Assembly (NCBI RefSeq): GCF_900188375.1
Contig: NZ_FZOO01000004.1
Coordinates: 1 to 64,000 of the forward strand
From: Geodermatophilus pulveris
GTDB lineage: Bacteria > Actinomycetota > Actinomycetes > Mycobacteriales > Geodermatophilaceae
Length of the DNA stretch: 64,000 nucleotides
Reading direction: 5' to 3'
In this document: positions 1-64,000 of the stretch, one piece after another
Layout: each line of letters begins with the position of its first letter
How positions within the stretch are numbered: the first letter of the stretch is position 1
Position numbers and translations under genes: made by a program
The notes under the pieces: generated by a model
What the model was told of the DNA's origin: nothing
The model's database searches: none
The model's input: the letters and a program-made list of their open reading frames with translations, nothing else

Positions 1-94
1 CCACCAGCTCCTCGCAGTACAGCCCGCCGTCGGGACGGCGGAACTGGGTGTGCCGCTTGCGCGGGACCTCACCCACCTGCCGGTAGAACGCCAT
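1..94 (-). CDS. hmgA: homogentisate 1,2-dioxygenase, N-terminal fragment (cut by window edge)
   Basis: Only the first 31 codons are in the window. The visible N-terminus begins MAFYRQVGEVPRKRHTQFR, which I recognise as the conserved start of actinobacterial homogentisate 1,2-dioxygenase, the Fe(II) enzyme that opens the homogentisate ring to maleylacetoacetate. The ATG lies at 94-92, with an AAGGAGGA ribosome site about 13 nt upstream. It follows the FAD monooxygenase by 19 nt and is the third gene of a minus-strand operon. The active site lies outside the window, so the call rests on the N-terminus and context. Confidence 0.8.
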   Translation of the reverse strand, partial: MAFYRQVGEVPRKRHTQFRRPDGGLYCEELV

Positions 95-113
95 CCGGCA
101 CCACCGTCCTCCT

Positions 114-1715
114 TCAGGCCGCGACGGGACTGGGCAGGGGGCGGGCGAGCAGCCGGGCCACCGCGGGGCCGACGTCGGCGGCGTCGGTGAGGACCGCGGC
201 CACGTGGCCGTCCGGGCGCAGCACCCAGGTCTCGTCGGGCCGGGCGCCGAGCGCCTCGCGGAGCAGGCCGGTGCCGTCGAGCGCGGTCATCCGGTGCACC
301 GACACCGGCGGGCCGCCGGGCGCGTCGGGGGCGGGGGCCTGCGCGTCGTCCCCGAGCAGGACGGTCACCCCCTCGCGGGCCAGCTGGCGCAGCCGGGCGA
401 CGTCCGGCCGGCCGGGCGCGGTCACCGGGCAGTCGGGCACCAGCACGCCCGGCGCCGGGACCGGGACGGCGCCGCGCGCCGGCCGCCCGGGGAAGGGACG
501 CCGCTCGTCGGGCGTGGTGAGCGGGGAGTCGACGTACCAGAACGGTTCGGCGAGCCGGCCGGAGTCGACCTGCGCCCGGGCCGCGGGGTCGGTCGCCGCG
601 CGCTCCAGCACGTCGAGGCGGTGGCGGGCGTCGGCGTCGGTGCCGGGCACCAGGAACCGCATGGTGGCGCCGGTGACCTCGATGTTCTCCAGGGCCGCGG
701 CGTGCCGCTCGTCGTGGTAGCTGTCCAGCAGCGACTCCGGTGCCCAGCCGCGCAGCACGAACGCGATCTTCCACGCGGCGTTCTCGGCGTCCAGGACGCC
801 GGAGTTCAGGCCCCGGGCGCCGAACGGGGACACCAGGTGCGCGGCGTCGCCGGCGACCAGCACCCGGCCGACCCGCATGCGGTCGACGACGCGGGAGGAG
901 AACCGGTAGACCGACCGCCACACGACCTCGTGGGGGCGGTCGCCGATGACCTGGCGGACCCGCCGGTCCAGGCCGCCGGAGGCCTCCTCGGCGGCCAGGT
1001 CGAAGTCCGGCGGCACCTGCCAGTCGATGCGGAAGGTGGAGTCCGGGCAGGGGTGGATGAGCACCTGGCGGCCGGGGTTCCACGCCGGGTCGAAGTAGAA
1101 CCGGCGCTCGGTCTCCCAGCCGGGCAGGTCGGTGCGGACGTCGCAGATGAGGAAGGAGTCGTCGAAGGTCTCGCCGGCGAAGGTCAGCCCGAGGGCCGAG
1201 CGCAGCACGTCGCTGCGGGGGCCCGCGCAGGCGACGGCGTACGAGCCGCGGACGGTGGTCCCGTCGTCGCAGGTGAGGGTCACGCCGCCGTCGTCCTGCT
1301 CGACGCCGGTGACCCGGTGCCCCCAGCGGACCTCGACCAGCGGCTCGGCGGCGATCCGCTCGTCGAGCAGCCGCTCGGTCTCGCACTGCGAGATGTTGAC
1401 GAACGGCGGGAAGGGGGACCGCCCGCGGTCGGCGAAGCGGACGCTGAACAGCTCGAGGTCGCGGTGGAAGGTGCGCGCGGTGGTCCAGGTGACCCCGCGG
1501 CGGGCGACCTCCGCGCCGACGCCGACGGCGTCCCACACGTCGAGGACGTCGCGCTGCTGGCAGATCGCCTTGCTGCCGACCGCGTCCCGCTCGCGGCGGC
1601 CGTCGAGCACGACGACCCGCAGCCCCCAGCGGGCCAGCAGCAGCGCAGCGGTCTGCCCGACCGGCCCGGCGCCCACGACGAGCACGGGCAGGTCCCGGTC
1701 GGTCGGGGCGCTCAT
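114..1715 (-). CDS. FAD-dependent aromatic-ring monooxygenase (PheA/TfdB/MhpA-like)
   Basis: 533-residue flavoprotein hydroxylase. It has an N-terminal Rossmann motif GAGPVG (residues 15-20) for the FAD ADP moiety and, in the middle, the second FAD motif GDAAHLVSPFGARGLNSG (GD motif). Its C-terminal thioredoxin-like tail is typical of the phenol-hydroxylase/3-(3-hydroxyphenyl)propionate-hydroxylase branch. The start is the ATG at 1715-1713, which overlaps the upstream gene's TGA in an ATGA junction. Translational coupling between the metallo-beta-lactamase-fold gene and hmgA suggests it makes a hydroxylated aromatic, possibly homogentisate from a hydroxyphenylacetate, but the substrate cannot be read from the sequence. 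Confidence 0.85.
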   Translation of the reverse strand: MSAPTDRDLPVLVVGAGPVGQTAALLLARWGLRVVVLDGRRERDAVGSKAICQQRDVLDVWDAVGVGAEVARRGVTWTTARTFHRDLELFSVRFADRGRSPFPPFVNISQCETERLLDERIAAEPLVEVRWGHRVTGVEQDDGGVTLTCDDGTTVRGSYAVACAGPRSDVLRSALGLTFAGETFDDSFLICDVRTDLPGWETERRFYFDPAWNPGRQVLIHPCPDSTFRIDWQVPPDFDLAAEEASGGLDRRVRQVIGDRPHEVVWRSVYRFSSRVVDRMRVGRVLVAGDAAHLVSPFGARGLNSGVLDAENAAWKIAFVLRGWAPESLLDSYHDERHAAALENIEVTGATMRFLVPGTDADARHRLDVLERAATDPAARAQVDSGRLAEPFWYVDSPLTTPDERRPFPGRPARGAVPVPAPGVLVPDCPVTAPGRPDVARLRQLAREGVTVLLGDDAQAPAPDAPGGPPVSVHRMTALDGTGLLREALGARPDETWVLRPDGHVAAVLTDAADVGPAVARLLARPLPSPVAA

Positions 1716-2674
1716 CCCTGCAGCTCGTCCCAGACCTGCCGGTCGCGCTCGGCGGTCCAGATGACCGGCCGCTCGATGCCGGAGAGCTCGTCCCACAGCC
1801 GCTGCACGTCGAAGGGCAGGCAGTGCTCGAAGATCGGCCAGGCGCCGTACTGCGGGGCCAGCGCGGCGTGGGTGGCCTCGAAGGCCTGCGTGAGGGTGCC
1901 GCCGGCGCGGTGCACGTCGCCGACGGTGCGCTGCATGGTGAGCAGGAAGTCGCGGGTCTGCTCGATGGCCGCGTCGACCTCCTCGCGGCCGCGCGCGATC
2001 CGGCCGCGGCCGCCGACCAGCTGCTGCGCGCCGAGGGCCTTGACCCGGTCGAGTGTGCCGGTGGCCCAGTCGGTGTGGAAGGCGTCGCCGGTGTAGAGGG
2101 CGGCCTGGGACTCGACCAGGTCACCGGCGAACAGGACCTGCTGCTCCGGCAGCCAGGCCACGACGTCGCCCTCGGTGTGCCCGCGGCCGAGGAACGCCAG
2201 CACCAGCTCGCCGCGGTCCCCGCCGAGGGAGATGGTCAGCCGGTCGCGGAAGGTCATGGTGGGCCAGGTGAGCCCGGGGATGGACTCCGGCTCCTCGAAC
2301 AGCCGCGGCATCCGGCCGTACTCGCTCTCCCAGTCCTGCTGGCCGCGCTCGGCGATCAGGTGCCTGGTCTGCTCGGAGCTGACGACGACCTCGGCGTCGA
2401 ACGCGCTGGCGCCGAGCACGCGGACGGCGTGGTAGTGGCTGAGCACCAGGTAGCGGACCGGCTTGTCGGTGTGCTCGCGCAGCCGGGCCAGCCAGCGGCG
2501 GGCGGCGACCGGGGTGGCCAGCGCCTCGAAGCAGACGAGGAAGTCCTCGCCCTCGATCGCGCCGACGTTGGGGTCCCCCTCCGCCGTGAGCGCGTACACG
2601 CCGTCGGCGAGGACCTCGAGGGTCTGCTCCTTGACGCCGAGGTCCGCGGAGGACGCGAAGGGCCTGGCTGCCAT
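1712..2674 (-). CDS. metallo-beta-lactamase-fold protein with an incomplete metal site
   Basis: 320-residue protein of the MBL-fold hydrolase type. The usual HxHxDH motif reads H80-Y-H82-A-V-R85, so the two metal-1 histidines remain while the metal-2 Asp and His are Val and Arg. The downstream ligands H166 (GHTEGD) and D185 (FAGD) are present, but the final GHG-type loop reads GRG. This suggests a mononuclear or altered metal site. The ATG at 2674-2672 was chosen for its AGGAG site 6 nt upstream; start codons at 2695 and 2713 lack one. It is the first gene of the operon leading to hmgA, so a role in aromatic breakdown is inferred. Confidence 0.75.
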   Translation of the reverse strand: MAARPFASSADLGVKEQTLEVLADGVYALTAEGDPNVGAIEGEDFLVCFEALATPVAARRWLARLREHTDKPVRYLVLSHYHAVRVLGASAFDAEVVVSSEQTRHLIAERGQQDWESEYGRMPRLFEEPESIPGLTWPTMTFRDRLTISLGGDRGELVLAFLGRGHTEGDVVAWLPEQQVLFAGDLVESQAALYTGDAFHTDWATGTLDRVKALGAQQLVGGRGRIARGREEVDAAIEQTRDFLLTMQRTVGDVHRAGGTLTQAFEATHAALAPQYGAWPIFEHCLPFDVQRLWDELSGIERPVIWTAERDRQVWDELQG

Positions 2675-2696
2675 GGGGGCTCCTGTCGACGTCATC

Positions 2697-2711
2697 GTCC
2701 GATAGACGAAC
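2697..2711. promoter_or_regulatory. candidate operator GTCCG-N5-CGAAC upstream of the hmg operon
   Basis: Imperfect inverted repeat GTCCG-ATAGA-CGAAC lying 23 nt upstream of the metallo-beta-lactamase-fold start. The same two pentamers with the same 5-nt gap, in swapped order, recur at 2838-2852 in front of the divergent transporter operon. The pairing suggests one regulator (IclR, TetR or similar, not encoded in the window) acting on both operons. This is pattern evidence only. Confidence 0.35.
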
Positions 2712-2836
2712 ACCTTGCCCGCTTACCGGTCGGAGTCTACGGCGGTGTGCCGCAGGACACAAGACGGTCGCGGTCCCGGCGGTCACGTGCCGGGAGCCTG
2801 TGAGCCGTGCCACACTCCTGCTAGTCTGCACCGGCT

Positions 2837-2853
2837 TCGAACAGACTGTCCGA
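2837..2853. promoter_or_regulatory. candidate operator, 17-bp palindrome upstream of the ABC importer
   Basis: TCGAACAGACTGTCCGA is a 17-bp near-perfect palindrome (TCGrACAGnCTGTyCGA). It lies 27 nt upstream of the substrate-binding-protein GTG. It contains CGAAC-N5-GTCCG, the swapped form of the element at 2697-2711. A shared regulator of the divergent hmg and transporter operons is inferred. Confidence 0.4.
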
Positions 2854-2879
2854 TTACCGAGCGGCACCCGGAGGAACTC

Positions 2880-4076
2880 GTGAGTCGACGGACCACCCGC
2901 GCGCGCGTCGCCGCCTGCGCCGCCGCGCTGACCCTGGGCCTCGCCGGTTGCGCCGAGTCGGCGGACAGCGGGGGCGACGCAGCGGCCACGGACGAGTCCG
3001 GGCCGATCAGGATCGGCGCCGTCCTGGACATCACCGGGGCCGGCGCCTCGCTCGGCGTGCCCGAGCGCCAGGCCCTGGAGCTGCTCGCCGGGCAGCTGGA
3101 GGCCGAGGGGGGCATCGACGGCCGCGAGGTCGAGCTGATCATCGAGGACAACCAGTCCACCGAGGACGCCGCCGCCCAGGCGATGAACAAGCTGGTCAGC
3201 CAGGACCAGGTGGACGTCGTGCTCGGCGCCAGCCGCACCGGCCCCAGCCTGGCGATGCGCCCCATCGCCGAGGCCAGCCAGATCCCGATGATCTCCCTGG
3301 CCGCCAACGCGGCCATCGTCGAGGGGTCGGAGTGGGTGTTCAAGAGCGCCCAGAACGACCGGGTGGTCATCGAGCGCATGGTCGAGTACATGGCCGACCA
3401 GGGCTGGACCACCATCGGCCTGGCCCGCGACGCCTCGGGTTTCGGCGAGGGCGTGCAGGAGATCTTCGACGAGGTCGGGTCGGAGGCCGGCATCTCGGTG
3501 GTCGCCGTCGAGCGGTTCGCCCCCGACGCCACGGACTTCACCGCGCAGATGGTCAACCTGCGCGACGCCGCGGCCGACGTCAACGTCATCTGGGGCATCC
3601 CGCCGGCGGCGGGGCTGGCCCAGCGGGCGTACGCGCAGCTGGGCATCACCACCCCGGTCATGCAGAGCCACGGCATCGGCAACCAGGTGTTCCTGGACAC
3701 CGCCGGGGAGGCCGCCAACGGGCTGGTCGCACCGCTGGGCCGGCTGGTCGTCGCCGACCAGCTGCCCGAGGACGACCCGCAGCGGGAAGTCATCACCTCC
3801 TTCATCGAGGACTACACCGCCGAGTACGGCGAGGAGCCGTCCACCTTCGCCGGGCACGCCTACGACGCCTGGCAGCTGGCGATCGACGCGCTGCGCGAGG
3901 TGGGCACCGACCCGCAGGCGATCCGCGACCACCTGGAGGGCGTCCAGGACTTCGTCGGGATCAGCGGCACGTTCACCATGACCCCGGAGGACCACTCGGG
4001 GCTGTCCAAGGACGCGCTGGTGCTGGTCGGCGTGCAGGACGGGGACTGGACGCTGCTCCCGGACCAGGGCGCCTGA
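2880..4076 (+). CDS. branched-chain-amino-acid-type ABC transporter substrate-binding lipoprotein
   Basis: 398 residues. The N-terminus has an arginine-rich n-region, a hydrophobic core and the lipobox LAGC with C24 as the lipidated cysteine, so it is a membrane-anchored lipoprotein. The rest is a type I periplasmic-binding fold of the LivJ/LivK family (Peripla_BP_6), beginning IRIGAVLDITGAGASLG. The GTG at 2880 follows a GGAGGAA ribosome site; an upstream in-frame ATG at 2715 would destroy the signal peptide. It heads a four-gene importer operon divergent from the homogentisate operon. This family also takes up aromatic acids, so an aromatic substrate is plausible but unproven. Confidence 0.9.
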   Translation: MSRRTTRARVAACAAALTLGLAGCAESADSGGDAAATDESGPIRIGAVLDITGAGASLGVPERQALELLAGQLEAEGGIDGREVELIIEDNQSTEDAAAQAMNKLVSQDQVDVVLGASRTGPSLAMRPIAEASQIPMISLAANAAIVEGSEWVFKSAQNDRVVIERMVEYMADQGWTTIGLARDASGFGEGVQEIFDEVGSEAGISVVAVERFAPDATDFTAQMVNLRDAAADVNVIWGIPPAAGLAQRAYAQLGITTPVMQSHGIGNQVFLDTAGEAANGLVAPLGRLVVADQLPEDDPQREVITSFIEDYTAEYGEEPSTFAGHAYDAWQLAIDALREVGTDPQAIRDHLEGVQDFVGISGTFTMTPEDHSGLSKDALVLVGVQDGDWTLLPDQGA

Positions 4077-4083
4077 CAGTCCG

Positions 4084-4953
4084 GTGGTCGACCTGCTGCA
4101 GCTGGTCTTCGCCGGGCTGAGCCAGGGCGCGGTCTACGCGCTCATCGCCATCGGCTTCGTCGCGGTCTTCACCGTCAGCGGGGTCATCAACCTGGCGCAG
4201 GGCGAGTTCGCCGCCCTCGCCGGGCTGGTGGCGATCTCCGCGGCCGGCAGCGGGCTCCCGCTGCCGGCCGCGGCGGTCGTGGCGGTGGCCAGCGTCGCCG
4301 TCGTCGCCGTCCTCATGGAGCGGCTGGCCATCGCCCCGGTCAAGCGGATGACGACGCTGGTGTCGCTCATCCTCACCCTCGGCGTCTCCACCGGCCTCAA
4401 GGCGCTGATGCTGCTCGTGTACGGGCCGAACGCCGAGGGCCTCACGCCGATCACGCCCGGCGGCGTCACCGTGGGCGGGGTGAGCATCCGGTACCAGGAG
4501 CTGTGGATCCTCGCCGTCGCCGGGCTGGTCGCGCTGGCCGTGTACTGGTTCTACGAGCGCACCCTGGCGGGCAAGGCGCTGCGGGCCTGCGCCGAGCAGC
4601 CGGTGGCCGCCCGGCTGGTGGGCATCTCGCTGGGCCGGGCCTCGCTCACCGCCTTCCTCATCGCCGGCTGCGTGGGTGCGGTCGCCGGGGTGCTGGCCAG
4701 CCCCGTCTACTTCACCTCCTGGGAGTCCGGCCTCACCCTGGGGCTCAAGGGCTTCGTCGCCGCCACGCTCGGCGGGCTGGTCTCCGTGCGCGGTGCGGTG
4801 CTGGGCGGGCTGCTGCTCGGCGTGCTGGAGAACCTGACCGCCGGGTACGTGAGCACCGGCCTGCGGGACGCGGTGGCGTTCCTGCTGCTCATCATCGTGC
4901 TGGTCGCCCGGCCCTCGGGGGTCTTCGGGCGGCACGCGGAAGCGCGGGTCTGA
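4084..4953 (+). CDS. ABC transporter inner-membrane permease, LivH type
   Basis: 289-residue polytopic membrane protein of the BPD_transp_2/LivH family with about eight hydrophobic helices. It opens with the family signature LSQGAVYALIAIGFVAVFTV and has the conserved segment NLAQGEFAALAGL. It starts at GTG 4084, 7 nt after the binding-protein stop. It pairs with the LivM-like half of the next gene to form the translocation channel. The ribosome site is weak, which fits translational coupling. Confidence 0.9.
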   Translation: MVDLLQLVFAGLSQGAVYALIAIGFVAVFTVSGVINLAQGEFAALAGLVAISAAGSGLPLPAAAVVAVASVAVVAVLMERLAIAPVKRMTTLVSLILTLGVSTGLKALMLLVYGPNAEGLTPITPGGVTVGGVSIRYQELWILAVAGLVALAVYWFYERTLAGKALRACAEQPVAARLVGISLGRASLTAFLIAGCVGAVAGVLASPVYFTSWESGLTLGLKGFVAATLGGLVSVRGAVLGGLLLGVLENLTAGYVSTGLRDAVAFLLLIIVLVARPSGVFGRHAEARV

Positions 4954-4957
4954 CGCC

Positions 4958-6868
4958 GTGGCCCGCCGCGCGCTGCCCCTGACCGGGGCGCACGGCCGCC
5001 GCTCCCGCCGCGGCGACGTCGTCGGGATGTCCGTGCTCACGGTGCTGCTGGTGGCGTTCCCGTTCCTCGCCCCGCCCAGCGTGACCAACGTCGGGGTGTA
5101 CGCGCTGATCTACGCCCTGGCGGCGCTGGGGCTGTCCCTGCTGATGGGCCTGGCCGGGCAGGTGAGCCTCGGGCAGGCCGGCTTCTTCGCCATCGGCGCC
5201 TACACCCAGGCCGTGCTGGTGACCCGCTACGAGACCAACCCGGTGCTCGCCTCGGTGGCCGCGGTCACGGTGACCATGACGGTGGCGCTGCTGGTCGGGC
5301 TGCCGCTGCTGCGGCTGCGGGGGCACTACCTGGCCCTGGCGACGCTCGGCTTCGGCATCATCGTCACCGTCCTGGCCACCGAGTCGGAGTTCCTCGGGGC
5401 CACCTCGGGCATCTTCGGCGTGCCCAAGCCGCAGTTCAACGCCCGCACCTACGACTCCACCACCGAGTACTTCCTGCTGCTGGTCCCCGTCGTGCTGCTG
5501 GGCCTGCTGCTGGCGCGCAACGTGGTGGAGAGCCGGATCGGCCGGGCGCTCGGCGCGGTCAACGACTCCGAGGTCGCCGCGGAGTCCCTGGGGGTGGACA
5601 CCTTCCGGCTGCGGGTGCAGGTGTTCGTGCTGTCGGCGGCGTTCGCCAGCGTGGCCGGCACGGCGTTCGCCCACTGGCTCGGGGTGATCAACCCCAACGC
5701 GGCGAACTTCCCCCTGTCGGTGTCCTTCCTGCTGATGGCGGTGCTCGGCGGGGTGGGCACGGTCTACGGCGCGGTGGTCGGCGCGTTCGCCGTCGAGGGG
5801 CTGGACGACGGGCTGCGCCGGCTGATCCCCGAGCTGGTGCCCGGTGCGGTCGGCGAGGTGCAGCTGATCGGCTTCGGCATCCTGCTCACCGTCATCATGA
5901 TCTTCCTGCCCGGTGGGCTGCACCAGCTGTGGACCACGGCCCGCCGGCGGCTGTCCGGGTCGGACCTGGCCGCCGGCGGCGCCCCGCCCGACGGCGGGCC
6001 CGCCCCCGCCCCCGACGACGGCCCACTGCTCGCCCGCGAGAGCCGGGCCCCCGCCGGCACGCCGCTGCTGGAGGTGCAGGGGCTGACCAAGCGCTTCGGC
6101 GGCGTCACCGCGGTCGACGACCTGGACCTCACCGTGCACGCCGGGGAGATCGTGGCGCTGATCGGGCCGAACGGCGCGGGGAAGACGACCGCGTTCAACA
6201 TGGTCAGCGGTGCGGTGGTACCCACCGCGGGCACGGTGACGGTGGCCGGCACCCGGGTGGAGGGGCGCAAGCCGCACGTGGCCGCCCGCGCCGGTGCGAC
6301 CCGCACCTTCCAGAACCTGCAGATCTTCGGGTCGGCCACGGTGCTGGGCAACGTCATGGTCGGCCGGCACCTGCGCAGCCGCGCCGGCCTGGTCGGGGCG
6401 GCCCTGGTGCTCCCCGCCCGGCGCGAGGAGCGCGCCGTGGAGGCCTCGGCGCGCGAGCTGCTCGACCTGCTGGGCCTGGGGCCCGACGCCGACCGGCTCG
6501 CCGTCGACCTGCCCTTCGGCCGCCAGCGGCTGGTCGAGGTGGCCCGCGCGCTGGCGCTGGAACCGGACCTGCTGCTGCTCGACGAGCCGATGGCCGGCCT
6601 GTCCGGCGCGGAGCGGCGGGACCTGGCCCGGCTGCTGCGCCGGCTGCGCGCCGGCGGCATGGCCATCGTGCTGGTGGAGCACGACGTCGAGGCCGTGCTC
6701 GCCCTCGCCGACCGGGTGGCCGTGCTCGAGGACGGCGTCCGCATCGCCCTGGGCACGCCGGACCAGGTCCGGCACGACCCCGCCGTCATCGCCGCCTACC
6801 TCGGCGTCGACCCGGAGGACAGCACCGCGGTCGCCGTGGCCGAGGCCGGGCCGGGGGAGGCGCGGTGA
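4958..6868 (+). CDS. fused ABC permease and ATPase (LivM-LivG)
   Basis: 636 residues. Residues 1 to about 330 form a LivM-type permease with the conserved LMGLAGQVSLGQAGFFAIGA segment. A proline/alanine-rich linker of about 30 residues follows, then a LivG-type ATPase from about residue 365. Walker A GPNGAGKT lies near residues 404-411, the LivG-specific TRTFQNLQIF follows, and Walker B LLLLDEPMAGL is near residue 538. Most Liv systems encode the two as separate genes. The fusion fixes permease:ATPase stoichiometry. The start is GTG 4958, 5 nt after livH, and the stop overlaps the LivF GTG. Confidence 0.9.
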   Translation: MARRALPLTGAHGRRSRRGDVVGMSVLTVLLVAFPFLAPPSVTNVGVYALIYALAALGLSLLMGLAGQVSLGQAGFFAIGAYTQAVLVTRYETNPVLASVAAVTVTMTVALLVGLPLLRLRGHYLALATLGFGIIVTVLATESEFLGATSGIFGVPKPQFNARTYDSTTEYFLLLVPVVLLGLLLARNVVESRIGRALGAVNDSEVAAESLGVDTFRLRVQVFVLSAAFASVAGTAFAHWLGVINPNAANFPLSVSFLLMAVLGGVGTVYGAVVGAFAVEGLDDGLRRLIPELVPGAVGEVQLIGFGILLTVIMIFLPGGLHQLWTTARRRLSGSDLAAGGAPPDGGPAPAPDDGPLLARESRAPAGTPLLEVQGLTKRFGGVTAVDDLDLTVHAGEIVALIGPNGAGKTTAFNMVSGAVVPTAGTVTVAGTRVEGRKPHVAARAGATRTFQNLQIFGSATVLGNVMVGRHLRSRAGLVGAALVLPARREERAVEASARELLDLLGLGPDADRLAVDLPFGRQRLVEVARALALEPDLLLLDEPMAGLSGAERRDLARLLRRLRAGGMAIVLVEHDVEAVLALADRVAVLEDGVRIALGTPDQVRHDPAVIAAYLGVDPEDSTAVAVAEAGPGEAR

Positions 6869-7620
6869 GCCTGGAGGTCCGGGGGCTGGCGGCGGGCTAC
6901 GGCCGGCTGGAGGTGCTGCACGGCGTCGACCTGGACGCCGGGGAGGGTCAGCTGGTCGCCGTCATCGGCGCCAACGGCGCCGGGAAGACCACGCTGCTGC
7001 GGGCGCTGTCCGGGCTGGTCCCGGCCACCGCCGGCACGGTGCGGCTCGCCGGCGTCGACGTGACCGGCTCCGGGCCCGAGCGGCTGGCCCGGGCCGGGCT
7101 GGCGCACGTGCCGGAGAACCGGCTGGTGTTCCCGACCCTGACCGTCGAGGACAACCTGGTGCTCGGCGCCTACACCCGCCGCCGGCAGCCGGCCGCCGAG
7201 CGCACCCGGGTGCGCGACCGGGCGCTGGCGCTGTTCCCGCGGCTGCAGCCGCGGCTGCAGCAGGCCGCCGGGACGCTGTCCGGCGGTGAGCAGCAGATGC
7301 TGGCCATCGCCCGCGGCCTGATGGCCCAGCCGCGGGTGCTGGTCCTGGACGAGCCCAGCGTCGGGCTCGCACCCCGGCTGGTCGGGGAGATATTCACCGC
7401 CCTGGGCCGGCTCCGGGACGACGGGCTGACCCTCGTCGCGGTCGAGCAGAACGCCCGCGCCGCCTTCGCCGTCGCCGACTCCGTCTCCGTCATGGACCGC
7501 GGCCGGGTGGTCCTGCACGGGGACGCCGCGACGCTCGCCACCGACCCGCGCGTCACCGCGGCCTTCCTCGGCGGGGGCGTCAGCGCCGAGGCCACCGACG
7601 CCTCCGACGGCCGGCACTGA
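6865..7620 (+). CDS. ABC transporter ATPase, LivF type
   Basis: 251-residue ATPase with Walker A GANGAGKT (35-42), signature LSGGEQQMLAIARGL, and Walker B VLVLDEPSVGLAP, the LivF hallmark. It has the short LivF length without the LivG insert. The GTG start overlaps the stop of the fused permease-ATPase (GTGA). With the ATPase half of the preceding gene it forms the heterodimeric motor. It is the last gene of the importer operon and is convergent with the minus-strand paa operon, 17 nt away. Confidence 0.92.
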   Translation: MSLEVRGLAAGYGRLEVLHGVDLDAGEGQLVAVIGANGAGKTTLLRALSGLVPATAGTVRLAGVDVTGSGPERLARAGLAHVPENRLVFPTLTVEDNLVLGAYTRRRQPAAERTRVRDRALALFPRLQPRLQQAAGTLSGGEQQMLAIARGLMAQPRVLVLDEPSVGLAPRLVGEIFTALGRLRDDGLTLVAVEQNARAAFAVADSVSVMDRGRVVLHGDAATLATDPRVTAAFLGGGVSAEATDASDGRH

Positions 7621-7637
7621 CCGGGCGCCGCTGGTGG

Positions 7638-8048
7638 CTACGGTCCGCGGCGGCGGGCGCCCTCCCCGATCCGGGCGGCCAGCTCCGCCTCGGGGAGGAC
7701 CACCTGGACGGTGCTGCCGCGGCCCAGCTCCCGGCCCGCGGCGTCGGTGGCGACACACGCGCAGGTCAGCCGGTTGCCGCGCGCCTCGACGCAGCGCGCG
7801 GTCACCCGGACGGTGTCACCCACCCAGCTGGGGCCGAGGTGGTCCACCGAGACCGACCGCCCGATGCCGGCCTCGCCGGGGGCCAGGTGGCGGAGCAGGA
7901 GCTTGCGCCCGGCCTCCTCGAAGTGCTTGGCCATGGTGTACGTCGCGTACACCGGGTGCACCGGACCCAGCTCGTCGAAGTGCACGGTCATCTCCTGGGT
8001 CACCACGACCACCAGCTCCGCCGCGGCACCGACGGGGACGGCGACCAC
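7638..8048 (-). CDS. hot-dog-fold acyl-CoA thioesterase (FlK-like)
   Basis: 136 residues of the thioesterase/FlK-like hot-dog family, with the typical SVSVDHLGPSWVGDTVRVTA strand pair and an ATYTMAKHFEEAGRKLL helix. It starts at GTG 8048 with a TGAGGG ribosome site and follows paaE by 7 nt as the last gene of the paaABCDE operon. Thioesterases in paa clusters release CoA from dead-end intermediates such as epoxy- or 2-hydroxycyclohepta-type CoA esters. That role is inferred from position; the substrate is unknown. Confidence 0.75.
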   Translation of the reverse strand: MVAVPVGAAAELVVVVTQEMTVHFDELGPVHPVYATYTMAKHFEEAGRKLLLRHLAPGEAGIGRSVSVDHLGPSWVGDTVRVTARCVEARGNRLTCACVATDAAGRELGRGSTVQVVLPEAELAARIGEGARRRGP

Positions 8049-8055
8049 GGGGCCC

Positions 8056-9129
8056 TCAGGCGTCGTAGTCGACGGTCACGGCCTCGGAGACCGGCAGCGT
8101 CTGGCAGGTCAGCACGTAGCCGGCCTGGACCTCCTCGGGCTCGAGGGCGTAGTTGCGGCGCATCTGCACCTCGCCGTCGGTGACCCGCGCCCGGCAGGTG
8201 CCGCACACCCCGCCCTTGCAGGCGAACGGCAGGTCGGAGCGCACCCGCTGGGCGGAGTCGAGCACCGGCTCGTCCCGGGGCAGGGCCAGGGTGGTCGAGC
8301 GGCCGTCGAGGACCACGGTGACCTGGCTGCTGGGACCGGTCACCGTCTCCTCGTCGCCGCGGACGGGCTCCGGCGGGACGTCGTCGACGTAGAACAGCTC
8401 CTGGTGCACCCGCTCGCCGGGGACGCCGAGCCCGGTGAGGAGCTCGCGCGCGTCGCTGACCATGCCGTGCGGGCCGCACAGCCACCAGTGGTCGACGTGC
8501 TCGGCGTCGACCAGGTTCTCGACCAGGGTGCGCAGCCGGGCACCGTCGAGCCGGCCGCTGGTCAGCTCGGCGTCCCGCGGCTCGCGGGAGAGCACGTGCA
8601 CCAGCTGCAGCCGCGGGCCGTGGCGGTCCTTGAGGTCGGCCAGCTCGTCGGCGAACATCACCGTGTTGGTGCGCCGGTTGCCGTAGAAGACGGTGACCGT
8701 CGACTCGCCGTCGCGCAGCACGGTGGCGGCCAGCGACAGCGCCGGGGTGATGCCGGAGCCGGCGACGACGAAGACGTGGTCGGCGGGGCGGGTCAGGTCG
8801 GCGGTGAACGTGCCCGACGGCGGCAGCACCTCGATCTCGTCGCCGGGCGCCACCTCGTGCACCAGCCAGGAGGAGAAGAACCCGCCGGGCACCTCGCGGA
8901 CGCCGACCCGCGGCGCGGCCCCCACCGGCGCGCAGATGGAGTACGAGCGGCGCTCGTCGCGGTCGCCCACGACCCGGCGCAGGGTGAGCGCCTGGCCGGG
9001 CCGGAACCGGTAGTCGTCGGCCAGCTCGTCGGGGACGTCGAAGGTGACCGCGACCGCGTCGTCGGTCAGCCGCTCGACGCCGGCCACGCGCAGCGGGTGG
9101 AACCGCGGCCGGCGGGGCGGTGCGCTCAC
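8056..9129 (-). CDS. paaE: phenylacetyl-CoA 1,2-epoxidase, reductase subunit
   Basis: 357 residues. The N-terminal ferredoxin-reductase FAD domain has RSYSIC at 61-66, and an NAD(P)H domain follows (VVAGSGITPALS, about 122-133). A plant-type 2Fe-2S ferredoxin is C-terminal with C304, C309, C312 and C342. It passes electrons from NADPH to the di-iron oxygenase PaaABC(E), which converts phenylacetyl-CoA to the ring-1,2-epoxide. The GTG start at 9129 abuts the paaD stop with no gap. Length and domain order match the family. Confidence 0.95.
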   Translation of the reverse strand: MSAPPRRPRFHPLRVAGVERLTDDAVAVTFDVPDELADDYRFRPGQALTLRRVVGDRDERRSYSICAPVGAAPRVGVREVPGGFFSSWLVHEVAPGDEIEVLPPSGTFTADLTRPADHVFVVAGSGITPALSLAATVLRDGESTVTVFYGNRRTNTVMFADELADLKDRHGPRLQLVHVLSREPRDAELTSGRLDGARLRTLVENLVDAEHVDHWWLCGPHGMVSDARELLTGLGVPGERVHQELFYVDDVPPEPVRGDEETVTGPSSQVTVVLDGRSTTLALPRDEPVLDSAQRVRSDLPFACKGGVCGTCRARVTDGEVQMRRNYALEPEEVQAGYVLTCQTLPVSEAVTVDYDA

Positions 9130-9636
9130 TCAGATCTCCTTGACATGCTCGAACGGCTCCCCGCAGGCGCGGCAGCGGCGCAGGGCCTTGCAGGCGGTGC
9201 CGCTGAACTCGCTCTGCTCCACGGTGTCCGGCGAGCCGCACTGGGGGCAGGCGGCGGTGCGGCGGGCGGGGCCGAGCTGCAGCGGGATCGGCCCGGGGGA
9301 GCGGACCGGCGCCCGGCCCGGCGGGGCGATGCCGGCGGCGGCGAGCGCGCCACGGCCCGCCTCGGAGATCCAGTCGGTGGTCCACGCCGGGGACAGCACC
9401 GTGCGGACCTCGACGTCGCGGAAGCCGGCCGCGTGCAGCGCGTGCAGCAGGTCGGCCCGCATGACGCCCATGGCGGGGCAGCCGGAGTAGGTCGGGGTGA
9501 TCTCGACGACGACGGTGCCGTCGTCGGTGGTGCGCACGTCGCGCAGCACGCCGAGGTCGGCGAGGGTCAGCATCGGCAGCTCGGGGTCGGTGACCGTCGC
9601 GGCCACCGCCCGCGGGTCGGTCTGCACGGCGCTCAC
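9130..9636 (-). CDS. paaD: phenylacetyl-CoA epoxidase assembly protein
   Basis: 168 residues. The N-terminal MIP18/DUF59-type domain has TYSGCPAMGVM, and a C-terminal zinc-ribbon-like segment has paired cysteines (CPQCGSPDT and CRACGEPFEHV). PaaD belongs to the iron-sulfur/metal-assembly family and is needed for epoxidase maturation. The GTG at 9636-9634 overlaps the paaC TGA (GTGA). A much longer in-frame reading runs upstream, but that part has the biased composition of a shadow of paaC, so the short start was chosen. Confidence 0.92.
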   Translation of the reverse strand: MSAVQTDPRAVAATVTDPELPMLTLADLGVLRDVRTTDDGTVVVEITPTYSGCPAMGVMRADLLHALHAAGFRDVEVRTVLSPAWTTDWISEAGRGALAAAGIAPPGRAPVRSPGPIPLQLGPARRTAACPQCGSPDTVEQSEFSGTACKALRRCRACGEPFEHVKEI

Positions 9637-10538
9637 CACGTCGCCGCCGGGTGCTGGCGGGCCAGACCCTGCAGGGTGCCGAGCAGCTCGGCCAGCTCCG
9701 GCCCGTGCTCGCCCACCCGGCCCCGGGGGGCGGCGGCGGGGGGCCACTCCGGTACCCGGAGCGTCGCCTGGTCGAGCACCTGGGTGAGCACGCCGCGCAC
9801 CTCGTCGAGGACGTCGGCCGGGTCGACGGCGACGCCGGCGGCGGCCAGCCGGGTCTCCACGTCGGTCGCGGTGGACAGGTCGGCCAGCAGCGGCCACACC
9901 GCGTCGACGCCGTCCTGGGCGCGGCGGTGGGACTCGCCGGTGCCGTCGCCCAGTCGCAGCACCCAGCGGGCGGCGTGGTCGCGGTGGTAGGCGACCTCCT
10001 TGACGCCCTTGGCGGCGATGGCGGCGAGCACCGGGTCCCGGGAGTCTCGCAGCCGGGCGAGGACGGCCAGCCGGACCGTGGCGGCGGCGAGCAGCCGGAC
10101 CATCGTGCGGGCGAAGTCGCCGTTCTCGGCCGCGACCAGGGCGGTGTTGCGGAACTCGCCGGGGGCGCGGAAGTAGGCCAGCGCGTCCTCGTCGGGGACC
10201 GAGTCGGTGGCCAGCTCGCGGGAGCGGCCGAGCACGCCGACCGAGCCGGCGCGGGCCAGCAGCAACCGGGCCTGGCCGAGCAGGTCGAGGGCGACGTTGC
10301 CGATCGCCACCTCCTCCTCGAGCTCCGGCGCGTTGGTCATCCACTGGGTCAGCCGCTGCGCGAGCACCAGGGCGTCGTCGCCGAGCATCAGGCAGTAGGC
10401 GCCCAGGTCGGTGGGGTCCACGCCGTCGGGCACGGTGGTGTCGACCCCGGCGAGCGGCTCGTCGAAGCCGGTGCCGAACGCCCAGTGCCCGTCGTCCTGC
10501 GCGTTGGCCAGCGCCTCGTACACGGTCTCCTCGTGCAT
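9633..10538 (-). CDS. paaC: phenylacetyl-CoA epoxidase structural subunit
   Basis: 301 residues, all-helical ferritin-like protein of the PaaA/PaaC family. It forms the structural partner of the catalytic PaaA in the epoxidase heterodimer. Conserved features include LGDDALVLAQRLTQW, a KEVAYHRDHAARWVLRLGDG segment and a DAVWPLL helix. The ATG at 10538 has a CAGGAG site 6-8 nt upstream. It is separated from paaB by 85 nt, the largest gap in an otherwise tightly packed operon; a hairpin lies in that gap. Confidence 0.93.
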   Translation of the reverse strand: MHEETVYEALANAQDDGHWAFGTGFDEPLAGVDTTVPDGVDPTDLGAYCLMLGDDALVLAQRLTQWMTNAPELEEEVAIGNVALDLLGQARLLLARAGSVGVLGRSRELATDSVPDEDALAYFRAPGEFRNTALVAAENGDFARTMVRLLAAATVRLAVLARLRDSRDPVLAAIAAKGVKEVAYHRDHAARWVLRLGDGTGESHRRAQDGVDAVWPLLADLSTATDVETRLAAAGVAVDPADVLDEVRGVLTQVLDQATLRVPEWPPAAAPRGRVGEHGPELAELLGTLQGLARQHPAATW

Positions 10539-10563
10539 GGTGACTCCTGGTGACGTGCTGGAA

Positions 10564-10584
10564 GGGCCCCCTCGCAGGGGTCCC
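10564..10584. repeat. hairpin in the paaB-paaC gap
   Basis: GGGCCCCCT and AGGGGTCCC form a 9-bp stem with one G-T pair and a 3-nt loop. It is followed on the plus strand by purine-rich GGGGGAGGGAGGGGG. It could tune paaC translation relative to paaAB or act as a weak attenuator. No other evidence. Confidence 0.3.
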
Positions 10585-10623
10585 CGAGCCGAGGAACGAG
10601 GTGCGGGGGAGGGAGGGGGTCCT

Positions 10624-10989
10624 TCACATGTGGGGGACGCCCTCGGGGATCTCGTAGAACGTCGGGTGCCGGTAGACCTTGTCGCCGCTCGGGGCGAACA
10701 GCGGGTCCTTCTCGTCGGGGCTGGACGCGGTGATGTCGACGGCCTTGACCACCCAGATGCTCACGCCCTCGTTGCGCCGGGTGTAGAGGTCGCGGGCGGC
10801 GTCGATGGCCATCTCGTCGTCGGGGGCGTGCAGCGAGCCGACGTGCACGTGGTTGAGGCCCCGCTTGCCGCGGACGAACACCTCGTACAGCGGCCAGTCG
10901 CGGCGCACCGCCCGGCGCCGGGGCTCCACCGGCACCTCGGGGCCGGTCGGGACGGCACCGTGCCCGCCCTCCGCGGTGACGTCAGGCAC
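10624..10989 (-). CDS. paaB: phenylacetyl-CoA epoxidase subunit B
   Basis: 121 residues of the PaaB family, small beta protein bridging the PaaAC heterodimers. Characteristic segments are [20 protein letters not shown], the [19 protein letters not shown] helix-strand and the ending [16 protein letters not shown]. It is longer than the roughly 95-residue enterobacterial protein because of an N-terminal 25-residue low-complexity extension, common in actinobacteria. The start overlaps the paaA stop by 8 nt, implying coupled translation. Confidence 0.95.
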
Positions 10990-11938
10990 CGTGCTTCTCC
11001 GCGTACGCCGTGGCCGCCTCGGTGACCCAGGCGTTGTCGTCGCGGGCGGCGCGCCGGCGGGCGATGCGGACGGCGTTCATCGGGCCGCTGCCGCTGATGA
11101 CGCGGGTGAACTCGTCCCAGTCGATCGGGCCGGTGCGCCAGTGGCCGCTCGCCTCGTCCCAGGTCAGGTCCGGGTCGGGCAGGGTGACGCCCAGGGCCTG
11201 CGCCTGGGGGACGCTCATGTCCACGTACCGCTGGCGCAGCTCGTCGTTGGTGTGCCGCTTGATGCCCCACGCCATCGACTGCGCGGAGTTGGGGCTGGCG
11301 TCGTCCGGCGGGCCGAACATCATCAGCGAGGGCCACCACCAGCGGTCGACGGCGTCCTGCACCATCGCCCGCTGCTCGGGCGTCCCGCGCATCATGGTCA
11401 TCAGCAGCTCGTAGCCCTGCCGCTGGTGGAAGGACTCCTCCTTGCAGACCCGGATCATCGCCCGCGCGTAGGGCCCGTAGGAGGAGCGGCACAGCGGCAC
11501 CTGGTTGCAGATCGCCGCGCCGTCGACCAGCCAGCCGATGACGCCGACGTCGGCGTAGGTGAGCGTCGGGTAGTTGAAGATGGAGCTGTACTTCTGCTTG
11601 CCCTCGATGAGCTTGTCGGTCAGGTCGGCCCGGTCCGCGCCGAGGGTCTCCGCCGCGGAGTACAGGTACAGGCCGTGGCCGGCCTCGTCCTGGACCTTGG
11701 CCAGCAGCACCGACTTGCGGCGCAGGCTGGGCGCGGCCAGCAGCCAGTCACCCTCCGGCTGCATCCCGACGATCTCCGAGTGGGCGTGCTGGGCGACCTG
11801 CCGGATGAGGGTCCGGCGGTAGCCCTCGGGCATCCAGTCGCGGGGCTCGATGCGGTGGTCGGCGGCGATCGTGGCGTCGAACTGCCGCTGCAGCGCCGTC
11901 TCGTCCGGGGCGGGCCGTTCCAGGGTGGGTGCCGACAT
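10982..11938 (-). CDS. paaA: phenylacetyl-CoA epoxidase catalytic subunit
   Basis: 318-residue di-iron monooxygenase subunit. Iron-ligand motifs are visible as D84-E85-xx-H88 ([13 protein letters not shown]) and E167-E168-xx-H171 ([15 protein letters not shown]). It inserts one oxygen atom into the ring of phenylacetyl-CoA. The ATG at 11938 has a GAGGGGA site; an upstream in-frame start at 12022 is rejected because that segment contains the promoter and operator. It is the first gene of the paaABCDE-thioesterase operon, divergent from paaK. Confidence 0.96.
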
Positions 11939-11970
11939 CTCGTCCCCTCGGGGGTGCGACTCGAGCCAAT

Positions 11971-11990
11971 TACTGACCAGTTGGTCGGTA
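11971..11990. promoter_or_regulatory. PaaR-type operator upstream of paaA
   Basis: TACTGACCAGTTGGTCGGTA is a 20-bp imperfect palindrome (8 of 10 half-site positions match). It starts 3 bp downstream of the paaA -10-like hexamer, where a bound repressor would block transcription. A copy matching at 15 of 20 positions sits at 12080-12099. It resembles PaaR sites described in actinobacteria (ACTnACCG...CGGTnAGT type). Loss of binding by phenylacetyl-CoA is the expected release mechanism. Confidence 0.6.
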
Positions 11991-11993
11991 TTG

Positions 11994-12022
11994 AGTGTGC
12001 CCGACGCCACCCCGCCGCGCAA
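11994..12022 (-). promoter_or_regulatory. putative paaA promoter
   Basis: On the minus strand, TTGCGC (12022-12017), a 17-nt spacer and CACACT (11999-11994) form a reasonable housekeeping-type promoter. Transcription would start inside or next to the operator at 11990-11971. Confidence 0.4.
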
Positions 12023-12038
12023 GCCCGGTGCGCGGCGT

Positions 12039-12067
12039 CCCGCGGGGCCTTGACAGAGCCCCGCGGG
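12039..12067. repeat. 10-bp perfect inverted repeat around the paaK -35 element
   Basis: CCCGCGGGGC (12039-12048) and GCCCCGCGGG (12058-12067) are exact inverted copies around a 9-nt spacer that contains TTGACA. Its position over the predicted -35 box suggests a protein-binding site or a terminator-like hairpin insulating paaA from paaK transcription. Confidence 0.45.
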
Positions 12068-12079
12068 AGGGAGTTGATT
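12050..12079 (+). promoter_or_regulatory. putative paaK promoter
   Basis: TTGACA (12050-12055), an 18-nt spacer and TTGATT (12074-12079) form the best promoter match in this divergent region. The PaaR-type operator begins at the next base. Confidence 0.45.
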
Positions 12080-12099
12080 ACCTGACCATCCGGTCGGTA
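12080..12099. promoter_or_regulatory. PaaR-type operator upstream of paaK
   Basis: ACCTGACCATCCGGTCGGTA matches the 11971-11990 operator at 15 of 20 positions, including the CTGACCA and GGTCGGTA blocks in the same register. It covers the expected transcription start of paaK. The paaR gene lies in this operon, so autoregulation is implied. Confidence 0.6.
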
Positions 12100-12159
12100 T
12101 TCCGGCGTCAGGCCCCCGACCGCCCGGCGACGACGCTGTAGGACCCGGAGGCCCCCGCC

Positions 12160-13500
12160 ATGACGGCTGTGACCAGCGATCCGACCCGGCGCCTGGGCGC
12201 GCCCCCCGACCCGGCGGTGCTCGACCCGGCGGAACGGATGTCCGCCGACGAGCTGCGCGCCCTGCAGCTGGAGCGGCTGCGGTGGACCCTGCGGCACGCC
12301 TACGACCACGTGCCGCACCACCGGCGGGCCTTCGACGCGGCCGGCGTGCACCCCGACGACTGCCGGGAGCTCGCCGACCTCGCGCGGTTCCCGACGACGA
12401 GCAAGGCCGACCTGCGCGACAACTACCCGTTCGGCATGTTCGCCGTCCCGCAGGAGCAGGTGCGCCGGGTGCACGCGTCCTCCGGCACCACCGGCCGCCC
12501 GACCGTCGTCGGCTACACCGGGCGCGACATCGACACCTGGGCCACGGTCATGGCCCGCTCCATCCGCGCGGCCGGCGGCCGGGCCGGCGACCGGCTGCAC
12601 AACGCCTACGGCTACGGGCTGTTCACCGGCGGGCTCGGTGCGCACTACGGCGCGGAGAAGCTCGGCTGCACGGTCATCCCGGTCTCCGGCGGCATGACGC
12701 CGCGGCAGGTCCAGCTGATCACCGACTTCGAGCCGCGGGTGATCATGGTGACGCCCTCCTACATGCTCACCGTCATCGACGAGTTCGAGAAGCAGGGCCT
12801 GGACCCGCGGGCCAGCTCGCTGGAGATCGGCATCTTCGGGGCCGAGCCGTGGACCGAGCAGATGCGCCGGGAGATGGAGGAGCGCGCGGGCATCCACGCC
12901 GTCGACATCTACGGCCTGTCCGAGGTCATGGGCCCCGGCGTCGCGCAGGAGTGCGTCGAGACCAAGGACGGCCTGCACGTCTGGGAGGACCACTTCTACC
13001 CCGAGGTCATCGACCCGGTCACCGGCGAGGTGCTGCCCGAGGGCGAGCGGGGGGAGCTGGTCTTCACCTCGCTGACCAAGGAGGCGATGCCGGTCGTCCG
13101 GTACCGCACCCGCGACCTCACCCGCCTGCTGCCGGGCACCGCCCGGCCGGCCATGCGCCGCATGGAGAAGGTCACCGGCCGCACCGACGACATGATCATC
13201 CTGCGCGGGGTCAACCTCTTCCCGACCCAGGTCGAGGAGATCGTGCTGCGGACGCCGGGGCTGTCCCCGCACTTCACCCTGGAGCTGACCACCCGCGGCC
13301 GGCTGGACCACCTCACCGCCCGGGTCGAGGCCCGTCCGGACTGCCCGCCCGAGCGCCGGCCGGCCGCCGCCGCCGAGGTCGCCCGGGCGGTGAAGGACAC
13401 CGTCGGCACCAGCATCGAGGTGCTCGTCGTGGACCCGGAGACCCTGGCCCGGTCGATGGGCAAGCTCAAGCGGCTCTACGACCACCGCGAGCGCGCGTGA
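12160..13500 (+). CDS. paaK: phenylacetate-CoA ligase
   Basis: 446-residue adenylate-forming enzyme that activates phenylacetate with ATP and CoA, the first step of the pathway. The AMP-binding P-loop reads [12 protein letters not shown] near residue 105. Other family marks are [17 protein letters not shown], the [12 protein letters not shown] loop and the C-terminal [17 protein letters not shown] hinge. Length matches the family. The ATG at 12160 follows CCGGAGG. The stop overlaps the paaR GTG (GTGA). Confidence 0.96.
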
Positions 13501-14108
13501 CCGCGGCGGGCGCCACGACCGGACGGCGGGGCCGCCCCGGGCACTCGCTGGACTCGCTGCTCGACGTCGCGGTCGCGGTCTTCAACGAGCGCGGCTACGA
13601 CGCCACGAGCATGGAGGAGCTCGCCGTCCGGCTCGGGGTCACCAAGTCGGCGATCTACCACCACGTGTCCGGCAAGGTCGAGCTGCTCCGGCTGGCGCTG
13701 GACCGGGCCCTCGACGCGCTGTTCGCCGTCACCGAGGAGCCGGCCGCCACCACCGGGCCGGCCATCGACCGCCTGGAGCACGTGGTCCGCGGGTCGGTGC
13801 GCGTGCTCGCCGCCGAGCTGCCGTCGGTCACCCTGCTGCTGCGGGTGCGCGGCAACTCCCCGGTCGAGCAGGCGGCGCTGGAGCGGCGCCGCCGGTTCGA
13901 CCGGGTGGTCACCGACCTGGTGCGCGCCGCGGAGGAGCAGGGGGACGTGCGTCCCGACGTCGACCCCGCCGTCACCAGCCGGCTGCTGTTCGGCACCGTC
14001 AACTCCCTCGTCGAGTGGTACCGCCCGGACGGCGGGCTGTCCGCCGACGACCTCGCCGACGCGCTCGTCACCACGACGTTCTGCGGCCTGCGCACCCGCC
14101 CGTCCTGA
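13497..14108 (+). CDS. paaR: TetR-family repressor of the phenylacetate genes
   Basis: 203 residues. The N-terminal helix-turn-helix spans about residues 15-60 (FNERGYDATSMEELAVRLG, then SAIYHHVSGKVELL), the standard TetR DNA-binding domain. A C-terminal ligand-binding helical bundle follows. Its GTG overlaps paaK and it precedes paaZ, the position of PaaR in other actinobacterial paa clusters. Two candidate 20-bp operators lie in the paaA-paaK divergent region. Phenylacetyl-CoA is the expected inducer by analogy, not shown here. Confidence 0.85.
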   Translation: MTAAGATTGRRGRPGHSLDSLLDVAVAVFNERGYDATSMEELAVRLGVTKSAIYHHVSGKVELLRLALDRALDALFAVTEEPAATTGPAIDRLEHVVRGSVRVLAAELPSVTLLLRVRGNSPVEQAALERRRRFDRVVTDLVRAAEEQGDVRPDVDPAVTSRLLFGTVNSLVEWYRPDGGLSADDLADALVTTTFCGLRTRPS

Positions 14109-14133
14109 CCCCTCCCGCCGCCGAGGAGCCCCG

Positions 14134-16203
14134 ATGACCGCACCCCTGCTCGAGAGCTACGCCGCCGGCCGCTGGTACGCCGCGCCGGACGAGGGGACGC
14201 CGATCGCCGACGCCGTGACCGGGGAGACCGTCGCCCGGGTCAGCAGCACCGGCCTGGACGTCGCCGCGATGCTGCACCACGCCCGCACCGTCGGCGGGCC
14301 GGCGCTGCGCGAGCTGACCTTCCACCAGCGGGCCGGGCTGCTCAAGCAGCTGGGCCTGCGGCTGGTGGCCGGCAAGGACGCCTTCCATGCCCTGTCCCGC
14401 CGCACCGGCGCCACCGACGCGGACAGCGCGGTCGACGTCGACGGCGGCTTCGGCACGCTGCTGTCCTACGCGTCGAGGGCCCGCCGCGAGCTGCCCGACG
14501 ACACGACCGTGCTCGACGGCCCGGTCGAGCCGCTCGGCCGGGGTGGCACGTTCCTCGGCCAGCACCTGTACACCCCGCTGCGGGGGGTGGCGGTGCAGGT
14601 CAACGCGTTCAACTTCCCGGTGTGGGGCTTCCTGGAGAAGCTGGCCCCGGCCTTCCTCGCCGGCGTGCCGACGATCGTCAAGCCGGCGAGCCAGACCGCC
14701 TACCTCACCGAGGCGGTCGTGCGGGAGGTCGTCGGCAGCGGCCTGCTGCCGGAGGGCTCCGTGCAGCTGCTCGCGGGCAGCCCGGCAGGCCTGCTGGACG
14801 GGCTGAGCGGCCAGGACCTGGTGTCCTTCACCGGGTCGGCCGCGACCGCGCGCAAGCTGCGCAGCCACCCCGCCGTCGTGGCCGGCTCGGTGCGGTTCAA
14901 CGCCGAGGCCGACTCGCTCAACTGCTCGGTGCTCGGGCCCGACGCCGGCCCGGGCACCCCCGAGTTCGACCTGTTCGTCGACCAGCTGGTCACCGAGATG
15001 ACGGTCAAGGCCGGCCAGCGGTGCACGGCCATCCGCCGGGCGCTCGTCCCGCGCCACCTGGTCGACGACATGGTCGGGGCCACCCGGGAGCGGCTGGCGG
15101 ACGTCGTCGTCGGCGCGCCGGGGGCCGAGGGCGTGACCATGGGCGCCCTGGCCAGCCTGGACCAGCGCGAGGAGGTGCTGCGCTCGGTCAAGGCGCTGCG
15201 CGGCGTGGCCGAGCTGGTCGCCGGGGACCCCGAGCACTTCGCGGTCGTCGGGGCCGACCGCGACCGCGGTGCCTTCCTGCCGCCGCTGCTGCTGCGCTGC
15301 GACGACCCGGCCGCCGCCGAGCCGCACGACGTCGAGGCGTTCGGCCCGGTCAGCACGGTGCTGCCCTACGAGGTCACCGGCGCGGGTGGCGCGGCGCAGG
15401 CCGTGGAGCTCGCCGCCCGCGGTCAGGGCAGCCTGGTCGGCTCGGTGGTGACGCACGACCGGGAGTTCGCCCGGGATTTCGTGCTCGGCGCCGCGCACGC
15501 CCACGGCCGCGTCCTGGTGCTCGACCGGGACGACGCCGGCGAGAGCACCGGCCACGGCTCCCCGCTGCCGGTGCTCGTGCACGGTGGTCCCGGCCGCGCC
15601 GGAGGCGGCGAGGAGCTCGGGGGCATCCGCGGCGTGCTGCACCACATGCAGCGCACCGCCGTGCAGGCCTCGCCGGACGTGCTCACCGCGGTCGGCGGCC
15701 GCTGGGTCCGCGGGGCGGAGCGGCACGACGACGGCGTGCACCCGTTCCGCAAGTCGCTGGCCGAGCTGCGCATCGGCGACTCGGTCACCGCCGGCCCGCG
15801 GGCGGTGACGCTGGAGGACATCGAGCACTTCGCCGAGTTCACCGGCGACACCTTCTACGCCCACATGGACGAGCGGGCCGCCGCCGCGAACCCGCTCTTC
15901 GGCGGCCGGGTGGCGCACGGCTACCTGATCGTCTCGTGGGCCGCCGGGTTGTTCGTCGACCCGGACCCCGGCCCGGTGCTGGCCAACTACGGCGTCGACG
16001 ACCTGCGCTTCCTCACCCCGGTCAAGCCGGGGGAGGAGCTGACCGTCACGCTCACCTGCAAGCAGATCACCCCGCGCGGCGGCGCCGACCACGGCGAGGT
16101 CCGCTGGGACGCCGTCGTCGTCGACACCGACGGGCGGCCGGTCGCGACCTACGACGTGCTCACCATGGTGGCCAGGACGTGGCCGCCGGCGTCCGGGAGC
16201 TGA
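14134..16203 (+). CDS. paaZ: bifunctional oxepin-CoA hydrolase / 3-oxo-5,6-dehydrosuberyl-CoA semialdehyde dehydrogenase
   Basis: 689 residues in two domains. Residues 1 to about 530 form an aldehyde dehydrogenase with catalytic C297 (GQRCTAIRR) and general base E258 (FNAEADS). About 545-689 is a MaoC hot-dog hydratase with D572 and H577 (GDTFYAH). The D-x4-H spacing matches the E. coli PaaZ catalytic pair. It hydrolyses oxepin-CoA and oxidises the resulting aldehyde, opening the ring. It starts 25 nt after paaR in the same operon. Confidence 0.96.
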   Translation: MTAPLLESYAAGRWYAAPDEGTPIADAVTGETVARVSSTGLDVAAMLHHARTVGGPALRELTFHQRAGLLKQLGLRLVAGKDAFHALSRRTGATDADSAVDVDGGFGTLLSYASRARRELPDDTTVLDGPVEPLGRGGTFLGQHLYTPLRGVAVQVNAFNFPVWGFLEKLAPAFLAGVPTIVKPASQTAYLTEAVVREVVGSGLLPEGSVQLLAGSPAGLLDGLSGQDLVSFTGSAATARKLRSHPAVVAGSVRFNAEADSLNCSVLGPDAGPGTPEFDLFVDQLVTEMTVKAGQRCTAIRRALVPRHLVDDMVGATRERLADVVVGAPGAEGVTMGALASLDQREEVLRSVKALRGVAELVAGDPEHFAVVGADRDRGAFLPPLLLRCDDPAAAEPHDVEAFGPVSTVLPYEVTGAGGAAQAVELAARGQGSLVGSVVTHDREFARDFVLGAAHAHGRVLVLDRDDAGESTGHGSPLPVLVHGGPGRAGGGEELGGIRGVLHHMQRTAVQASPDVLTAVGGRWVRGAERHDDGVHPFRKSLAELRIGDSVTAGPRAVTLEDIEHFAEFTGDTFYAHMDERAAAANPLFGGRVAHGYLIVSWAAGLFVDPDPGPVLANYGVDDLRFLTPVKPGEELTVTLTCKQITPRGGADHGEVRWDAVVVDTDGRPVATYDVLTMVARTWPPASGS

Positions 16204-16206
16204 CCG

Positions 16207-16518
16207 TCAGCCCCGCTCGCGGCCGGTCAGCACCCGGGTGACCGCCGGGGAGGGGCGCAGCTCGACCGGGCGGCCGGCGCGTTCGGCGGCCTCCACGTGG
16301 TCGAGCAGCAGTTCCGCCCCGGGCGCGGACAGGGCGGTCACCGAGCGGGCGTCGATCCGGTCGACGCGCGCCGGCTCCCGGCCGTAACGCCGCCAGAAGG
16401 CGTCGACGGCGGCGGCGTCGACGGCGCCGGCCAGGCACAGCAGCCGCCCGCCGGTGGTGTTCAGCAGGCGCACGACGCCGCGCCGGTTGGCGGGGTCGTC
16501 GGCGCTCTCCGGGGTCAC
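16207..16518 (-). CDS. STAS-domain-like small protein
   Basis: 103 residues that read as a STAS (anti-sigma-factor-antagonist-type) domain: a VRLLNTTGGRLLCLAGAVD strand pair, a DRIDARSVTALSAPGAELL region where SpoIIAA-type proteins carry the phosphorylated Ser/Thr loop, and a C-terminal helix-strand. The GTG at 16518 was chosen because earlier in-frame starts would run into the divergent gene. No anti-sigma factor or kinase is adjacent. It ends 4 nt after the convergent paaZ stop. Function is inferred from fold resemblance only. Confidence 0.55.
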   Translation of the reverse strand: MTPESADDPANRRGVVRLLNTTGGRLLCLAGAVDAAAVDAFWRRYGREPARVDRIDARSVTALSAPGAELLLDHVEAAERAGRPVELRPSPAVTRVLTGRERG

Positions 16519-16553
16519 CGGCCCAGTGTGCGACCGCGGCAGCGGGTAGGCCC

Positions 16554-17231
16554 GTGCGCATGGATGCGAGCACACCAGCGGGGTCGCGGCCACACCGGCG
16601 GGAGGCCGAGGGCCTGGCCCGTCAGCTGGACCGGCCGATGAGCGTGCTCGGGCTGGTGTTCGTGCTCGTCGTCCTCGGGCAGTCGTTGGCCCGTGAGGCC
16701 TGGCTGGTCACCACGCTGACGGTCGCCGGCTGGGTGCTGTGGGCGGTGTTCGTCGTGGAGTTCTCCCTGCGCGCGTACCGGGCGCCCGACCGGCGGCGGT
16801 TCTGGGCGCGCAACTGGTGGCAGCTGGTGTTCCTCGCCGTCCCGTTCCTGCGGTTCGTCCGCGCGCTGTCGGTGCTGCGGGTGGCGCGGCTCGGCGGGAT
16901 CCTGTCCGCCGCCGTCCGGGGCTCGCGGTCGGCCGGCCGGCTGCTGACCGGGCGGATCGGCTGGCTCGTCGGGGTCACCGGCGTCGTCGTCCTGGCGGTG
17001 AGCCAGCTGCTCTACGTCACCGGCGACTACGACGCCTACGCGACGGCGCTGCACCAGACGGCGCTGGCCACGATCACCGGCGAGCCGCTGGCTGCCGAGG
17101 GTGGGTTGGCCCGCGTGGTCGAGGTCGTGCTGGCCGTCTACTCGGTCGCCGTCTTCGCCACGCTGGCCGGCGCGCTGGGTGCCTACTTCCTCGGGCGTGG
17201 CCCCGGCGGGTTGGGCACGGTGGAGCCCTGA
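16554..17231 (+). CDS. voltage-gated-channel-like membrane protein without a K+ selectivity filter
   Basis: 225 residues. Hydrophobic helices at about 28-47 and 50-70 are followed by an arginine-spaced segment FLRFVRALSVLRVARLGG, resembling a voltage-sensor S4. Two further helices at about 140-160 and 190-215 follow. The place where K+ channels carry TVGYGD reads TITGEP. The family shape is ion_trans/Ion_trans_2 but the pore signature is gone. It may be a voltage-sensor-only protein or a degenerate subunit. It starts at GTG 16554 (GGGTAGG site); ATG 16560 is an alternative. Confidence 0.6.
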   Translation: MRMDASTPAGSRPHRREAEGLARQLDRPMSVLGLVFVLVVLGQSLAREAWLVTTLTVAGWVLWAVFVVEFSLRAYRAPDRRRFWARNWWQLVFLAVPFLRFVRALSVLRVARLGGILSAAVRGSRSAGRLLTGRIGWLVGVTGVVVLAVSQLLYVTGDYDAYATALHQTALATITGEPLAAEGGLARVVEVVLAVYSVAVFATLAGALGAYFLGRGPGGLGTVEP

Positions 17232-17322
17232 CCCTCGCTGTTCACCCGGCCGGGTTCCACACGGCCATGCTGGCGACATAGCGTGCGGACGCTCTGACTC
17301 GTCGTCGACGGAGGAGAACCCG

Positions 17323-19029
17323 ATGAGGCCCCGTCCCCTGACGGCCGCGACCGCACCCGCGTGCCTGGCCGTCCTCGCCCTCGCCACCGCCGCCCCCGCG
17401 GCCGCCGCGCCGACGCACGAGGCCGGCCCCCCGCCGGTCGACGTCCAACTGCTGGCCTTCAACGACTTCCACGGCGCGCTGCAGCCGCCGTCCGGCTCCG
17501 GCGGGCGGGTGACGATGGCCGACGGCAGCACCGTCGACGCCGGCGGCCTGGCCTCCTTCGCCACGCACCTGCGCCAGTTGGAGGCGGAGGCCGAGCACAG
17601 CCTCACCGTCAGCAACGGCGACATGATCGGCGGCAGCCCGTTCCTGTCCGCGCTGTTCCGCGACGAGCCCACCGTGGACGCCATGGACGCCCTCGGCCTC
17701 GACATCGCGACCGTGGGCAACCACGAGTTCGACGAGGGCGTCGACGAGCTCCAGCGGATCGTCGACGGCGGCGCCTGCCACCCGGAGGACGGCTGCCTGG
17801 ACGGCGACGGCTACGACGGGTCGGACGCCACCTGGCTGGCCGCCAACGTGGTGGTCCGCGACACCGGCGAGCCGATCCTCCCGCCGTACGTCGTCCACCG
17901 CTTCGACGGCGTCGAGGTCGGCGTCATCGGGCTGACCCTGGACGAGACGCCGTCGATCGTCTCCGCCGAGGGCATCGCCGACAACGAGTTCCTCGACGAG
18001 GTCGCCACCATCAACCGCTACACCGCCGAGCTGCAGGCCGACGGCGTCGAGGCGATCGTCGTGTCGCTGCACGAGGGCGGGGAGGCCGGCGGCGGCCCCA
18101 ACGCCTGCGAGGAGCCGACCGGCCCGGCCTTCGACATCGCCGAGCGCGTCACCGACGCCGTCGACGTCGTCCTGACCGGCCACTACCACAACGGCTACGT
18201 GTGCCAGGGCGAGGACGAGGTCGACGGCAAGCTGGTCACCCAGGCGCTGTCCAACGGCCGGCTGATCACCGACGTGGACCTGCAGGTCGACCGGCGGACC
18301 GGCGACGTCGTGTCCAAGGCGGCCGAGAACGTCGTCGTCAGCCGGGACGTCACGCCCGACGCGGAGGCCCAGGCGCTGGTCGACCGGTACGCCGCGCTGG
18401 CCGAGCCGATCGCCGACGAGCCGGTCGGGGCGGTCACCGCGGACGTCGTGCGGGCCCAGGAGCCGCTGGTCGGCGACCTGAACGGGGAGTCCCCGCTGGG
18501 CAACCTGATCGCCGACGCCCAGCTCGCGGCCACCGACGACGAGGCCGGCGCGGTCGCGGCGTTCATGAACCCCGGCGGCGTGCGCGCGGACCTGCTCCAG
18601 GCGTCCTCCGACGCCGGCGAGGGCGAGGGGGTGGTCACCTTCGGCGAGGCGTTCGAGGTGCAGCCGTTCAACAACCTGCTCACCACGCTGGACCTCACCG
18701 GTGCGCAGCTGTACGCGCTGCTGGACCAGCAGTTCGCCGTCGGCCGGGTGCTGGCCCCGTCGGACTCGGTGCGCTACACCGTCGCCGCGGACGGCAGTGC
18801 CGTGGTGCCCGGCTCGCTCACCATCGGCGGGACGGCGGTCGACACCGCCGCGACCTACCGGATCACGGTGAACAACTTCCTGGCCGGGGGCGGTGACGGG
18901 TTCACCGTGCTGACCGAGGGGACGAACGCGGTCAACCAGCCCGGCTTCGACGTCGACGCGCTGATCGCGTACCTGTCTGCTGAGCCGGTCGCCCCGCCGG
19001 CCACGGACCGGATCACCGTCGCCGGCTGA
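17323..19029 (+). CDS. secreted 5'-nucleotidase / 2',3'-cyclic phosphodiesterase family metallophosphatase
   Basis: 568 residues. It has a signal peptide with alanine-rich core and APAAAA cleavage region, then a calcineurin-like domain beginning LLAFNDFHGALQP with SNGDMIGGSP, GNHEFDEG and a GHYHNGY metal-ligand motif. A C-terminal 5'-nucleotidase domain has LGNLIADAQLAAT and MNPGGVRADL. It hydrolyses extracellular nucleotides to release phosphate and nucleoside. The ATG at 17323 follows GGAGGAG. No sorting signal is seen, so secretion is likely. A strong hairpin follows the stop. Confidence 0.92.
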   Translation: MRPRPLTAATAPACLAVLALATAAPAAAAPTHEAGPPPVDVQLLAFNDFHGALQPPSGSGGRVTMADGSTVDAGGLASFATHLRQLEAEAEHSLTVSNGDMIGGSPFLSALFRDEPTVDAMDALGLDIATVGNHEFDEGVDELQRIVDGGACHPEDGCLDGDGYDGSDATWLAANVVVRDTGEPILPPYVVHRFDGVEVGVIGLTLDETPSIVSAEGIADNEFLDEVATINRYTAELQADGVEAIVVSLHEGGEAGGGPNACEEPTGPAFDIAERVTDAVDVVLTGHYHNGYVCQGEDEVDGKLVTQALSNGRLITDVDLQVDRRTGDVVSKAAENVVVSRDVTPDAEAQALVDRYAALAEPIADEPVGAVTADVVRAQEPLVGDLNGESPLGNLIADAQLAATDDEAGAVAAFMNPGGVRADLLQASSDAGEGEGVVTFGEAFEVQPFNNLLTTLDLTGAQLYALLDQQFAVGRVLAPSDSVRYTVAADGSAVVPGSLTIGGTAVDTAATYRITVNNFLAGGGDGFTVLTEGTNAVNQPGFDVDALIAYLSAEPVAPPATDRITVAG

Positions 19030-19044
19030 CGCCGGCACCACCGC

Positions 19045-19083
19045 GGCGGGCGTCGCCGGTCCTCGTGACCGGCGGCGCCCGCC
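19045..19083. terminator. hairpin terminator after the 5'-nucleotidase gene
   Basis: 17-bp stem with a single mismatch around a 5-nt CTCGT loop (arms 19045-19061 and 19067-19083), 16 nt after the stop. There is no T-run, as is usual in high-GC actinobacteria. Confidence 0.75.
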
Positions 19084-19203
19084 GTCGTCCGTGCCCACCC
19101 GGGCCCGCGTCGTGCAGTGCCGGTCCACCGCGAGCCCATCCCGTCTACGCTCGACCTGCGCCTTTCTCTTGCCACCGTCACTGGTCGAACGCATGATCGA
19201 CAC

Positions 19204-21283
19204 GTGTCCGACGCCGTCCTCGCAGCCGCTTCGGGTGTGGTGGCGCCCGGTGTGGGGTGGGCGTCGGGTCCGCTGGGCGCGGTGCAGGCCGCCGACCGGG
19301 AGATGGCCCGCCAGCTGGCGGTGCGGGCGCGGGCGGTGGCCGCGTTCGCGGCGTCCCGGCCGGCGTCGGCCGACCGGGCGCCGGGTGCGCCCGGGGCGAT
19401 GTCGGCGGAGCGATGGGCGGCCCGGTCCGAGGTGCTGCAGCCGGTGTCGGAGTGGGCGACCCCGGAGCTGGCTGTTGCGCTGAACCTGACCGGCCGGCGG
19501 CGGAGGCGTTGCTGGTCGAGTCGTTGATGCTGGTGCACCGGCTGCCGGGCACGCTGGCCGCCCTGGAGGCCGGGGTGGTGCACCGCGGGCACCTGTGGCA
19601 CCTGCTGGACAAGGTCGCCCCGATCGCCGAGGACGGGGTGCGCGCGCGCAGGCGGAGGCCGAGCTGCTCGCCTGGGTGGGCCGCCGGCAGCGGGTCACCA
19701 CGCCGGCGCAGCTGAGCGCGAAGGCGCGGGTGGTGGTGGCCCGCCGGGACGCCGCCGCCCACGCGCGCCGGCTGGCGACCGCGCTGCGCGGGCGCGGGGT
19801 GTTCCTGCGCCCGGAGCGGGCGGCGGGGATGGCCGCGCTCACGGTGGTGTGCACCATGCCGGAGGCGCGGGCGTTGCACGCCGCGCTGCTGGCCTGTGCC
19901 GACGCGCTGGCCGACGACCCCGACGGACCGCCGCGCACCCGCGGGGGGACGGCGGTCGATGCGCTGCTGGACCTGGTGCTGCGCCCGGGGGAGACGGACC
20001 TGCCGCCGGTGCGGGTGCTGCTGACCGTGGTCGCCTCGGTGGCCACCCTGCTGGGTGGGGACGCCCCCGGTGAGGTGGACGGTGAGCCGGTGCCCGCGGA
20101 GATGGTGCGCCGGCTGGCCCGGGCCTTCGCCGGCCTGGACCCCGTCGCCGCGGACCCTGACAGCGCGCACCCGCCCGGCGCGGACACCCCTGGCGCGGAC
20201 ACCCCCAGCTCGGACACCGCCGGCGCTGGAACCGCTGGCCCGGACACCCCCAGCGCGGACATCCCCAGCGTGGGCACCGACAGCGTGGGCACCGACAGCG
20301 CGGACACCGGCGACAGCCCGGACGCTCCGGTTGTCGGGGGACCGGGCCGGTGGTCCGATCGACCGGGCGGCGGACCAGCTGGATGCCGCGGACTTCGACC
20401 GGTGGCTGGACGAGCTGGTCCGCGAGGCGTTCGGCGACGCGCCGACCGCCGGTGACCCGGGCTGGTCACCCGGTACCCCGCCGGATCCCGGCGGGTGGGA
20501 CGGCGGGGGTGATCGCCCGGCGCCGACCCTGGATGAGGACCTGCCCCCGCCGTCCGGTGACGGCTGGTGGTCGGCCGCGGACCGGGCGGTGCAGGACGCC
20601 GGGGCGGCGGTGCACGCCGCCGGGCTGGCCCTCGGGCACGCCGGGCGGGTGGTGCGCACCGCCCAGCGCGCCGACGCCGCCACCGAGACCACCTGGGCCG
20701 CCGGTCCGGCCGGGCGGGTGACCGCGGCCGACGACGCGCTCGCCGCGCTGGCCGCGGCCGCCGACGCCCAGCGCGGGGAGCTGGCCGCGCTGCTGGCCGC
20801 CACCGGCGGGGCGGGCTGGCCGACCGGCCCCGGATCGCGGTCACCGACGCGGTCAGCGGGGCGCTGCGCGCACTCACCGACCTGCCCGGGCTGCGCCGCG
20901 CCGGGCACTGCGCCCGCCCCGCCTGTCACCGCCGCCCGCACGCCTGCGGCCACGACCTCACCGGCCGCCCCGGCCTGGGCGCCCCCGGCCCCACCGGCGG
21001 CTACCGCCCCGGCGCCGACCTGTACCGGTGGGTGCGCGCCCGCGACCGGCGCTGCCGGTTCCCCGGCTGCCGCCGCCGCATCCCCACCGGCGGCGAGCTG
21101 GAGCACCTCCGCCGCTGGCCCGACGGGCCCACCGCCGCGGCCGACCTCGCCGGCTTCTGCACCACCGACCACCGCGGCAAGCACCAGGCCCCCGGCTGGA
21201 CCCACACCCTGGGCCCGGACGGCACCCTCACCGTCACCACGCCCACCGGCCTGACCGCCGTCACCGACCCCCCGCCCTACTGA
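19204..21283 (+). pseudogene. DUF222/HNH endonuclease ('13E12 repeat' family), broken by four frameshifts
   Basis: Homology is continuous but the frame changes near 19493 (one base missing in a GGCCGG run), near 19642 (CG dinucleotide expansion), between about 20310 and 20385, and near 20830. Segments read WATPELAVALNLTG, then LLVESLMLVHRLPGTLAALE (DUF222 core), then TPAQLSAKARVVVARRD, and finally YRWVRARDRRCRFPGC with GKHQAPGWTHT, the HNH zinc-binding end. The family is multicopy in actinobacteria and mobile in character. Frameshifts at runs could also be assembly errors, but four in one gene argue for decay. Confidence 0.8.
20177..20311 (+). repeat. 15-bp tandem repeat array, nine units
   Basis: Nine imperfect 15-nt units of the type GGCGCGGACACCCCC/AGCGTGGGCACCGAC, encoding a GADTP/SVGTD pentapeptide in the DUF222 relic. 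Units 7 and 8 are identical. The array sits in the variable linker between the DUF222 and HNH parts and just precedes a frameshift. Confidence 0.85.
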
Positions 21284-21311
21284 CCGGTCGGCGGGGTGTG
21301 ACAGTCAGCCC

Positions 21312-21797
21312 GTGCCGAGCGAGCCGACCGTCCGCGCCCTCACCGGGGACGACCGCGAGCTGCTCCGGACGGCGACCCTCGCCAACCTCGACTGGGCGGG
21401 CGGGCAGCGGTTCACCCAGCGGGACGTCGACGAGACCCCCGCCTTCCGCCACTACACCGACCTCCGGCCCGAGCGCGGCGACCTCGGGTTCGTCTCCGAA
21501 CGGGGCGGGCTCGTCGTGGGCGTCGCGTGGCTGCTGTTCCTGGACGCCGGCGACCCCGGCTACGGCTTCGTCGCCGACGGCGTCCCGGAGCTGAGCGTGT
21601 GGGTGCGGCCCGGCCACCGCGGCGCCGGCATCGGCTCGGACCTCGTCCACAGGGTGCTCGCGGAGGCGCACGGGCGCGGGCTGCGGCGCGTGAGCCTGAG
21701 CGTCGAGGCGGGCAACCCCGCGGTGCACCTCTACCGCCGGTGCGGGTTCCGGCCCGTGGCCGGCGCCGCCGACGGGACCCTCGCCGTCGAGCTCTGA
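21312..21797 (+). CDS. GNAT-family N-acetyltransferase
   Basis: 161 residues with the GNAT fold. Motif A reads LSVWVRPGHRGAGIGSDLV (acetyl-CoA pyrophosphate-binding RGAGIG), and motif B is near SLSVEAGNPAVHLYRRCGF. The substrate is unknown. The GTG at 21312 is 28 nt after the HNH relic. It stands alone between two decayed genes. Confidence 0.85.
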   Translation: MPSEPTVRALTGDDRELLRTATLANLDWAGGQRFTQRDVDETPAFRHYTDLRPERGDLGFVSERGGLVVGVAWLLFLDAGDPGYGFVADGVPELSVWVRPGHRGAGIGSDLVHRVLAEAHGRGLRRVSLSVEAGNPAVHLYRRCGFRPVAGAADGTLAVEL

Positions 21798-21804
21798 CCG
21801 CCGC

Positions 21805-22023
21805 TCACCCCCAGTCGATGCGCGCGGCCAGCGCGTGCAGCCGCGCGCCGAGCACCGGGTCGAGCGAGGCGGCCCAGGCGACCCGGCCCAGGACGTGGTC
21901 CCGGAAGGTCGCCGGGTCGTGCCCGCGGGTCTGCCCGGCCCAGCCGTGCCGGGCGCAGTCGTGCAGCAGCGCGCGCAGCGCGTCCCGCTCCGGCCGGGCC
22001 GGGGTAGGCCGGGAGATCGGCTG
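21805..22023 (-). pseudogene. possible C-terminal remnant of a reverse transcriptase
   Basis: About 72 codons ending at TGA 21807-21805 read like the tail I associate with actinobacterial reverse transcriptases (retron/group-II-like): RDALRALLHDCARHGWAGQ, then FRDHVLGRVAWAASLDPVLG and a final ARLHALAARIDWG. No start codon with a ribosome site and no upstream palm domain (YADD) is present; upstream of 22023 the frame becomes arginine-rich and meaningless. If correct, it is a 5'-truncated relic. The family call is from memory of the tail pattern. Confidence 0.4.
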
Positions 22024-22181
22024 ACGCCGGTCGTCCTGCCCGCCCCGCCGCGCACGGGCAGCACGCCAGCGGCGGGACCGGCGTCCGCGCTGCTCACGGA
22101 CGGGTGGCCCGCGTTGCGCCCGGTCGCCCGGTGCCGGAACGTCCTGCCGGCGGGGGGCCGCCGGGACGAGGAGAGGGACGG

Positions 22182-22469
22182 GTGGACGAGTCGGACCCGC
22201 GGCCGCGCAGCCGCTACGGACGGGCCGTCGGGCGGGGGCGGCAGCGCCACCGGGCCGAGGAGCGCGCCTGGATGGAGCACCACCTCAGCGAGCCGTTCGG
22301 CTCCTTCCTCGTCAGGCAGCTCGCCTGGGGCGCGCTCGGCTTCGCCTTCGGCCTGCTGGTCGGCGGCTGGACCTGGGCGGTGGTCAACGCCGTCGTGTTC
22401 ACCGGCGCGGGGCTGGCCGGCCGCGCGTGGGTGCGGCGGCGGTACGACCGGGACACCGGGCGGGGGTAG
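22182..22469 (+). CDS. small integral membrane protein
   Basis: 95 residues. A charged N-terminal 45 residues is followed by two hydrophobic helices (FLVRQLAWGALGFAFGLLVG and WAVVNAVVFTGAGLAG) and a short arginine-rich tail, so both ends are probably cytoplasmic. The GTG at 22182 has a GGAGAGGG ribosome site. I do not recognise the family. It is convergent with the phoD relic, 3 nt between stops. Confidence 0.6.
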   Translation: MDESDPRPRSRYGRAVGRGRQRHRAEERAWMEHHLSEPFGSFLVRQLAWGALGFAFGLLVGGWTWAVVNAVVFTGAGLAGRAWVRRRYDRDTGRG

Positions 22470-22472
22470 CCC

Positions 22473-24041
22473 TCAGGCCGGCGTCAGGTCGGTCGTGTGC
22501 AGCACCCGCCCGCCGACGTCCCGCAGCTCCACGGTCATCACGCCGCTGTCGCCGTCGATGCGCACGTGCCCGAGGAACTGCGAGGTGTCGCTCGGCACCT
22601 CGTTGGGGGCCTCGGCGGTCCGCGAGAACACCACCTTCGGCCCGAAGGTCGCGTCCAGGTCGTTGGGCCCGAAGGTGCCGGCGTGCAGCGGGCCGGTGAC
22701 GAACTCCCAGAACGGGTCGAAGTCGGTGAACGCGGCGCGCTCGGGCGAGTGGTGGTGGGCGGCGGTGTAGTGGACGTCGGCGGTCAGCCACACCACGTTC
22801 CGGACGCCGTGCCGCTTGAGGTCCGACAGCAGCCGGGCGACCTCGGTCTCCCGGCCCAGCGGACGGCCGGGGTCGCGGTTGGCGATGCCCTCCTGCGCCA
22901 CCTCGCCGTCGGGCACCACCAGGCCCAGCGGCATGTCGGAGGCGACCACCTTCCACAGCGCCTTCGACGTCCGCAGCCGGCGGGCCACGCGGGCCAGCTG
23001 CTCCTCGCCGAGGATCCGCGTCTCGGGCCCCTCGGTGGCCAGGTTGGCGGTGTTCGGCCCGCGGTGGGTGCGCAGGTCGAGCGCGACGACGTCCACCAGG
23101 GGGCCGTGCGGGAGCACCCGCTCGACCCGGTCGCCGGCGATCGGCGTGTACTCGCGGAACGCCTGCCGGGCGCGGGCGGCCAGCGTGTCGACGTCCCGGA
23201 CCGTGTACCGCTCGTCGGTGAGCACCTCGCCCGGGTACCAGTTGTTGGTGATCTCGTGGTCGTCCCACTGGACCACCAGCGGCACCTCGGCGGCCATGGC
23301 GCGCACGTTGGCGTCCATCAGGTTGTAGCGGTACTGGCCGCGGAACTCGTCGAGGGTCTCGGCGACCTTGCTCTTCTCCGGCGTGACGAGGTTGCGCCAC
23401 AGCGAGCCGTCGGGCAGCTCGACGGTCTCCTCCAGCGGCCCGTCGGCGTACACGTTGTCGCCGGAGTGGATGAAGAAGTCCGGCTGCAGCCGGCGCACCG
23501 CCTCGAAGCCGGTCATCCCGCCGGTGCCGGGGTTGATGCCTCACCCCTGGCCGGCCACGTCCCCGGACCAGGCGAAGCTGACGTCCCGCCGGTCGCGCGG
23601 CGCCGTGCGCAGCCGGCCGACCAGCGCCTCCCCGAGCCGCCCGCCGTCGTCGAACCGCACCCGGTAGAACAGCTCCGTCCCGGCCGGCAGGCCCTCGAGG
23701 CGCACCTGCCCGGTGTGGTCGGTGTCCGGGCCGACGTCCACCGACCAGTGCCCGCGGGGTCGCCGGAAGTCCTCCGTCGCGGCCACCTCCACCAGCATCC
23801 GGGCCGGGCGGTCGGCCTTGGACCAGACCACCGCCGAGCGCGCCCGGACGTCCCCGCTCTGCACACCCCAGCGCGCCTCGGGGCGGGACCGCAGCAGTGC
23901 CGGGGCGCCCAGCGCGGCCGGCGCGGTGCCGCCCAGGGCGCCCAGGCCGGCCCCGGCGCCGAGGACCACGGCGCCCTGCAGCAGGTGCCGGCGGGACAGG
24001 CCGCGGGCGGCCGGGGGACGACGGTCAGGGGAGGGGGACAC
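22473..24041 (-). pseudogene. phoD: PhoD-like alkaline phosphatase interrupted by one in-frame TGA
   Basis: One frame of 523 codons has a Tat signal (LSRRHLLQGAVVLGAG), a fibronectin-like N-terminal domain and the PhoD catalytic domain: DFFIHSGDNVYADGP, QWDDHEITNNW and WLTADVHYTA. A TGA at 23543-23541 breaks it where family members read GQGWGIN: here GQG-stop-GIN, so TGG became TGA by one base. GTG 24041 is the start. It may be a recent nonsense mutation, a sequencing error or a readthrough site. A PHO-box-like repeat lies upstream. The intact product would be a secreted phosphodiesterase/alkaline phosphatase. Confidence 0.85.
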
Positions 24042-24112
24042 GGGCGGCTCCGTCCTCGGAGGGGCTGGGGACCCGGACCACGCTGCTGCGCCCGGCGGAC
24101 CCCCGGACGACG

Positions 24113-24145
24113 CCCGGGTGCACGGACCGGGAGGACCGGGTGAAC
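24113..24145 (-). promoter_or_regulatory. PHO-box-like direct repeats upstream of phoD
   Basis: On the minus strand, GTTCACCCGGT (24145-24135) and GTGCACCCGGG (24123-24113) lie exactly 22 nt apart, two 11-nt periods, with a weak middle unit. This is the format of actinobacterial PhoP boxes (GTTCACC plus 4 nt). It lies 72-104 nt upstream of the phoD start, so phosphate-starvation control is inferred. Confidence 0.4.
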
Positions 24146-24260
24146 AGCGGTCCCGCTGATGTCCAGAGAGGCCACGGGCCACTGACAGGTCCGTCACAGG
24201 TTCCGGACCGATCCTCGTGTGGACGGCTGGACACACCGGCCGCGGAACGAGGAGACCACC

Positions 24261-24833
24261 ATGCGCAGGAAGTTGGTCGTCGGCGCGGTAGCCGGCGCCC
24301 TGACGCTCACCGGGCTGGCCGTGGCCGTCCCGGCCGTGGCCGCCACCGACGAGACCGCCGGCACGTCGTCGACGGTCGTGGACCGCATCAAGGACGCGCT
24401 CACCGGCCTGGTCGACGACGGGTCCATCACCCAGGAGCAGGCCGACGAGGTCGCCACCACGCTCAGCGAGGCCGGCCCCGGCTGGCACGGCGGCCACCAC
24501 GGCGGCGGCTGGCGCGGCCTGGACACCGCGGCCGAGACGCTGGGCATGACCGAGGACGAGCTGCGGACCGCGCTGCAGGCCGAGGACGCCACGCTGGCCA
24601 AGGTCGCCGAGGGGCAGGGCGTCGAGGTCGACGCGCTCGTCGACGCGCTGGTCACCGCCCAGCAGGAGGGCATCGCCGAGGCCGTCGAGGAAGGCGGCAT
24701 GCCGCAGGAGGTCGCCGACGAGCGGCTGGCCGGCCTGGAGGAGAAGGTCACCGAGTGGGTCAACTCGACCCGCGAGGACCGTCCCTGGGGCGGCGGCCGC
24801 GGCTGGGGTGGCCCCGACCGCGACGACGACTGA
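24261..24833 (+). CDS. secreted acidic helical protein
   Basis: 190 residues. A clear signal peptide (RRKLVVGAVAGALTLTGLAV, cut near AVAAT) is followed by helical segments such as VDRIKDALTGLVDDGSITQ and ALVTAQQEGIAEAVEEGGM. These look like repeats of a 'domain with EQAD...A/L' type seen in actinobacterial and Firmicute secreted proteins. Gly/His/Trp-rich stretches (GWHGGHHGGGW and the C-terminal WGGGRGWGG) interrupt them and could bind metal. The ATG at 24261 has an AGGAG site 8 nt upstream. Function unknown. A perfect terminator follows. Confidence 0.7.
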   Translation: MRRKLVVGAVAGALTLTGLAVAVPAVAATDETAGTSSTVVDRIKDALTGLVDDGSITQEQADEVATTLSEAGPGWHGGHHGGGWRGLDTAAETLGMTEDELRTALQAEDATLAKVAEGQGVEVDALVDALVTAQQEGIAEAVEEGGMPQEVADERLAGLEEKVTEWVNSTREDRPWGGGRGWGGPDRDDD

Positions 24834-24847
24834 CCCCTGCAGCACCG

Positions 24848-24881
24848 GAACGGCGCCGCCCCGGCCGGGGCGGCGCCGTTC
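24848..24881. terminator. perfect 15-bp hairpin terminator
   Basis: Arms 24848-24862 and 24867-24881 are exact inverted copies (GAACGGCGCCGCCCC) around a GGCC loop, 14 nt after the secreted-protein stop. It separates that gene from the iron-box gene. Confidence 0.85.
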
Positions 24882-24912
24882 TGCCTGTCCCGGGCTGGAC
24901 GTCGCGGCGAGC

Positions 24913-24931
24913 GGAGGTTAGCCTCGCCTAA
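24913..24931. promoter_or_regulatory. IdeR/DtxR-type iron box
   Basis: GGAGGTTAGCCTCGCCTAA matches the 19-bp consensus TWAGGTWAGSCTWACCTWA at 15 of 19 positions, with both TTAG/CCTAA half-sites. It lies 40-59 nt upstream of the GTG at 24972, a normal operator position. Iron-dependent repression of that gene is inferred. Confidence 0.65.
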
Positions 24932-24971
24932 CCCGGTCGCAGGGCCCGGGGCACGACGCGATGGAGGTCCC

Positions 24972-25397
24972 GTGGGGCTGCGACTGCCGGTCGGAGACGT
25001 GACCGTGCTGCTGGGCCCGGCCGCGGCCCGGCACCGGGTGATGGCCGCGCTCGACGACGACAGCGGCCGCTGCGCCTCCGGGCACGCCGCCGTGCGGGTG
25101 CACCGCGTCGCCGCCTCGGCCGGTGACGACGTGCACCGGCGCATCGCGGCCATCGAGGCGGCCCGCGAACTCGGCGCCACCATCGTGCTCGTCGACCGGC
25201 TCACCGACGGCCTGACCGCCCCGGACCGGCGCGCGGTGCTCGCGGCGCTGCGCCCGGTCGCCACGGGCGGCCGGGCGGTGCTCGTGGACGACGACGACCC
25301 GGTGGCCGCGCTCGCCGTCGCGGACGGCGCGCTGCGGGCCGACCCGGCCGGCGGCCTGTCGGCCGAGCGGGTGGGGGACCCGGACCACCTGGTCTGA
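24972..25397 (+). CDS. ABC-ATPase-like protein lacking catalytic motifs, iron-box regulated
   Basis: 141 residues that align by eye with an ABC ATPase reduced to its core. The Walker A position reads VTVLLGPAAARHRV in place of a GxxGxGK[S/T] loop. The Walker B position reads VLVDRLTDGLTAPDRRAVL, lacking the DE pair. A D-loop/H-loop region follows as RAVLVDDDDPVAALAVADG. The signature motif is absent. ATP hydrolysis is therefore unlikely. The GTG at 24972 has GGAGGT 6 nt upstream. The upstream iron box suggests a regulatory or iron-handling role; no transporter partner is adjacent. Confidence 0.6.
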   Translation: MGLRLPVGDVTVLLGPAAARHRVMAALDDDSGRCASGHAAVRVHRVAASAGDDVHRRIAAIEAARELGATIVLVDRLTDGLTAPDRRAVLAALRPVATGGRAVLVDDDDPVAALAVADGALRADPAGGLSAERVGDPDHLV

Positions 25398-25423
25398 GTA
25401 CCGGGCCTGACTACTGGGCCTGA

Positions 25424-25714
25424 CTACCGCGCCTCGTAGGTCAGGCAGTCGGCCGCGTCGGCGCCCGGGCCGACGCGCACGCTCGGCGCGTGGCACTCCA
25501 GCTTGTCGTTGTGCACGCAGTCCGCCCGGTGGCAGGCCCCGACCAGCCCGGTGCGGTCCAGCCCGCCGCGGAAGCTGATCTCCACGAAGGTGCCGCAGTG
25601 GGCGTGGTCGCCACCCACCGTGATCGCGCCGGCGTGGCAACTGGACTCGGCGTTGTACGAGCAGCTGCTCACGGCGCAGGTCTGGACCTGGGGCATGTCC
25701 TGGAGAGAGGTCAT
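25424..25714 (-). CDS. DUF1540-type cysteine-rich protein with two repeats
   Basis: 96 residues with two tandem copies of a four-cysteine module. Copy 1 runs from CAVSSCSYNAESSCHAG to HCGTF, and copy 2 from CHRADCVHNDKLECHAP to DCLTY. This spacing is that of DUF1540, a probable small metal-binding domain. The ATG at 25714 was chosen; an in-frame upstream ATG at 25750 adds only a low-quality segment. It is convergent with the iron-box gene, 26 nt between stops. Function unknown. Confidence 0.75.
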   Translation of the reverse strand: MTSLQDMPQVQTCAVSSCSYNAESSCHAGAITVGGDHAHCGTFVEISFRGGLDRTGLVGACHRADCVHNDKLECHAPSVRVGPGADAADCLTYEAR

Positions 25715-25896
25715 GGACCCAGGTTGGCACAGCCGCACGGGCCCCGCCACGAAGCTGAGGCTTGCCTGACGTGCAGGTCAGCGGGCTGCCGAGCGCCCCG
25801 GACGGGTGATGTCCCGGTGATCTCACAGCCGGCGCGCGACCACCTCCGAGCCACGGCGGGGACCATGGGTCCCGGAGAGGGAGGAGGTGGCCGCAC

Positions 25897-26496
25897 GTGG
25901 TCGTAGCGACCGGACCGGCCGCCACGGGGGACCGGCGGGCCTGCGGGCGTCGGGCACCGGGCGGCGTGCTCGTCGTGGTCGGGGGGCTGCCCGGGAGCGG
26001 GAAGACGACGCTGCTGCGCCGGCTGATGGCCGAGCGGGTGCCCGGGGTCGTCGGCCTGGACTCCGAGGACGTCGCCGCCCGGGTGCGGGCTCCGGGCGTC
26101 CCCTACCGGCTGGTCCGCCCGCTGGTGCACGGCTGGCACCGGGTGCGGGTGCTGTGCGCCGTCGCCGGGTCCGCCCCGGCCGTCGTGCTCACCGACCCGT
26201 GGACCCGCCCGTGGTGGCGCGCCGTCGTGCTGGGCACGGCGCGGCGCGCCGGCCGCTCGGTCCGGCTGGTGCTGCTGGACGCCCCGCGGGAGGTCGCCGA
26301 GAGCGGGCAGGCCGCGCGGGGCCGGGCGATCCCGGCGAGGTCGATGCGCCGGCACGCCGCCCGCTGGGAGGACCTGCTGCGGTCGGTGACCGGGCCGGAC
26401 GGCGGTGCGGGGCCGGACCCGGTGACCGTCGTGGACCGGCCGCGGGCCGACCGGCTCACCCTGGCCGACGTCGTGCTCGGCCGGGCCGCGGCCTGA
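25897..26496 (+). CDS. P-loop NTPase / small-molecule kinase-like protein
   Basis: 199 residues. Walker [15 protein letters not shown] lies near residues 29-42, and [12 protein letters not shown] may be a Walker-B-like strand. [20 protein letters not shown] resembles the lid/LID-type region of zeta-toxin or polynucleotide-kinase-like AAA_33 enzymes. The substrate is unknown. The GTG at 25897 follows GGAGGAGG. Several arginines around 135-150 could bind phosphate. It is a single-gene unit, convergent with the next gene. Confidence 0.65.
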
Positions 26497-26511
26497 GCCC
26501 CGGCGGGGATC

Positions 26512-26943
26512 TCACCGACGGGCCCGCCGGCGGGCCGCCCGGCGCGCCGCGGCCGCCCGGCGGCGTTCCCGCTCCTGCTGCTCCCGGACCCGCGCGGCCC
26601 GCTCGCGGGCGGCCGTCGCCGTCCCGGGCGGGTAGCCGGCCTTCTTGACCCGGTTCTCGGTCGTCTCGGCCATGTAGGCCAGCGAGAAGACCAGCCCGAG
26701 CAGCAGCCCGCCGAGGGCGGTCATCAGCCGGATCCACGCCGGCGCGGGGACCAGCGCGACGATCAGCACGATGGGCACGGCCATCTGCACCAGCGCGCGG
26801 GCCAGGTGCCGCAGCCCCCAGGTGCGGGTCGTCGTGTCGTGCAGGACCCACGGGGAGTACCGGGCCGGCAGGCCGCCGCCCATGGCGTAGCCCAGCCAGC
26901 GCAGGACCCCGGGACGTGCGGGCGGCCGGCTCGTCGTCCCCAT
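26512..26943 (-). CDS. DUF5313 membrane protein
   Basis: 143 residues. The N-terminus carries the DUF5313 pattern LRWLGYAMGGGLPARYSPWV with HDTTTRTWGLRHLAR. Two membrane helices follow (AVPIVLIVALVPAPAWI and ALGGLLLGLVFSLAYMAE), and then a highly basic C-terminal tail. The family is an actinobacterial membrane protein of unknown function. The ATG at 26943 is the first of the conserved frame. Confidence 0.75.
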   Translation of the reverse strand: MGTTSRPPARPGVLRWLGYAMGGGLPARYSPWVLHDTTTRTWGLRHLARALVQMAVPIVLIVALVPAPAWIRLMTALGGLLLGLVFSLAYMAETTENRVKKAGYPPGTATAARERAARVREQQERERRRAAAARRAARRRARR

Positions 26944-27002
26944 GCACGCAGTGTGGCCCGCCGCCGCGGGGCGGGCCGGGCCGGCCCGGGTGGGGCACGG
27001 CC

Positions 27003-27122
27003 GTGGAGGCGCCGCTGGTCGCAGCCCTCGGTGCCCTCATCGCGGTCGTGGAGGCGTGCGGGGCCGCCGTGGTCGTCGTCGGGGCGCTGTCTGGTGGCCC
27101 GGCCCGGCGGGCGCGGTCGTAG
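27003..27122 (+). pseudogene. possible DUF1622-like N-terminal fragment
   Basis: 39 codons from GTG 27003: a hydrophobic segment APLVAALGALIAVVEACGAA then VVVVGALSGG and an arginine-rich end. It resembles the first membrane helix of DUF1622 proteins, which are normally about 110-130 residues. It may be a real tiny membrane protein, a truncated relic or chance. No clear ribosome site. Confidence 0.25.
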
Positions 27123-27132
27123 GGTCGCCGGC

Positions 27133-27954
27133 ATGCTGCCCCCCGTCGTGGACCCGGCCTGGCTGCGCGTGCACGGGGGCGGGGTGGTGGTCGCCGACGT
27201 CCGCTGGTACCTCGACGGCCGGTCCGGCCGCGCGGCCTACGACGCCGGGCACCTGCCCGGCGCGGTGTTCGTGGACCTCGACCGGTGGCTGGCCGGGCCG
27301 CCCTCCCCGGCCGGCGGCCGGCACCCGCTGCCCGACCCCGCCGTCTTCGCCGAGGGCATGGCCGCCCTCGGCATCGGCGACGACGACACCGTGGTCGCCT
27401 ACGACGACGCCGGCGGGGTCGTCGCCGCGCGCCTGGTGTGGATGCTGCGGGTGACCGGGCACGCAGCGGCCCTGCTCGACGGCGGGGTGCGGGCGTGGGA
27501 CGGGCCGCTGGAGCAGGCGGCACCCGACCGCGCACCGGCCGTGTTCACCCCGCGTCCCTGGCCGGTCGAGCGCCTGGCCGGCGTGGAGGACGTGCTCGAC
27601 CCGTCGGGGGTGGTCCTCGACGCCCGCGAGCCCGCGCGGTACCGCGGCGACCGGGAGCCGGTCGACCCGCGGGCCGGGCACGTGCCGGGGGCGGTCAACG
27701 TGCCCTGCCGGGGCAACCTGGACGGCGACGGGCGCTTCCTGCCGGCCGCCGAGCTGCGCCGCCGCTACGCCGAGGCCGGCGTGACCGGGGACGGCGACGT
27801 GGTCGTCTACTGCGGCTCGGGGGTCACCGCCTGCCACGACCTGCTGGCCCTGGAGGTCGCGGGCCTGCCCGCCGGGCGGCTGTACCCGGGCTCGTGGTCG
27901 CAGTACAGCGCCGACCCGGACCGGCCGGTCGTCGTCAGCGACCGGCCGTCCTGA
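27133..27954 (+). CDS. sulfurtransferase (two-domain rhodanese, thiosulfate/3-mercaptopyruvate type)
   Basis: 273 residues with two rhodanese domains. The first (about 1-130) begins VVVADVRWYLDG with YDAGHLPGAVFVDLD and carries no active-site cysteine (VAYDDAGGVVAAR). The second (about 150-273) has GHVPGAVNVPCRGNLD and the active loop YCGSGVTAC, where the first cysteine takes up sulfur. CGSGVTA is the usual loop for this class. The ATG at 27133 was chosen; the longer in-frame reading upstream is not protein-like. It is convergent with the GGDEF-EAL gene. Confidence 0.92.
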   Translation: MLPPVVDPAWLRVHGGGVVVADVRWYLDGRSGRAAYDAGHLPGAVFVDLDRWLAGPPSPAGGRHPLPDPAVFAEGMAALGIGDDDTVVAYDDAGGVVAARLVWMLRVTGHAAALLDGGVRAWDGPLEQAAPDRAPAVFTPRPWPVERLAGVEDVLDPSGVVLDAREPARYRGDREPVDPRAGHVPGAVNVPCRGNLDGDGRFLPAAELRRRYAEAGVTGDGDVVVYCGSGVTACHDLLALEVAGLPAGRLYPGSWSQYSADPDRPVVVSDRPS

Positions 27955-27960
27955 CGGCGG

Positions 27961-29826
27961 TCAGGGCCGGGCGGCGAGCACCGTCCCCGGACGGGGCGAC
28001 GGGACCCCGGCGAGGGCGGTGGGGCCCTGCACGGCGGCGGGCCTGGGCCGGCCGAAGAGGTACCCCTGCGCGTGCGAGCAGGACAGCCGGCCGAGGACCG
28101 CGTGCTGCTCCTCGGTCTCGACGCCCTCGGCCACCACCCCGAGCTCCAGGCTGCGGGCCAGTTCGATGATCGAGGCCACCAGGGTGGTCGACCGACCACC
28201 GGAGCCCAGGTCCTGCACGAAGCTGCGGTCGATCTTCACCACGTCCGCGGGCAGTCGGCGCAGGTAGGACAGGCTCGAGTAGCCGGTGCCGAAGTCGTCG
28301 ATGGCGATGCGGACGCCCAGGCGGCGCAGCGCCCGGAGGACGTCGACCACCGCCTCGACGTCATGGATGAGCACGCCTTCGGTCACCTCGAGGGTCACCT
28401 GCCCCGCGGGCAGCCCGCTGTCGGCCAGCACCGCGCGCACGGTGGACACCACGTCGTCGTCCAGCAGCTGCCGCGGGGAGAGGTTGACCGCGATGTCGAT
28501 CGGCCGGCCGGCCTCCCACGACCACCGGGCCGCCTGGCCGGTCGCCTCGGCGAGCACCCAGCGGCCGATCTCGACGATGGCGCCGCTCTCCTCGGCCAGC
28601 GGGATGAAGTCCATCGGGGGCACCGGCCCACGGGTGGGGTGCTCCCAGCGCAGCAGCGCCTCGTAGCCGGTGGTCACCCCGTCGCTCAGGTCGACGGTCG
28701 GCTGGTAGTGGACCGCGAGCTGGCCGTCGGCGATGGCGGACTCCAGGTCGGTGATCAGCTCGGCCTTCGTCTGGGCGGCCTGCTCCATGCCCTCCGCGTA
28801 GACGACCACCCGGTTCTTGCCGGACGACTTCGCCAGGTACATCGCCAGGTCGGCGTTGCGCAGCAGCGTGCCCGCGGAGCGCTCGCCGGCCGAGGTGGAG
28901 TCAGCGACGCCGATGCTCACCCGCACGCTGATGGCCCGGCCCTCGATGACCACCGGGTCGGCCAGGGCGCCGAGCACCCGCTCGCCGATGCCCGCGGCCG
29001 TGCGAGCGGAGCCGGCCACGACGACGGCGAACTCGTCGCCCCCGAGCCGGGCCACCTGGTCGACCGAGCGCACGCAGTCTGCGATCCGCCGGCTGACGGT
29101 CGTCAACAGCTGGTCGCCGACGGCGTGCCCGCGGGAGTCGTTGACGTCCTTGAAGTCGTCGAGGTCGAGGAACAGCACGCTGGTCGGGCTCGAGCACCGC
29201 GCCAGCATCCGGGCGGTGGTCTCCAGCAGCAGCGTGCGGTTGGCCAGGCCGGTGAGCGGGTCGCGCAGCCCCTGCTGCTCGTTGAGCCGCCACGCGGCCA
29301 GGTGGGCCAGGCTCGCGGCCAGCACGAACGCCCCGTGCACGAGGGCCCATGTCCAGGGCGAGTGCGGCGCGGCGTCGGGCCCGAACACCGCGTGCGGGAA
29401 CAGCGTGCCCACGACGCCGTGGTGCGCCAGGACGACGGCCAGCGCCATCCCGAAGGGCAGCCAGTCCTGGTAGAGCGCGGCCAGCCCGACCATGACGAAG
29501 AAGTGGCAGTGGGCCTCCGTGAGGCCCTCCGTCGACCAGACGAGGACCACAGAGGCCGTGAGCAGGCTGGCCGTGGCTGCCGCTGAGCGCAGCCCTCGGC
29601 CGGCCCCGGGCAGCACCGTGAGCAGCAGGGGGCAGGCGACGGCGAGCGTGACCAGGCCGGCGGCGAGCGGCGAGCGGCCGAGCAGCAGCGTCATGAGGCC
29701 GAGGCCCCCCGCCTGGGTGGCGGCGACCAGCAGGACGGCGCGGTGTCGCCGCTGCCACACCTCCTCGGGGAGGTGCCGGCCCTCGGGGAGGGCCGTCGCG
29801 AGCCGCTGGGGCAGTGCTCGGGTCAT
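27961..29826 (-). CDS. membrane-bound GGDEF-EAL protein (c-di-GMP turnover)
   Basis: 621 residues. About 1-180 hold five or six membrane helices with paired histidines. A diguanylate cyclase domain (about 185-345) has intact GGDEF at 262-266 and an inhibitory I-site RSVD (253-256) five residues before it. The EAL phosphodiesterase domain (about 355-600) has E389-A-L and VKIDRSFVQDLG. Both motifs are intact, so it could make or degrade c-di-GMP. ATG 29826 starts the gene. It is a single-gene unit. Confidence 0.93.
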   Translation of the reverse strand: MTRALPQRLATALPEGRHLPEEVWQRRHRAVLLVAATQAGGLGLMTLLLGRSPLAAGLVTLAVACPLLLTVLPGAGRGLRSAAATASLLTASVVLVWSTEGLTEAHCHFFVMVGLAALYQDWLPFGMALAVVLAHHGVVGTLFPHAVFGPDAAPHSPWTWALVHGAFVLAASLAHLAAWRLNEQQGLRDPLTGLANRTLLLETTARMLARCSSPTSVLFLDLDDFKDVNDSRGHAVGDQLLTTVSRRIADCVRSVDQVARLGGDEFAVVVAGSARTAAGIGERVLGALADPVVIEGRAISVRVSIGVADSTSAGERSAGTLLRNADLAMYLAKSSGKNRVVVYAEGMEQAAQTKAELITDLESAIADGQLAVHYQPTVDLSDGVTTGYEALLRWEHPTRGPVPPMDFIPLAEESGAIVEIGRWVLAEATGQAARWSWEAGRPIDIAVNLSPRQLLDDDVVSTVRAVLADSGLPAGQVTLEVTEGVLIHDVEAVVDVLRALRRLGVRIAIDDFGTGYSSLSYLRRLPADVVKIDRSFVQDLGSGGRSTTLVASIIELARSLELGVVAEGVETEEQHAVLGRLSCSHAQGYLFGRPRPAAVQGPTALAGVPSPRPGTVLAARP

Positions 29827-30017
29827 GCGGCTGTCTTCGACCGCGCGGCGATGGTCGTCCAGCGCACGCCGGGGCGGGTCATCCGTCCGGGGGTGCCGCA
29901 GGGGTCGGCCCGACTGGCCGCCGGCCGGCCGGTGGGTGAGGGTGCGGGGGTGCCGGGAAGCCGTCCCCGGCCGGCGGGCGGGGGTGCCCGCGCCCCTCCG
30001 AGCCGAGGAGCCCAGCG

Positions 30018-31166
30018 ATGCGAGCCATGGTCTACCGGGGGCCGTACAAGGTGCGGGTCGAGGACAAGGACGTCCCGCGGATCGAGCACCCCAACGACGC
30101 GGTCGTGCGGGTGACGCTGGCCGCCATCTGCGGTTCCGACCTGCACCTCTACCACGGGATGATGCCGGACACCCGGGTCGGGCACACGTTCGGCCACGAG
30201 TTCATCGGCGTCGTCGAGCAGGTCGGCTCCTCGGTGCGGAGCCTGCAGGTGGGCGACCGGGTGATGGTGCCGTTCAACATCTCCTGCGGCAGCTGCTGGT
30301 TCTGCGTCCGCGGCCTGTACTCCAACTGCCACAACGTCAACCCCAACGCCACGGCGGTCGGCGGCATCTACGGCTACTCGCACACCACGGGCGGCTACGA
30401 CGGCGGGCAGGCGCAGTACGTCCGCGTCCCGTTCGCCGACGTCGGGCCGGTGCGCATCCCCGACTGGATGCACGACGAGGACGCCGTCCTGCTCACCGAC
30501 GCCGCCGCGACCGGGTACTTCGGCGCCCAGCTCGGCGACATCGCCGAGGGCGACACGGTCGTCGTCCTCGGCGCCGGGCCGGTGGGGCTGGTGGCCGCGC
30601 AGTCCGCGTGGCTGATGGGCGCCGGCCGGGTCATCGTGGTCGACCACCTGCAGGAGCGGCTGGACAAGGCGCGCACCATGGCGCACGCCGAGGTGCTCGA
30701 CTACGACGAGCACGCCGACGTCGTGGTCGAGCTCAAGAAGCAGACCGACTTCCTCGGCGCCGACGTCGTCATCGAGGCGGCGGGTGCGGAGGCCGACGGC
30801 AACCTGCTGCAGCAGGTCGCCGGCACCAAGCTCAAGCTGCAGGGCGGCTCGCCGGTGGCGCTGAACTGGGCGATCGACGGCGTGCGCAAGGGCGGCACGG
30901 TCGCCGTCGTCGGCGCCTACGGGCCGATCCCCAACGCGGTGAAGTTCGGCGACGCCCTCAACAAGGGCCTCACCCTGCGGATGAACCAGACGCCGGTGAA
31001 GCGGCAGTGGCCGCGGATGTTCGAGCACGTGCGCAACGGCCACCTCACGCCGCGGGCGATGGTCACCCACCGGTTCCCGCTGGAGCACGTCGCGGAGGCC
31101 TACCACGTGTTCTCCGCCAAGCTCGACGGCTGCATCAAGCCGCTGATCCTGCCCGACGCGGCCTGA
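30018..31166 (+). CDS. zinc-dependent alcohol dehydrogenase family protein
   Basis: 382-residue MDR-family dehydrogenase. The catalytic zinc ligands are in ICGSDLH and GHEFIG, and the structural zinc loop has CGSCWFCVRGLYSNC with four cysteines. The Rossmann motif is VVVLGAGPVGLVAA. The length and inserted loop with NPNATAVGGIYGYS resemble glutathione-independent formaldehyde dehydrogenase/threonine-dehydrogenase-like enzymes. The substrate is not determinable. The ATG at 30018 follows GAGGAG. The next gene starts 13 nt later, likely co-transcribed. Confidence 0.9.
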   Translation: MRAMVYRGPYKVRVEDKDVPRIEHPNDAVVRVTLAAICGSDLHLYHGMMPDTRVGHTFGHEFIGVVEQVGSSVRSLQVGDRVMVPFNISCGSCWFCVRGLYSNCHNVNPNATAVGGIYGYSHTTGGYDGGQAQYVRVPFADVGPVRIPDWMHDEDAVLLTDAAATGYFGAQLGDIAEGDTVVVLGAGPVGLVAAQSAWLMGAGRVIVVDHLQERLDKARTMAHAEVLDYDEHADVVVELKKQTDFLGADVVIEAAGAEADGNLLQQVAGTKLKLQGGSPVALNWAIDGVRKGGTVAVVGAYGPIPNAVKFGDALNKGLTLRMNQTPVKRQWPRMFEHVRNGHLTPRAMVTHRFPLEHVAEAYHVFSAKLDGCIKPLILPDAA

Positions 31167-31179
31167 GGGGAGCGCCACC

Positions 31180-31764
31180 GTGACCGACCCCGACGTCCCC
31201 AGCGCCTACGTCCGGGACAAGCGCACCCCCCGCGAGACCCGCGAGCAGCTGCGGGCCCGCATCCCCGGGTGGGGCGCCGACCTCGACCCCGCCGACCGGC
31301 CGTCGTACCCGCGGCTGCGCTACGACCCGGGGGCCACCGGGGCGCACTGGGACTTCCCCGAGCGGCAGCCCGGCCACGAGGGCAGGGAGCGGTCGGTCGA
31401 GCACGCCTTCGTCACCCCGGTCTTCGGCACCGCCCAGCCGCTGCACGGCGTGTCCGGAGCGGTGCGCCGGTACGCCTACCGGCGGTTCAGCGAGGGCCGG
31501 CTGGCGCACTGGCTGCTGCTGGTCGCCGGTGACCGCCTCGACGCCTGGGGTGCCCACCTGCGCTCGTTCGCCTCCGCCCGCCCCGACGTGCCGGCCACCG
31601 GCCTGCGCACCGAGGCCACCCGGAGCGGGCCGCACTCCCGGCGCGGGCGCTCCGACGCCCGGCACCAGCTGCTCGACCCGGTCGTCGTCGCCGGGCCGTG
31701 GGTGGCCGGCGCGGCGGTGGCCTGGACCGGCGGCCGCCGGCTGGTGCGGGCCCTGCGCCGCTGA
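31180..31764 (+). CDS. hypothetical protein downstream of the alcohol dehydrogenase
   Basis: 194 residues, soluble and arginine-rich. The N-terminus (DKRTPRETREQLRARIPGWG) and RPSYPRLRYDPGATGAHWDF look like a conserved region. A weakly hydrophobic segment (HWLLLVAGDRLDAWGAHL, then VVVAGPWVAGAAVAW) lies in the second half. I do not recognise it. The GTG at 31180 has GAGGGGAG upstream. Tight spacing to the dehydrogenase suggests a shared function. Confidence 0.6.
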   Translation: MTDPDVPSAYVRDKRTPRETREQLRARIPGWGADLDPADRPSYPRLRYDPGATGAHWDFPERQPGHEGRERSVEHAFVTPVFGTAQPLHGVSGAVRRYAYRRFSEGRLAHWLLLVAGDRLDAWGAHLRSFASARPDVPATGLRTEATRSGPHSRRGRSDARHQLLDPVVVAGPWVAGAAVAWTGGRRLVRALRR

Positions 31765-31802
31765 CCCCGGAGGGCGCGGCCGGCCCGTACCGGGGTGGCG
31801 GG

Positions 31803-31831
31803 TTGACGCGTGCCGGGCGGCGGGCCAGGGT
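31803..31831 (+). promoter_or_regulatory. weak promoter candidate for ppa
   Basis: TTGACG (31803-31808), a 17-nt spacer and CAGGGT (31826-31831) lie 57 nt upstream of the pyrophosphatase start. The -10 is poor. Confidence 0.25.
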
Positions 31832-31887
31832 CGCCTGACGCGGACGGGTCCAGCGCCGGACGGCCGACCGCCGAGGAGGTACTGCCC

Positions 31888-32406
31888 GTGCGAGCCGACG
31901 TGATCGTCGAGATCCCCAAGGGGTCGCGGAACAAGTACGAGTACGACCACGGGGTCGGACGGATCCGGCTGCAGCGGATGCTGTTCACCGCGACCGGCTA
32001 CCCGGGGGACTACGGCTTCGTGCCGGACACCCTGGCCGAGGACGGCGACCCCATCGACGCCCTGCTGCTGCTCGACGAGCCGACCTTCCCCGGCTGCCTG
32101 GTCACCGCCCGGGTCATCGGCGTGTTCTGGATGCACGACACCGAGGGCCGCGACGGCAAGCTGCTGTGCGTGCCGGCCGAGGACCCGCGGCACACCCACC
32201 TGCAGCGGCTCGAGGACGTCCCGATGCACCAGGTCGCCGAGATCTGGCACTTCTTCGAGATCTACGAGGCCCTGGAGCCGGGCAAGTCGGCCGAGACCCG
32301 CGGCGGCGGCTGGGAGGGCCGCAAGGACGCCGAGGCAGCGCTGGAGGACGCCCGGCGCCGGTACGCCGAGCAGGCCACGCCGGCGGCCACCGGCACGCTC
32401 GGCTGA
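31888..32406 (+). CDS. ppa: inorganic pyrophosphatase
   Basis: 172-residue family I soluble pyrophosphatase. It opens VIVEIPKGSRNKYEYD and has the signature region DGDPIDALLLLDEPTFPG with metal-binding aspartates. It pulls biosynthetic reactions by hydrolysing PPi. The GTG at 31888 has AGGAGGT 8 nt upstream; a 26-codon upstream extension is excluded because it covers the ribosome site. Length matches the actinobacterial enzyme. Confidence 0.97.
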   Translation: MRADVIVEIPKGSRNKYEYDHGVGRIRLQRMLFTATGYPGDYGFVPDTLAEDGDPIDALLLLDEPTFPGCLVTARVIGVFWMHDTEGRDGKLLCVPAEDPRHTHLQRLEDVPMHQVAEIWHFFEIYEALEPGKSAETRGGGWEGRKDAEAALEDARRRYAEQATPAATGTLG

Positions 32407-32422
32407 GCGTCCGGGCCGGCGC

Positions 32423-33580
32423 TCAGCGGGCGGCCAGCGCGGCACCCATCTGCTCCACGGCCCGGGTCAGCACCGGCCGCGGGGTGGCGACGTTCAGCCG
32501 GACGAACGCCGAGCCGGCCGCGCCGCACAGCGTGCCGTCGGTCAGCGCCACCCCGGCCCGGTCGAGGAAGAAGGCGGCCGGGTCGGCCAGGCCCAGGTCG
32601 CGGCAGTCCAGCCAGGCCAGGTAGGTGCCCTCGGGCGGGGTGTACCGGGCGCCGGGCAGGTGGGTGGCGACGAGGTCGGCCAGCAGTCGGCGGTTGCCGT
32701 CCAGGTACCCGAGGACGTCGTCCAGCCAGCCGGCGCCGCCGGTGTAGGCGGCGGTGTTGGCGACCACGCCCAGGGTGGACGCGCCGTGCTCGGCGTGCAG
32801 CCCCACCCGCGCCCACAGCCCGGCGTCGGCGGCGTCGGACAGCACCAGCTGCGCGCACTTGAGACCGGGCAGGTTCCACGCCTTGGACGCCGACGTGGCG
32901 GTGACCGCGTGCCCGGCCGGGACGTCGCCGAGCGAGGCGTAGGGCACGTGCCGCGACCCCGGGAACACCAGCGGGGCGTGGATCTCGTCGGAGAACACCC
33001 GCCCGCCGTGCCGGTCGACCACCTCGGCGACCGCGGTCATCTCCGCCGGCTCCAGCACCCGGCCGATCGGGTTGTGCGGGTTGCACAGCACCAGCAGGTG
33101 CCCGCCGGCGCGGAAGGCGGCGTCCAGCGCGTCGAGGTCGTACACGTACCGGTCGCCGTCGCGGGCCATCGGCACCTCGATGGCCTCGCGGCCCAGCACC
33201 GCGGGCAGCGTGAGGAACGGCATGTACGCCGGCGTCGGCAGGACGACCGCGCTGCCCGGCCGGGAGAAGTGCTCGACCGCCGCGGCCAGGCCGGCCAGCA
33301 CGTCGGCCACCGGGCGCACCCGCTCGGGCGGCACCTCCCAGCCGTACCGGTCGGCCGACCAGCCCGCGTACGCCTCGGCCATGCCGGTCAGCAGCCCCGG
33401 CGGCAGGTAGCCGAGGGCGCCGCCGGCCACCGCCGCGTGCAGCGCCTCGGTGACCGCGGGGGCGGTGCCGAGATCGGACTCCGCGACGAACATCCCGATG
33501 GCGTCGGGGTACAGCGTCCACTTCAGCCCGCCGCGGCGGCGCAGCTCCGCGACCGTCAGGTCGCCGAACGGGTCAGACAC
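32423..33580 (-). CDS. MalY/PatB-type PLP enzyme (cystathionine beta-lyase / aminotransferase)
   Basis: 385-residue fold-type I PLP enzyme. The PLP lysine is in SASKAWNLPGLKCAQ, the substrate/cofactor asparagine in NPHNPIGR, and the aspartate in FSDEIHAPLVF. The MalY/PatB branch cleaves C-S bonds of cystathionine or cysteine conjugates. It starts at GTG 33580, overlapping the end of the upstream oxidoreductase gene by 8 nt, so the two are co-translated. The physiological link to lactate or glycolate oxidation is not obvious. Confidence 0.88.
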   Translation of the reverse strand: MSDPFGDLTVAELRRRGGLKWTLYPDAIGMFVAESDLGTAPAVTEALHAAVAGGALGYLPPGLLTGMAEAYAGWSADRYGWEVPPERVRPVADVLAGLAAAVEHFSRPGSAVVLPTPAYMPFLTLPAVLGREAIEVPMARDGDRYVYDLDALDAAFRAGGHLLVLCNPHNPIGRVLEPAEMTAVAEVVDRHGGRVFSDEIHAPLVFPGSRHVPYASLGDVPAGHAVTATSASKAWNLPGLKCAQLVLSDAADAGLWARVGLHAEHGASTLGVVANTAAYTGGAGWLDDVLGYLDGNRRLLADLVATHLPGARYTPPEGTYLAWLDCRDLGLADPAAFFLDRAGVALTDGTLCGAAGSAFVRLNVATPRPVLTRAVEQMGAALAAR

Positions 33581-36428
33581 CGGCGGCCCGGGCCAGCAGC
33601 TGGGCCAGGTGCAGGCTGTCACGGCCGGCGAGCTGGTCGAGCTGGGTCCGGCAGGAGAACCCGTCGGCCAGCACGACGGCGTCCGGGCCGGCGGCGCGGA
33701 CGGCGGGCAGCAGCTGCTGCTCGGCGATGGCCACCGACACCTCGTGGTGGCCGCGCTCCACACCCCAGTTGCCGGCCAGCCCGCAGCAGCCGCCCACCCG
33801 GGTGACCGTCGCGCCGGCCTCGCGCAGCAGCCGGGCGTCGGCGGTCCAGCCGAGGACGGCGTGGTGGTGGCAGTGCGGCTGGGCGACGACCTCCACCCCG
33901 GCCAGCGACGGCGGCGTCCAGCCCGGCGTCTGCTGCAGCAGCTCGGCGAGGGTCCGGGTGCCCGCGGCGACCCGCTCGGCGGCCGGCCCGCCGACCAGCT
34001 CCAGGGCCTCGTGCCGCAGCACCGCGGTGCAGGACGGCTCGACGCCGACGATCGGCACCCCGGCGTCGGCCAGCGGGGCGAGCAGCTCCACGGTGCGGCC
34101 CAGGGTGCGGCGGGCGGAGTCCAGCTGGCCGGTGGTGATCCAGGTCAGCCCGCAGCACGCCTCGGCCGGCGGCACCTGCACCCGGTACCCGGCGTGCTCG
34201 AGCACCGCGGCGGTGGCGAGGGCGACCTCGGGGGCGAAGTGGTCGGTGAACGAGTCCACCCACAGCGCGACCGCCCGCCCGCCCACCCCATGGCCCCCGT
34301 CGACCGCGGGCCGGTCCTGCCACCGCTGCCGGAAGGTGCGCTCGGAGAAGGCGGGCAGCGGGCGGCGCTGGTCCACGCCGGCGCCCCACTTCGCCAGCCG
34401 CCCGCCCAGCCGCGAGCCCGTGACCGCGTTGGCCAGCCGCGGCGCGCGGGCGGCGACGTCGGCCCACCGCGGCAGCCAGCCCAGCGTGTAGTGCGCGCGC
34501 GGGCGCAGCCGCCGCCGGTAGCCCTGGTGCAGCACCTCGGCCTTGTAGGAGGCCATGTCCACGCCGGTGGGGCAGTCGCGGGCGCAGCCCTTGCACGACA
34601 GGCACAGGTCCAGCGCCGCGTGCACCTCCGGCGCGCGCCAGTCCGTGACCGGCCCGCCGGGGGCGAGCAGCTCCTGCAGCACCCGGGCCCGGCCGCGGGT
34701 GTTGTCCTTCTCCTCCCGCGTCGCCGGCCACGACGGGCACATGACCGCCCCGGTGGCCTGCAGGTCGGCCCGGCACTTGCCGACGCCGGTGCAGCGGTGC
34801 ACCGCGGCGGACAGGTCCCCGCCGTCGTGCCGGTAGGCCAGCGCCAGGGTGGGCAGGGTGGTCCTCGTCACGCGCGGCGCGGCGGCCATCCGGATGTCGT
34901 CGTCCACCCGCGCCGGGCGCACCAGCACGCCGGGGTTGAGCACGTCGGCGGGGTCGAACAGGCCCTTGACCCGCTCGAAGAGCTCCAGCGCGTGCGGCGG
35001 GAACATGGCCGGCAGCAGCTCGCTGCGGGCCCGCCCGTCGCCGTGCTCGCCGGACACCGAGCCGCCGTAGCGGGCCACCAGCGCGGCGGCGTCGGTCACG
35101 AAGTCGCGGTAGGCGCGCCGCCCGCGGTCGGGCTCGCGGCCGAACGGGAAGTCGACCCGGCCGTGCACGCAGCCGTCGCCGAAGTGCCCGTAGGGGACGC
35201 ACTGCAGGCCGTGGGAGTCCAGCAGCGCGTCGAACTCGCGCAGGTAGGCGCCGAGGGCCTCGACCGGCACCGCGGCGTCCTCCCACCCGGCGTGCGCCGG
35301 GCGCCCGTCGGAGGTCCGCGCGGCCAGGCCGGCGCCGTCCTCCCGGATCCGCCAGATCGCCGCCGCCTCGGCGGGGTCGGTGACCACCCGGGAGTCCAGC
35401 GCGCCGGCGTCGGCCAGCACGCCGCGCGCCTTGGCCTGCACCTCGGCGGCGCTGTCGCCGGTCAGCTCGACGATCAGCCAGCCGTCGCCCCGGGGCAGGT
35501 CGGGCACCACGGCGGCCGGGACGTCGCGCAGCCGCTGCACGATCCGCTCGTCGAGGCCCTCGACGGCGGTCGGCCCGTGCGGCAGCAGCCCCGGTGTGGC
35601 GTCGGCGGCCTCGGCCATCGACGGGTAGCCGAGCACCACCAGGCCGCGGTGCGGGGCGTCGGCGACCAGCCGCACGGTGGCGCCGAGCACCACGGCCAGC
35701 GTGCCCTCGCTGCCCACGAGCGCGCGGGCGACGGAGAAGCCGTGCTCGGGCAGCAGGTGCTCCAGCGCGTAGCCCGACGCCTGCCGGCCGAACCGGCCGA
35801 ACTCGGTGCGCAGCGTCGCCAGCTCGCCGTCCACCAGCTCGCGCAGCCGGTCGAGCACCCCGCCCGTCGACGCGCCGTCCGGCCCGAGCGTGAGCCGCTC
35901 GCCGGCGCCGGTGACGACGTCGAGGCCGACCACGTTGTCCGACGTCCGGCCGTAGCCCAGCGCGCGCGACCCGCAGGCGTTGTTGCCGATCATCCCGCCG
36001 ATCGTGCAGCGGTTGTGCGTGCTCGGGTCCGGGCCGAAGCGCAGCCCGTGCGGCCGGGCCGCGACCTGCAGCGCCGACTGCACCACGCCGGGGTCGACGG
36101 TCGCCGTCCGGCTCTCGGCGTCGATCCGGTGCACCCGGGACAGGTACCGGCTGGTGTCGACGACGACGCCGGTGCCCACCGCGTTGCCGGCGATCGAGGT
36201 GCCGGCGCCGCGGGCGGTCAGCGGCACGCCGAGCTCGCGGCAGACGGCGAGGGTCGCCTCGATCTCGTCGGGGTGCCGGGGGCGGACGACGGCCCGCGGG
36301 AGCACCCGGTACAGCGAGGCGTCGGTGGAGTAGAGGGCCCGGGCCAGGCCGGAGTCGTCGACGTCGCCCACACCCGCGCGGCGCAGCGCCCCGGTCAGCT
36401 CGCCCACCGCATCCTGTACCTGAGTCAT
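33573..36428 (-). CDS. fused FAD-linked oxidase and iron-sulfur protein (GlcD/GlcF or D-lactate dehydrogenase type)
   Basis: 951 residues. The N-terminal FAD_binding_4 domain has PLTARGAGTSIAGNAVG and the conserved FGPDPSTHNRCTIGGMIGNN, and an FAD-oxidase C domain follows to about 530. The C-terminal part is a GlcF-like ferredoxin and CCG unit with LCLSCKGCARDCPTGVDMA, followed by cysteine-rich heterodisulfide-type repeats (EACCGLTWI and GGCCGLAGN). It oxidises a 2-hydroxy acid and passes electrons to the chain. The usual separate subunits are fused. ATG 36428 was chosen over 36464 because of a GGAG site. Confidence 0.9.
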   Translation of the reverse strand: MTQVQDAVGELTGALRRAGVGDVDDSGLARALYSTDASLYRVLPRAVVRPRHPDEIEATLAVCRELGVPLTARGAGTSIAGNAVGTGVVVDTSRYLSRVHRIDAESRTATVDPGVVQSALQVAARPHGLRFGPDPSTHNRCTIGGMIGNNACGSRALGYGRTSDNVVGLDVVTGAGERLTLGPDGASTGGVLDRLRELVDGELATLRTEFGRFGRQASGYALEHLLPEHGFSVARALVGSEGTLAVVLGATVRLVADAPHRGLVVLGYPSMAEAADATPGLLPHGPTAVEGLDERIVQRLRDVPAAVVPDLPRGDGWLIVELTGDSAAEVQAKARGVLADAGALDSRVVTDPAEAAAIWRIREDGAGLAARTSDGRPAHAGWEDAAVPVEALGAYLREFDALLDSHGLQCVPYGHFGDGCVHGRVDFPFGREPDRGRRAYRDFVTDAAALVARYGGSVSGEHGDGRARSELLPAMFPPHALELFERVKGLFDPADVLNPGVLVRPARVDDDIRMAAAPRVTRTTLPTLALAYRHDGGDLSAAVHRCTGVGKCRADLQATGAVMCPSWPATREEKDNTRGRARVLQELLAPGGPVTDWRAPEVHAALDLCLSCKGCARDCPTGVDMASYKAEVLHQGYRRRLRPRAHYTLGWLPRWADVAARAPRLANAVTGSRLGGRLAKWGAGVDQRRPLPAFSERTFRQRWQDRPAVDGGHGVGGRAVALWVDSFTDHFAPEVALATAAVLEHAGYRVQVPPAEACCGLTWITTGQLDSARRTLGRTVELLAPLADAGVPIVGVEPSCTAVLRHEALELVGGPAAERVAAGTRTLAELLQQTPGWTPPSLAGVEVVAQPHCHHHAVLGWTADARLLREAGATVTRVGGCCGLAGNWGVERGHHEVSVAIAEQQLLPAVRAAGPDAVVLADGFSCRTQLDQLAGRDSLHLAQLLARAAGV

Positions 36429-36483
36429 CGCCCGCTCCCTCGTCCGTGCCCCGGGTGACCGCACCCGGTGCGCGGTCTCCCTT

Positions 36484-37707
36484 CTACACCCCGCGGCGCG
36501 CGACCCCCCGCCGGAGCCGGCCGGCGCCCCGCGCGGCGACGGCGGTGCCGGTGCTGCGGGCGACGGTGCGCAGCAGGTGCGCGCGCTGCGGCGGGGGCAG
36601 GGCGGCGAAGGTGCGCGCCATGGTGGCGGCCACGGCCGACGGCGGGGAGCCGACGTCGAGGTAGGCCGCCCAGGAGCGCTCGGGCAGCGTGAAGAAGGCG
36701 GCGAAGAACGCGTCGGTGCCCGGCCCGTCGAGGGACAGCAGCACCTCCAGGCCGAGCCCGAGCAGCGCCGCCGTCGCCGGGGGGCGGGCCGCGCGCAGCA
36801 CCCGGCGCACCGCGCGGCCGTCGCCGCCGGCGACCAGGGCGCCGGCCACCCGCGGGCCCAGCCGCAGCGAGGAGGCGACGCTGTAGCCGGTCGCCGGGTG
36901 CACCAGCCCGGCCGCGGCGCCCAGCGGCGTGCCCGCGCCGCCGGCGCGGCCGGCCGCCCCCAGCGGGATGGTCACCCGCTCGGGGTCGCCGACCGGGCGC
37001 AGGCCGTGCGCGGCCAGCACCCGGTCCAGGCGGGCGCGCAGGCCGGCCAGCGGCACCGGCGGCCGGGCGGCCAGCGAGGTGGCCTCCAGCAGCACGGTGC
37101 CGTCGTCGAGGTGCAGCCCGTAGAGGAACGCCGGGGGCGCGCCGGGGTCGGCCAGGGCGGCCCAGTCCATGAGCAGCGCGCCCCCGGCCGGGACCAGCGC
37201 GTCGGCCGGCCCGGGCACGACCTCGCCCCACGCCCGCTGCGCCGCGGTGCCCGGCCCGCCGCCGCGGGCGTCGAGCACGACCCCGGCCCGCACCTCGCTG
37301 CCGTCGTCGAGCTCGGCCACCTCCCGGCCGCCGTCGGCGCGCAGCCCGCGCACCCGGCCGGGCACCAGCTCGCCGCCGTGGCCGCGGAACCGGTCCAGCA
37401 GGGCGGCGTGCAGGACGTCGTTGCGCAGCCGCGCGTACCCCCGGGTCAGCCGTCGCTCGCCGCCCGCGGCGGTGCGGACCACGGTCGGGGAGCCGGTCGC
37501 CGCGACGGCGGCGGGGTCCAGGCCGAGCGCCGGCGCGGCGGCGGCCAGCTCGTCGTCCCACAGGCAGTAGGTGACCGGCCAGGGCCGCAGCACCGGCGCC
37601 ACCAGCGCCGTCCGCAGCCCGGCGGCGGCACAGGCGGCCGCGGCCGACAGCCCGGCCGGACCGGCACCGACGACGGCGGCGTCGAGGCCCGCCGGGGTGC
37701 TGGTCAC
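36484..37707 (-). CDS. crtY: lycopene cyclase
   Basis: 407-residue flavoprotein-fold cyclase. It has the dinucleotide motif VVGAGPAGLSAAAACAAAG near the N-terminus, PVTYCLWDDEL (the cyclase WxDE region), and GLVHPATGYSVASSLRLGP, a strong CrtY/CrtL mark. It converts lycopene to cyclic carotenes. No other carotenoid gene is in the window, so it is uncoupled from the crt cluster. GTG 37707 was chosen; GTG 37725 is in frame and possible. Confidence 0.85.
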   Translation of the reverse strand: MTSTPAGLDAAVVGAGPAGLSAAAACAAAGLRTALVAPVLRPWPVTYCLWDDELAAAAPALGLDPAAVAATGSPTVVRTAAGGERRLTRGYARLRNDVLHAALLDRFRGHGGELVPGRVRGLRADGGREVAELDDGSEVRAGVVLDARGGGPGTAAQRAWGEVVPGPADALVPAGGALLMDWAALADPGAPPAFLYGLHLDDGTVLLEATSLAARPPVPLAGLRARLDRVLAAHGLRPVGDPERVTIPLGAAGRAGGAGTPLGAAAGLVHPATGYSVASSLRLGPRVAGALVAGGDGRAVRRVLRAARPPATAALLGLGLEVLLSLDGPGTDAFFAAFFTLPERSWAAYLDVGSPPSAVAATMARTFAALPPPQRAHLLRTVARSTGTAVAARGAGRLRRGVARRGV

Positions 37708-37760
37708 GGCGGCAGACCACCACACGGGAGCGCCCGGCGCCACCACCGGGTCGCCGGGGC

Positions 37761-38714
37761 TCAGCCGGTCAGCGCCCGCCGGATCGCCGCGGCGACCTCG
37801 TCGAGGGCCGGGTCCGCGTCGTCGTAGGTGTGCGGGTCGCCGAGGAAGCCGTGCAGGTGCCCCGGCCAGTGGCGGTGCTCGACCGGGACGCCGGCGGCAC
37901 GCAGCCGGGCGGCGTAGGCGGCGCCCTCGTCGCGCAGCACGTCGTACCCCACGGTGACCACGTGGGCCGGGGCAAGACCGGCGACCGACGGGGCGCGCAG
38001 CGGGGAGGCGTCCGGCGAGGCGGGGTCGCCGTCGGGGCCGAGGTGGTGGTCCCAGTACCAGAGGCCGTCGTCGTAGGTGAGCCCGTAGCCGGTGGCGAAG
38101 TCCCGGTGGCTGGGGTGGACCGTGCCGTCGCGGTAGGCCACCGCGTCGAGCGTCGGGTGGAGCAGCACCTGGAGGGCCGGCGGCGGCGACCCGTCGTCGC
38201 ACAGCCGGCGGGCCAGCACGGCGGCGTCGTCGCCCCCGGCGCTGTCCCCGGCGACGACGACGCCGCCCACGCCCTCACCGGCGAGCGCCGCGGCGTGCCG
38301 CAGGACCCAGCGGTAGGCGGCCTCCGCGTCGTCGACGGCGGCCGGGCAGCGGTGCTCCGGGGCCCGCCGGTAGCCGACGGCGACCACGACGGCCGGCACC
38401 CGGTTGGCCAGCCGGCGGGTGAGGCCGTCGTAGCTGTCCAGCGTGCCGGTCACGTGACCGCCGCCGTGCAGGTACAGCACGACCCCGACCGGCGGCGCGG
38501 CCGGCCGGTACACCCGCACCGGGACGTCGGCGCCCGGACCGGCCACCACCTCGTCGACCACCTCGTCGACCACCTCGGCGACCGGCTCGACCGGAGCCGG
38601 TGCGGGCCGGTCGGCCGCGGCACGGACCTGCGCGACGGTCAGCTCGTCGTCCGGCCGGACCCCCTCGTGGTGCAGCCGGTCGAGGAACGCGGCGGCCTGC
38701 GGGTGCAGGGTCAC
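37761..38714 (-). CDS. alpha/beta-hydrolase, hormone-sensitive-lipase (HSL) family esterase
   Basis: 317 residues. The oxyanion motif HGGGH is in VVLYLHGGGHVTGT, the nucleophile elbow is GDSAGG, and the catalytic Asp is probably in SPDASPLRAPSV-to-VGYDVLRDEG. The His is in HLHGFL. The family usually reads GDSAGGNLA, here GDSAGGDDA. The cap is preceded by repeated VVDEVV units. It hydrolyses short-chain esters; the substrate is unknown. GTG 38714 is the likely start. Confidence 0.88.
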   Translation of the reverse strand: MTLHPQAAAFLDRLHHEGVRPDDELTVAQVRAAADRPAPAPVEPVAEVVDEVVDEVVAGPGADVPVRVYRPAAPPVGVVLYLHGGGHVTGTLDSYDGLTRRLANRVPAVVVAVGYRRAPEHRCPAAVDDAEAAYRWVLRHAAALAGEGVGGVVVAGDSAGGDDAAVLARRLCDDGSPPPALQVLLHPTLDAVAYRDGTVHPSHRDFATGYGLTYDDGLWYWDHHLGPDGDPASPDASPLRAPSVAGLAPAHVVTVGYDVLRDEGAAYAARLRAAGVPVEHRHWPGHLHGFLGDPHTYDDADPALDEVAAAIRRALTG

Positions 38715-38824
38715 GGTCGCGATCCTGCACCCGGCGGTCCGTGTCCGCCCCTCGATGACCAGGGGAGCCGGTCGTTGCCGGTCCCGGCTCAGCGCCGGCA
38801 GTGAGCCCGGACGCCGGGGCCCGG

Positions 38825-40462
38825 CTAGTCCTCGAGCACCCAGACCGCGCTGTCCGGCGGCAGGGCCACCGTGCCGCCGGAGCGGCGCACCTGCGCGGTC
38901 GAGGCGAGCAGCACCTGGCCGGGGCAGCCGGCGAGCACCGTCTCGCTGCCCATGTTGACCACGCAGCGCACCGCCTCCCCGCTGCCGACCGAGCGGACGG
39001 TCAGCACGTCGCCGCGGGTGGTGACCGTCGGCGAGCCCGACCCGAACGCGGGGTGCGCCCGGCGCAGCGCCAGGGCCCGCCGGTGCAGGGTCAGCGTGGA
39101 GCCACCCTGCCCGCTCTGCACCGAGACGGCGTGCCGCGCCCAGTCGGCCGGCACCGGCAGCCACGGCGGGGCCGCGCCCTCGGGGGAGAAGCCGACACCG
39201 GGCGTGGTGTTCCACGGCATGGGCACCCGGCAGCCGTCGCGGCCGGCGCGGGCGCCGCCGCTGCGGTGGAAGATCGGGTCCCGCTTGGCCTCGTCGGGCA
39301 CGTCGGCCTGCGGCAGGCCCAGCTCGTCGCCGGCGTAGAGGTAGGCCGAGCCGGGCAGCGCCAGGGTGAGCAGCGCGGCGGCGCGGGCGCGGGCGGTGCC
39401 CAGCTCGCCCCCGCCGAAGCGGGTCACCTGCCGCTCCTTGTCGTGGTTGCCCAGCACCCAGGACACCGGCGCGCCGACCCGGCCGTAGGCGTCCAGGGCG
39501 CCGGCGATGGCCTCGGCGAACGGCGCGGCGCCCCACGGCGACTTGAGCAGCCGGAAGGACAGTGCCTGGTGCATCTCGTCGGGCCGGGAGTACAGGGCGA
39601 CCTGGTCGAGGTCGGCCAGGCACACCTCGCCGACCAGCATGGTGCCGGGGTACCCGTCGCAGATCTCCCGCCAGCGGCGCCACACGTCGTGCACCTCGGG
39701 CTGGTTCCAGGTCATGGCCTGCTCGGGGCCGTGGCCGAACAGCGTGGGGGAGTAGCTGCCCGGGTTGTCCCGCAGCCCGGCGTCCTTGTACAGCCCGTAG
39801 GCGACGTCGACCCGGAAGCCGGCCACGCCGCGGTCCAGCCAGAAGCGCAGGGTGCGCTCGAAGTCCTCGGCCACGGCCGGGTCGCGCCAGTTGAGGTCGG
39901 GCTGCTCGGGGGCGAACAGGTGCAGGTACCACCGGCCGTCCGGGGTGCGCGACCACGCCGGGCCGCCGAACAGCGACCGCCAGTTGTTCGGCGGCTCCTC
40001 CGACGGCGGGGCGAAGTGGTAGCGCCCGGCCTCGGGGCAGTCCGGGTCGGCCAGCGCCGCCTGGAACCACGGGTGCCGGTCGGAGGAGTGGTTGGGGACG
40101 ACGTCGAGCACGACCTTGAGCCCGAGCCGGCGGGCGTCGTCGACCAGGGCCTCGAGGTCGGACACGTCGCCGTAGTCGGGGTCCACCGCGCGGTAGTCGA
40201 CGACGTCGTAGCCGCCGTCGGCACCGCCCGACGGGTAGTGCGGGTTGATCCACACCGCGTCGACGCCGAGCCAGGCCAGGTAGGGCAGCCGCTGCCGCAG
40301 GCCGCGCAGGTCGCCGATCCCGTCGCCGTCGCTGTCGGCGAACGAGCGCAGGTAGACCTGGTACACGACCGCGTCGCGCCACCAGGGCGAGGGCGCGGGC
40401 GAGGGCGCGGGCGCGACCCGGTGCTGGGGCTGGGTGCTCGCGACGGAGAGGCGGCGTGCCAT
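38825..40462 (-). CDS. GH13 alpha-glucosidase
   Basis: 545-residue alpha-amylase-family enzyme. Conserved regions: DVVPNHSSDRHPWF (region I), GVAGFRVDVAYGLY with the nucleophile Asp (II), MLVGEVCL with the acid/base Glu (III), and WVLGNHDKERQ (IV). Its oligo-1,6-glucosidase/alpha-glucosidase layout with an early VYQVYLRSFADSDGDGIGDL suggests an exo-acting enzyme on maltose, trehalose derivatives or isomalto-oligosaccharides. ATG 40462 was chosen over 40828, which would run through the divergent gene. Confidence 0.92.
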   Translation of the reverse strand: MARRLSVASTQPQHRVAPAPSPAPSPWWRDAVVYQVYLRSFADSDGDGIGDLRGLRQRLPYLAWLGVDAVWINPHYPSGGADGGYDVVDYRAVDPDYGDVSDLEALVDDARRLGLKVVLDVVPNHSSDRHPWFQAALADPDCPEAGRYHFAPPSEEPPNNWRSLFGGPAWSRTPDGRWYLHLFAPEQPDLNWRDPAVAEDFERTLRFWLDRGVAGFRVDVAYGLYKDAGLRDNPGSYSPTLFGHGPEQAMTWNQPEVHDVWRRWREICDGYPGTMLVGEVCLADLDQVALYSRPDEMHQALSFRLLKSPWGAAPFAEAIAGALDAYGRVGAPVSWVLGNHDKERQVTRFGGGELGTARARAAALLTLALPGSAYLYAGDELGLPQADVPDEAKRDPIFHRSGGARAGRDGCRVPMPWNTTPGVGFSPEGAAPPWLPVPADWARHAVSVQSGQGGSTLTLHRRALALRRAHPAFGSGSPTVTTRGDVLTVRSVGSGEAVRCVVNMGSETVLAGCPGQVLLASTAQVRRSGGTVALPPDSAVWVLED

Positions 40463-40616
40463 GCCGCCACCATCGGCGCATCCCGGCCGGTCCCTGTGCA
40501 GCAGGTCCCACGAAGTGGTGAGGGGCGGATGGCAGATCCCGCCAAGCGTGTGACGTCCGGGGCGGGTGGGCGGCGAGTGGCGGGCCGGGGCCGCCCGCGG
40601 CCTAGCATCGGCGGCC

Positions 40617-41345
40617 GTGCGGCCCTTCCTCCTGCTCGCCTCCCGCCCCGAGGACGAGGCCGCGGACGACGAGTACGCCGCCTTCCTGCGGGCCACCGGG
40701 CTGGACGAGCCGCAGCTGCGGCGGGTCCGGCTGGAGGCCGGGCCGATGCCGCCGCTGGACCTCGGCGCCCACGCCGGGGTGTTCCTCGGCGGCGGGCCGT
40801 TCAACTCCAGTGACCCGGCGGAGGCCAAGTCCGCCGTCCAGCGCCGGGTCGAGGCGGAGCTGTCGGCGCTGCTCGACGAGGTCGTCGCCCGGGACCTGCC
40901 CTTCCTCGGCGCCTGCTACGGCATCGGCACCCTCGGCGTGCACCAGGGCGGCGTGGTCGACCGCACCCACGGCGAGCCGATCTCCTGCGTGCCGGTGAGC
41001 CTGACCGGGGCCGGGCGGGCCGACCCGCTGCTCGACGGGGTGCCGGAGGTGTTCGACGCCCTGGTCGGGCACAAGGAGGCCTGCCGGGTGCTGCCCTCCT
41101 CGGCGGTGCTGCTGGCCACGTCGCCCGCCTGCCCGGTGCAGATGTTCCGCGTCGGCCGCAACGTGTACGCCACCCAGTTCCACCCCGAGCTCGACGTCCC
41201 CGGCGTGGTCACCCGGGTGCGGGTGTACCAGCACGCCGGCTACTTCCCGCCCGCCGAGATGGAGGACCTGATCGGCCGGATCAGCCGCGCCGAGGTCAGC
41301 GCCCCCAGCCGGCTGCTGGCCAACTTCGTCGCCCGGTACGGCTGA
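40617..41345 (+). CDS. class I glutamine-amidotransferase-like protein (GMP synthase GATase fold)
   Basis: 242 residues. The nucleophile C100 is in LGACYGIGTLG and the catalytic His-Glu in QFHPELD (H189, E191), so the triad is complete. It lacks a synthetase domain and is a stand-alone GATase1 of the 'glutamine amidotransferase' group in actinobacteria, with no known acceptor here. GTG 40617 starts the conserved part. It is divergent from the alpha-glucosidase (154-nt intergenic). Confidence 0.8.
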   Translation: MRPFLLLASRPEDEAADDEYAAFLRATGLDEPQLRRVRLEAGPMPPLDLGAHAGVFLGGGPFNSSDPAEAKSAVQRRVEAELSALLDEVVARDLPFLGACYGIGTLGVHQGGVVDRTHGEPISCVPVSLTGAGRADPLLDGVPEVFDALVGHKEACRVLPSSAVLLATSPACPVQMFRVGRNVYATQFHPELDVPGVVTRVRVYQHAGYFPPAEMEDLIGRISRAEVSAPSRLLANFVARYG

Positions 41346-41659
41346 GTCACCGTCGTCCGCCCGGACGACACCGCGACCACGTGCCCGGAAGGACCTCGGT
41401 GCCCCCCACGCCTCGCAGGCTCGGCGCGGGCCCCTGCACCGAGGCCGATCACTGCGTAGAGCCCCCACGGCCGCTCCGTGCCGGACGCCGTGCGTCATGC
41501 GCACGCGGCATGACGCGGGACATTGGACAACGGCCGGGGGCGCCGGGAAGCTCTGGGCGCCTCCGACGGTTCGCCGGGGAGCGTCCCGCAGGACACCCCC
41601 GGGGCGCACCGGCCGGCCCACCGCCGTGGGCCGGCACTCGCGCGAGCCCTGGAGGGGCC
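41346..41659. other. 314-bp intergenic region before the MFS operon
   Basis: No convincing gene. It contains an inverted repeat at 41492-41516 and the GGAGG ribosome site at 41651-41655. No tRNA or clear terminator was seen. Confidence 0.5.
41492..41516. promoter_or_regulatory. 9-bp perfect inverted repeat, candidate operator
   Basis: GCGTCATGC and GCATGACGC flank a 7-nt spacer, 144 nt upstream of the MFS start. MFS exporters of this class are often controlled by TetR or MarR repressors binding such repeats; no regulator gene is adjacent. Confidence 0.4.
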
Positions 41660-43183
41660 ATGGCCCGGTCGACGGTCACCCCGGACGGCGGGCTGCGGAT
41701 GGGCACGCCCCAGGGCCGGTGGGTGCTGCTCGCGACGGTGCTCGGCTCCAGCCTGGCCATGCTCGACGCGACCGTGGTCAACGTGGCGCTGCAGCGGATC
41801 GGCACCGACCTCGACGCCGGCTTCTCCGGCCTGCAGTGGACCGTCAACGCCTACACCCTCACCCTCGCCTCGCTGATCCTCCTCGGCGGCTCGCTCGGCG
41901 ACCGCCTCGGCCGGCGGCGGGTGTTCCTCGTCGGCACCGTCTGGTTCGCCGCGGCGTCCCTGCTGTGCGGCCTGGCCCCCGACGTGGAGACCCTCGTGGT
42001 CGCCCGGGCGCTGCAGGGGGTCGGCGGGGCGCTGCTCACCCCGGGCAGCCTGGCCATCATCTCGGCGTCCTTCTCCGGGCCCGACCGGGCCGCCGCCGTG
42101 GGCGCGTGGTCGGGGCTGGGCGGGGTGGCCGGGGCGGTCGGGCCCTTCCTCGGCGGCTGGCTGGTGGGCATCGACTGGCGCCTGGTCTTCCTGCTCAACC
42201 TCCCGCTGGCCGCCGTCATCGTGGTCGTGACGCTGCGGCACGTGCCCGAGTCGCGCGACCCGCAGGCCGCTCACCACCTCGACCTGGCCGGGACGGCGCT
42301 CGTCGTCGCCGGCCTGGGCGCGCTCACCTACGGGCTGACCGCCGCCGGGGAGGGCGGCGCGAGCCCGGCGGTGTGGGCCTGGATCGCGGCCGGCCTGGTC
42401 GGGCTGGCCGCCTTCGCCGCCGTCCAGCGCCGCTCGCCGGCCCCGCTGGTGCCCCCGGCGCTGTTCGCCTCCCGGCAGTTCACCGCCGCCAACGCCGTCA
42501 CGCTGCTGGTGTACGCGCCGCTCGGCGTGGTGTTCGTGCTGCTCGTGCTGCACCTGCAGGTGGTCGCCGGCTTCGCGCCGCTGGCGGCGGGCACCGCCCT
42601 GCTGCCGGTGACCGCGCTGATGCTGCTGTTCTCCGCGCGCGCCGGCGCGCTGGCCCAGCGGATCGGCCCGCGCCCCCTGCTGACCGCCGGCCCGCTGGTG
42701 GCCGCGGGCGGGGTGCTGCTCATGGCCCGGATCGGCGAGGACGCCTCCTGGGTGGTCGACGTGCTGCCCGCGGCCGTCGCGTTCGGCGCCGGCCTCACGC
42801 TGCTGGTGGCGCCGCTGACCGCGACGGTGCTGGACTCCGCGCCCGACCGCTTCGCCGGCGTCGCCTCGGGGGTCAACAACGCCGTCGCCCGCGCCGCCGG
42901 GCTGCTCGCCGTCGCGGTGGTGCCGGTCGTCGCGGGGATCGGCGGCACCGACTACACCGACCCGGCGGTGTTCGGCGCCGGCTTCCGGACGGCGATGCTG
43001 GTCTGCGCCGGGCTGCTGGTCGCCGGCGCCCTGGTGGCCGCGCTGCTGGTCCGCCGTCCGCTGGGCCGGGCCGAGCCCGCGCCGCGGCGGCTGCCGATCG
43101 AGGAGTGCGCGCACTGCGGGGTCAGCGGGCCGCAGGTGCACCCCCGGGAGCCGGTGTCCGGGGCGGGGGAGGCGCGGCGGTGA
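41660..43183 (+). CDS. MFS exporter, DHA2 (EmrB/QacA) family
   Basis: 507 residues with about 14 membrane helices. DHA2 marks: LDATVVNVALQRIGTDL in helix 1, LGDRLGRRRVFLVGT in the loop 2-3, and VGGALLTPGSLAII in helix 4. It probably exports drugs or hydrophobic compounds by proton antiport. The cytoplasmic C-terminus has CAHC. ATG 41660 has GGAGG 5 nt upstream. Its stop overlaps the GTG of the NhaA fusion, implying co-translation. Confidence 0.9.
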   Translation: MARSTVTPDGGLRMGTPQGRWVLLATVLGSSLAMLDATVVNVALQRIGTDLDAGFSGLQWTVNAYTLTLASLILLGGSLGDRLGRRRVFLVGTVWFAAASLLCGLAPDVETLVVARALQGVGGALLTPGSLAIISASFSGPDRAAAVGAWSGLGGVAGAVGPFLGGWLVGIDWRLVFLLNLPLAAVIVVVTLRHVPESRDPQAAHHLDLAGTALVVAGLGALTYGLTAAGEGGASPAVWAWIAAGLVGLAAFAAVQRRSPAPLVPPALFASRQFTAANAVTLLVYAPLGVVFVLLVLHLQVVAGFAPLAAGTALLPVTALMLLFSARAGALAQRIGPRPLLTAGPLVAAGGVLLMARIGEDASWVVDVLPAAVAFGAGLTLLVAPLTATVLDSAPDRFAGVASGVNNAVARAAGLLAVAVVPVVAGIGGTDYTDPAVFGAGFRTAMLVCAGLLVAGALVAALLVRRPLGRAEPAPRRLPIEECAHCGVSGPQVHPREPVSGAGEARR

Positions 43184-45822
43184 CCGCCGCGCCGGCCCAG
43201 CAGTCCTCGCTCGGGGGCGGGCTGCTCGCGCGGGTGGCCCCGCTGCGCCGGCGGCTGCGCACCGAGGCGGGCAGTGCCGGCCTGCTGCTGTTGGCCACCG
43301 TGGTGGCGCTGGTGTGGGCCAACTCCCCGTTCGGCGACAGCTACGACACCTTCTGGCACACCGAGTTCGCCGTCCGGGTGGGCGGCGCCGAGCTGTCGCT
43401 GGACCTCCAGCACTGGGTCAACGACGGCCTGATGGTGTTCTTCTTCTTCGTCGTCGGGCTGGAGATCAAGCGCGAGCTGGTGATGGGCGAGCTCACCGAC
43501 CGGCGCCGGGCCGCGGTGCCCGCACTGGCCGCGGTCACCGGCCTGGTCGTGCCGGCGCTGGTCTACGTCGCGTTCACCCTGGGCGACGAGGCCGCCTCCG
43601 CCTGGGGCGTGGTGATCTCCACCGACACCGCGTTCCTGCTCGGGGTGCTCGCGCTGGTCGGGCCGTCCTGCCCCGGGCAGCTGCGGCTGTTCCTGCTCAC
43701 CCTGGCCATCGCCGACGACGTCGGCGCCCTCACCGTGATCGCGCTGTTCTACACCGAGGACCTCGCGCTCGGCCCGCTGGCCGCGGCCGTCGTCGGGCTG
43801 GCGCTCATGGTGGCTCTGCGCTACCTCAACGTGTGGCGCGGCCCCGGCTACCTGGTGCTCGGCACCGGGGTGTGGGTGGCCATGTACCTCTCCGGCGTGC
43901 ACCCCACCCTGGCCGGGGTGGTCATCGCGCTGTTCACCCCCGCCTACCCGGCCCGGCGGGCGGAGGTGGAGGACGCCGCCCGGCGCGCGCGGGCCTACCA
44001 GCAGTCGCCGAACCCGGAGTACGCCCGGGCGGCGCGGCTGTCGATCGACCGGTCGGTGTCGGCCAGCGAGCGGCTGCAGACGCTGTGGCAGCCGTGGACC
44101 AGCTTCCTCATCGTCCCGGTGTTCGCGCTGGCCAACGCCGGCGTCCCGCTGGACGCCGGGACGCTGCGCGCCGCGGCCACCTCGCCGGTCACCCTCGGCG
44201 TGGTCGCCGGCCTGGTGGCGGGCAAGCTGGCCGGCATCCTGGTGGGCACCGGGCTGGCCGTGCGGTTGCGGCTCGGCGAGCTCGCCCCCGGCCTCACCGG
44301 CCTGCAGCTGGCCGGCGGGGCCGCGCTGTCGGGCATCGGCTTCACCATCTCGCTGTTCATCGTCGACCTGGCCTTCGACGACGAGGTCCGGGCCGACCAG
44401 GCGCGGGTCGGCGTCCTGGCCGCGTCGCTGCTGGCCGCGCTGCTCGGCTGGGGGCTGTTCCGGCTGGCCGACCGGCGCCGTCCCGCCGGGGCCGGCACCC
44501 GGCCGGTGCTGCTCGACCCGCCGGTCGACGCCGCGCGCGACCACGTCCGCGGGCCGGCCGACGCGCCGCTGACCCTGGTCGAGTACGGCGACTTCGAGTG
44601 CCCGTTCTGCGGCCGGGCCACCGGCACCGTCGAGGAGCTGCGGGAGCGCTTCGGCGACCGGCTGCGCTACGTCTTCCGGCACGTGCCGCTGGTCGACGTC
44701 CACGCGCACGCCCAGCTGGCCGCCGAGGCCGCGGAGGCCGCGGCGGCCCAGGGCCGGTTCTGGGAGATGCACGACCGGCTGTTCGCCCACCAGGACCGGC
44801 TGACGGTGAGCGACCTGCTCGACCACGCCGCGGCGCTGGCCCTGGACGTGCAGCGCTTCGCCCGCGAGCTGGGGTCCGGCCGCCACGGCCGCCGGGTCGA
44901 GGAGGACGTCGAGTCCGCCGAGGCCAGCGGCGTCGAGGGCACGCCGACGTTCTTCGTCGGCGGACGGCGGCACACCGGCCCGCACGACACCGACAGCCTG
45001 GCCGCCGCGCTGCTCGCCGCCGCCGGGGAGGACGGCCTGCCGGTGGCCAGCGGGGCGACCCGGGCGGGCGGCGGGACACCCGGGCCGACGCTGCCGCTGA
45101 TCGGCCCGCGCCGCGGCGGGGACCGGGGCTCCGCGGTCGACGGGACGGCGACCGTGCCCGCCGACCTGCCCGAGACGCCGGACCGCGACGGCGCCTTCCC
45201 GCGGCTGACCGACGCCCAGCTCGCCCTGCTGCAGCGCTTCGGGGCCCGCCGGCGGGTCGAGCCCGGCGACACCCTGTTCCGCGAGGGCGACCCCGGCTAC
45301 GACTTCCAGGTGGTGCTGTCCGGGGCGGTGGCGGTCGTCGAGGACCTCGGCCGGGTGGGCCAGCGGGTGATCTCCGTGCACGGGGAGCGGCGCTTCCTCG
45401 GCGAGCTGGACCTGTTCGACCCCGCCCCGGTGTCGCTCACCGCGCTGGTCATCCGCCCCGGCGAGGTGGTGACCGTTCCCGACAGCCGGATGCGCGAGGT
45501 CTTCACCGCCGACCACGACCTCAAGGAGCTGGTGCTGCGCGCCTTCCTGGTCCGCCGCTCGCTGCTGCTGCAGCTCGCCGCGGACCTGCGGATCGTCGGC
45601 CGGGCCGGCTCACCGGACAGCGCCCGGCTGCAGGACCTGGCCCGCGGCCGGCGGCTCGACGCGGTCTTCGTCGACCTGGACGGCGACGACGACGGCGCCG
45701 CGCTGCTGGCCGACCTCGACGTGGTCGAGGCCGACCTGCCGGTCGTCGTCTGGCGCGGCGGGCGGGTGCTGCGCAACCCCACGGACGACGAGCTCATCGC
45801 CGCCGTGGAGTCCGGGGGCTGA
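43180..45822 (+). CDS. four-part fusion: NhaA Na+/H+ antiporter, DsbA-like domain, cNMP-binding domain, thioredoxin-like domain
   Basis: 880 residues. About 1-435 is a full NhaA antiporter (VNDGLMVFFFFVVGLEIKRE, LAIADDVGALTVIALFY and a final LFIVDLAFDDEV helix). About 445-640 is a DsbA/FrnE-like oxidoreductase with C474-P-F-C477 and cis-proline loop GTPTFF. About 675-790 is a CAP_ED domain (VEPGDTLFREGDPGYDFQVV, FLGELDLF). About 795-880 resembles the thioredoxin-like linker that precedes thioredoxin reductase in cNMP-TrxR proteins, but the TrxR part is absent. NhaA-DsbA fusions are known; the added C-terminal half is unusual. GTG 43180 overlaps the MFS stop. Confidence 0.9.
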   Translation: MTAAPAQQSSLGGGLLARVAPLRRRLRTEAGSAGLLLLATVVALVWANSPFGDSYDTFWHTEFAVRVGGAELSLDLQHWVNDGLMVFFFFVVGLEIKRELVMGELTDRRRAAVPALAAVTGLVVPALVYVAFTLGDEAASAWGVVISTDTAFLLGVLALVGPSCPGQLRLFLLTLAIADDVGALTVIALFYTEDLALGPLAAAVVGLALMVALRYLNVWRGPGYLVLGTGVWVAMYLSGVHPTLAGVVIALFTPAYPARRAEVEDAARRARAYQQSPNPEYARAARLSIDRSVSASERLQTLWQPWTSFLIVPVFALANAGVPLDAGTLRAAATSPVTLGVVAGLVAGKLAGILVGTGLAVRLRLGELAPGLTGLQLAGGAALSGIGFTISLFIVDLAFDDEVRADQARVGVLAASLLAALLGWGLFRLADRRRPAGAGTRPVLLDPPVDAARDHVRGPADAPLTLVEYGDFECPFCGRATGTVEELRERFGDRLRYVFRHVPLVDVHAHAQLAAEAAEAAAAQGRFWEMHDRLFAHQDRLTVSDLLDHAAALALDVQRFARELGSGRHGRRVEEDVESAEASGVEGTPTFFVGGRRHTGPHDTDSLAAALLAAAGEDGLPVASGATRAGGGTPGPTLPLIGPRRGGDRGSAVDGTATVPADLPETPDRDGAFPRLTDAQLALLQRFGARRRVEPGDTLFREGDPGYDFQVVLSGAVAVVEDLGRVGQRVISVHGERRFLGELDLFDPAPVSLTALVIRPGEVVTVPDSRMREVFTADHDLKELVLRAFLVRRSLLLQLAADLRIVGRAGSPDSARLQDLARGRRLDAVFVDLDGDDDGAALLADLDVVEADLPVVVWRGGRVLRNPTDDELIAAVESGG

Positions 45823-45847
45823 CCGGCGGCCACCGGCCGGGCGGGCC

Positions 45848-46156
45848 TCAGTCGGCGGTGGGCGGCAGCAGGCGCGGCACGAACACCTCGTCGATCGGGC
45901 GCGGACCCACGTACTGCCGGCAGGTGCACGGCACCCACTGGTGCCCGGACCAGCGGCCCCGCTTGTCGTAGGTGTCCCGGCGCAGCTCGGCGTAGCAGGT
46001 GTTGGTCTCGGTGTCGTGCTGGCTGAGCACGTGCCCGCACCCGCACAGCGGCGTCGGGGGCGCCGGCGGGGGCGTGGCCCGGCGGCGGCCGAGCCGGCCG
46101 GTGACCACGCCGACCGCGAGCAGCGCCGCGCCGACCAGCATGCTGACAGGGTCCAC
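45848..46156 (-). CDS. membrane-anchored cysteine-rich protein
   Basis: 102 residues. An N-terminal membrane helix (VSMLVGAALLAVGVVTG) is followed by a basic stop-transfer and proline linker, then a small domain with CGCGHVLSQHD, NTCYAEL and PCTCRQY: five cysteines and a histidine that could bind zinc or an iron-sulfur centre. I do not recognise the family. The start is GTG 46156. It is convergent with the NhaA fusion, 25 nt between stops. Confidence 0.6.
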   Translation of the reverse strand: MDPVSMLVGAALLAVGVVTGRLGRRRATPPPAPPTPLCGCGHVLSQHDTETNTCYAELRRDTYDKRGRWSGHQWVPCTCRQYVGPRPIDEVFVPRLLPPTAD

Positions 46157-46208
46157 CGGCGTGCTCCTCTGTGGTCGCGGGCCCCCCGACGGTAGCGCGC
46201 CGACCGCC

Positions 46209-46793
46209 TCAGCCGGAGGTCTTCCCCCGGCCGGTGACGGCGTCGCGGAGGTGGTCGAGCAGGCTCGCCACGGGGCCGGCCACCGTGCGCACGACGCCCT
46301 CGTTGGGGGTCATCGGGTGCGGCCGGGTGGGCGCCAGCGCCTTGACCCGCTCGACCTCCTGCGCCATCTCCACCAGCTGCTCGCGGGGGAAGGTGGCCCG
46401 CAGCTCGGTGAACATCCGGCGCTCCTCGTGCTCGACGTGGTGCCGGATCTCCCGGATCAGGGTGGCCACCTCGGTGTCGAACTGCGGGTCGCCGGGGTCC
46501 ATCCGCTCGAGGCGCTTCATCGTCTCCTCGGCCTCGGCGTGCTCGTGCTTGGAGTGCTCGGCCTCCTCGCGGTCCACCTGCTCCTCGACGCGGGGGTAGA
46601 CGCGGGTCTCCTCGGCGACGGAGTGCTTGACCAGGCCGATGGTCACCTCGTCGACCAGCTCCCGCTTGCGGCGCAGCACGTCCGGCGTCGTCAGCCCGAA
46701 CATGCCCTCCAGCTGGGTGAAGATGCGGTCGAACTCGCGGTGGTCGGCGCTGAGCAGGTCGACGACGTCGCGCTGGCTGTCGGTCTGGGTCAC
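46209..46793 (-). CDS. hemerythrin-like HHE-domain protein
   Basis: 194 residues. The HHE cation-binding domain (about 10-155) has histidines in SADHREFD, VKHSVAEETRVYP, HSKHEHAEAEE and IRHHVEHEERRMF, arranged as in hemerythrin di-iron sites. Likely binds O2, NO or iron and acts in oxidative or nitrosative defence. The GTG at 46793 has GGAG 7 nt upstream; a longer in-frame reading is arginine/proline-rich and rejected. Confidence 0.85.
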   Translation of the reverse strand: MTQTDSQRDVVDLLSADHREFDRIFTQLEGMFGLTTPDVLRRKRELVDEVTIGLVKHSVAEETRVYPRVEEQVDREEAEHSKHEHAEAEETMKRLERMDPGDPQFDTEVATLIREIRHHVEHEERRMFTELRATFPREQLVEMAQEVERVKALAPTRPHPMTPNEGVVRTVAGPVASLLDHLRDAVTGRGKTSG

Positions 46794-46922
46794 GGCGGGC
46801 TCCGGGGGTGTGGGGTGGGGTCCGGGAGTTCCCCGCGGCGGGCGTCCGCACACGCCCGGCCGCGGCCCGGCGAGACGGCCCCGGTGCGTTTCCCGCGGTG
46901 TGGGACGGGGCACGATCACGAC

Positions 46923-47183
46923 GTGGAGTCCTACGCCGTGGGGTTCGCCCGCCCCGACCGCTGGTCGCGGGAGCGGCCGGCCGAGCAGGCCACGCCGTGG
47001 CACGCCGTCGAGGCGCACCGCCCGCCGAGCGAGCTCGACGGCGAGGTCGAGCTGGCCGTCTGCGGCGCCATCGTGCAGGTGTGGGGGGCGCAGGACTGGC
47101 AGCGCGTCGGCGCCGGCCGGACCGCGTGCGCGGAGTGCCGCGCGCGGACGGCGGTGCAGCGCCCGCTCAGCCGGGTGCGCTGA
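46923..47183 (+). CDS. small hypothetical protein with a CxxC pair
   Basis: 86 residues: YAVGFARPDRWSRERPAEQ, a VELAVCGAIVQVWG strand region and a CAECRARTAVQ ending. Three cysteines could bind a metal, as in other small actinobacterial proteins. The GTG at 46923 lacks a strong ribosome site. Unknown function. The divergent neighbour is hemerythrin. Confidence 0.5.
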   Translation: MESYAVGFARPDRWSRERPAEQATPWHAVEAHRPPSELDGEVELAVCGAIVQVWGAQDWQRVGAGRTACAECRARTAVQRPLSRVR

Positions 47184-47207
47184 GCGGGCCCCCGCCGTCC
47201 GCCCCGG

Positions 47208-48395
47208 TCAGCGGCGCTCGGCCCGCCGTCCGCTGATGGCCGACAGCCCGGTGATCTCCCGGCCCACGATGAGCGCCTGCACCGAGTCGGTGCCCTCGAA
47301 GGTGTAGATGGCCTCCATGTCGGCGTGGTGCCGCGCGACGTGGTGCTCCAGCAGGATGCCGTCGCCGCCCAGCACGTCGCGGGAGGTGGCGACGATCGCG
47401 CGGGCCTTGGCCGCGCAGTTCATCTTGGCCAGCGACGCCATCGCCGCGGTCATCCGGCCGGCGTCGGCCAGCTTGGACAGCCGCCAGCACATCAGCTGCA
47501 TGGTGGTGATCTCGGCGAGCATCCGGGCCAGCTTGTCCTGCACCAGCTGGTAGCCGGCGATCGGCTGGCCGAACTGCTCGCGGCGCAGCGCGTGCTGCAG
47601 CGCCAGCTCGTAGGCGGCGGTGGCCGTCCCCAGGGACCGCCAGGCGACGGTGTACCGGGTGCGGTCCAGCACCGTGGAGACGTCCTTGAACGACCGGCAG
47701 TTGGCCAGCCGGTTCTCCGCGGGCACCCGGACGTCGGACAGCGTGATCTCGGCCTGCCACACCGCGCGCAGCGCCGTCTTGCCGGTCATGACGCGGGCCT
47801 CGTAGCCGGGAGTGCCCTTGTCGACGATGTAGCCGCCGACCGCGCCGTCCTCGCCGCGGGCCCAGATGATCACGTGGTCGGCGATGCTGCCGTTGCCGAT
47901 CCACTTCTTCTGGCCGTTGAGCACGTAGGAGTCGCCGTCCCGGCGGGCGGAGGTCTCCAGGCCGACGGCGTCCGAGCCGTGCGCGGGCTCGGTGAGGCCG
48001 AACGCGCCGATCTTCTCCAGCCGGGCCATCGGGGGCAGGAACCGCTCCCGCTGCTCCTCGTCGCCGAGCATGGCGATCGACTGCATCGCCAGGAAGCTGT
48101 GCACGCCGTTGAAGGTGCCCACGCTGCCGTCGGCGCGGGCGAACTCCGCGGCGACCAGCCCGGCGGCCACGTTGCTCATCCCCGGGCAGCCGTAGCCCTC
48201 GATCGTGCCGCCGGCGATGCCGATCTCGGCGAGCTTGGGCACCAGCTCGAAGGGGAACTCCGCACGTTCCCAGTAGTCGTTGATCCGCGGGAGGACCTCC
48301 TTCTCACCGAAGGCCCGCACCCGGTCGCGGATCTCGATCTCCTCGGGCTCGAGGAGTTCCTCCAGGCCGTAGAAGTCCGTGCTCAGCTCGTTCAT
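47208..48395 (-). CDS. acyl-CoA dehydrogenase, glutaryl-CoA dehydrogenase-like
   Basis: 395 residues with all three acyl-CoA-dehydrogenase domains. Glutaryl-CoA-dehydrogenase marks are FGLTEPAHGSD, KKWIGNGSIADHVIIWAR and the C-terminal YTFEGTDSVQALIVGREITG, whose Glu is the catalytic base. It probably converts glutaryl-CoA to crotonyl-CoA (lysine and tryptophan breakdown) with FAD. ATG 48395 starts the gene. It is a single-gene unit here, with its promoter region facing the K+ channel. Confidence 0.87.
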   Translation of the reverse strand: MNELSTDFYGLEELLEPEEIEIRDRVRAFGEKEVLPRINDYWERAEFPFELVPKLAEIGIAGGTIEGYGCPGMSNVAAGLVAAEFARADGSVGTFNGVHSFLAMQSIAMLGDEEQRERFLPPMARLEKIGAFGLTEPAHGSDAVGLETSARRDGDSYVLNGQKKWIGNGSIADHVIIWARGEDGAVGGYIVDKGTPGYEARVMTGKTALRAVWQAEITLSDVRVPAENRLANCRSFKDVSTVLDRTRYTVAWRSLGTATAAYELALQHALRREQFGQPIAGYQLVQDKLARMLAEITTMQLMCWRLSKLADAGRMTAAMASLAKMNCAAKARAIVATSRDVLGGDGILLEHHVARHHADMEAIYTFEGTDSVQALIVGREITGLSAISGRRAERR

Positions 48396-48531
48396 GGACC
48401 GACGTTACGACCAGACGGTCCCGGCCGCCGGGTCAGGCGCCCCCGCCCGCGAGGGTGACCCGGCCGTCCGGCGCCCGCCGATCGGTGATCAGGTCGGTTA
48501 CGTTCGCCGGGTCGTCGTCGGGAGGTCACAG

Positions 48532-49560
48532 GTGCCGTTCCTGGTCGCCCGCCTCGCGCGCCTGGTGCGCGTGCGGCTGGAGGGCTGGCGGCTGCCGCTG
48601 GCCGTGGCGGTCGTCGTCTTCCTGACCAGCTGGGCGGCGATGGCGCTGGTCGAGCCGGCCGGGACCGGGATCGCCACGCCGGGCACCTACTGGTGGTACT
48701 TCGTGGTCACCGCGGCCACCGTCGGCTACGGGGACGTCTTCCCGGAGTCCACCGCGGGCCGCCTCGTCGGCGCCTACGTCATCGTCGGCGGCATCGTCAC
48801 GCTCACCCTGCTCTTCACGCAGCTGTCCGCCGCGCTGCAGTCGGTGAGGGGCAAGAGACTGAGGGGGCTGGTCGACCTGGACCTCGCCGACCACGTCGTC
48901 CTGTTCGGCTACACGCCGGGCCGGACGGCGCGCATCGTGGCGGAGCTGACCGCCGAGGGGCGCGCGCAGGTGGTGCTCTGCGCGTCGGACGACGTCCCCG
49001 AGGACCCGCTGCCCGAGCGGCTGGACGTGCACTTCGTCCGCGGCGACCTCACCTCACCGGACGTCATCGGCCGCGCCGACGTGGCCCGCGCCCGGACGGC
49101 GGTGATCGACGTCGGCGACGACAACGAGGCCCTCGCGGTCGCCCTGGCCGTCACCCACGCCAACCCGGACGTGCACCTGGTCGCCGCGCTGCGCGACCTC
49201 GGCCGGCTGGACACGCTGCGCTACGTGCACCCGGAGGTCCAGGGCGTGCAGTGGCACATGCCCTACCTGCTCACCGAGGAGGCCACCGACCCCGGCATCG
49301 CGCAGGTCTACAGCGACCTGATGACCAGCGGCGGGCACGGCAACACCTACTCGGCGCGCGTGCCGACCGGCTTCGCCCAGCGCACCTTCGGCGACTGCCA
49401 GACGTGGTTCGGGCGCACCTTCGGCGCCACGGTCATCGCGCTGCGCACCGACCGGCTGGTGGTCAGCCCCGGCTGGGACACCCCGGTGCCCGAGGGCGCC
49501 ACGCTGTACTACGTCGCGTCGAGGCGGATCGAGGCCGCCCGGCTGGCCGGCGGCCGCTAG
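48532..49560 (+). CDS. potassium channel with TrkA/RCK domain
   Basis: 342 residues. Two membrane helices (about 20-42 and 76-98) flank a pore loop with intact selectivity filter T63-V-G-Y-G-D68. A TrkA_N NAD-binding domain follows, opening HVVLFGYTPGRTARIVAEL, and then a TrkA_C region. The protein resembles MthK/Kch-type gated K+ channels. The GTG at 48532 has GGAGGT 8 nt upstream; an in-frame upstream extension is excluded. Confidence 0.92.
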   Translation: MPFLVARLARLVRVRLEGWRLPLAVAVVVFLTSWAAMALVEPAGTGIATPGTYWWYFVVTAATVGYGDVFPESTAGRLVGAYVIVGGIVTLTLLFTQLSAALQSVRGKRLRGLVDLDLADHVVLFGYTPGRTARIVAELTAEGRAQVVLCASDDVPEDPLPERLDVHFVRGDLTSPDVIGRADVARARTAVIDVGDDNEALAVALAVTHANPDVHLVAALRDLGRLDTLRYVHPEVQGVQWHMPYLLTEEATDPGIAQVYSDLMTSGGHGNTYSARVPTGFAQRTFGDCQTWFGRTFGATVIALRTDRLVVSPGWDTPVPEGATLYYVASRRIEAARLAGGR

Positions 49561-49691
49561 TCGCGGTCGGCGTCGTCCGGGTCGCTCTGCGCCTCCAGGT
49601 CGGCGGTCTGCCCGGGTGTGGGCAGCTCCAGGGCGATGTCGCGCGGCTGCGGGGTCTGCTCGGACGGCGGCTGCTCGGACGGTGTGGTCAC
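49557..49691 (-). CDS. small acidic hypothetical protein
   Basis: 44 residues from GTG 49691: glutamine/proline-rich N-terminus, then RDIALELPTPGQTADLE and a DDADRD acidic end. It overlaps the channel stop by 4 nt on the opposite strand. Composition differs from shadow frames and looks like a small actinobacterial protein, but I do not recognise it. Confidence 0.4.
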   Translation of the reverse strand: MTTPSEQPPSEQTPQPRDIALELPTPGQTADLEAQSDPDDADRD

Positions 49692-49725
49692 ACCGGCGAG
49701 CCTGCCGCACGGCGGTGCCCGGTGC

Positions 49726-50967
<1,242 letters not shown>

Positions 50968-51123
50968 GGGCCGGACGGTACGCCCGGGCGGGGGCGTTGC
51001 GTCTCCGAGCGCGCGCGGTGACGGAGGTCCCTGTCGGTCGCGGCCGTCCCGGAGCACCATCGGGGCACGCCGGCCGTCCGCGGGCGCCGGGGCCCCGGCG
51101 GCCGGCCCGGTGAGGAGGCCGTC

Positions 51124-51642
51124 GTGACCCAGCAGACCGGTACGGGCCGGCCGCGCGTCGTCGTCGGGGTGGACGGGTCGTCCGGGGCGCGGGCGGCGCT
51201 GCGCTTCGCCCTGGAGGACGCCGCCCGCCGCGGCGTCCCGCTGGAGGTGGTCGCCGCCTACCGGCCGCCGGAGGAGTGGCTGGACTTCTACGTGGTCCGC
51301 GACGTCGACGTCGACCCGATCGAGCGGACCGCGCGCGAGCGGGCGCAGGCGCTCCTCGACGAGGTGCTGCCCGCGGTGCCCCGGCCGCCCGCGGAGGTGG
51401 CGGTGCGCGCGGTGCTCGGGACGGCGGCCGACGTGCTGGTGCGGGAGTCCGCCGGCGCGGACCTGCTGGTCGTGGGCAGCCGGGGGCACGGCGGGTTCTC
51501 CAGCGTGCTGCTGGGCTCGGTGGGCCTGCAGTGCGTGCTGCACGCGACCTGCGCGGTCACCGTCGTGCACTCCCCGGAGGCCCACCGGCAGCGGTGGCTG
51601 CACCGCCAGCCCGCCCGGCGCGGCCGCAGCGCCGTCTCCTGA
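51124..51642 (+). CDS. universal stress protein (UspA family)
   Basis: 172 residues. It opens RVVVGVDGSSGARAALRFAL and carries the ATP-binding pattern VVGSRGHGGFSSVLLGSVG (G-2x-G-9x-G(S/T)). It probably binds ATP and acts in dormancy or stress. Start GTG 51124. A 30-residue arginine-rich tail follows the Usp fold. Confidence 0.9.
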   Translation: MTQQTGTGRPRVVVGVDGSSGARAALRFALEDAARRGVPLEVVAAYRPPEEWLDFYVVRDVDVDPIERTARERAQALLDEVLPAVPRPPAEVAVRAVLGTAADVLVRESAGADLLVVGSRGHGGFSSVLLGSVGLQCVLHATCAVTVVHSPEAHRQRWLHRQPARRGRSAVS

Positions 51643-51653
51643 CGCCGGCCGGC

Positions 51654-52154
51654 TCAGTCCGGGGAGCCCAGCCAGCGGCGCAGCACGTCGTCCTCCCGGC
51701 GCAGCACCACCACGGCCAGCTCGCGCACCGCGGCCTCCGCCTGCCGCCCGACGACCGGCGCGTCGACCTCCGCCTCCCCGGTGACCGTCGAGCGGGTGCC
51801 CCCGGCGACCGGGCGCAGCCGGCGCTCCCCGCGCACCGCCGCCGTCCGGCCGAAGATGCGGGTCTCCACCAGCAGCACGCCGCGGTGCCCGCCGTCGCCG
51901 TCGGCCGCCCAGCTGCGCCGGTCGGAGACGTCGACCTCGCGGCCGACGAAGCGGGTGAACACCGCCGGGATGCCGAGCGTCGGGACGACGAGGCGCACGG
52001 CGGTGCGCGGGCCGCCGTCGGCCGGGGTGCTGTCCACCGACTCCAGCCGCGCCCCCAGGGTCCGCGCGTAGTCGCGGAGGAACGCCTCGTCGGTGAGGAC
52101 GGCGAGGACGTCGTCCGGACCGGCCGGGAACGTGGCGGTGTGGTCGATGGGCAC
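51654..52154 (-). CDS. DUF2505 protein (START-like)
   Basis: 166 residues. It opens with DHTATFPAGPDDVLAVLTDEAF, then AVRLVVPTLGIPAVFTRFVG, the pattern of DUF2505, an actinobacterial polyketide-cyclase/START-like fold. No function is known. ATG 52154 starts it; convergent with the universal stress gene. Confidence 0.8.
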   Translation of the reverse strand: MPIDHTATFPAGPDDVLAVLTDEAFLRDYARTLGARLESVDSTPADGGPRTAVRLVVPTLGIPAVFTRFVGREVDVSDRRSWAADGDGGHRGVLLVETRIFGRTAAVRGERRLRPVAGGTRSTVTGEAEVDAPVVGRQAEAAVRELAVVVLRREDDVLRRWLGSPD

Positions 52155-52232
52155 GCCACATCATCCTCCGCCGGGCCCGGCGGCGCCCGGCGGGCTGGTC
52201 CGCCCGACCGGGTCGGCGCCACCGTCCCGACC

Positions 52233-52733
52233 GTGGGCCAGGGGCGAGCTGGTGGCCCGGGCGCCGGCCGGGTCCACGCGGCGGACCGGTCGGCGTGGCG
52301 GTCCTGGCTGGCGGACGACGCCGCCACCTCCGGCGGCGTGTGGCTGGTCTACGACAAGGGGCCGGGACGGCGGCTCGGCTACGACGACGTCGTCGAGGAG
52401 GCGCTGTGCTCCGGCTGGGTGGACAGCCGGCCCGGCAGCCTCGACGACGCCCGCGCGGTGCTCGACGTCGCGCCGCGCCGCCCGCGCAGCAACTGGTCGC
52501 GCGAGAACAGGGAGCGGGTCGCCCGGCTGCGCGCGACCGGCCTGATGACCCCGGCCGGGGAGGCCGTGGTGGCGGCGGCGGAGGTCAGCGGTGCCTGGAC
52601 CGCCCCGGACGCCGTCGAGGACCTCACCGAGCCCGACGACCTGCGGGCCGCGCGGGTGGCCACGATCGTCGCGGAGGCCGCCGAGGGGCGGCGGGCGAAC
52701 CAGTGGCGGCAGCCCGGCGGCGCCCGCCGCTGA
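52233..52733 (+). CDS. YdeI/OmpD-associated family protein with a probable internal deletion
   Basis: 166 residues with the family motifs AWRSWLADDAATSGGVWLV, VVEEALCSGWVDSRPGSLD, RRPRSNWSRENRERVARL and a C-terminal ANQWRQPG. Members I recall are near 195 residues, with a segment ending 'RRGILEWI...KRPETR' between PDDL and the final RV...A helix. Here PDDLRAARVATIVAEAAEG joins directly, so about 35-40 residues seem missing in frame. GTG 52233 is the probable start; the ribosome site is weak. Confidence 0.7.
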   Translation: MGQGRAGGPGAGRVHAADRSAWRSWLADDAATSGGVWLVYDKGPGRRLGYDDVVEEALCSGWVDSRPGSLDDARAVLDVAPRRPRSNWSRENRERVARLRATGLMTPAGEAVVAAAEVSGAWTAPDAVEDLTEPDDLRAARVATIVAEAAEGRRANQWRQPGGARR

Positions 52734-52806
52734 CCGGCCCCGGTTGTGGGCGGCGCCCCGTGCTGTGACGGTGGCCCCGTCGGGCACCGTGACGGGAGGG
52801 GGCCTC

Positions 52807-53805
52807 GTGGACGGCATCGCCGCGGTGAGCGCGTTCGTCGGGCGCTGGTTCGCGCTCATCGTCGTGGCGGCCGGGGCGGCCGCGCTGGCCACGCCGGGCA
52901 CCTTCGCCGGTGGCGGCGTCCTGGTCCCGTACCTGCTGATGGTGATCATGCTCGGGATGGGGATGACCCTGCGGCCGGCCGACTTCGCCGTCGTGGCCCG
53001 CCGGCCGTGGGCGTTGCTGCTCGGGGTCGCGGCGCAGTACGTGGTGATGCCCGGGGTGGCGTGGCTGCTCACGCAGGCGCTGGACCTCCCGGCCGCCGTC
53101 GCCGCCGGGGTCGTGCTCGTCGGGGCCGCGCCGGGCGGGACGGCGTCCAACGTCATGGTGTACCTGGCGAGGGGCGACACCGCCCTGTCCGTGGCCATGA
53201 CGTCGGTGTCGACGCTGCTGGCCCCGCTGTTCACCCCGCTGCTGGTGCTGTGGCTGGCGGGGGAGTACCTGCCCGTCGACGCCGGCGGGCTGTTCACCTC
53301 GATCGTGCGGATCGTGCTGGTGCCGGTGCTGCTCGGGCTGGTGCTGCGGCTGGTCGTCCCGCGGCTGGTCGAGCGCGTGCTGCCCGCCCTCCCGCTGGTG
53401 TCCGTCGCCGGCATCACCGCGGTCGTCATGATCGTCGTCGCCGGCAGCGCCGGGACGATCGCGAGCGTGGGCCTCGTCGTCGTCCTCGCCGTCGTGCTGC
53501 ACAACGGGCTCGGGCTGGCGCTCGGCTACGCGGTCGGCCGGCTGTCCGGCATGGACGTCGCCGCCCGGCGGGCGATCAGCATCGAGGTCGGCATGCAGAA
53601 CTCCGGCCTCGCGGCGGGGCTGGCCACGGTGCACTTCGGCCCGGCGGCCGCGCTGCCGGCGGCGGTCTTCTCCGTCTGGCACAACTTGTTCGGGTCGCTG
53701 CTGGCCGGCTACTGGGCCCGGCGTCCGGACGCCCGGCCCGCGGGAGCGGGCCGGGCGTCCGGACGGGGGACCTCTACCGCAGGTCGAAGCGGTCGAGCTC
53801 CATGA
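52807..53805 (+). CDS. bile acid:Na+ symporter (BASS) family carrier
   Basis: 332 residues with nine or ten hydrophobic helices. Family marks are [15 protein letters not shown], the split helix with [10 protein letters not shown], and [14 protein letters not shown]. It may carry an organic acid with sodium. GTG 52807 follows GGGAGGGGG. The last about 28 codons run through a perfect 20-bp terminator hairpin and overlap katG's end by 32 bp, so the original stop was probably near codon 306. Confidence 0.88.
53722..53765. terminator. 20-bp perfect hairpin, bidirectional terminator between the symporter and katG
   Basis: Arms 53722-53741 and 53746-53765 are exact inverted copies (CGTCCGGACGCCCGGCCCGC) with a GGGA loop. 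It lies between two convergent genes, 9 nt from the katG stop, but inside the symporter's reading frame. Confidence 0.85.
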
Positions 53806-55993
53806 CCTTGACCCACGCCGAGACGAAGTGCCGCACGAACTGCTCGTGGGCGTCGTCGGCGGAGTAGACCTCGACGATGCCGCGCAGGACGGAGTTCGAG
53901 TTGAACACCAGGTCGGCGGCGGTCGCGGTGCGGACGACGGTGCCGTCGGCGTCCAGGCCCTCGTAGACGCCCTCGGTGTCGACCGAGGTGCGCCACTGGA
54001 CGCCCAGGTCGAGCAGGGTGCGGAAGAAGTCCTGCGACAGCACGCCCGGCCGGTCGGTGAACACGCCGTGCCGCGTGCCGCCGGTGTTCGCGCCGAGCAC
54101 GCGGAGCCCGCCGACCAGGACGGTCATCTCCCGCGGGGTGAGCTCGAGCATGTAGGCCCGGTCGACCAGCAGCGTCTCCGGGGCGAGCTTGCTGCCCGGC
54201 CGGATCCAGTTGCGGAAGCCGTCGGCCCGCGGCTCGAGCCAGCGGGAGTTGTCGACGTCGGTCTGCTCCTGGGTGGCGTCGGTGCGGCCGGGGGAGAACG
54301 GCACGGTCACCGGCACGCCGGCGTCGGCGGCGGCCTGCTCCACCGCCGCGCTGCCGCCGAGCACGATGAGGTCGGCCAGGGAGACCCGCCTGCCGGTCCC
54401 GGACTCGAACTCCGCCTTGACCCGCTCCAGGACCGGGAGGACGTCGCGGACGCCCTCGTTGACCGCCCAGCCGATCTGCGGCTCCAGGCGCAGCCGGGCG
54501 CCGTTGGCCCCGCCGCGCTGGTCGGTGCCGCGGTAGGACGCCGCCGCAGACCAGGCGGTGTGCACCAGCTGCGGGACGGTCAGCCCGGAGGCGAGCAGCC
54601 GCGCCTTGAGGTCGGCGACCTCGGCCTCGCCCACCAGCTCGTGGTCGACAGCCGGCACGGGGTCCTGCCAGATGAGCTCCTCGGCCGGCACGTCCGGGCC
54701 GAGGTAGCGGCTCCTGGGGCCCATGTCGCGGTGCAGCAGCTTGAACCAGGCGCGGGCGTACTGGTCGGCGAAGTACTCCGGGTCGGCGTGGAACCGCTCG
54801 GAGATCCGGCGGAACTCCGGGTCGGCGAGCAGCGCCAGGTCGGTCGTCGCCATCATCGGCGGGTTCTTCTTGCCCTCGATGTGGGCGTCGGGGACGAGCT
54901 CCTGCGCCTCGGGGTCCCGGGGCTGCCACTGCTTGGCGCCGGCCGGGCTCTCGGTGAGCTCCCAGTCGTAGCTGAACAGCATCTCGAAGTAGGTGTTGTC
55001 CCACTGCGTGGGCGTCGGGGTCCAGGCGCCCTCGAGGCCGCTGGTGATGGTGTCCGCACCCTTCCCGGTGCCGTGCTGGCTGGTCCAGCCCAGGCCGTTG
55101 CCGTGCACCGGGCAGCCCTCGGGCTCCGGGCCGACGAGCTCGGGGTCGCCGGCGCCGTGCGTCTTGCCGAAGGTGTGCCCGCCGGCGATGAGCGCGACGG
55201 TCTCCACGTCGTTCATGCCCATCCGGCTGAACGTCACCCGGATGTCGTGGGCGGAGGCGGCCGGGTCCGGCCGGCCCTGCGGGCCCTCGGGGTTGACGTA
55301 GATCAGGCCCATGGTGACCGCCGCGAGCTCGCCCTCCTCGAGGTCGAGCGGGGTGTCCCCGGCGTAGCGCTCGTCGCCCAGCCAGGTGTCCTCGGGGCCC
55401 CAGAAGACCTCCTCGGGCTGCCAGACGTCCTCGCGGCCGAAGGCGAACCCGAAGGTCGGCAGGCCCATGTCGTCGTGGGCGACGTTGCCGGCCAGCACCA
55501 GCAGGTCGGCCCAGGAGACCTTCCGGCCGTACTTCTGCTTGATCGGCAGCAGCAGGCGGCGGGCCTTGTCCAGGTTGGCGTTGTCCGGCCAGCTGTTCAG
55601 CGGCGCGAACCGCTGGGCGCCGTCGCCGCCGCCACCGCGGCCGTCGGCGATCCGGTAGGTGCCGGCCGCGTGCCAGGACATCCGGATGAACAGCGGGCCG
55701 TAGTGGCCCCAGTCGGCCGGCCACCAGTCCTGCGAGGTGCGCATGACCTGGACCAGGTCGCCCTTGAGCTCCTCGACGTCCAGGGTGGCGAAGGCCGCCC
55801 GGTAGTCGAAGTCCGCACCGAGCGGGTCGGAGTCCCGCGAGGGCTTGTTGAGCACGCCGAGGTCGACCTGGTTGGGCCACCAGTCCTGCACGCTGCGCGG
55901 GCGACCGCTGGTGACCTGCGTCGGCGCGGGGATCGCCGGGTTCTCGCTCTCGCTGGTGCTCTTGCTGTGGTTCTTGTCGATCTCGTCGGTCAC
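53774..55993 (-). CDS. katG: catalase-peroxidase
   Basis: 739-residue heme enzyme. The distal triad R104-W107-H108 ([10 protein letters not shown]) has the same numbering as M. tuberculosis KatG. The Met-Tyr-Trp adduct residues are W107, Y232 ([10 protein letters not shown]) and M258 (FSRMGMNDV), and the proximal His is H273 (GGHTFGKTH). It decomposes H2O2 and has peroxidase activity. It follows furA by 10 nt, the usual furA-katG pair, so it should be induced by peroxide through FurA. ATG 55993. Confidence 0.97.
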
Positions 55994-56003
55994 GACGGTC
56001 CTC

Positions 56004-56465
56004 TCAGTGCGGTCGGGCGGGGGACGGGGACGGGGGGACGGCGGCCGCGCAGGACGGACAGCGCCCCCAGAAGAGGACCTCGGCCTCGTCGACGAGGAAC
56101 CCCTCGTCGGCCGACGGGGTCAGGCACGGCGCGACGCCGGGGACGCAGTCGACGTCGGCGATGGCCCCGCAGGCGCGGCAGACCACGTGGTGGTGGTTGT
56201 CGCCGACCCGTGCCTCGAAGCGGGCGTCGAGGCCCTCGGGCTCGATGCGCCGCACGAGGCCGGCGTCGACGAGGGCGCGCAGGACGTCGTACACCGCCTG
56301 GTGCGAGACCGCCCCCAGGCGGGCGCGCGCGGCGGCGATCAGCGCCTTGGTGTCCAGGTGCGGCTGGGCGCGGACGGCGTCCAGCACGGCCAGGCGGGGC
56401 CGGGTGACCCGCAGACCCGCGGCCTGGAGGGTGTGCTCGGGGTCCGGGACCTGATGGAGGTCCAT
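56004..56465 (-). CDS. furA: Fur-family peroxide/iron regulator FurA
   Basis: 153 residues from ATG 56465. The winged helix (about 10-85) has [13 protein letters not shown] and [18 protein letters not shown]. The metal region has [14 protein letters not shown], and CPSC near the C-terminus forms the structural zinc pair with it. It represses itself and katG. The transcript is probably leaderless: TTGACT then CACGAT precede a GTG at 56477, which may be the true start (157 residues). Earlier starts would include the promoter. Confidence 0.9.
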
Positions 56466-56498
56466 GTCGTCGGGCACGACCGGATCGTGCAGCGTCTT

Positions 56499-56513
56499 CT
56501 TGACCGAGTCAAG
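56499..56513. promoter_or_regulatory. candidate FurA operator over the furA promoter
   Basis: CTTGACCGAGTCAAG is a perfect 6-bp inverted repeat with a 3-nt centre. On the minus strand it contains TTGACT (56512-56507), a -35, with CACGAT 17 nt later. FurA autorepression at this place is known in mycobacteria, so control by the gene product is inferred. Confidence 0.45.
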
Positions 56514-56590
56514 GAAGGAGACGGGAGTCGCTTCCCGCCGGCTCGGGGGCGACGCCCGGACCCGGGTCGCACCCCGTGCGGTGGAGCCGG

Positions 56591-56664
56591 TGGGGCGGGT
56601 GGGGCTCGAACCCACGACCCAGGGATTATGAGTCCCATGCTCTGACCGGCTGAGCTACCGCCCC
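56591..56664 (-). tRNA. tRNA with CAT anticodon, most likely elongator tRNA-Met
   Basis: 74 nt, including the discriminator A. The acceptor GGGGCGG pairs perfectly with CCGCCCC, with a D-loop AGCTCAGCCGGTCAGAGC, an anticodon loop CTCATAA (anticodon at 56630-56628) and a T-arm GTGGGTTCGAGCCCCAC. No CCA is encoded. It is not the initiator (no GGG-CCC anticodon stem triple). A CAT anticodon could also be tRNA-Ile2 if lysidine-modified. Confidence 0.9.
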
Positions 56665-56928
56665 GCGTACCAGCCTGCCAGACTGCCCGGCACCCCCTGT
56701 GGACGACGCCGACCGCCGTCCCCAGGTCACCCGGTCGGGGCCCTCCGTGCGCGAGATCACACCGGCGACCGGGCGTGACCGGCCGTCTCCTGGGAAAACG
56801 TCGCCGTTGCGGGGCTCCGCCGGCGTCCCAGCTGTCCCGGTGGTCACCGCAGCGCATGCGGGCGCTGACGCGGCGTAGTGGTTCCACGCCTCGGCGGCAC
56901 GCAGGCGCCCCGGTCCCGTTACCCGACC

Positions 56929-56958
56929 GTGACCTACCGGTCGGGTCCCGTGTAGGTT
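56929..56958 (+). promoter_or_regulatory. putative promoter upstream of the riboswitch
   Basis: GTGACC (56929-56934), an 18-nt spacer and TAGGTT (56953-56958) would start transcription near 56965, just before the riboswitch. Confidence 0.35.
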
Positions 56959-56979
56959 GCCCGACGGCCCTGCCGGGCT

Positions 56980-57168
56980 CAGCTCCTCGGGAACCGAGGG
57001 CCTCGGCACGGCCACCGCCGAACCGCCGAGGCCCCCCGGGGCCGACGCGGACCGGGGACCCACCGAACCTCTGGGGTGAGTCCTGCCTGCGCTGGGGGAG
57101 TGCAGGGAGGTAGGGCGCCGTCCGGCCCGAACCCGTCAGCTAACTCGGTAGGCGGTCACGAGGATGGG
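56980..57168 (+). promoter_or_regulatory. ydaO/yuaA-type c-di-AMP riboswitch (approximate bounds)
   Basis: The 5' leader of the M23 gene contains the conserved blocks CGGGGACCCACCGAACC, CTGGGGTGAGTCC, GGTAGGGCGCC, CCGAACCCGTCAGCTAAC and TCGGTAGGCGG in the order typical of ydaO-class aptamers, which in actinobacteria precede cell-wall hydrolase genes. Binding of c-di-AMP switches expression off. Limits are set by eye. The ribosome site GGGAGA of the next gene lies at the 3' edge, so the switch may hide it. Confidence 0.85.
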
Positions 57169-57180
57169 AGACCCGTCGCC

Positions 57181-58401
57181 TTGGCGACCCTGCACCGCCT
57201 GCACACCGTGGTCCGCTGCGCCACGTCACCCCGCAGCCCCCTGCGCGCGCCCCGCCGGGCCGCCGTCGTCGCCGCGGCGGTGGCCGGCCTCCTGGCCGCC
57301 ACCCCCGTCGTCGCCGGCGCCGCACCCGCCCCCGCCGAGGAGCAGGCCTCCCTCGAGGAGCAGGTCGCCGGGATCGAGGAGCAGGTCCGCGCCGCCGAGG
57401 AGCAGCTGCAGCGGATGACCGTGGAGGCCGAGGCCGCGGCCGACGCCGCCCTCGTCGCCCGCGCCCAGCTCGCCGCCGGCCAGACCGAGGCCGAGCGGAC
57501 GGCGGCGGAGCTCGCCGTCGCGCAGGCCGACGTCGCCGCCGCCGAGGCCGACATCGCCGACCTCGGCCGCGAGGCCTACATGGGGGCCGACGACCGCTAC
57601 GGCGACCTGGAGATGCTGCTGGACGCGGACAGCCCCACCGAGCTGCTCCAGCAGGCCGCCACCATGGAGGTCATCGGCGACCACCGCGCGGCGCGGCTGC
57701 AGGAGTTCCTCACCGTCGCGGCGCGGCTGGAGCAGGCCGACAAGGCCGCCCAGGCGGCCGTCGCCCGGCTCGACGAGCTGGCCCGCACCGCGGCGGAGGC
57801 CGAGCAGGCCGCCAACGCGCACCTCGCCCAGGCGCAGGCCGACTACGACGCCCGCGCGGCGGAGAAGGCCCGCCTGGAGGAGGAGTTGCGCCGGGCCGGC
57901 GAGCGGCTGCTGGCGGCGCAGGGCGCCGCCGACGCCGCGGCCGCCTGGGGCGCCCGCCAGGCGCAGCAGCAGCAGACCCTCGCCGTGGCGTCCGGCTCCT
58001 CCGCCGGCATGCCGACGGCCGGCCGGGTGACCTCCTGCTACGGCCCCCGCTGGGGCACCATGCACCAGGGCATCGACATCGCCGCCCCGATCGGCACGCC
58101 CATCTACGTGCCCGAGGGCGGCGTGGTGCTGCAGGCCGGCCCGGCCAGCGGTTTCGGCCAGGCGGTCTACGTCCGGCACGGTGACGGCCAGATCACCCTC
58201 TACGGGCACGTCGACCAGTTCTTCGTCAGCGCCGGGCAGGTCGTCTCCGCCGGCGAGCACATCGCCGACGTGGGCAACAAGGGCCAGTCCACCGGCCCGC
58301 ACCTGCACTTCGAGGTGCACCGGGGCGGCCTCTACGCCAGCCGGGTGGACCCGATGCCGTGGCTGCAGGCGCACGGCATCTCCCTCGGCGGGGCCTGCTG
58401 A
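57181..58401 (+). CDS. secreted M23 (LytM/NlpD-like) peptidase with coiled coil
   Basis: 406 residues from TTG 57181. A signal peptide (RRAAVVAAAVAGLLAATPVV, cut near GAAPA) is followed by a long alanine/glutamate-rich coiled coil (about 55-260) and a C-terminal M23 domain: H295-Q-G-I-D299 and H374-L-H376-F zinc/catalytic residues. It should cleave peptidoglycan cross-bridges or activate an amidase, as EnvC-like proteins do. The start is uncertain: TTG 57181 (GGGAG site) or GTG 57208; an ATG at 57076 lies inside the riboswitch and is rejected. Confidence 0.88.
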   Translation: MATLHRLHTVVRCATSPRSPLRAPRRAAVVAAAVAGLLAATPVVAGAAPAPAEEQASLEEQVAGIEEQVRAAEEQLQRMTVEAEAAADAALVARAQLAAGQTEAERTAAELAVAQADVAAAEADIADLGREAYMGADDRYGDLEMLLDADSPTELLQQAATMEVIGDHRAARLQEFLTVAARLEQADKAAQAAVARLDELARTAAEAEQAANAHLAQAQADYDARAAEKARLEEELRRAGERLLAAQGAADAAAAWGARQAQQQQTLAVASGSSAGMPTAGRVTSCYGPRWGTMHQGIDIAAPIGTPIYVPEGGVVLQAGPASGFGQAVYVRHGDGQITLYGHVDQFFVSAGQVVSAGEHIADVGNKGQSTGPHLHFEVHRGGLYASRVDPMPWLQAHGISLGGAC

Positions 58402-58422
58402 CCGGCTGAGCCTCGCGGGCGG

Positions 58423-59298
58423 TCAGCGCCGCCCGCGCAGCCGGCCGAGCAGGCCGCCGACACCGCCCAGGGCCTGCGCGGCGAACTGCAGCACCGGCCC
58501 GCCGGGGATGCCGGGCGCGGCGTGCACGATCGGCGCGAGGGCCAGCAGGCCGGCCGGCCCGTGCACCCGCAGCCGCCGCCGGGCCAGCGCCGCCACCGGG
58601 TCGGCCCGCCCCGACGCCGCCTCCAGCAGCACATCGGCCGGCGCCTCCACCGTGGTCCCGGCGACCTCCCCGGCCGGCACCCGGCGCACCGTCCAGCCGC
58701 CGGGGTCGGCGGCGAACACCCAGCCACCCTCCGGCGTCCGCAGGGACGCCCCGCCGGTGATCCCCTCGCGGGCCGCCACGGCACCGGTCACGTCGGCCAG
58801 CGCGGCCAGCCCCGCCTGCAGCACCCCGGACGGCGGCCGCGGCGCGCCGCAGGCGGCCAGGTCCAGCCCGTGCACCGCCAGCTCGTAGGACTGCGCCAGC
58901 ACGACGCCCAGCAGCGGCAACCGGCCGGCCACGGACACCGCGGGTGCGGTGTCCAGCTCCTCCGGCTCCTCGGCCAGGTAGCGCGCGGTGGCCGCCCGGT
59001 TGCGCGCCAGCGCGGCCAGCACCTCCTCGCGGGTGGCGTCGCGGTGCGCCGCGGTCACCCGCGCGTTCGTGGCGTCCACGTCCGGGGGGACGCCGGCGCC
59101 GCCCGCCCGCGCCGAGGCGACCAGGTCGGCCAGGGCGGCGTGGTCGGCCCAGCAGCCCAGGTGCACGCACACCTCCTGGGCCCGCCAGCCGGGCAGCCGG
59201 GTGGGCCGGTGCAGGTCGACGGCGGCGGCCTGCCCGAGGAAGGCGTCCCACGCGCCGAGCACCATCGGGCCGACCACGCCGCGCCCGGCCGCCGCCAT
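58423..59298 (-). CDS. maleylpyruvate isomerase / mycothiol-transferase-like (DinB-fold) protein
   Basis: 291 residues. The N-terminal DinB-like domain has LPGWRAQEVCVHLGCWADH, the pattern of the mycothiol-dependent maleylpyruvate isomerase N-terminal domain with its metal-ligand histidines. The C-terminal part is a SCP2-like/MDMPI_C region (WTVRRVPAGEVAGTTVEAPADV). Actual substrate unknown. The ATG at 59298 was preferred to 59367 because the extra 23 residues are unlike the family. Convergent with the M23 gene. Confidence 0.7.
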   Translation of the reverse strand: MAAAGRGVVGPMVLGAWDAFLGQAAAVDLHRPTRLPGWRAQEVCVHLGCWADHAALADLVASARAGGAGVPPDVDATNARVTAAHRDATREEVLAALARNRAATARYLAEEPEELDTAPAVSVAGRLPLLGVVLAQSYELAVHGLDLAACGAPRPPSGVLQAGLAALADVTGAVAAREGITGGASLRTPEGGWVFAADPGGWTVRRVPAGEVAGTTVEAPADVLLEAASGRADPVAALARRRLRVHGPAGLLALAPIVHAAPGIPGGPVLQFAAQALGGVGGLLGRLRGRR

Positions 59299-59422
59299 GC
59301 CTCGCCGCCGCACGCCGTCCCCGGGGTCGCCCACCCCCGCCGGGTACCCCGCCCCGGCCGGCGGCACCCCGCGCGGGTGAGGCCGGTCGAGGTGCGGCGT
59401 CCCGGGGACCGATGTCCCCTCC

Positions 59423-59839
59423 GTGGAGGACGGGCCGGACGACGACCGACGCGGCAGACCCCGCGGCGTCGTCCCGGGCCCCCTGGCGGTGCTGCGCGCC
59501 GTCCCCCACCTCCGTGGCGCGGGTCACGGCCACCTGCACGGTGCCGTGCGCGATGGCCTCGGCCCACAGGGGGAGGCGCAGGACCGCCTGCTGCTGCGCA
59601 CCTCCGAGGTGCTCGCGGCCACCGACCCGCTCCCCGGCTGCCTCGACCCGTGGGAGTGGCTCGACCGGCTGGACGCCGCCGCGGCCGGCGCCGGCGCGGA
59701 CCGCGGGGTGACCGCCGGCGTCGGCGTGACCGAGGTGCGCGCCGGCGACGAGGCGGGCGAGCTGCTCGGGCGGGCCGACCAGGCGGTGTACCGGGCCGAG
59801 TCCGCCGGCGGCAACCGGGTCACCGAGCTGGCGGTGTGA
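59423..59839 (+). pseudogene. degenerate GGDEF-domain fragment
   Basis: 138 residues whose last 45 match the C-terminal end of GGDEF domains: GVTAGVGVTEVRAGDEAGEL followed by RADQAVYRAESAGGNRV. LLLRTSEVLAATDPL matches the earlier helix. The catalytic GGDEF hairpin and the aspartate-containing strands before it are missing; CLDPWEWLDRL lies where it should be. It is either a decayed diguanylate cyclase or a divergent, inactive domain. Start GTG 59423 is uncertain. Confidence 0.55.
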
Positions 59840-60227
59840 CCGGCCCGGTCCTGGCCGGCGGCGGGTCGCGCCCGCACCGGTGCAGGCCGACCACTACGCT
59901 CGGTGAGCGGGTTCCGCAACCGGGCCGCGCGCCGGGGAGCCGGCCGTGCGGTCCGTGGGGAGATCCTGTGGACCTCCTGTGGGCTCGCGGTACACCCGTG
60001 GACGGCGGCCCCCGACCCGTGGTAGCGCGCTGACCAGCACGGAGGACCGGCGGCCGGAACGGTTGCGTCACAGCCGACCCATCTGCACCGTCCGCACTGG
60101 CGCGATGGGGCGACCATCGTGCACACTGTCTCCGGGACTCCTGGTCCGAGATCGCCGAACACAGCGCGTCACCGAATCGATCGTCCGTTGGGGAAGACGA
60201 GACCGATCGAGTCGATGGAGGTGCCCC
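59840..60227. other. 388-bp region without a gene, upstream of DUF3145
   Basis: No protein-like frame, tRNA or clear terminator was seen. It contains an inverted pair ATCGATCG/CGATCGA (about 60176-60217) and the ribosome site GGAGGTG at 60217-60223 used by the DUF3145 gene. Confidence 0.5.
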
Positions 60228-60728
60228 GTGCAGCGACGGTCTACCCAGGGTGTCGTCTTCGTGCACGCGTGCCCGAAGGCGCTCTGCCAGCACGTCGAGT
60301 GGGCGCTCGAGCGCGTCATCGGCGCGCCGGTCTCCCTGTCGTGGGCCGACCAGCCCGCGGCGCACGGTTCCTACCGTGCCGAGGTCGCCTGGACCGGCGC
60401 CCCCGGGACGGGCGCGAAGCTGGTCGCCGCGCTGCGCGCGTGGCCGATGCTGCGCTTCGAGGTCACCGAGGAGGCCAGCTACGGCAACGACGGCGAGCGC
60501 ATGTCCTACGTGCCCGGCCACGGCGTCTTCCGCGCCCCCACGAGCGCCAACGGCGACCTCGTGGTGAGCGAGCAGCAGCTGCGCAACCTGGCGGCCAACG
60601 CCACCTCGATCGAGGCATTCCGGCACGGGGTGGACGAGCTGCTCGGCGCCGCCTGGGACGCCGACCTGGAGGTCTACCGGCACGCCGGCGACGGCAGCCC
60701 GGTCACCTGGCTGCACCAGGTCGTCTAG
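60228..60728 (+). CDS. DUF3145 protein
   Basis: 166 residues of the actinobacterial DUF3145 family: STQGVVFVHACPKALCQHVE, APVSLSWADQPAAHGSYRAE, and a GNDGERMSYVPGHGVFRAPT block. Its position beside the fabH-acpP-fabF genes is conserved in streptomycetes, so a link to fatty-acid synthesis is inferred. Function unknown. The GTG at 60228 has GGAGGTG upstream. Confidence 0.9.
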   Translation: MQRRSTQGVVFVHACPKALCQHVEWALERVIGAPVSLSWADQPAAHGSYRAEVAWTGAPGTGAKLVAALRAWPMLRFEVTEEASYGNDGERMSYVPGHGVFRAPTSANGDLVVSEQQLRNLAANATSIEAFRHGVDELLGAAWDADLEVYRHAGDGSPVTWLHQVV

Positions 60729-60804
60729 CCTCCGACGTCCCGGTTCATCACGATCCGACCACGACGGGGGAGCGGCTGCGGCCCTCTCGTCGTAGGCTCA
60801 GACC

Positions 60805-60845
60805 GGTCGTCCGGACGTCGACGGGGAAGCGGCGTCCGGACGACC
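60805..60845. repeat. 13-bp perfect inverted repeat with 15-nt spacer
   Basis: GGTCGTCCGGACG (60805-60817) and CGTCCGGACGACC (60833-60845) lie in the gap between two convergent genes. They could be a long-loop terminator or a protein site. Confidence 0.5.
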
Positions 60846-60867
60846 ATGACCCTGCTCCACGCAGGTG

Positions 60868-60898
60868 GGCCCGGCAGCTCGCGGGGAGCTGCCGGGCC
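60868..60898. terminator. 13-bp perfect hairpin terminator after DUF3145 and accD
   Basis: Arms 60868-60880 and 60886-60898 (GGCCCGGCAGCTC) form a perfect stem with a 5-nt GCGGG loop between convergent genes. It would serve both strands. Confidence 0.8.
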
Positions 60899-60915
60899 GC
60901 TGTGCTGCCGCGCGC

Positions 60916-62325
60916 TCAGAGCGGGATGTTGCCGTGCGCCCCGCGGCCGGCCGGTGCCGCCGCCAGCGCCGCCACGAGCCGCCGCCGGGTGCGCGACGGG
61001 TCGACCACCTCGTCGACGACGCCGAGCTGCACGGCCCGGTCGACCCCGCCGGCGATCCGTTCGTGCTCGGCGGCCAGCCGGGCGTGCAGCGCCTCCCGCT
61101 CCCCGGAGGGGACGGCGGCCAGCCGCTTGCGGTGCAGGATGCCGACGGCGGCCTTGGCGCCCATCACCGCGACCTCGGCGCCGGGCCAGGCGAGCACCGT
61201 CGTCGCGCCGAGCGAGCGGGCGTTCATCGCGATGTAGGCCCCGCCGTAGGCCTTGCGGGTCACCAGCGTCACCCGGGGCACCACCGCCTCGGCGAAGGCG
61301 TGCAGCAGCTTCGCGCCGCGGCGCACCACGCCGTCCCACTCCTGGCCGACGCCGGGCAGGTAACCGGGGACGTCGACGACTACCACCAGCGGGACGCCGA
61401 ACGCGTCGCACATCCGCACGAAGCGGGCCGCCTTCTCCGCCGACGCGGAATCCAGGCAGCCACCCAGCCGCAGCGGGTTGTTGGCGACCACCCCGACGGT
61501 GCGGCCGGCCAGCCGGCCCAGGGCGGTGACGACGTTGGGTGCCCAGCGCGCGTGCAGCTCCAGCGGCGGGCCGTCGAGGACGGCGGACACCAGCGGCTTG
61601 ACGTCGTAGGCCCGGTTGGCCTGCTCGGGCAGCAGCGCGCGCAGGTCGACGTCCGGCCCGCTGCCCGCCGGGTCGAGGACGCCCTGGGCGGCCAGCAGGT
61701 CGACGGCCTGCCGCGCCGCCCCCAGCGCCGCCTCCTCCGAGGCGGTGACCACGTGGACGACGCCGCTGCGCCGGCCGTGGGTGTCCGGGCCGCCCAGGCT
61801 CTCCATGTCGACGTCCTCGCCGGTGACCGAGCGGACGACGTCCGGCCCGGTGACGAACACCCGCCCGGCCGGGCCCATGACCACCAGGTCGGTCAGCGCC
61901 GGGCCGTAGGCGGCGCCGCCGGCGGCCGGCCCGAGGACGACGGAGACCTGCGGCACCCGCCCGGAGGCGCGCACCATCGCCGCGAAGACCTCGCCCACCG
62001 CGTGCAGCGCGCCGACGCCCTCGGCCAGCCGCGCGCCGCCGGAGTGCCAGAAGCCGACGACCGGCACCCGCTCGCGCACCGCGGTGTCGATGGCGTCCAC
62101 GACGTGCCGGCAGCCGTCCACGCCCATCGCCCCGCCCATGACGGTGGCGTCGGTGCAGTAGGCGACCGCCGGGGTGCCCGCGACGGTGCCCCGGGCCGCG
62201 ACGACGCCCGAGGAGTCGCGCGGGCCGAGCAGGGACAGCGAGCCGGGGTCGAGCAGGCGGGCCAGGCGGTCGCCGGGGTCGCGCGGGTCGGTGGTGGTCG
62301 GGGGAGCGGCGTGCAGCGTGGTCAT
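60916..62325 (-). CDS. acyl-CoA carboxylase carboxyltransferase (AccD-type beta subunit)
   Basis: 469 residues of the carboxyltransferase superfamily. Regions include GFWHSGGARLAEGV (oxyanion), LGPAAGGAAYGPALTDL, and in the second half VVVVDVPGYLPGVGQEWDGVV and TRKAYGGAYIAMNARSLGA. It makes malonyl-CoA (or another acyl) for the adjacent fatty-acid synthase. The biotin carboxylase subunit is elsewhere. ATG 62325 is 8 nt after fabF. The place in a fabH-acpP-fabF-accD operon recalls mycobacterial accD6. Confidence 0.9.
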   Translation of the reverse strand: MTTLHAAPPTTTDPRDPGDRLARLLDPGSLSLLGPRDSSGVVAARGTVAGTPAVAYCTDATVMGGAMGVDGCRHVVDAIDTAVRERVPVVGFWHSGGARLAEGVGALHAVGEVFAAMVRASGRVPQVSVVLGPAAGGAAYGPALTDLVVMGPAGRVFVTGPDVVRSVTGEDVDMESLGGPDTHGRRSGVVHVVTASEEAALGAARQAVDLLAAQGVLDPAGSGPDVDLRALLPEQANRAYDVKPLVSAVLDGPPLELHARWAPNVVTALGRLAGRTVGVVANNPLRLGGCLDSASAEKAARFVRMCDAFGVPLVVVVDVPGYLPGVGQEWDGVVRRGAKLLHAFAEAVVPRVTLVTRKAYGGAYIAMNARSLGATTVLAWPGAEVAVMGAKAAVGILHRKRLAAVPSGEREALHARLAAEHERIAGGVDRAVQLGVVDEVVDPSRTRRRLVAALAAAPAGRGAHGNIPL

Positions 62326-62333
62326 CGGACTCG

Positions 62334-63575
62334 TCAGGCGGTGGTGAAGACCAGGGCGATGTTGTGGCCGCCGAAACCGAAGGAGTCGTTGACCGCGGCC
62401 TCGAGCCGGGCCTTCCGCGGCTCGCGGCGCACGATGTCGAGGGCCTGGACGGCGGCGTCGTCGTCCGGGTCGTCGAGGTTCGCGGTGGCCGGCACCAGCT
62501 GCTCGCGCAGCGCGAGGATGGTGAACACCGACTCCAGCGCGCCCGCGGCGCCCAGCAGGTGCCCGGTCTGGCTCTTGGTGGCCGTCACGAGGGCGTGCTC
62601 GCCGACGGTGTCCCGGATGGCGGCGGCCTCCGCGGTGTCGCCCACCGGCGTGGACGTGGCGTGCGCGTTGACGTGGCCGATGTCGGCGGCGGTCAGCCCG
62701 GCGTCGCGCAGCGCCGCGGCGATGGCCCGGCCGGCGCCCTCGCCCTCGGGGTGCGGCGCGACCAGGTCGTAGCCGTCGGCGGTGCCGGCGGCCCCGGCGA
62801 GGCGGGCGTGCACGCGGGCGCCGCGGGCGCGCGCGGCGTCGCCGCGCTCGAGCACCAGCGCGGCCGCGCCCTCGCCGAGCACGAAGCCGTCGCGGGCCTT
62901 GTCGAACGGCCGGGAGGCGCGCTCGGGCTCGTCGTTGCGGGTGCTCATGGCGCGCATCGAGGCGAAGCCGGCCATCGGCAGCGGGTGCACGCAGGCCTCC
63001 GCGCCGCCGACCAGCACCACGTCGGCGCGGTCCAGCCGCAGCAGGTCCAGCCCCCAGCGGATGGCCTCCGCACCCGAGGCGCAGGCGCTCACCGGGGCGT
63101 GCACGCCGCCCTTGGCGCCGACCGCCAGCCCCACCGCGGCGGCCGGGCCGTTCGGCATGAGCATCGGGATGGTGAACGGGGAGACCCGCTTGGGGCCCTT
63201 CTCCTCCAGGATGTCGTCCTGGCCGAGCAGGGTCAGCGCCCCGCCGATGCCGGTGCCGAAGACGACGGCGACCCGCAGGGGGTCGACCCCGGCGTCGGCC
63301 GCCCCGGAGTGCCGCCAGGCCTCCTCGGCGGCGACCACGGCCACCTGCTGGCTGCGGTCGAGCCGGCGGGCGCGGACGCGGTCGATCTGGGTGGACGGCT
63401 CGGTGGCCAGCCGGGCGACGAGCTGGGCGGGGAAGTCCCGGGCCCACTCGTCGGTGAGCCGGCTGACCCCCGACCGCCCGGCCAGCAGTGCGTCCCACGT
63501 GCTGGCGACGTCGCTCCCGAGCGGCGTGGTGGCGCCGAGTCCGGTGACGACGACGTCACCGATGGACGTGCTCAT
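62334..63575 (-). CDS. fabF: beta-ketoacyl-ACP synthase II
   Basis: 413-residue condensing enzyme. The Cys-His-His triad is C165 (SACASGAEA), H305 (VNAHATSTP) and H339 (K334-S-Q-T-G-H). The NDSFGFGGHNIALVF ending is typical. It elongates acyl-ACP with malonyl-ACP. ATG 63575 follows AGGAGGA. It lies 48 nt after acpP in the type II fatty-acid-synthase operon. Confidence 0.96.
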   Translation of the reverse strand: MSTSIGDVVVTGLGATTPLGSDVASTWDALLAGRSGVSRLTDEWARDFPAQLVARLATEPSTQIDRVRARRLDRSQQVAVVAAEEAWRHSGAADAGVDPLRVAVVFGTGIGGALTLLGQDDILEEKGPKRVSPFTIPMLMPNGPAAAVGLAVGAKGGVHAPVSACASGAEAIRWGLDLLRLDRADVVLVGGAEACVHPLPMAGFASMRAMSTRNDEPERASRPFDKARDGFVLGEGAAALVLERGDAARARGARVHARLAGAAGTADGYDLVAPHPEGEGAGRAIAAALRDAGLTAADIGHVNAHATSTPVGDTAEAAAIRDTVGEHALVTATKSQTGHLLGAAGALESVFTILALREQLVPATANLDDPDDDAAVQALDIVRREPRKARLEAAVNDSFGFGGHNIALVFTTA

Positions 63576-63623
63576 GACGGGTTCCTCCTGGGGCGGGCGG
63601 GCGGGGGCCGGGGGCGCCTCTTC

Positions 63624-63875
63624 CTAGGCGCGGTTCTTCTGGATGTAGTCCATGGCGTCGCCGACGGTCTTGATGTTGGCCAGCTCGTCGTCGGGGATGG
63701 CGACGCCGAACTTGTCCTCGACCGCGGTGGCGATCTCGACCATCGACAGGGAGTCGACGTCGAGGTCCTCGGTGAACGACTTCTCGGGGGTGGCGTCTGC
63801 GGGGGCGACGCCCGCGACCTCCTCCAGGATCTCGGCCAGACCGGTCTGGATGTCCGCGTTCGCGGGCTCGCTCAC
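63624..63875 (-). CDS. acpP: acyl carrier protein
   Basis: 83-residue acidic protein. The 4'-phosphopantetheine serine is S42 in DVDSLSMVEI, and the ending IPDDELANIKTVGDAMDYI is typical of fatty-acid ACP. It starts at GTG 63875 with a GAGAGGA site. It lies between fabH and fabF as in other actinobacteria. Confidence 0.96.
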   Translation of the reverse strand: MSEPANADIQTGLAEILEEVAGVAPADATPEKSFTEDLDVDSLSMVEIATAVEDKFGVAIPDDELANIKTVGDAMDYIQKNRA

Positions 63876-63949
63876 GTGCAGGTCCTCTCTCTCGGGTGGG
63901 GCGGGGGTCCCGCCGTCGGGCCGGTCGGCCCGGGGGTCAGTGGGGCCGC

Positions 63950-64000
63950 TCAGGGCAGGATGACGACCTGGCCGGCGAAGGTGAGGCCGGCGCCGTAGCC
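63950..64000 (-). CDS. fabH: beta-ketoacyl-ACP synthase III, C-terminal fragment (cut by window edge)
   Basis: Only the last 16 codons and the TGA (63952-63950) are visible: GYGAGLTFAGQVVILP, the conserved ending of FabH proteins. Its place before acpP and fabF matches the actinobacterial fab operon, where FabH starts synthesis from acyl-CoA and malonyl-ACP. Confidence 0.85.
   Translation of the reverse strand, partial: GYGAGLTFAGQVVILP

Follow-up and report, generated by a model that had tools for sequence, protein, structure and literature searches.

We identified one real protein of four parts, namely an NhaA-type Na+/H+ antiporter, a DsbA-like domain, a cNMP-binding-type (CNB) domain and a small glutaredoxin-fold domain (MrxL), in a 64,000-nucleotide stretch of DNA from Geodermatophilus pulveris (hereafter, the window). 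The architecture is confirmed by its open reading frame, domain matches and structural model, and the fusion is conserved in one bacterial family. We give about an even chance to the explanation that it is an NhaA antiporter whose tail lies in the cytosol, serves redox and stress signalling and sets antiport during stress.

The fusion gene is a frame of 880 codons without an internal stop (43180–45822, + strand), and its GTG start overlaps the stop of the upstream MFS gene by 4 bases (Table 1). Pfam matches are to Na_H_antiport_1 at residues 25–425 (5.6e-136), Thioredoxin_4/DSBA at residues 453–611 (2.1e-23/7.9e-16) and cNMP_binding at residues 691–776 (5.9e-13); no Pfam model matches the final ~85–100 residues at E ≤ 1. 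In a full-length AlphaFold2 model built from 44 rows (mean pLDDT 86.9, pTM 0.66), the helices of NhaA are followed by a thioredoxin fold, a linker modelled with low confidence (residues 618–654), the CNB beta roll with subsequent helices and a small last domain of the order beta-alpha-beta-alpha-beta-beta-alpha. An earlier reading, made from the sequence only, had proposed this order of four domains in one continuous frame with the reductase part absent, and had left the domain borders to structure prediction; the frame, the Pfam matches and the model agree with it. The protein stops after MrxL, with no FAD reductase domain by frame or Pfam, and is not itself a CNB-type FAD reductase. Rfam gave no match at the fusion gene, PADLOC found 0 families, and a promoter and terminator scan found 0 sites, a result that means little for a genome of this kind.

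Table 1. Positions in the window of the fusion gene, its parts and the upstream neighbour
Feature	Position	Strand	Basis
Fusion gene, 880 aa, GTG start, TGA stop	43180..45822	+	Open frame read and Pfam
NhaA Na+/H+ antiporter domain, residues 25–425	43252..44454	+	Pfam, AF2 model, Foldseek
DsbA-like thioredoxin-fold domain, residues 453–611	44536..45012	+	Pfam, PDB relatives, AF2, Foldseek
CPFC active-site motif, residues 474–477	44599..44610	+	Alignment
Linker, predicted disordered, residues 618–654	45031..45141	+	pLDDT <50 and dN/dS
CNB (cNMP-binding-type) domain, residues 656–797, V751 at canonical phosphate Arg	45145..45570	+	Pfam, alignment, model
MrxL, mycoredoxin/glutaredoxin-fold domain, SPDS for CxxC, residues 800–880	45577..45819	+	Fold model, alignment
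DHA2-type MFS gene, upstream neighbour of the fusion	41660..43183	+	TIGR00711, gene order

Full-length matches were found in 24 of 60 relatives (21 of the 25 other members of the genus, plus three further members of the family), each a single open frame when read out, and the genomes with a full-length fusion include the one-contig assemblies G013, G023 and G024. The genus thus has the full-length fusion in 22 of 26 genomes. Across the family, the match is full-length in 54 of 112 genomes by a hand count of rows that start at residue 1–20 and end at 870 or beyond, a count that includes G096 (internal stop) and leaves out G077 (residues 133–874). These matches fall in 5 of the 12 genera of the family, and the named fused loci comprise 11 from Geodermatophilus (Geodermatophilaceae) and one from Modestobacter. 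In the class sample, G296 is the sole genome with the fusion among 393 others; this is a lower bound, as two first-look candidates were scored per genome in the class search (eight in the family search) and fused copies could escape. Within the family of G296, 5 of 22 genomes match at 1e-180 and one has the tail; among other f27 genomes, three of five match and none reaches the tail. NhaA–DsbA matches that end at residue 611–677 are present in 81 of 394 class genomes (hand count), and no CNB domain was found in the unfused loci of the 28 of these 81 genomes for which loci were scanned.

Judged by their conserved residues, the NhaA and DsbA-like domains both appear functional. The NhaA part scores 453.8 bits against PF06965 (cut-off 23.5) and 329.2 bits against TIGR00773 (cut-off 254), and falls below the NhaA subfamily models PRK09560 and PRK09561, which have higher cut-offs. 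NhaA is defined by an Asp pair and a Lys of the ion site and by a TD pair. When site residues are placed by alignment to 1zcd, T148, D149, D179, D180 and K349, which we take to be the ion-site residues T132, D133, D163, D164 and K300 of E. coli NhaA, are invariant across all 44 rows, and H241 is kept in 41 of 44. The DsbA-like part scores 83.8 bits against PF13462 (cut-off 23.2), and its PDB relatives include Corynebacterium diphtheriae DsbA/TsdA and BdbD. Both cysteines of the CPFC motif (C474 and C477) are present in all 44 rows, as is P589, presumably the cis-Pro position. Classic DsbA is extracytoplasmic. Both termini of E. coli NhaA are in the cytosol, and the whole tail should therefore be cytosolic; the complete NhaA fold of the model (AF2 and Foldseek) likewise implies a cytosolic C terminus.

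We propose that the protein acts as an NhaA-family membrane Na+/H+ antiporter with a C-terminal tail that would lie in the cytosol, as expected from NhaA topology. The dithiol of the DsbA-like domain would be switched by cytosolic redox partners. CNB–MrxL, behind its flexible linker, may be a protein-docking or autoinhibitory unit, and is probably neither a classic cAMP sensor nor a thiol catalyst. Together, the parts of the tail would set antiport activity in redox, desiccation or salt stress.

The gene neighbourhood supplies candidate partners. The MFS gene of the window is of DHA2 type (TIGR00711, 239.9 bits versus 230.2), and an MFS gene lies directly upstream of the fusion in 21 of 22 genus loci; in the window, the two are likely to share a transcript. 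A gene for a REC–MrxL–FAD reductase (~560 aa) lies directly downstream of the fusion in 8 of the 22 fused genus loci, followed in 8 of 8 (within 20 kb) by a CNB–histidine kinase, which gives the operon order MFS, fusion, REC–MrxL–FAD reductase, CNB–histidine kinase, with 4-base overlaps at the three junctions in each of the 8 operons (script gene calls). No reductase gene was found within 1.2–1.5 kb downstream in the other 14 genus loci, including the window. The window genome has the pair on another contig, where a REC–MrxL–FAD reductase (C16:402204-403871, 74%) adjoins a CNB–histidine kinase (C16:400789-402195, 73%), and it encodes a second MrxL–FAD reductase without a Pfam receiver match (C16:472876-474525); separate reductases without the CNB half, which the sequence-only reading had suggested looking for, are thus present. 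Four clade B loci (L125, L126, L127 and L130, 20 kb) showed no redox-signalling operon, and none of the scanned neighbours of L125 and L126 is a redox-signalling gene. These four loci and the 14 genus loci count against the explanation that we favour. Overall, the neighbours connect the module with stress functions, but not in the case of every fusion. In a more specific explanation, which we consider rather unlikely, the antiporter would carry a CNB-type gating tail in analogy to SLC9C1 and SOS1 together with the DsbA-like switch, and would physically join the REC–MrxL–FAD reductase and the CNB–histidine kinase; Na+/H+ exchange would then be gated by a phosphorelay or by a redox signal.

Selection on the five parts was estimated by simple Nei–Gojobori counts for 8 pairs chosen by us among 25 sequences, some with few changes. 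Values of dN/dS were 0.08–0.27 for NhaA, 0.12–0.34 for DsbA, 0.06–0.44 for CNB and 0.15–0.62 for MrxL; the linker (621–655) is mostly fast-evolving (0.09–1.19). In the 8 pairs tested, the tail evolves under purifying selection. These values also bear on the idea that the main role of NhaA is to anchor a DsbA-like oxidoreductase in the membrane, with a tail that recruits redox partners and with transport incidental. Such an anchor would fit the invariant CPFC and P589 (44 of 44 rows) and the wide occurrence of tail-less NhaA–DsbA proteins in the class (81 of 394 genomes), but the five ion-site residues are equally invariant and the other domains are under roughly the same constraint as NhaA, which has the lowest dN/dS of the five parts in 2 of the 8 pairs. 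We regard it as unlikely.

The CNB domain scores 49 bits against the cNMP-binding profile (cut-off 27.5), and the beta-roll strands are present in the model. Its best PDB sequence matches are CRP-type regulators, proteins that bind cAMP and hold its phosphate with an Arg. V751 aligns with this residue, and Arg is absent from the aligned position in all 25 fused rows (A1) and in all 30 fused and reductase-linked rows (A2). Because the CNB domain lacks the Arg for the cAMP phosphate, control by a classic cyclic nucleotide is unlikely. A bacterial equivalent of SLC9C1, with a CNB domain that gates NhaA by binding cAMP or cGMP, is therefore distinctly improbable, even though the domain exceeds the Pfam cut-off, resembles CRP-type regulators, largely keeps the GE pair in the fused rows of A1 (Gly in 25 of 25, Glu in 23 of 25), and has a precedent in SLC9C1 (PMC6052114). 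In addition to the missing Arg, Gly replaces this Glu in 6 of 30 rows, and the Arg residues found near by (one residue earlier in 5 of 30 rows, two residues later in 6 of 30, neither in the window) could make another contact or reflect an alignment shift.

The MrxL domain is modelled with a pLDDT of 88.5, and glutaredoxins lead its Foldseek matches (TMq up to 0.76 among the 50 matches listed). Its profile has Mycoredoxin-1 (Mrx1, Rv3198.1, 2lqo) as best PDB sequence match (E 4.7e-6). Where Mrx1 has CxxC, the window protein has SPDS, and Cys is present at either position in 0 of 33 rows; as this mycoredoxin-like domain lacks CxxC, thiol chemistry or thiol sensing in MrxL is unlikely. Of the combined cyclic-nucleotide and thiol regulation suggested by the sequence-only reading, the cyclic-nucleotide part is weakened and thiol sensing by MrxL is unlikely; the CPFC of the DsbA-like domain is intact.

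The same CNB–MrxL module is found in FAD reductases. The MrxL segment matches the stretch that links CNB to the reductase in CNB–FAD reductases, and CNB–MrxL is 40–47% identical to ten reductase-type rows (frames of 431–693 aa); in the five of these ten that were scanned (L076, L080, L081, L105 and L109), the remainder is a FAD/NAD(P)H reductase, kin to thioredoxin reductase. Homology bears out the proposed relationship between the tail and the N-terminal half of a CNB–thioredoxin reductase, with the difference that CNB–MrxL precedes the FAD reductase in the CNB thioredoxin-disulfide reductases and FAD-dependent oxidoreductases and follows NhaA–DsbA in the fusion. A module profile matched 68 of 396 genomes sampled across the phylum, and 30 of the loci were fetched (L148 is the window itself; weaker rows and second copies lie outside this survey). 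Outside the fusion, CNB is followed by a FAD reductase in 25 of 25 loci (L149–L173), with MrxL scored between them in 23 (all except L169 and L171) and broken frames in three (L161, L162 and L166); L174–L176 have CNB only and L177 has MrxL–reductase only. Among the loci examined, the NhaA fusion is the only place in which CNB–MrxL occurs without a reductase. Tail matches were also found in 53 plasmid records, the best being 45–49% identical to CNB–MrxL; the 20 matches listed of these 53 are reductases, have a zinc-finger neighbour or have no listed feature, and none shows an antiporter.

In aligned rows of CNB-type FAD reductases, the phosphate Arg and the CxxC of MrxL are absent as they are from the fusion, so their absence is a trait of the module and not decay after fusion. 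The reductase halves were also read for CxxC, and none was found in 27 CNB-linked frames, 9 REC-linked frames and one other (L177), nor in those of L105, L106, L108 and L163; L107 was left out because its frame leaves the reductase. The partner-type reductases lack CxxC as well, which counts against the explanation that we favour and makes electron transfer from them to the DsbA-like domain only hypothetical.

The sequence-only reading had also considered a relic fusion that lost its reductase, that is, a decayed CNB–reductase fused by accident as a functionless tail. The missing CxxC in MrxL and phosphate Arg in CNB would suit a relic, but both are just as absent from the reductase-linked rows, full-length matches extend over 5 of 12 genera and the tail is not a relic because it is under purifying selection; this explanation is very improbable. 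A misassembly or frameshift that joined two genes at 45100–45200, an artefact that the same reading had named, is rejected and practically excluded by single open frames in the 24 further genomes, three of them one-contig assemblies.

In a tree of NhaA–DsbA (70 rows, 33 fused), the fused state changes three times. Constraining clades A and B to a single clade was not rejected (p-AU 0.146); constraining clades A and B together with L046 was (p-AU 3.9e-9). The CNB–MrxL tree with L109 requires two changes for the fused rows, with weak placement, and without L109 the 33 fused rows group against 11 reductase-type rows (83/83, not starred). One old fusion with losses and an exchange of tails would both fit these trees. 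Two genomes, G017 and G010 (L142 and L143), have the order MFS, REC reductase, CNB–histidine kinase without a fusion gene, in surroundings that match those of the fused genomes G001 and G009. This is apparently a clean loss, and it seems that the fusion gene can be shed, because both genomes keep its operon neighbours; that they do so without it counts against the explanation that we favour. G113 carries two fused copies (G113:C40 and G113:C44; L084 and L085), one like each clade, which share 71% and 53% identity with the window protein.

NhaA is the model antiporter and is known for its part in controlling pH. Should its transport be controlled by the tail, the fusion would be a form of NhaA under redox or signal control, would make the CNB–MrxL of little-studied reductases testable outside the enzyme and would be an independent case of a Na+/H+ exchanger with a CNB-type tail. 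The actinobacterial NhaA–DsbA proteins share the NhaA part and the DsbA-like part (L044, at 70% identity, is the closest relative without the fusion that was seen) and are without the CNB–MrxL tail in the 28 genomes scanned of the 81 unfused ones of the class. With the full model as query, Foldseek ranks SLC9C1 and then SOS1 next after NhaA, but whole-chain superposition on either is poor (TM ~0.3, rmsd >23 Å), a further point against the explanation that we favour. To our knowledge, neither has a DsbA-like or MrxL domain. SLC9C1 and plant SOS1 are, like the fusion, Na+/H+ exchangers with a C-terminal CNB domain (PMC6052114, PMC3548769); SLC9C1, a sperm exchanger of the SLC9 family, contains a voltage sensor and is cAMP-responsive (PMC6052114), and the membrane part of SOS1 is NhaP (PMC3548769), whereas that of the fusion is NhaA. 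The parts are known, and in the literature searched, which comprised few subscription papers and some sources in partial text (including PMC7793082), neither a CNB-tailed NhaA nor the four-part arrangement was found described. The sequence-only reading would have been refuted by an architecture both common and already described; the fusion is common within one family and is undescribed in that literature.

Several further features of these loci were observed. In the window genome (C16), a thioredoxin-family gene (L139:9995-10360, - strand) lies upstream of the REC–MrxL–FAD reductase and CNB–histidine kinase; its product (122 aa, PF00085 39 bits) has, by eye, ASGSS in place of WCGPC, and has relatives in L140 and L141. 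In G018 (L145:927-9979), a CNB–FAD reductase gene stands at the end of a chaperone operon in the order Hsp70, GrpE, DnaJ, MerR-type regulator, ClpB, zinc-ribbon thioredoxin, zf-UBP and CNB–FAD reductase, and G020 (L144) has the last part of this order. An AhpC/TSA peroxiredoxin gene (L123:8895-9473, + strand) lies tail to tail with the fusion gene (L123:9499-12117, - strand) in G031. The MFS protein of the window ends in a short CxxC tail (43100–43183), EECAHCGVSGPQVHP, as does that of L113, EECPHCGVTGPQLHP. Elsewhere in the window, a c-di-AMP riboswitch (RF00379, 57006–57169, + strand, 55.2 bits versus 38) overlaps the start of a peptidase M23 frame (57076–58401).
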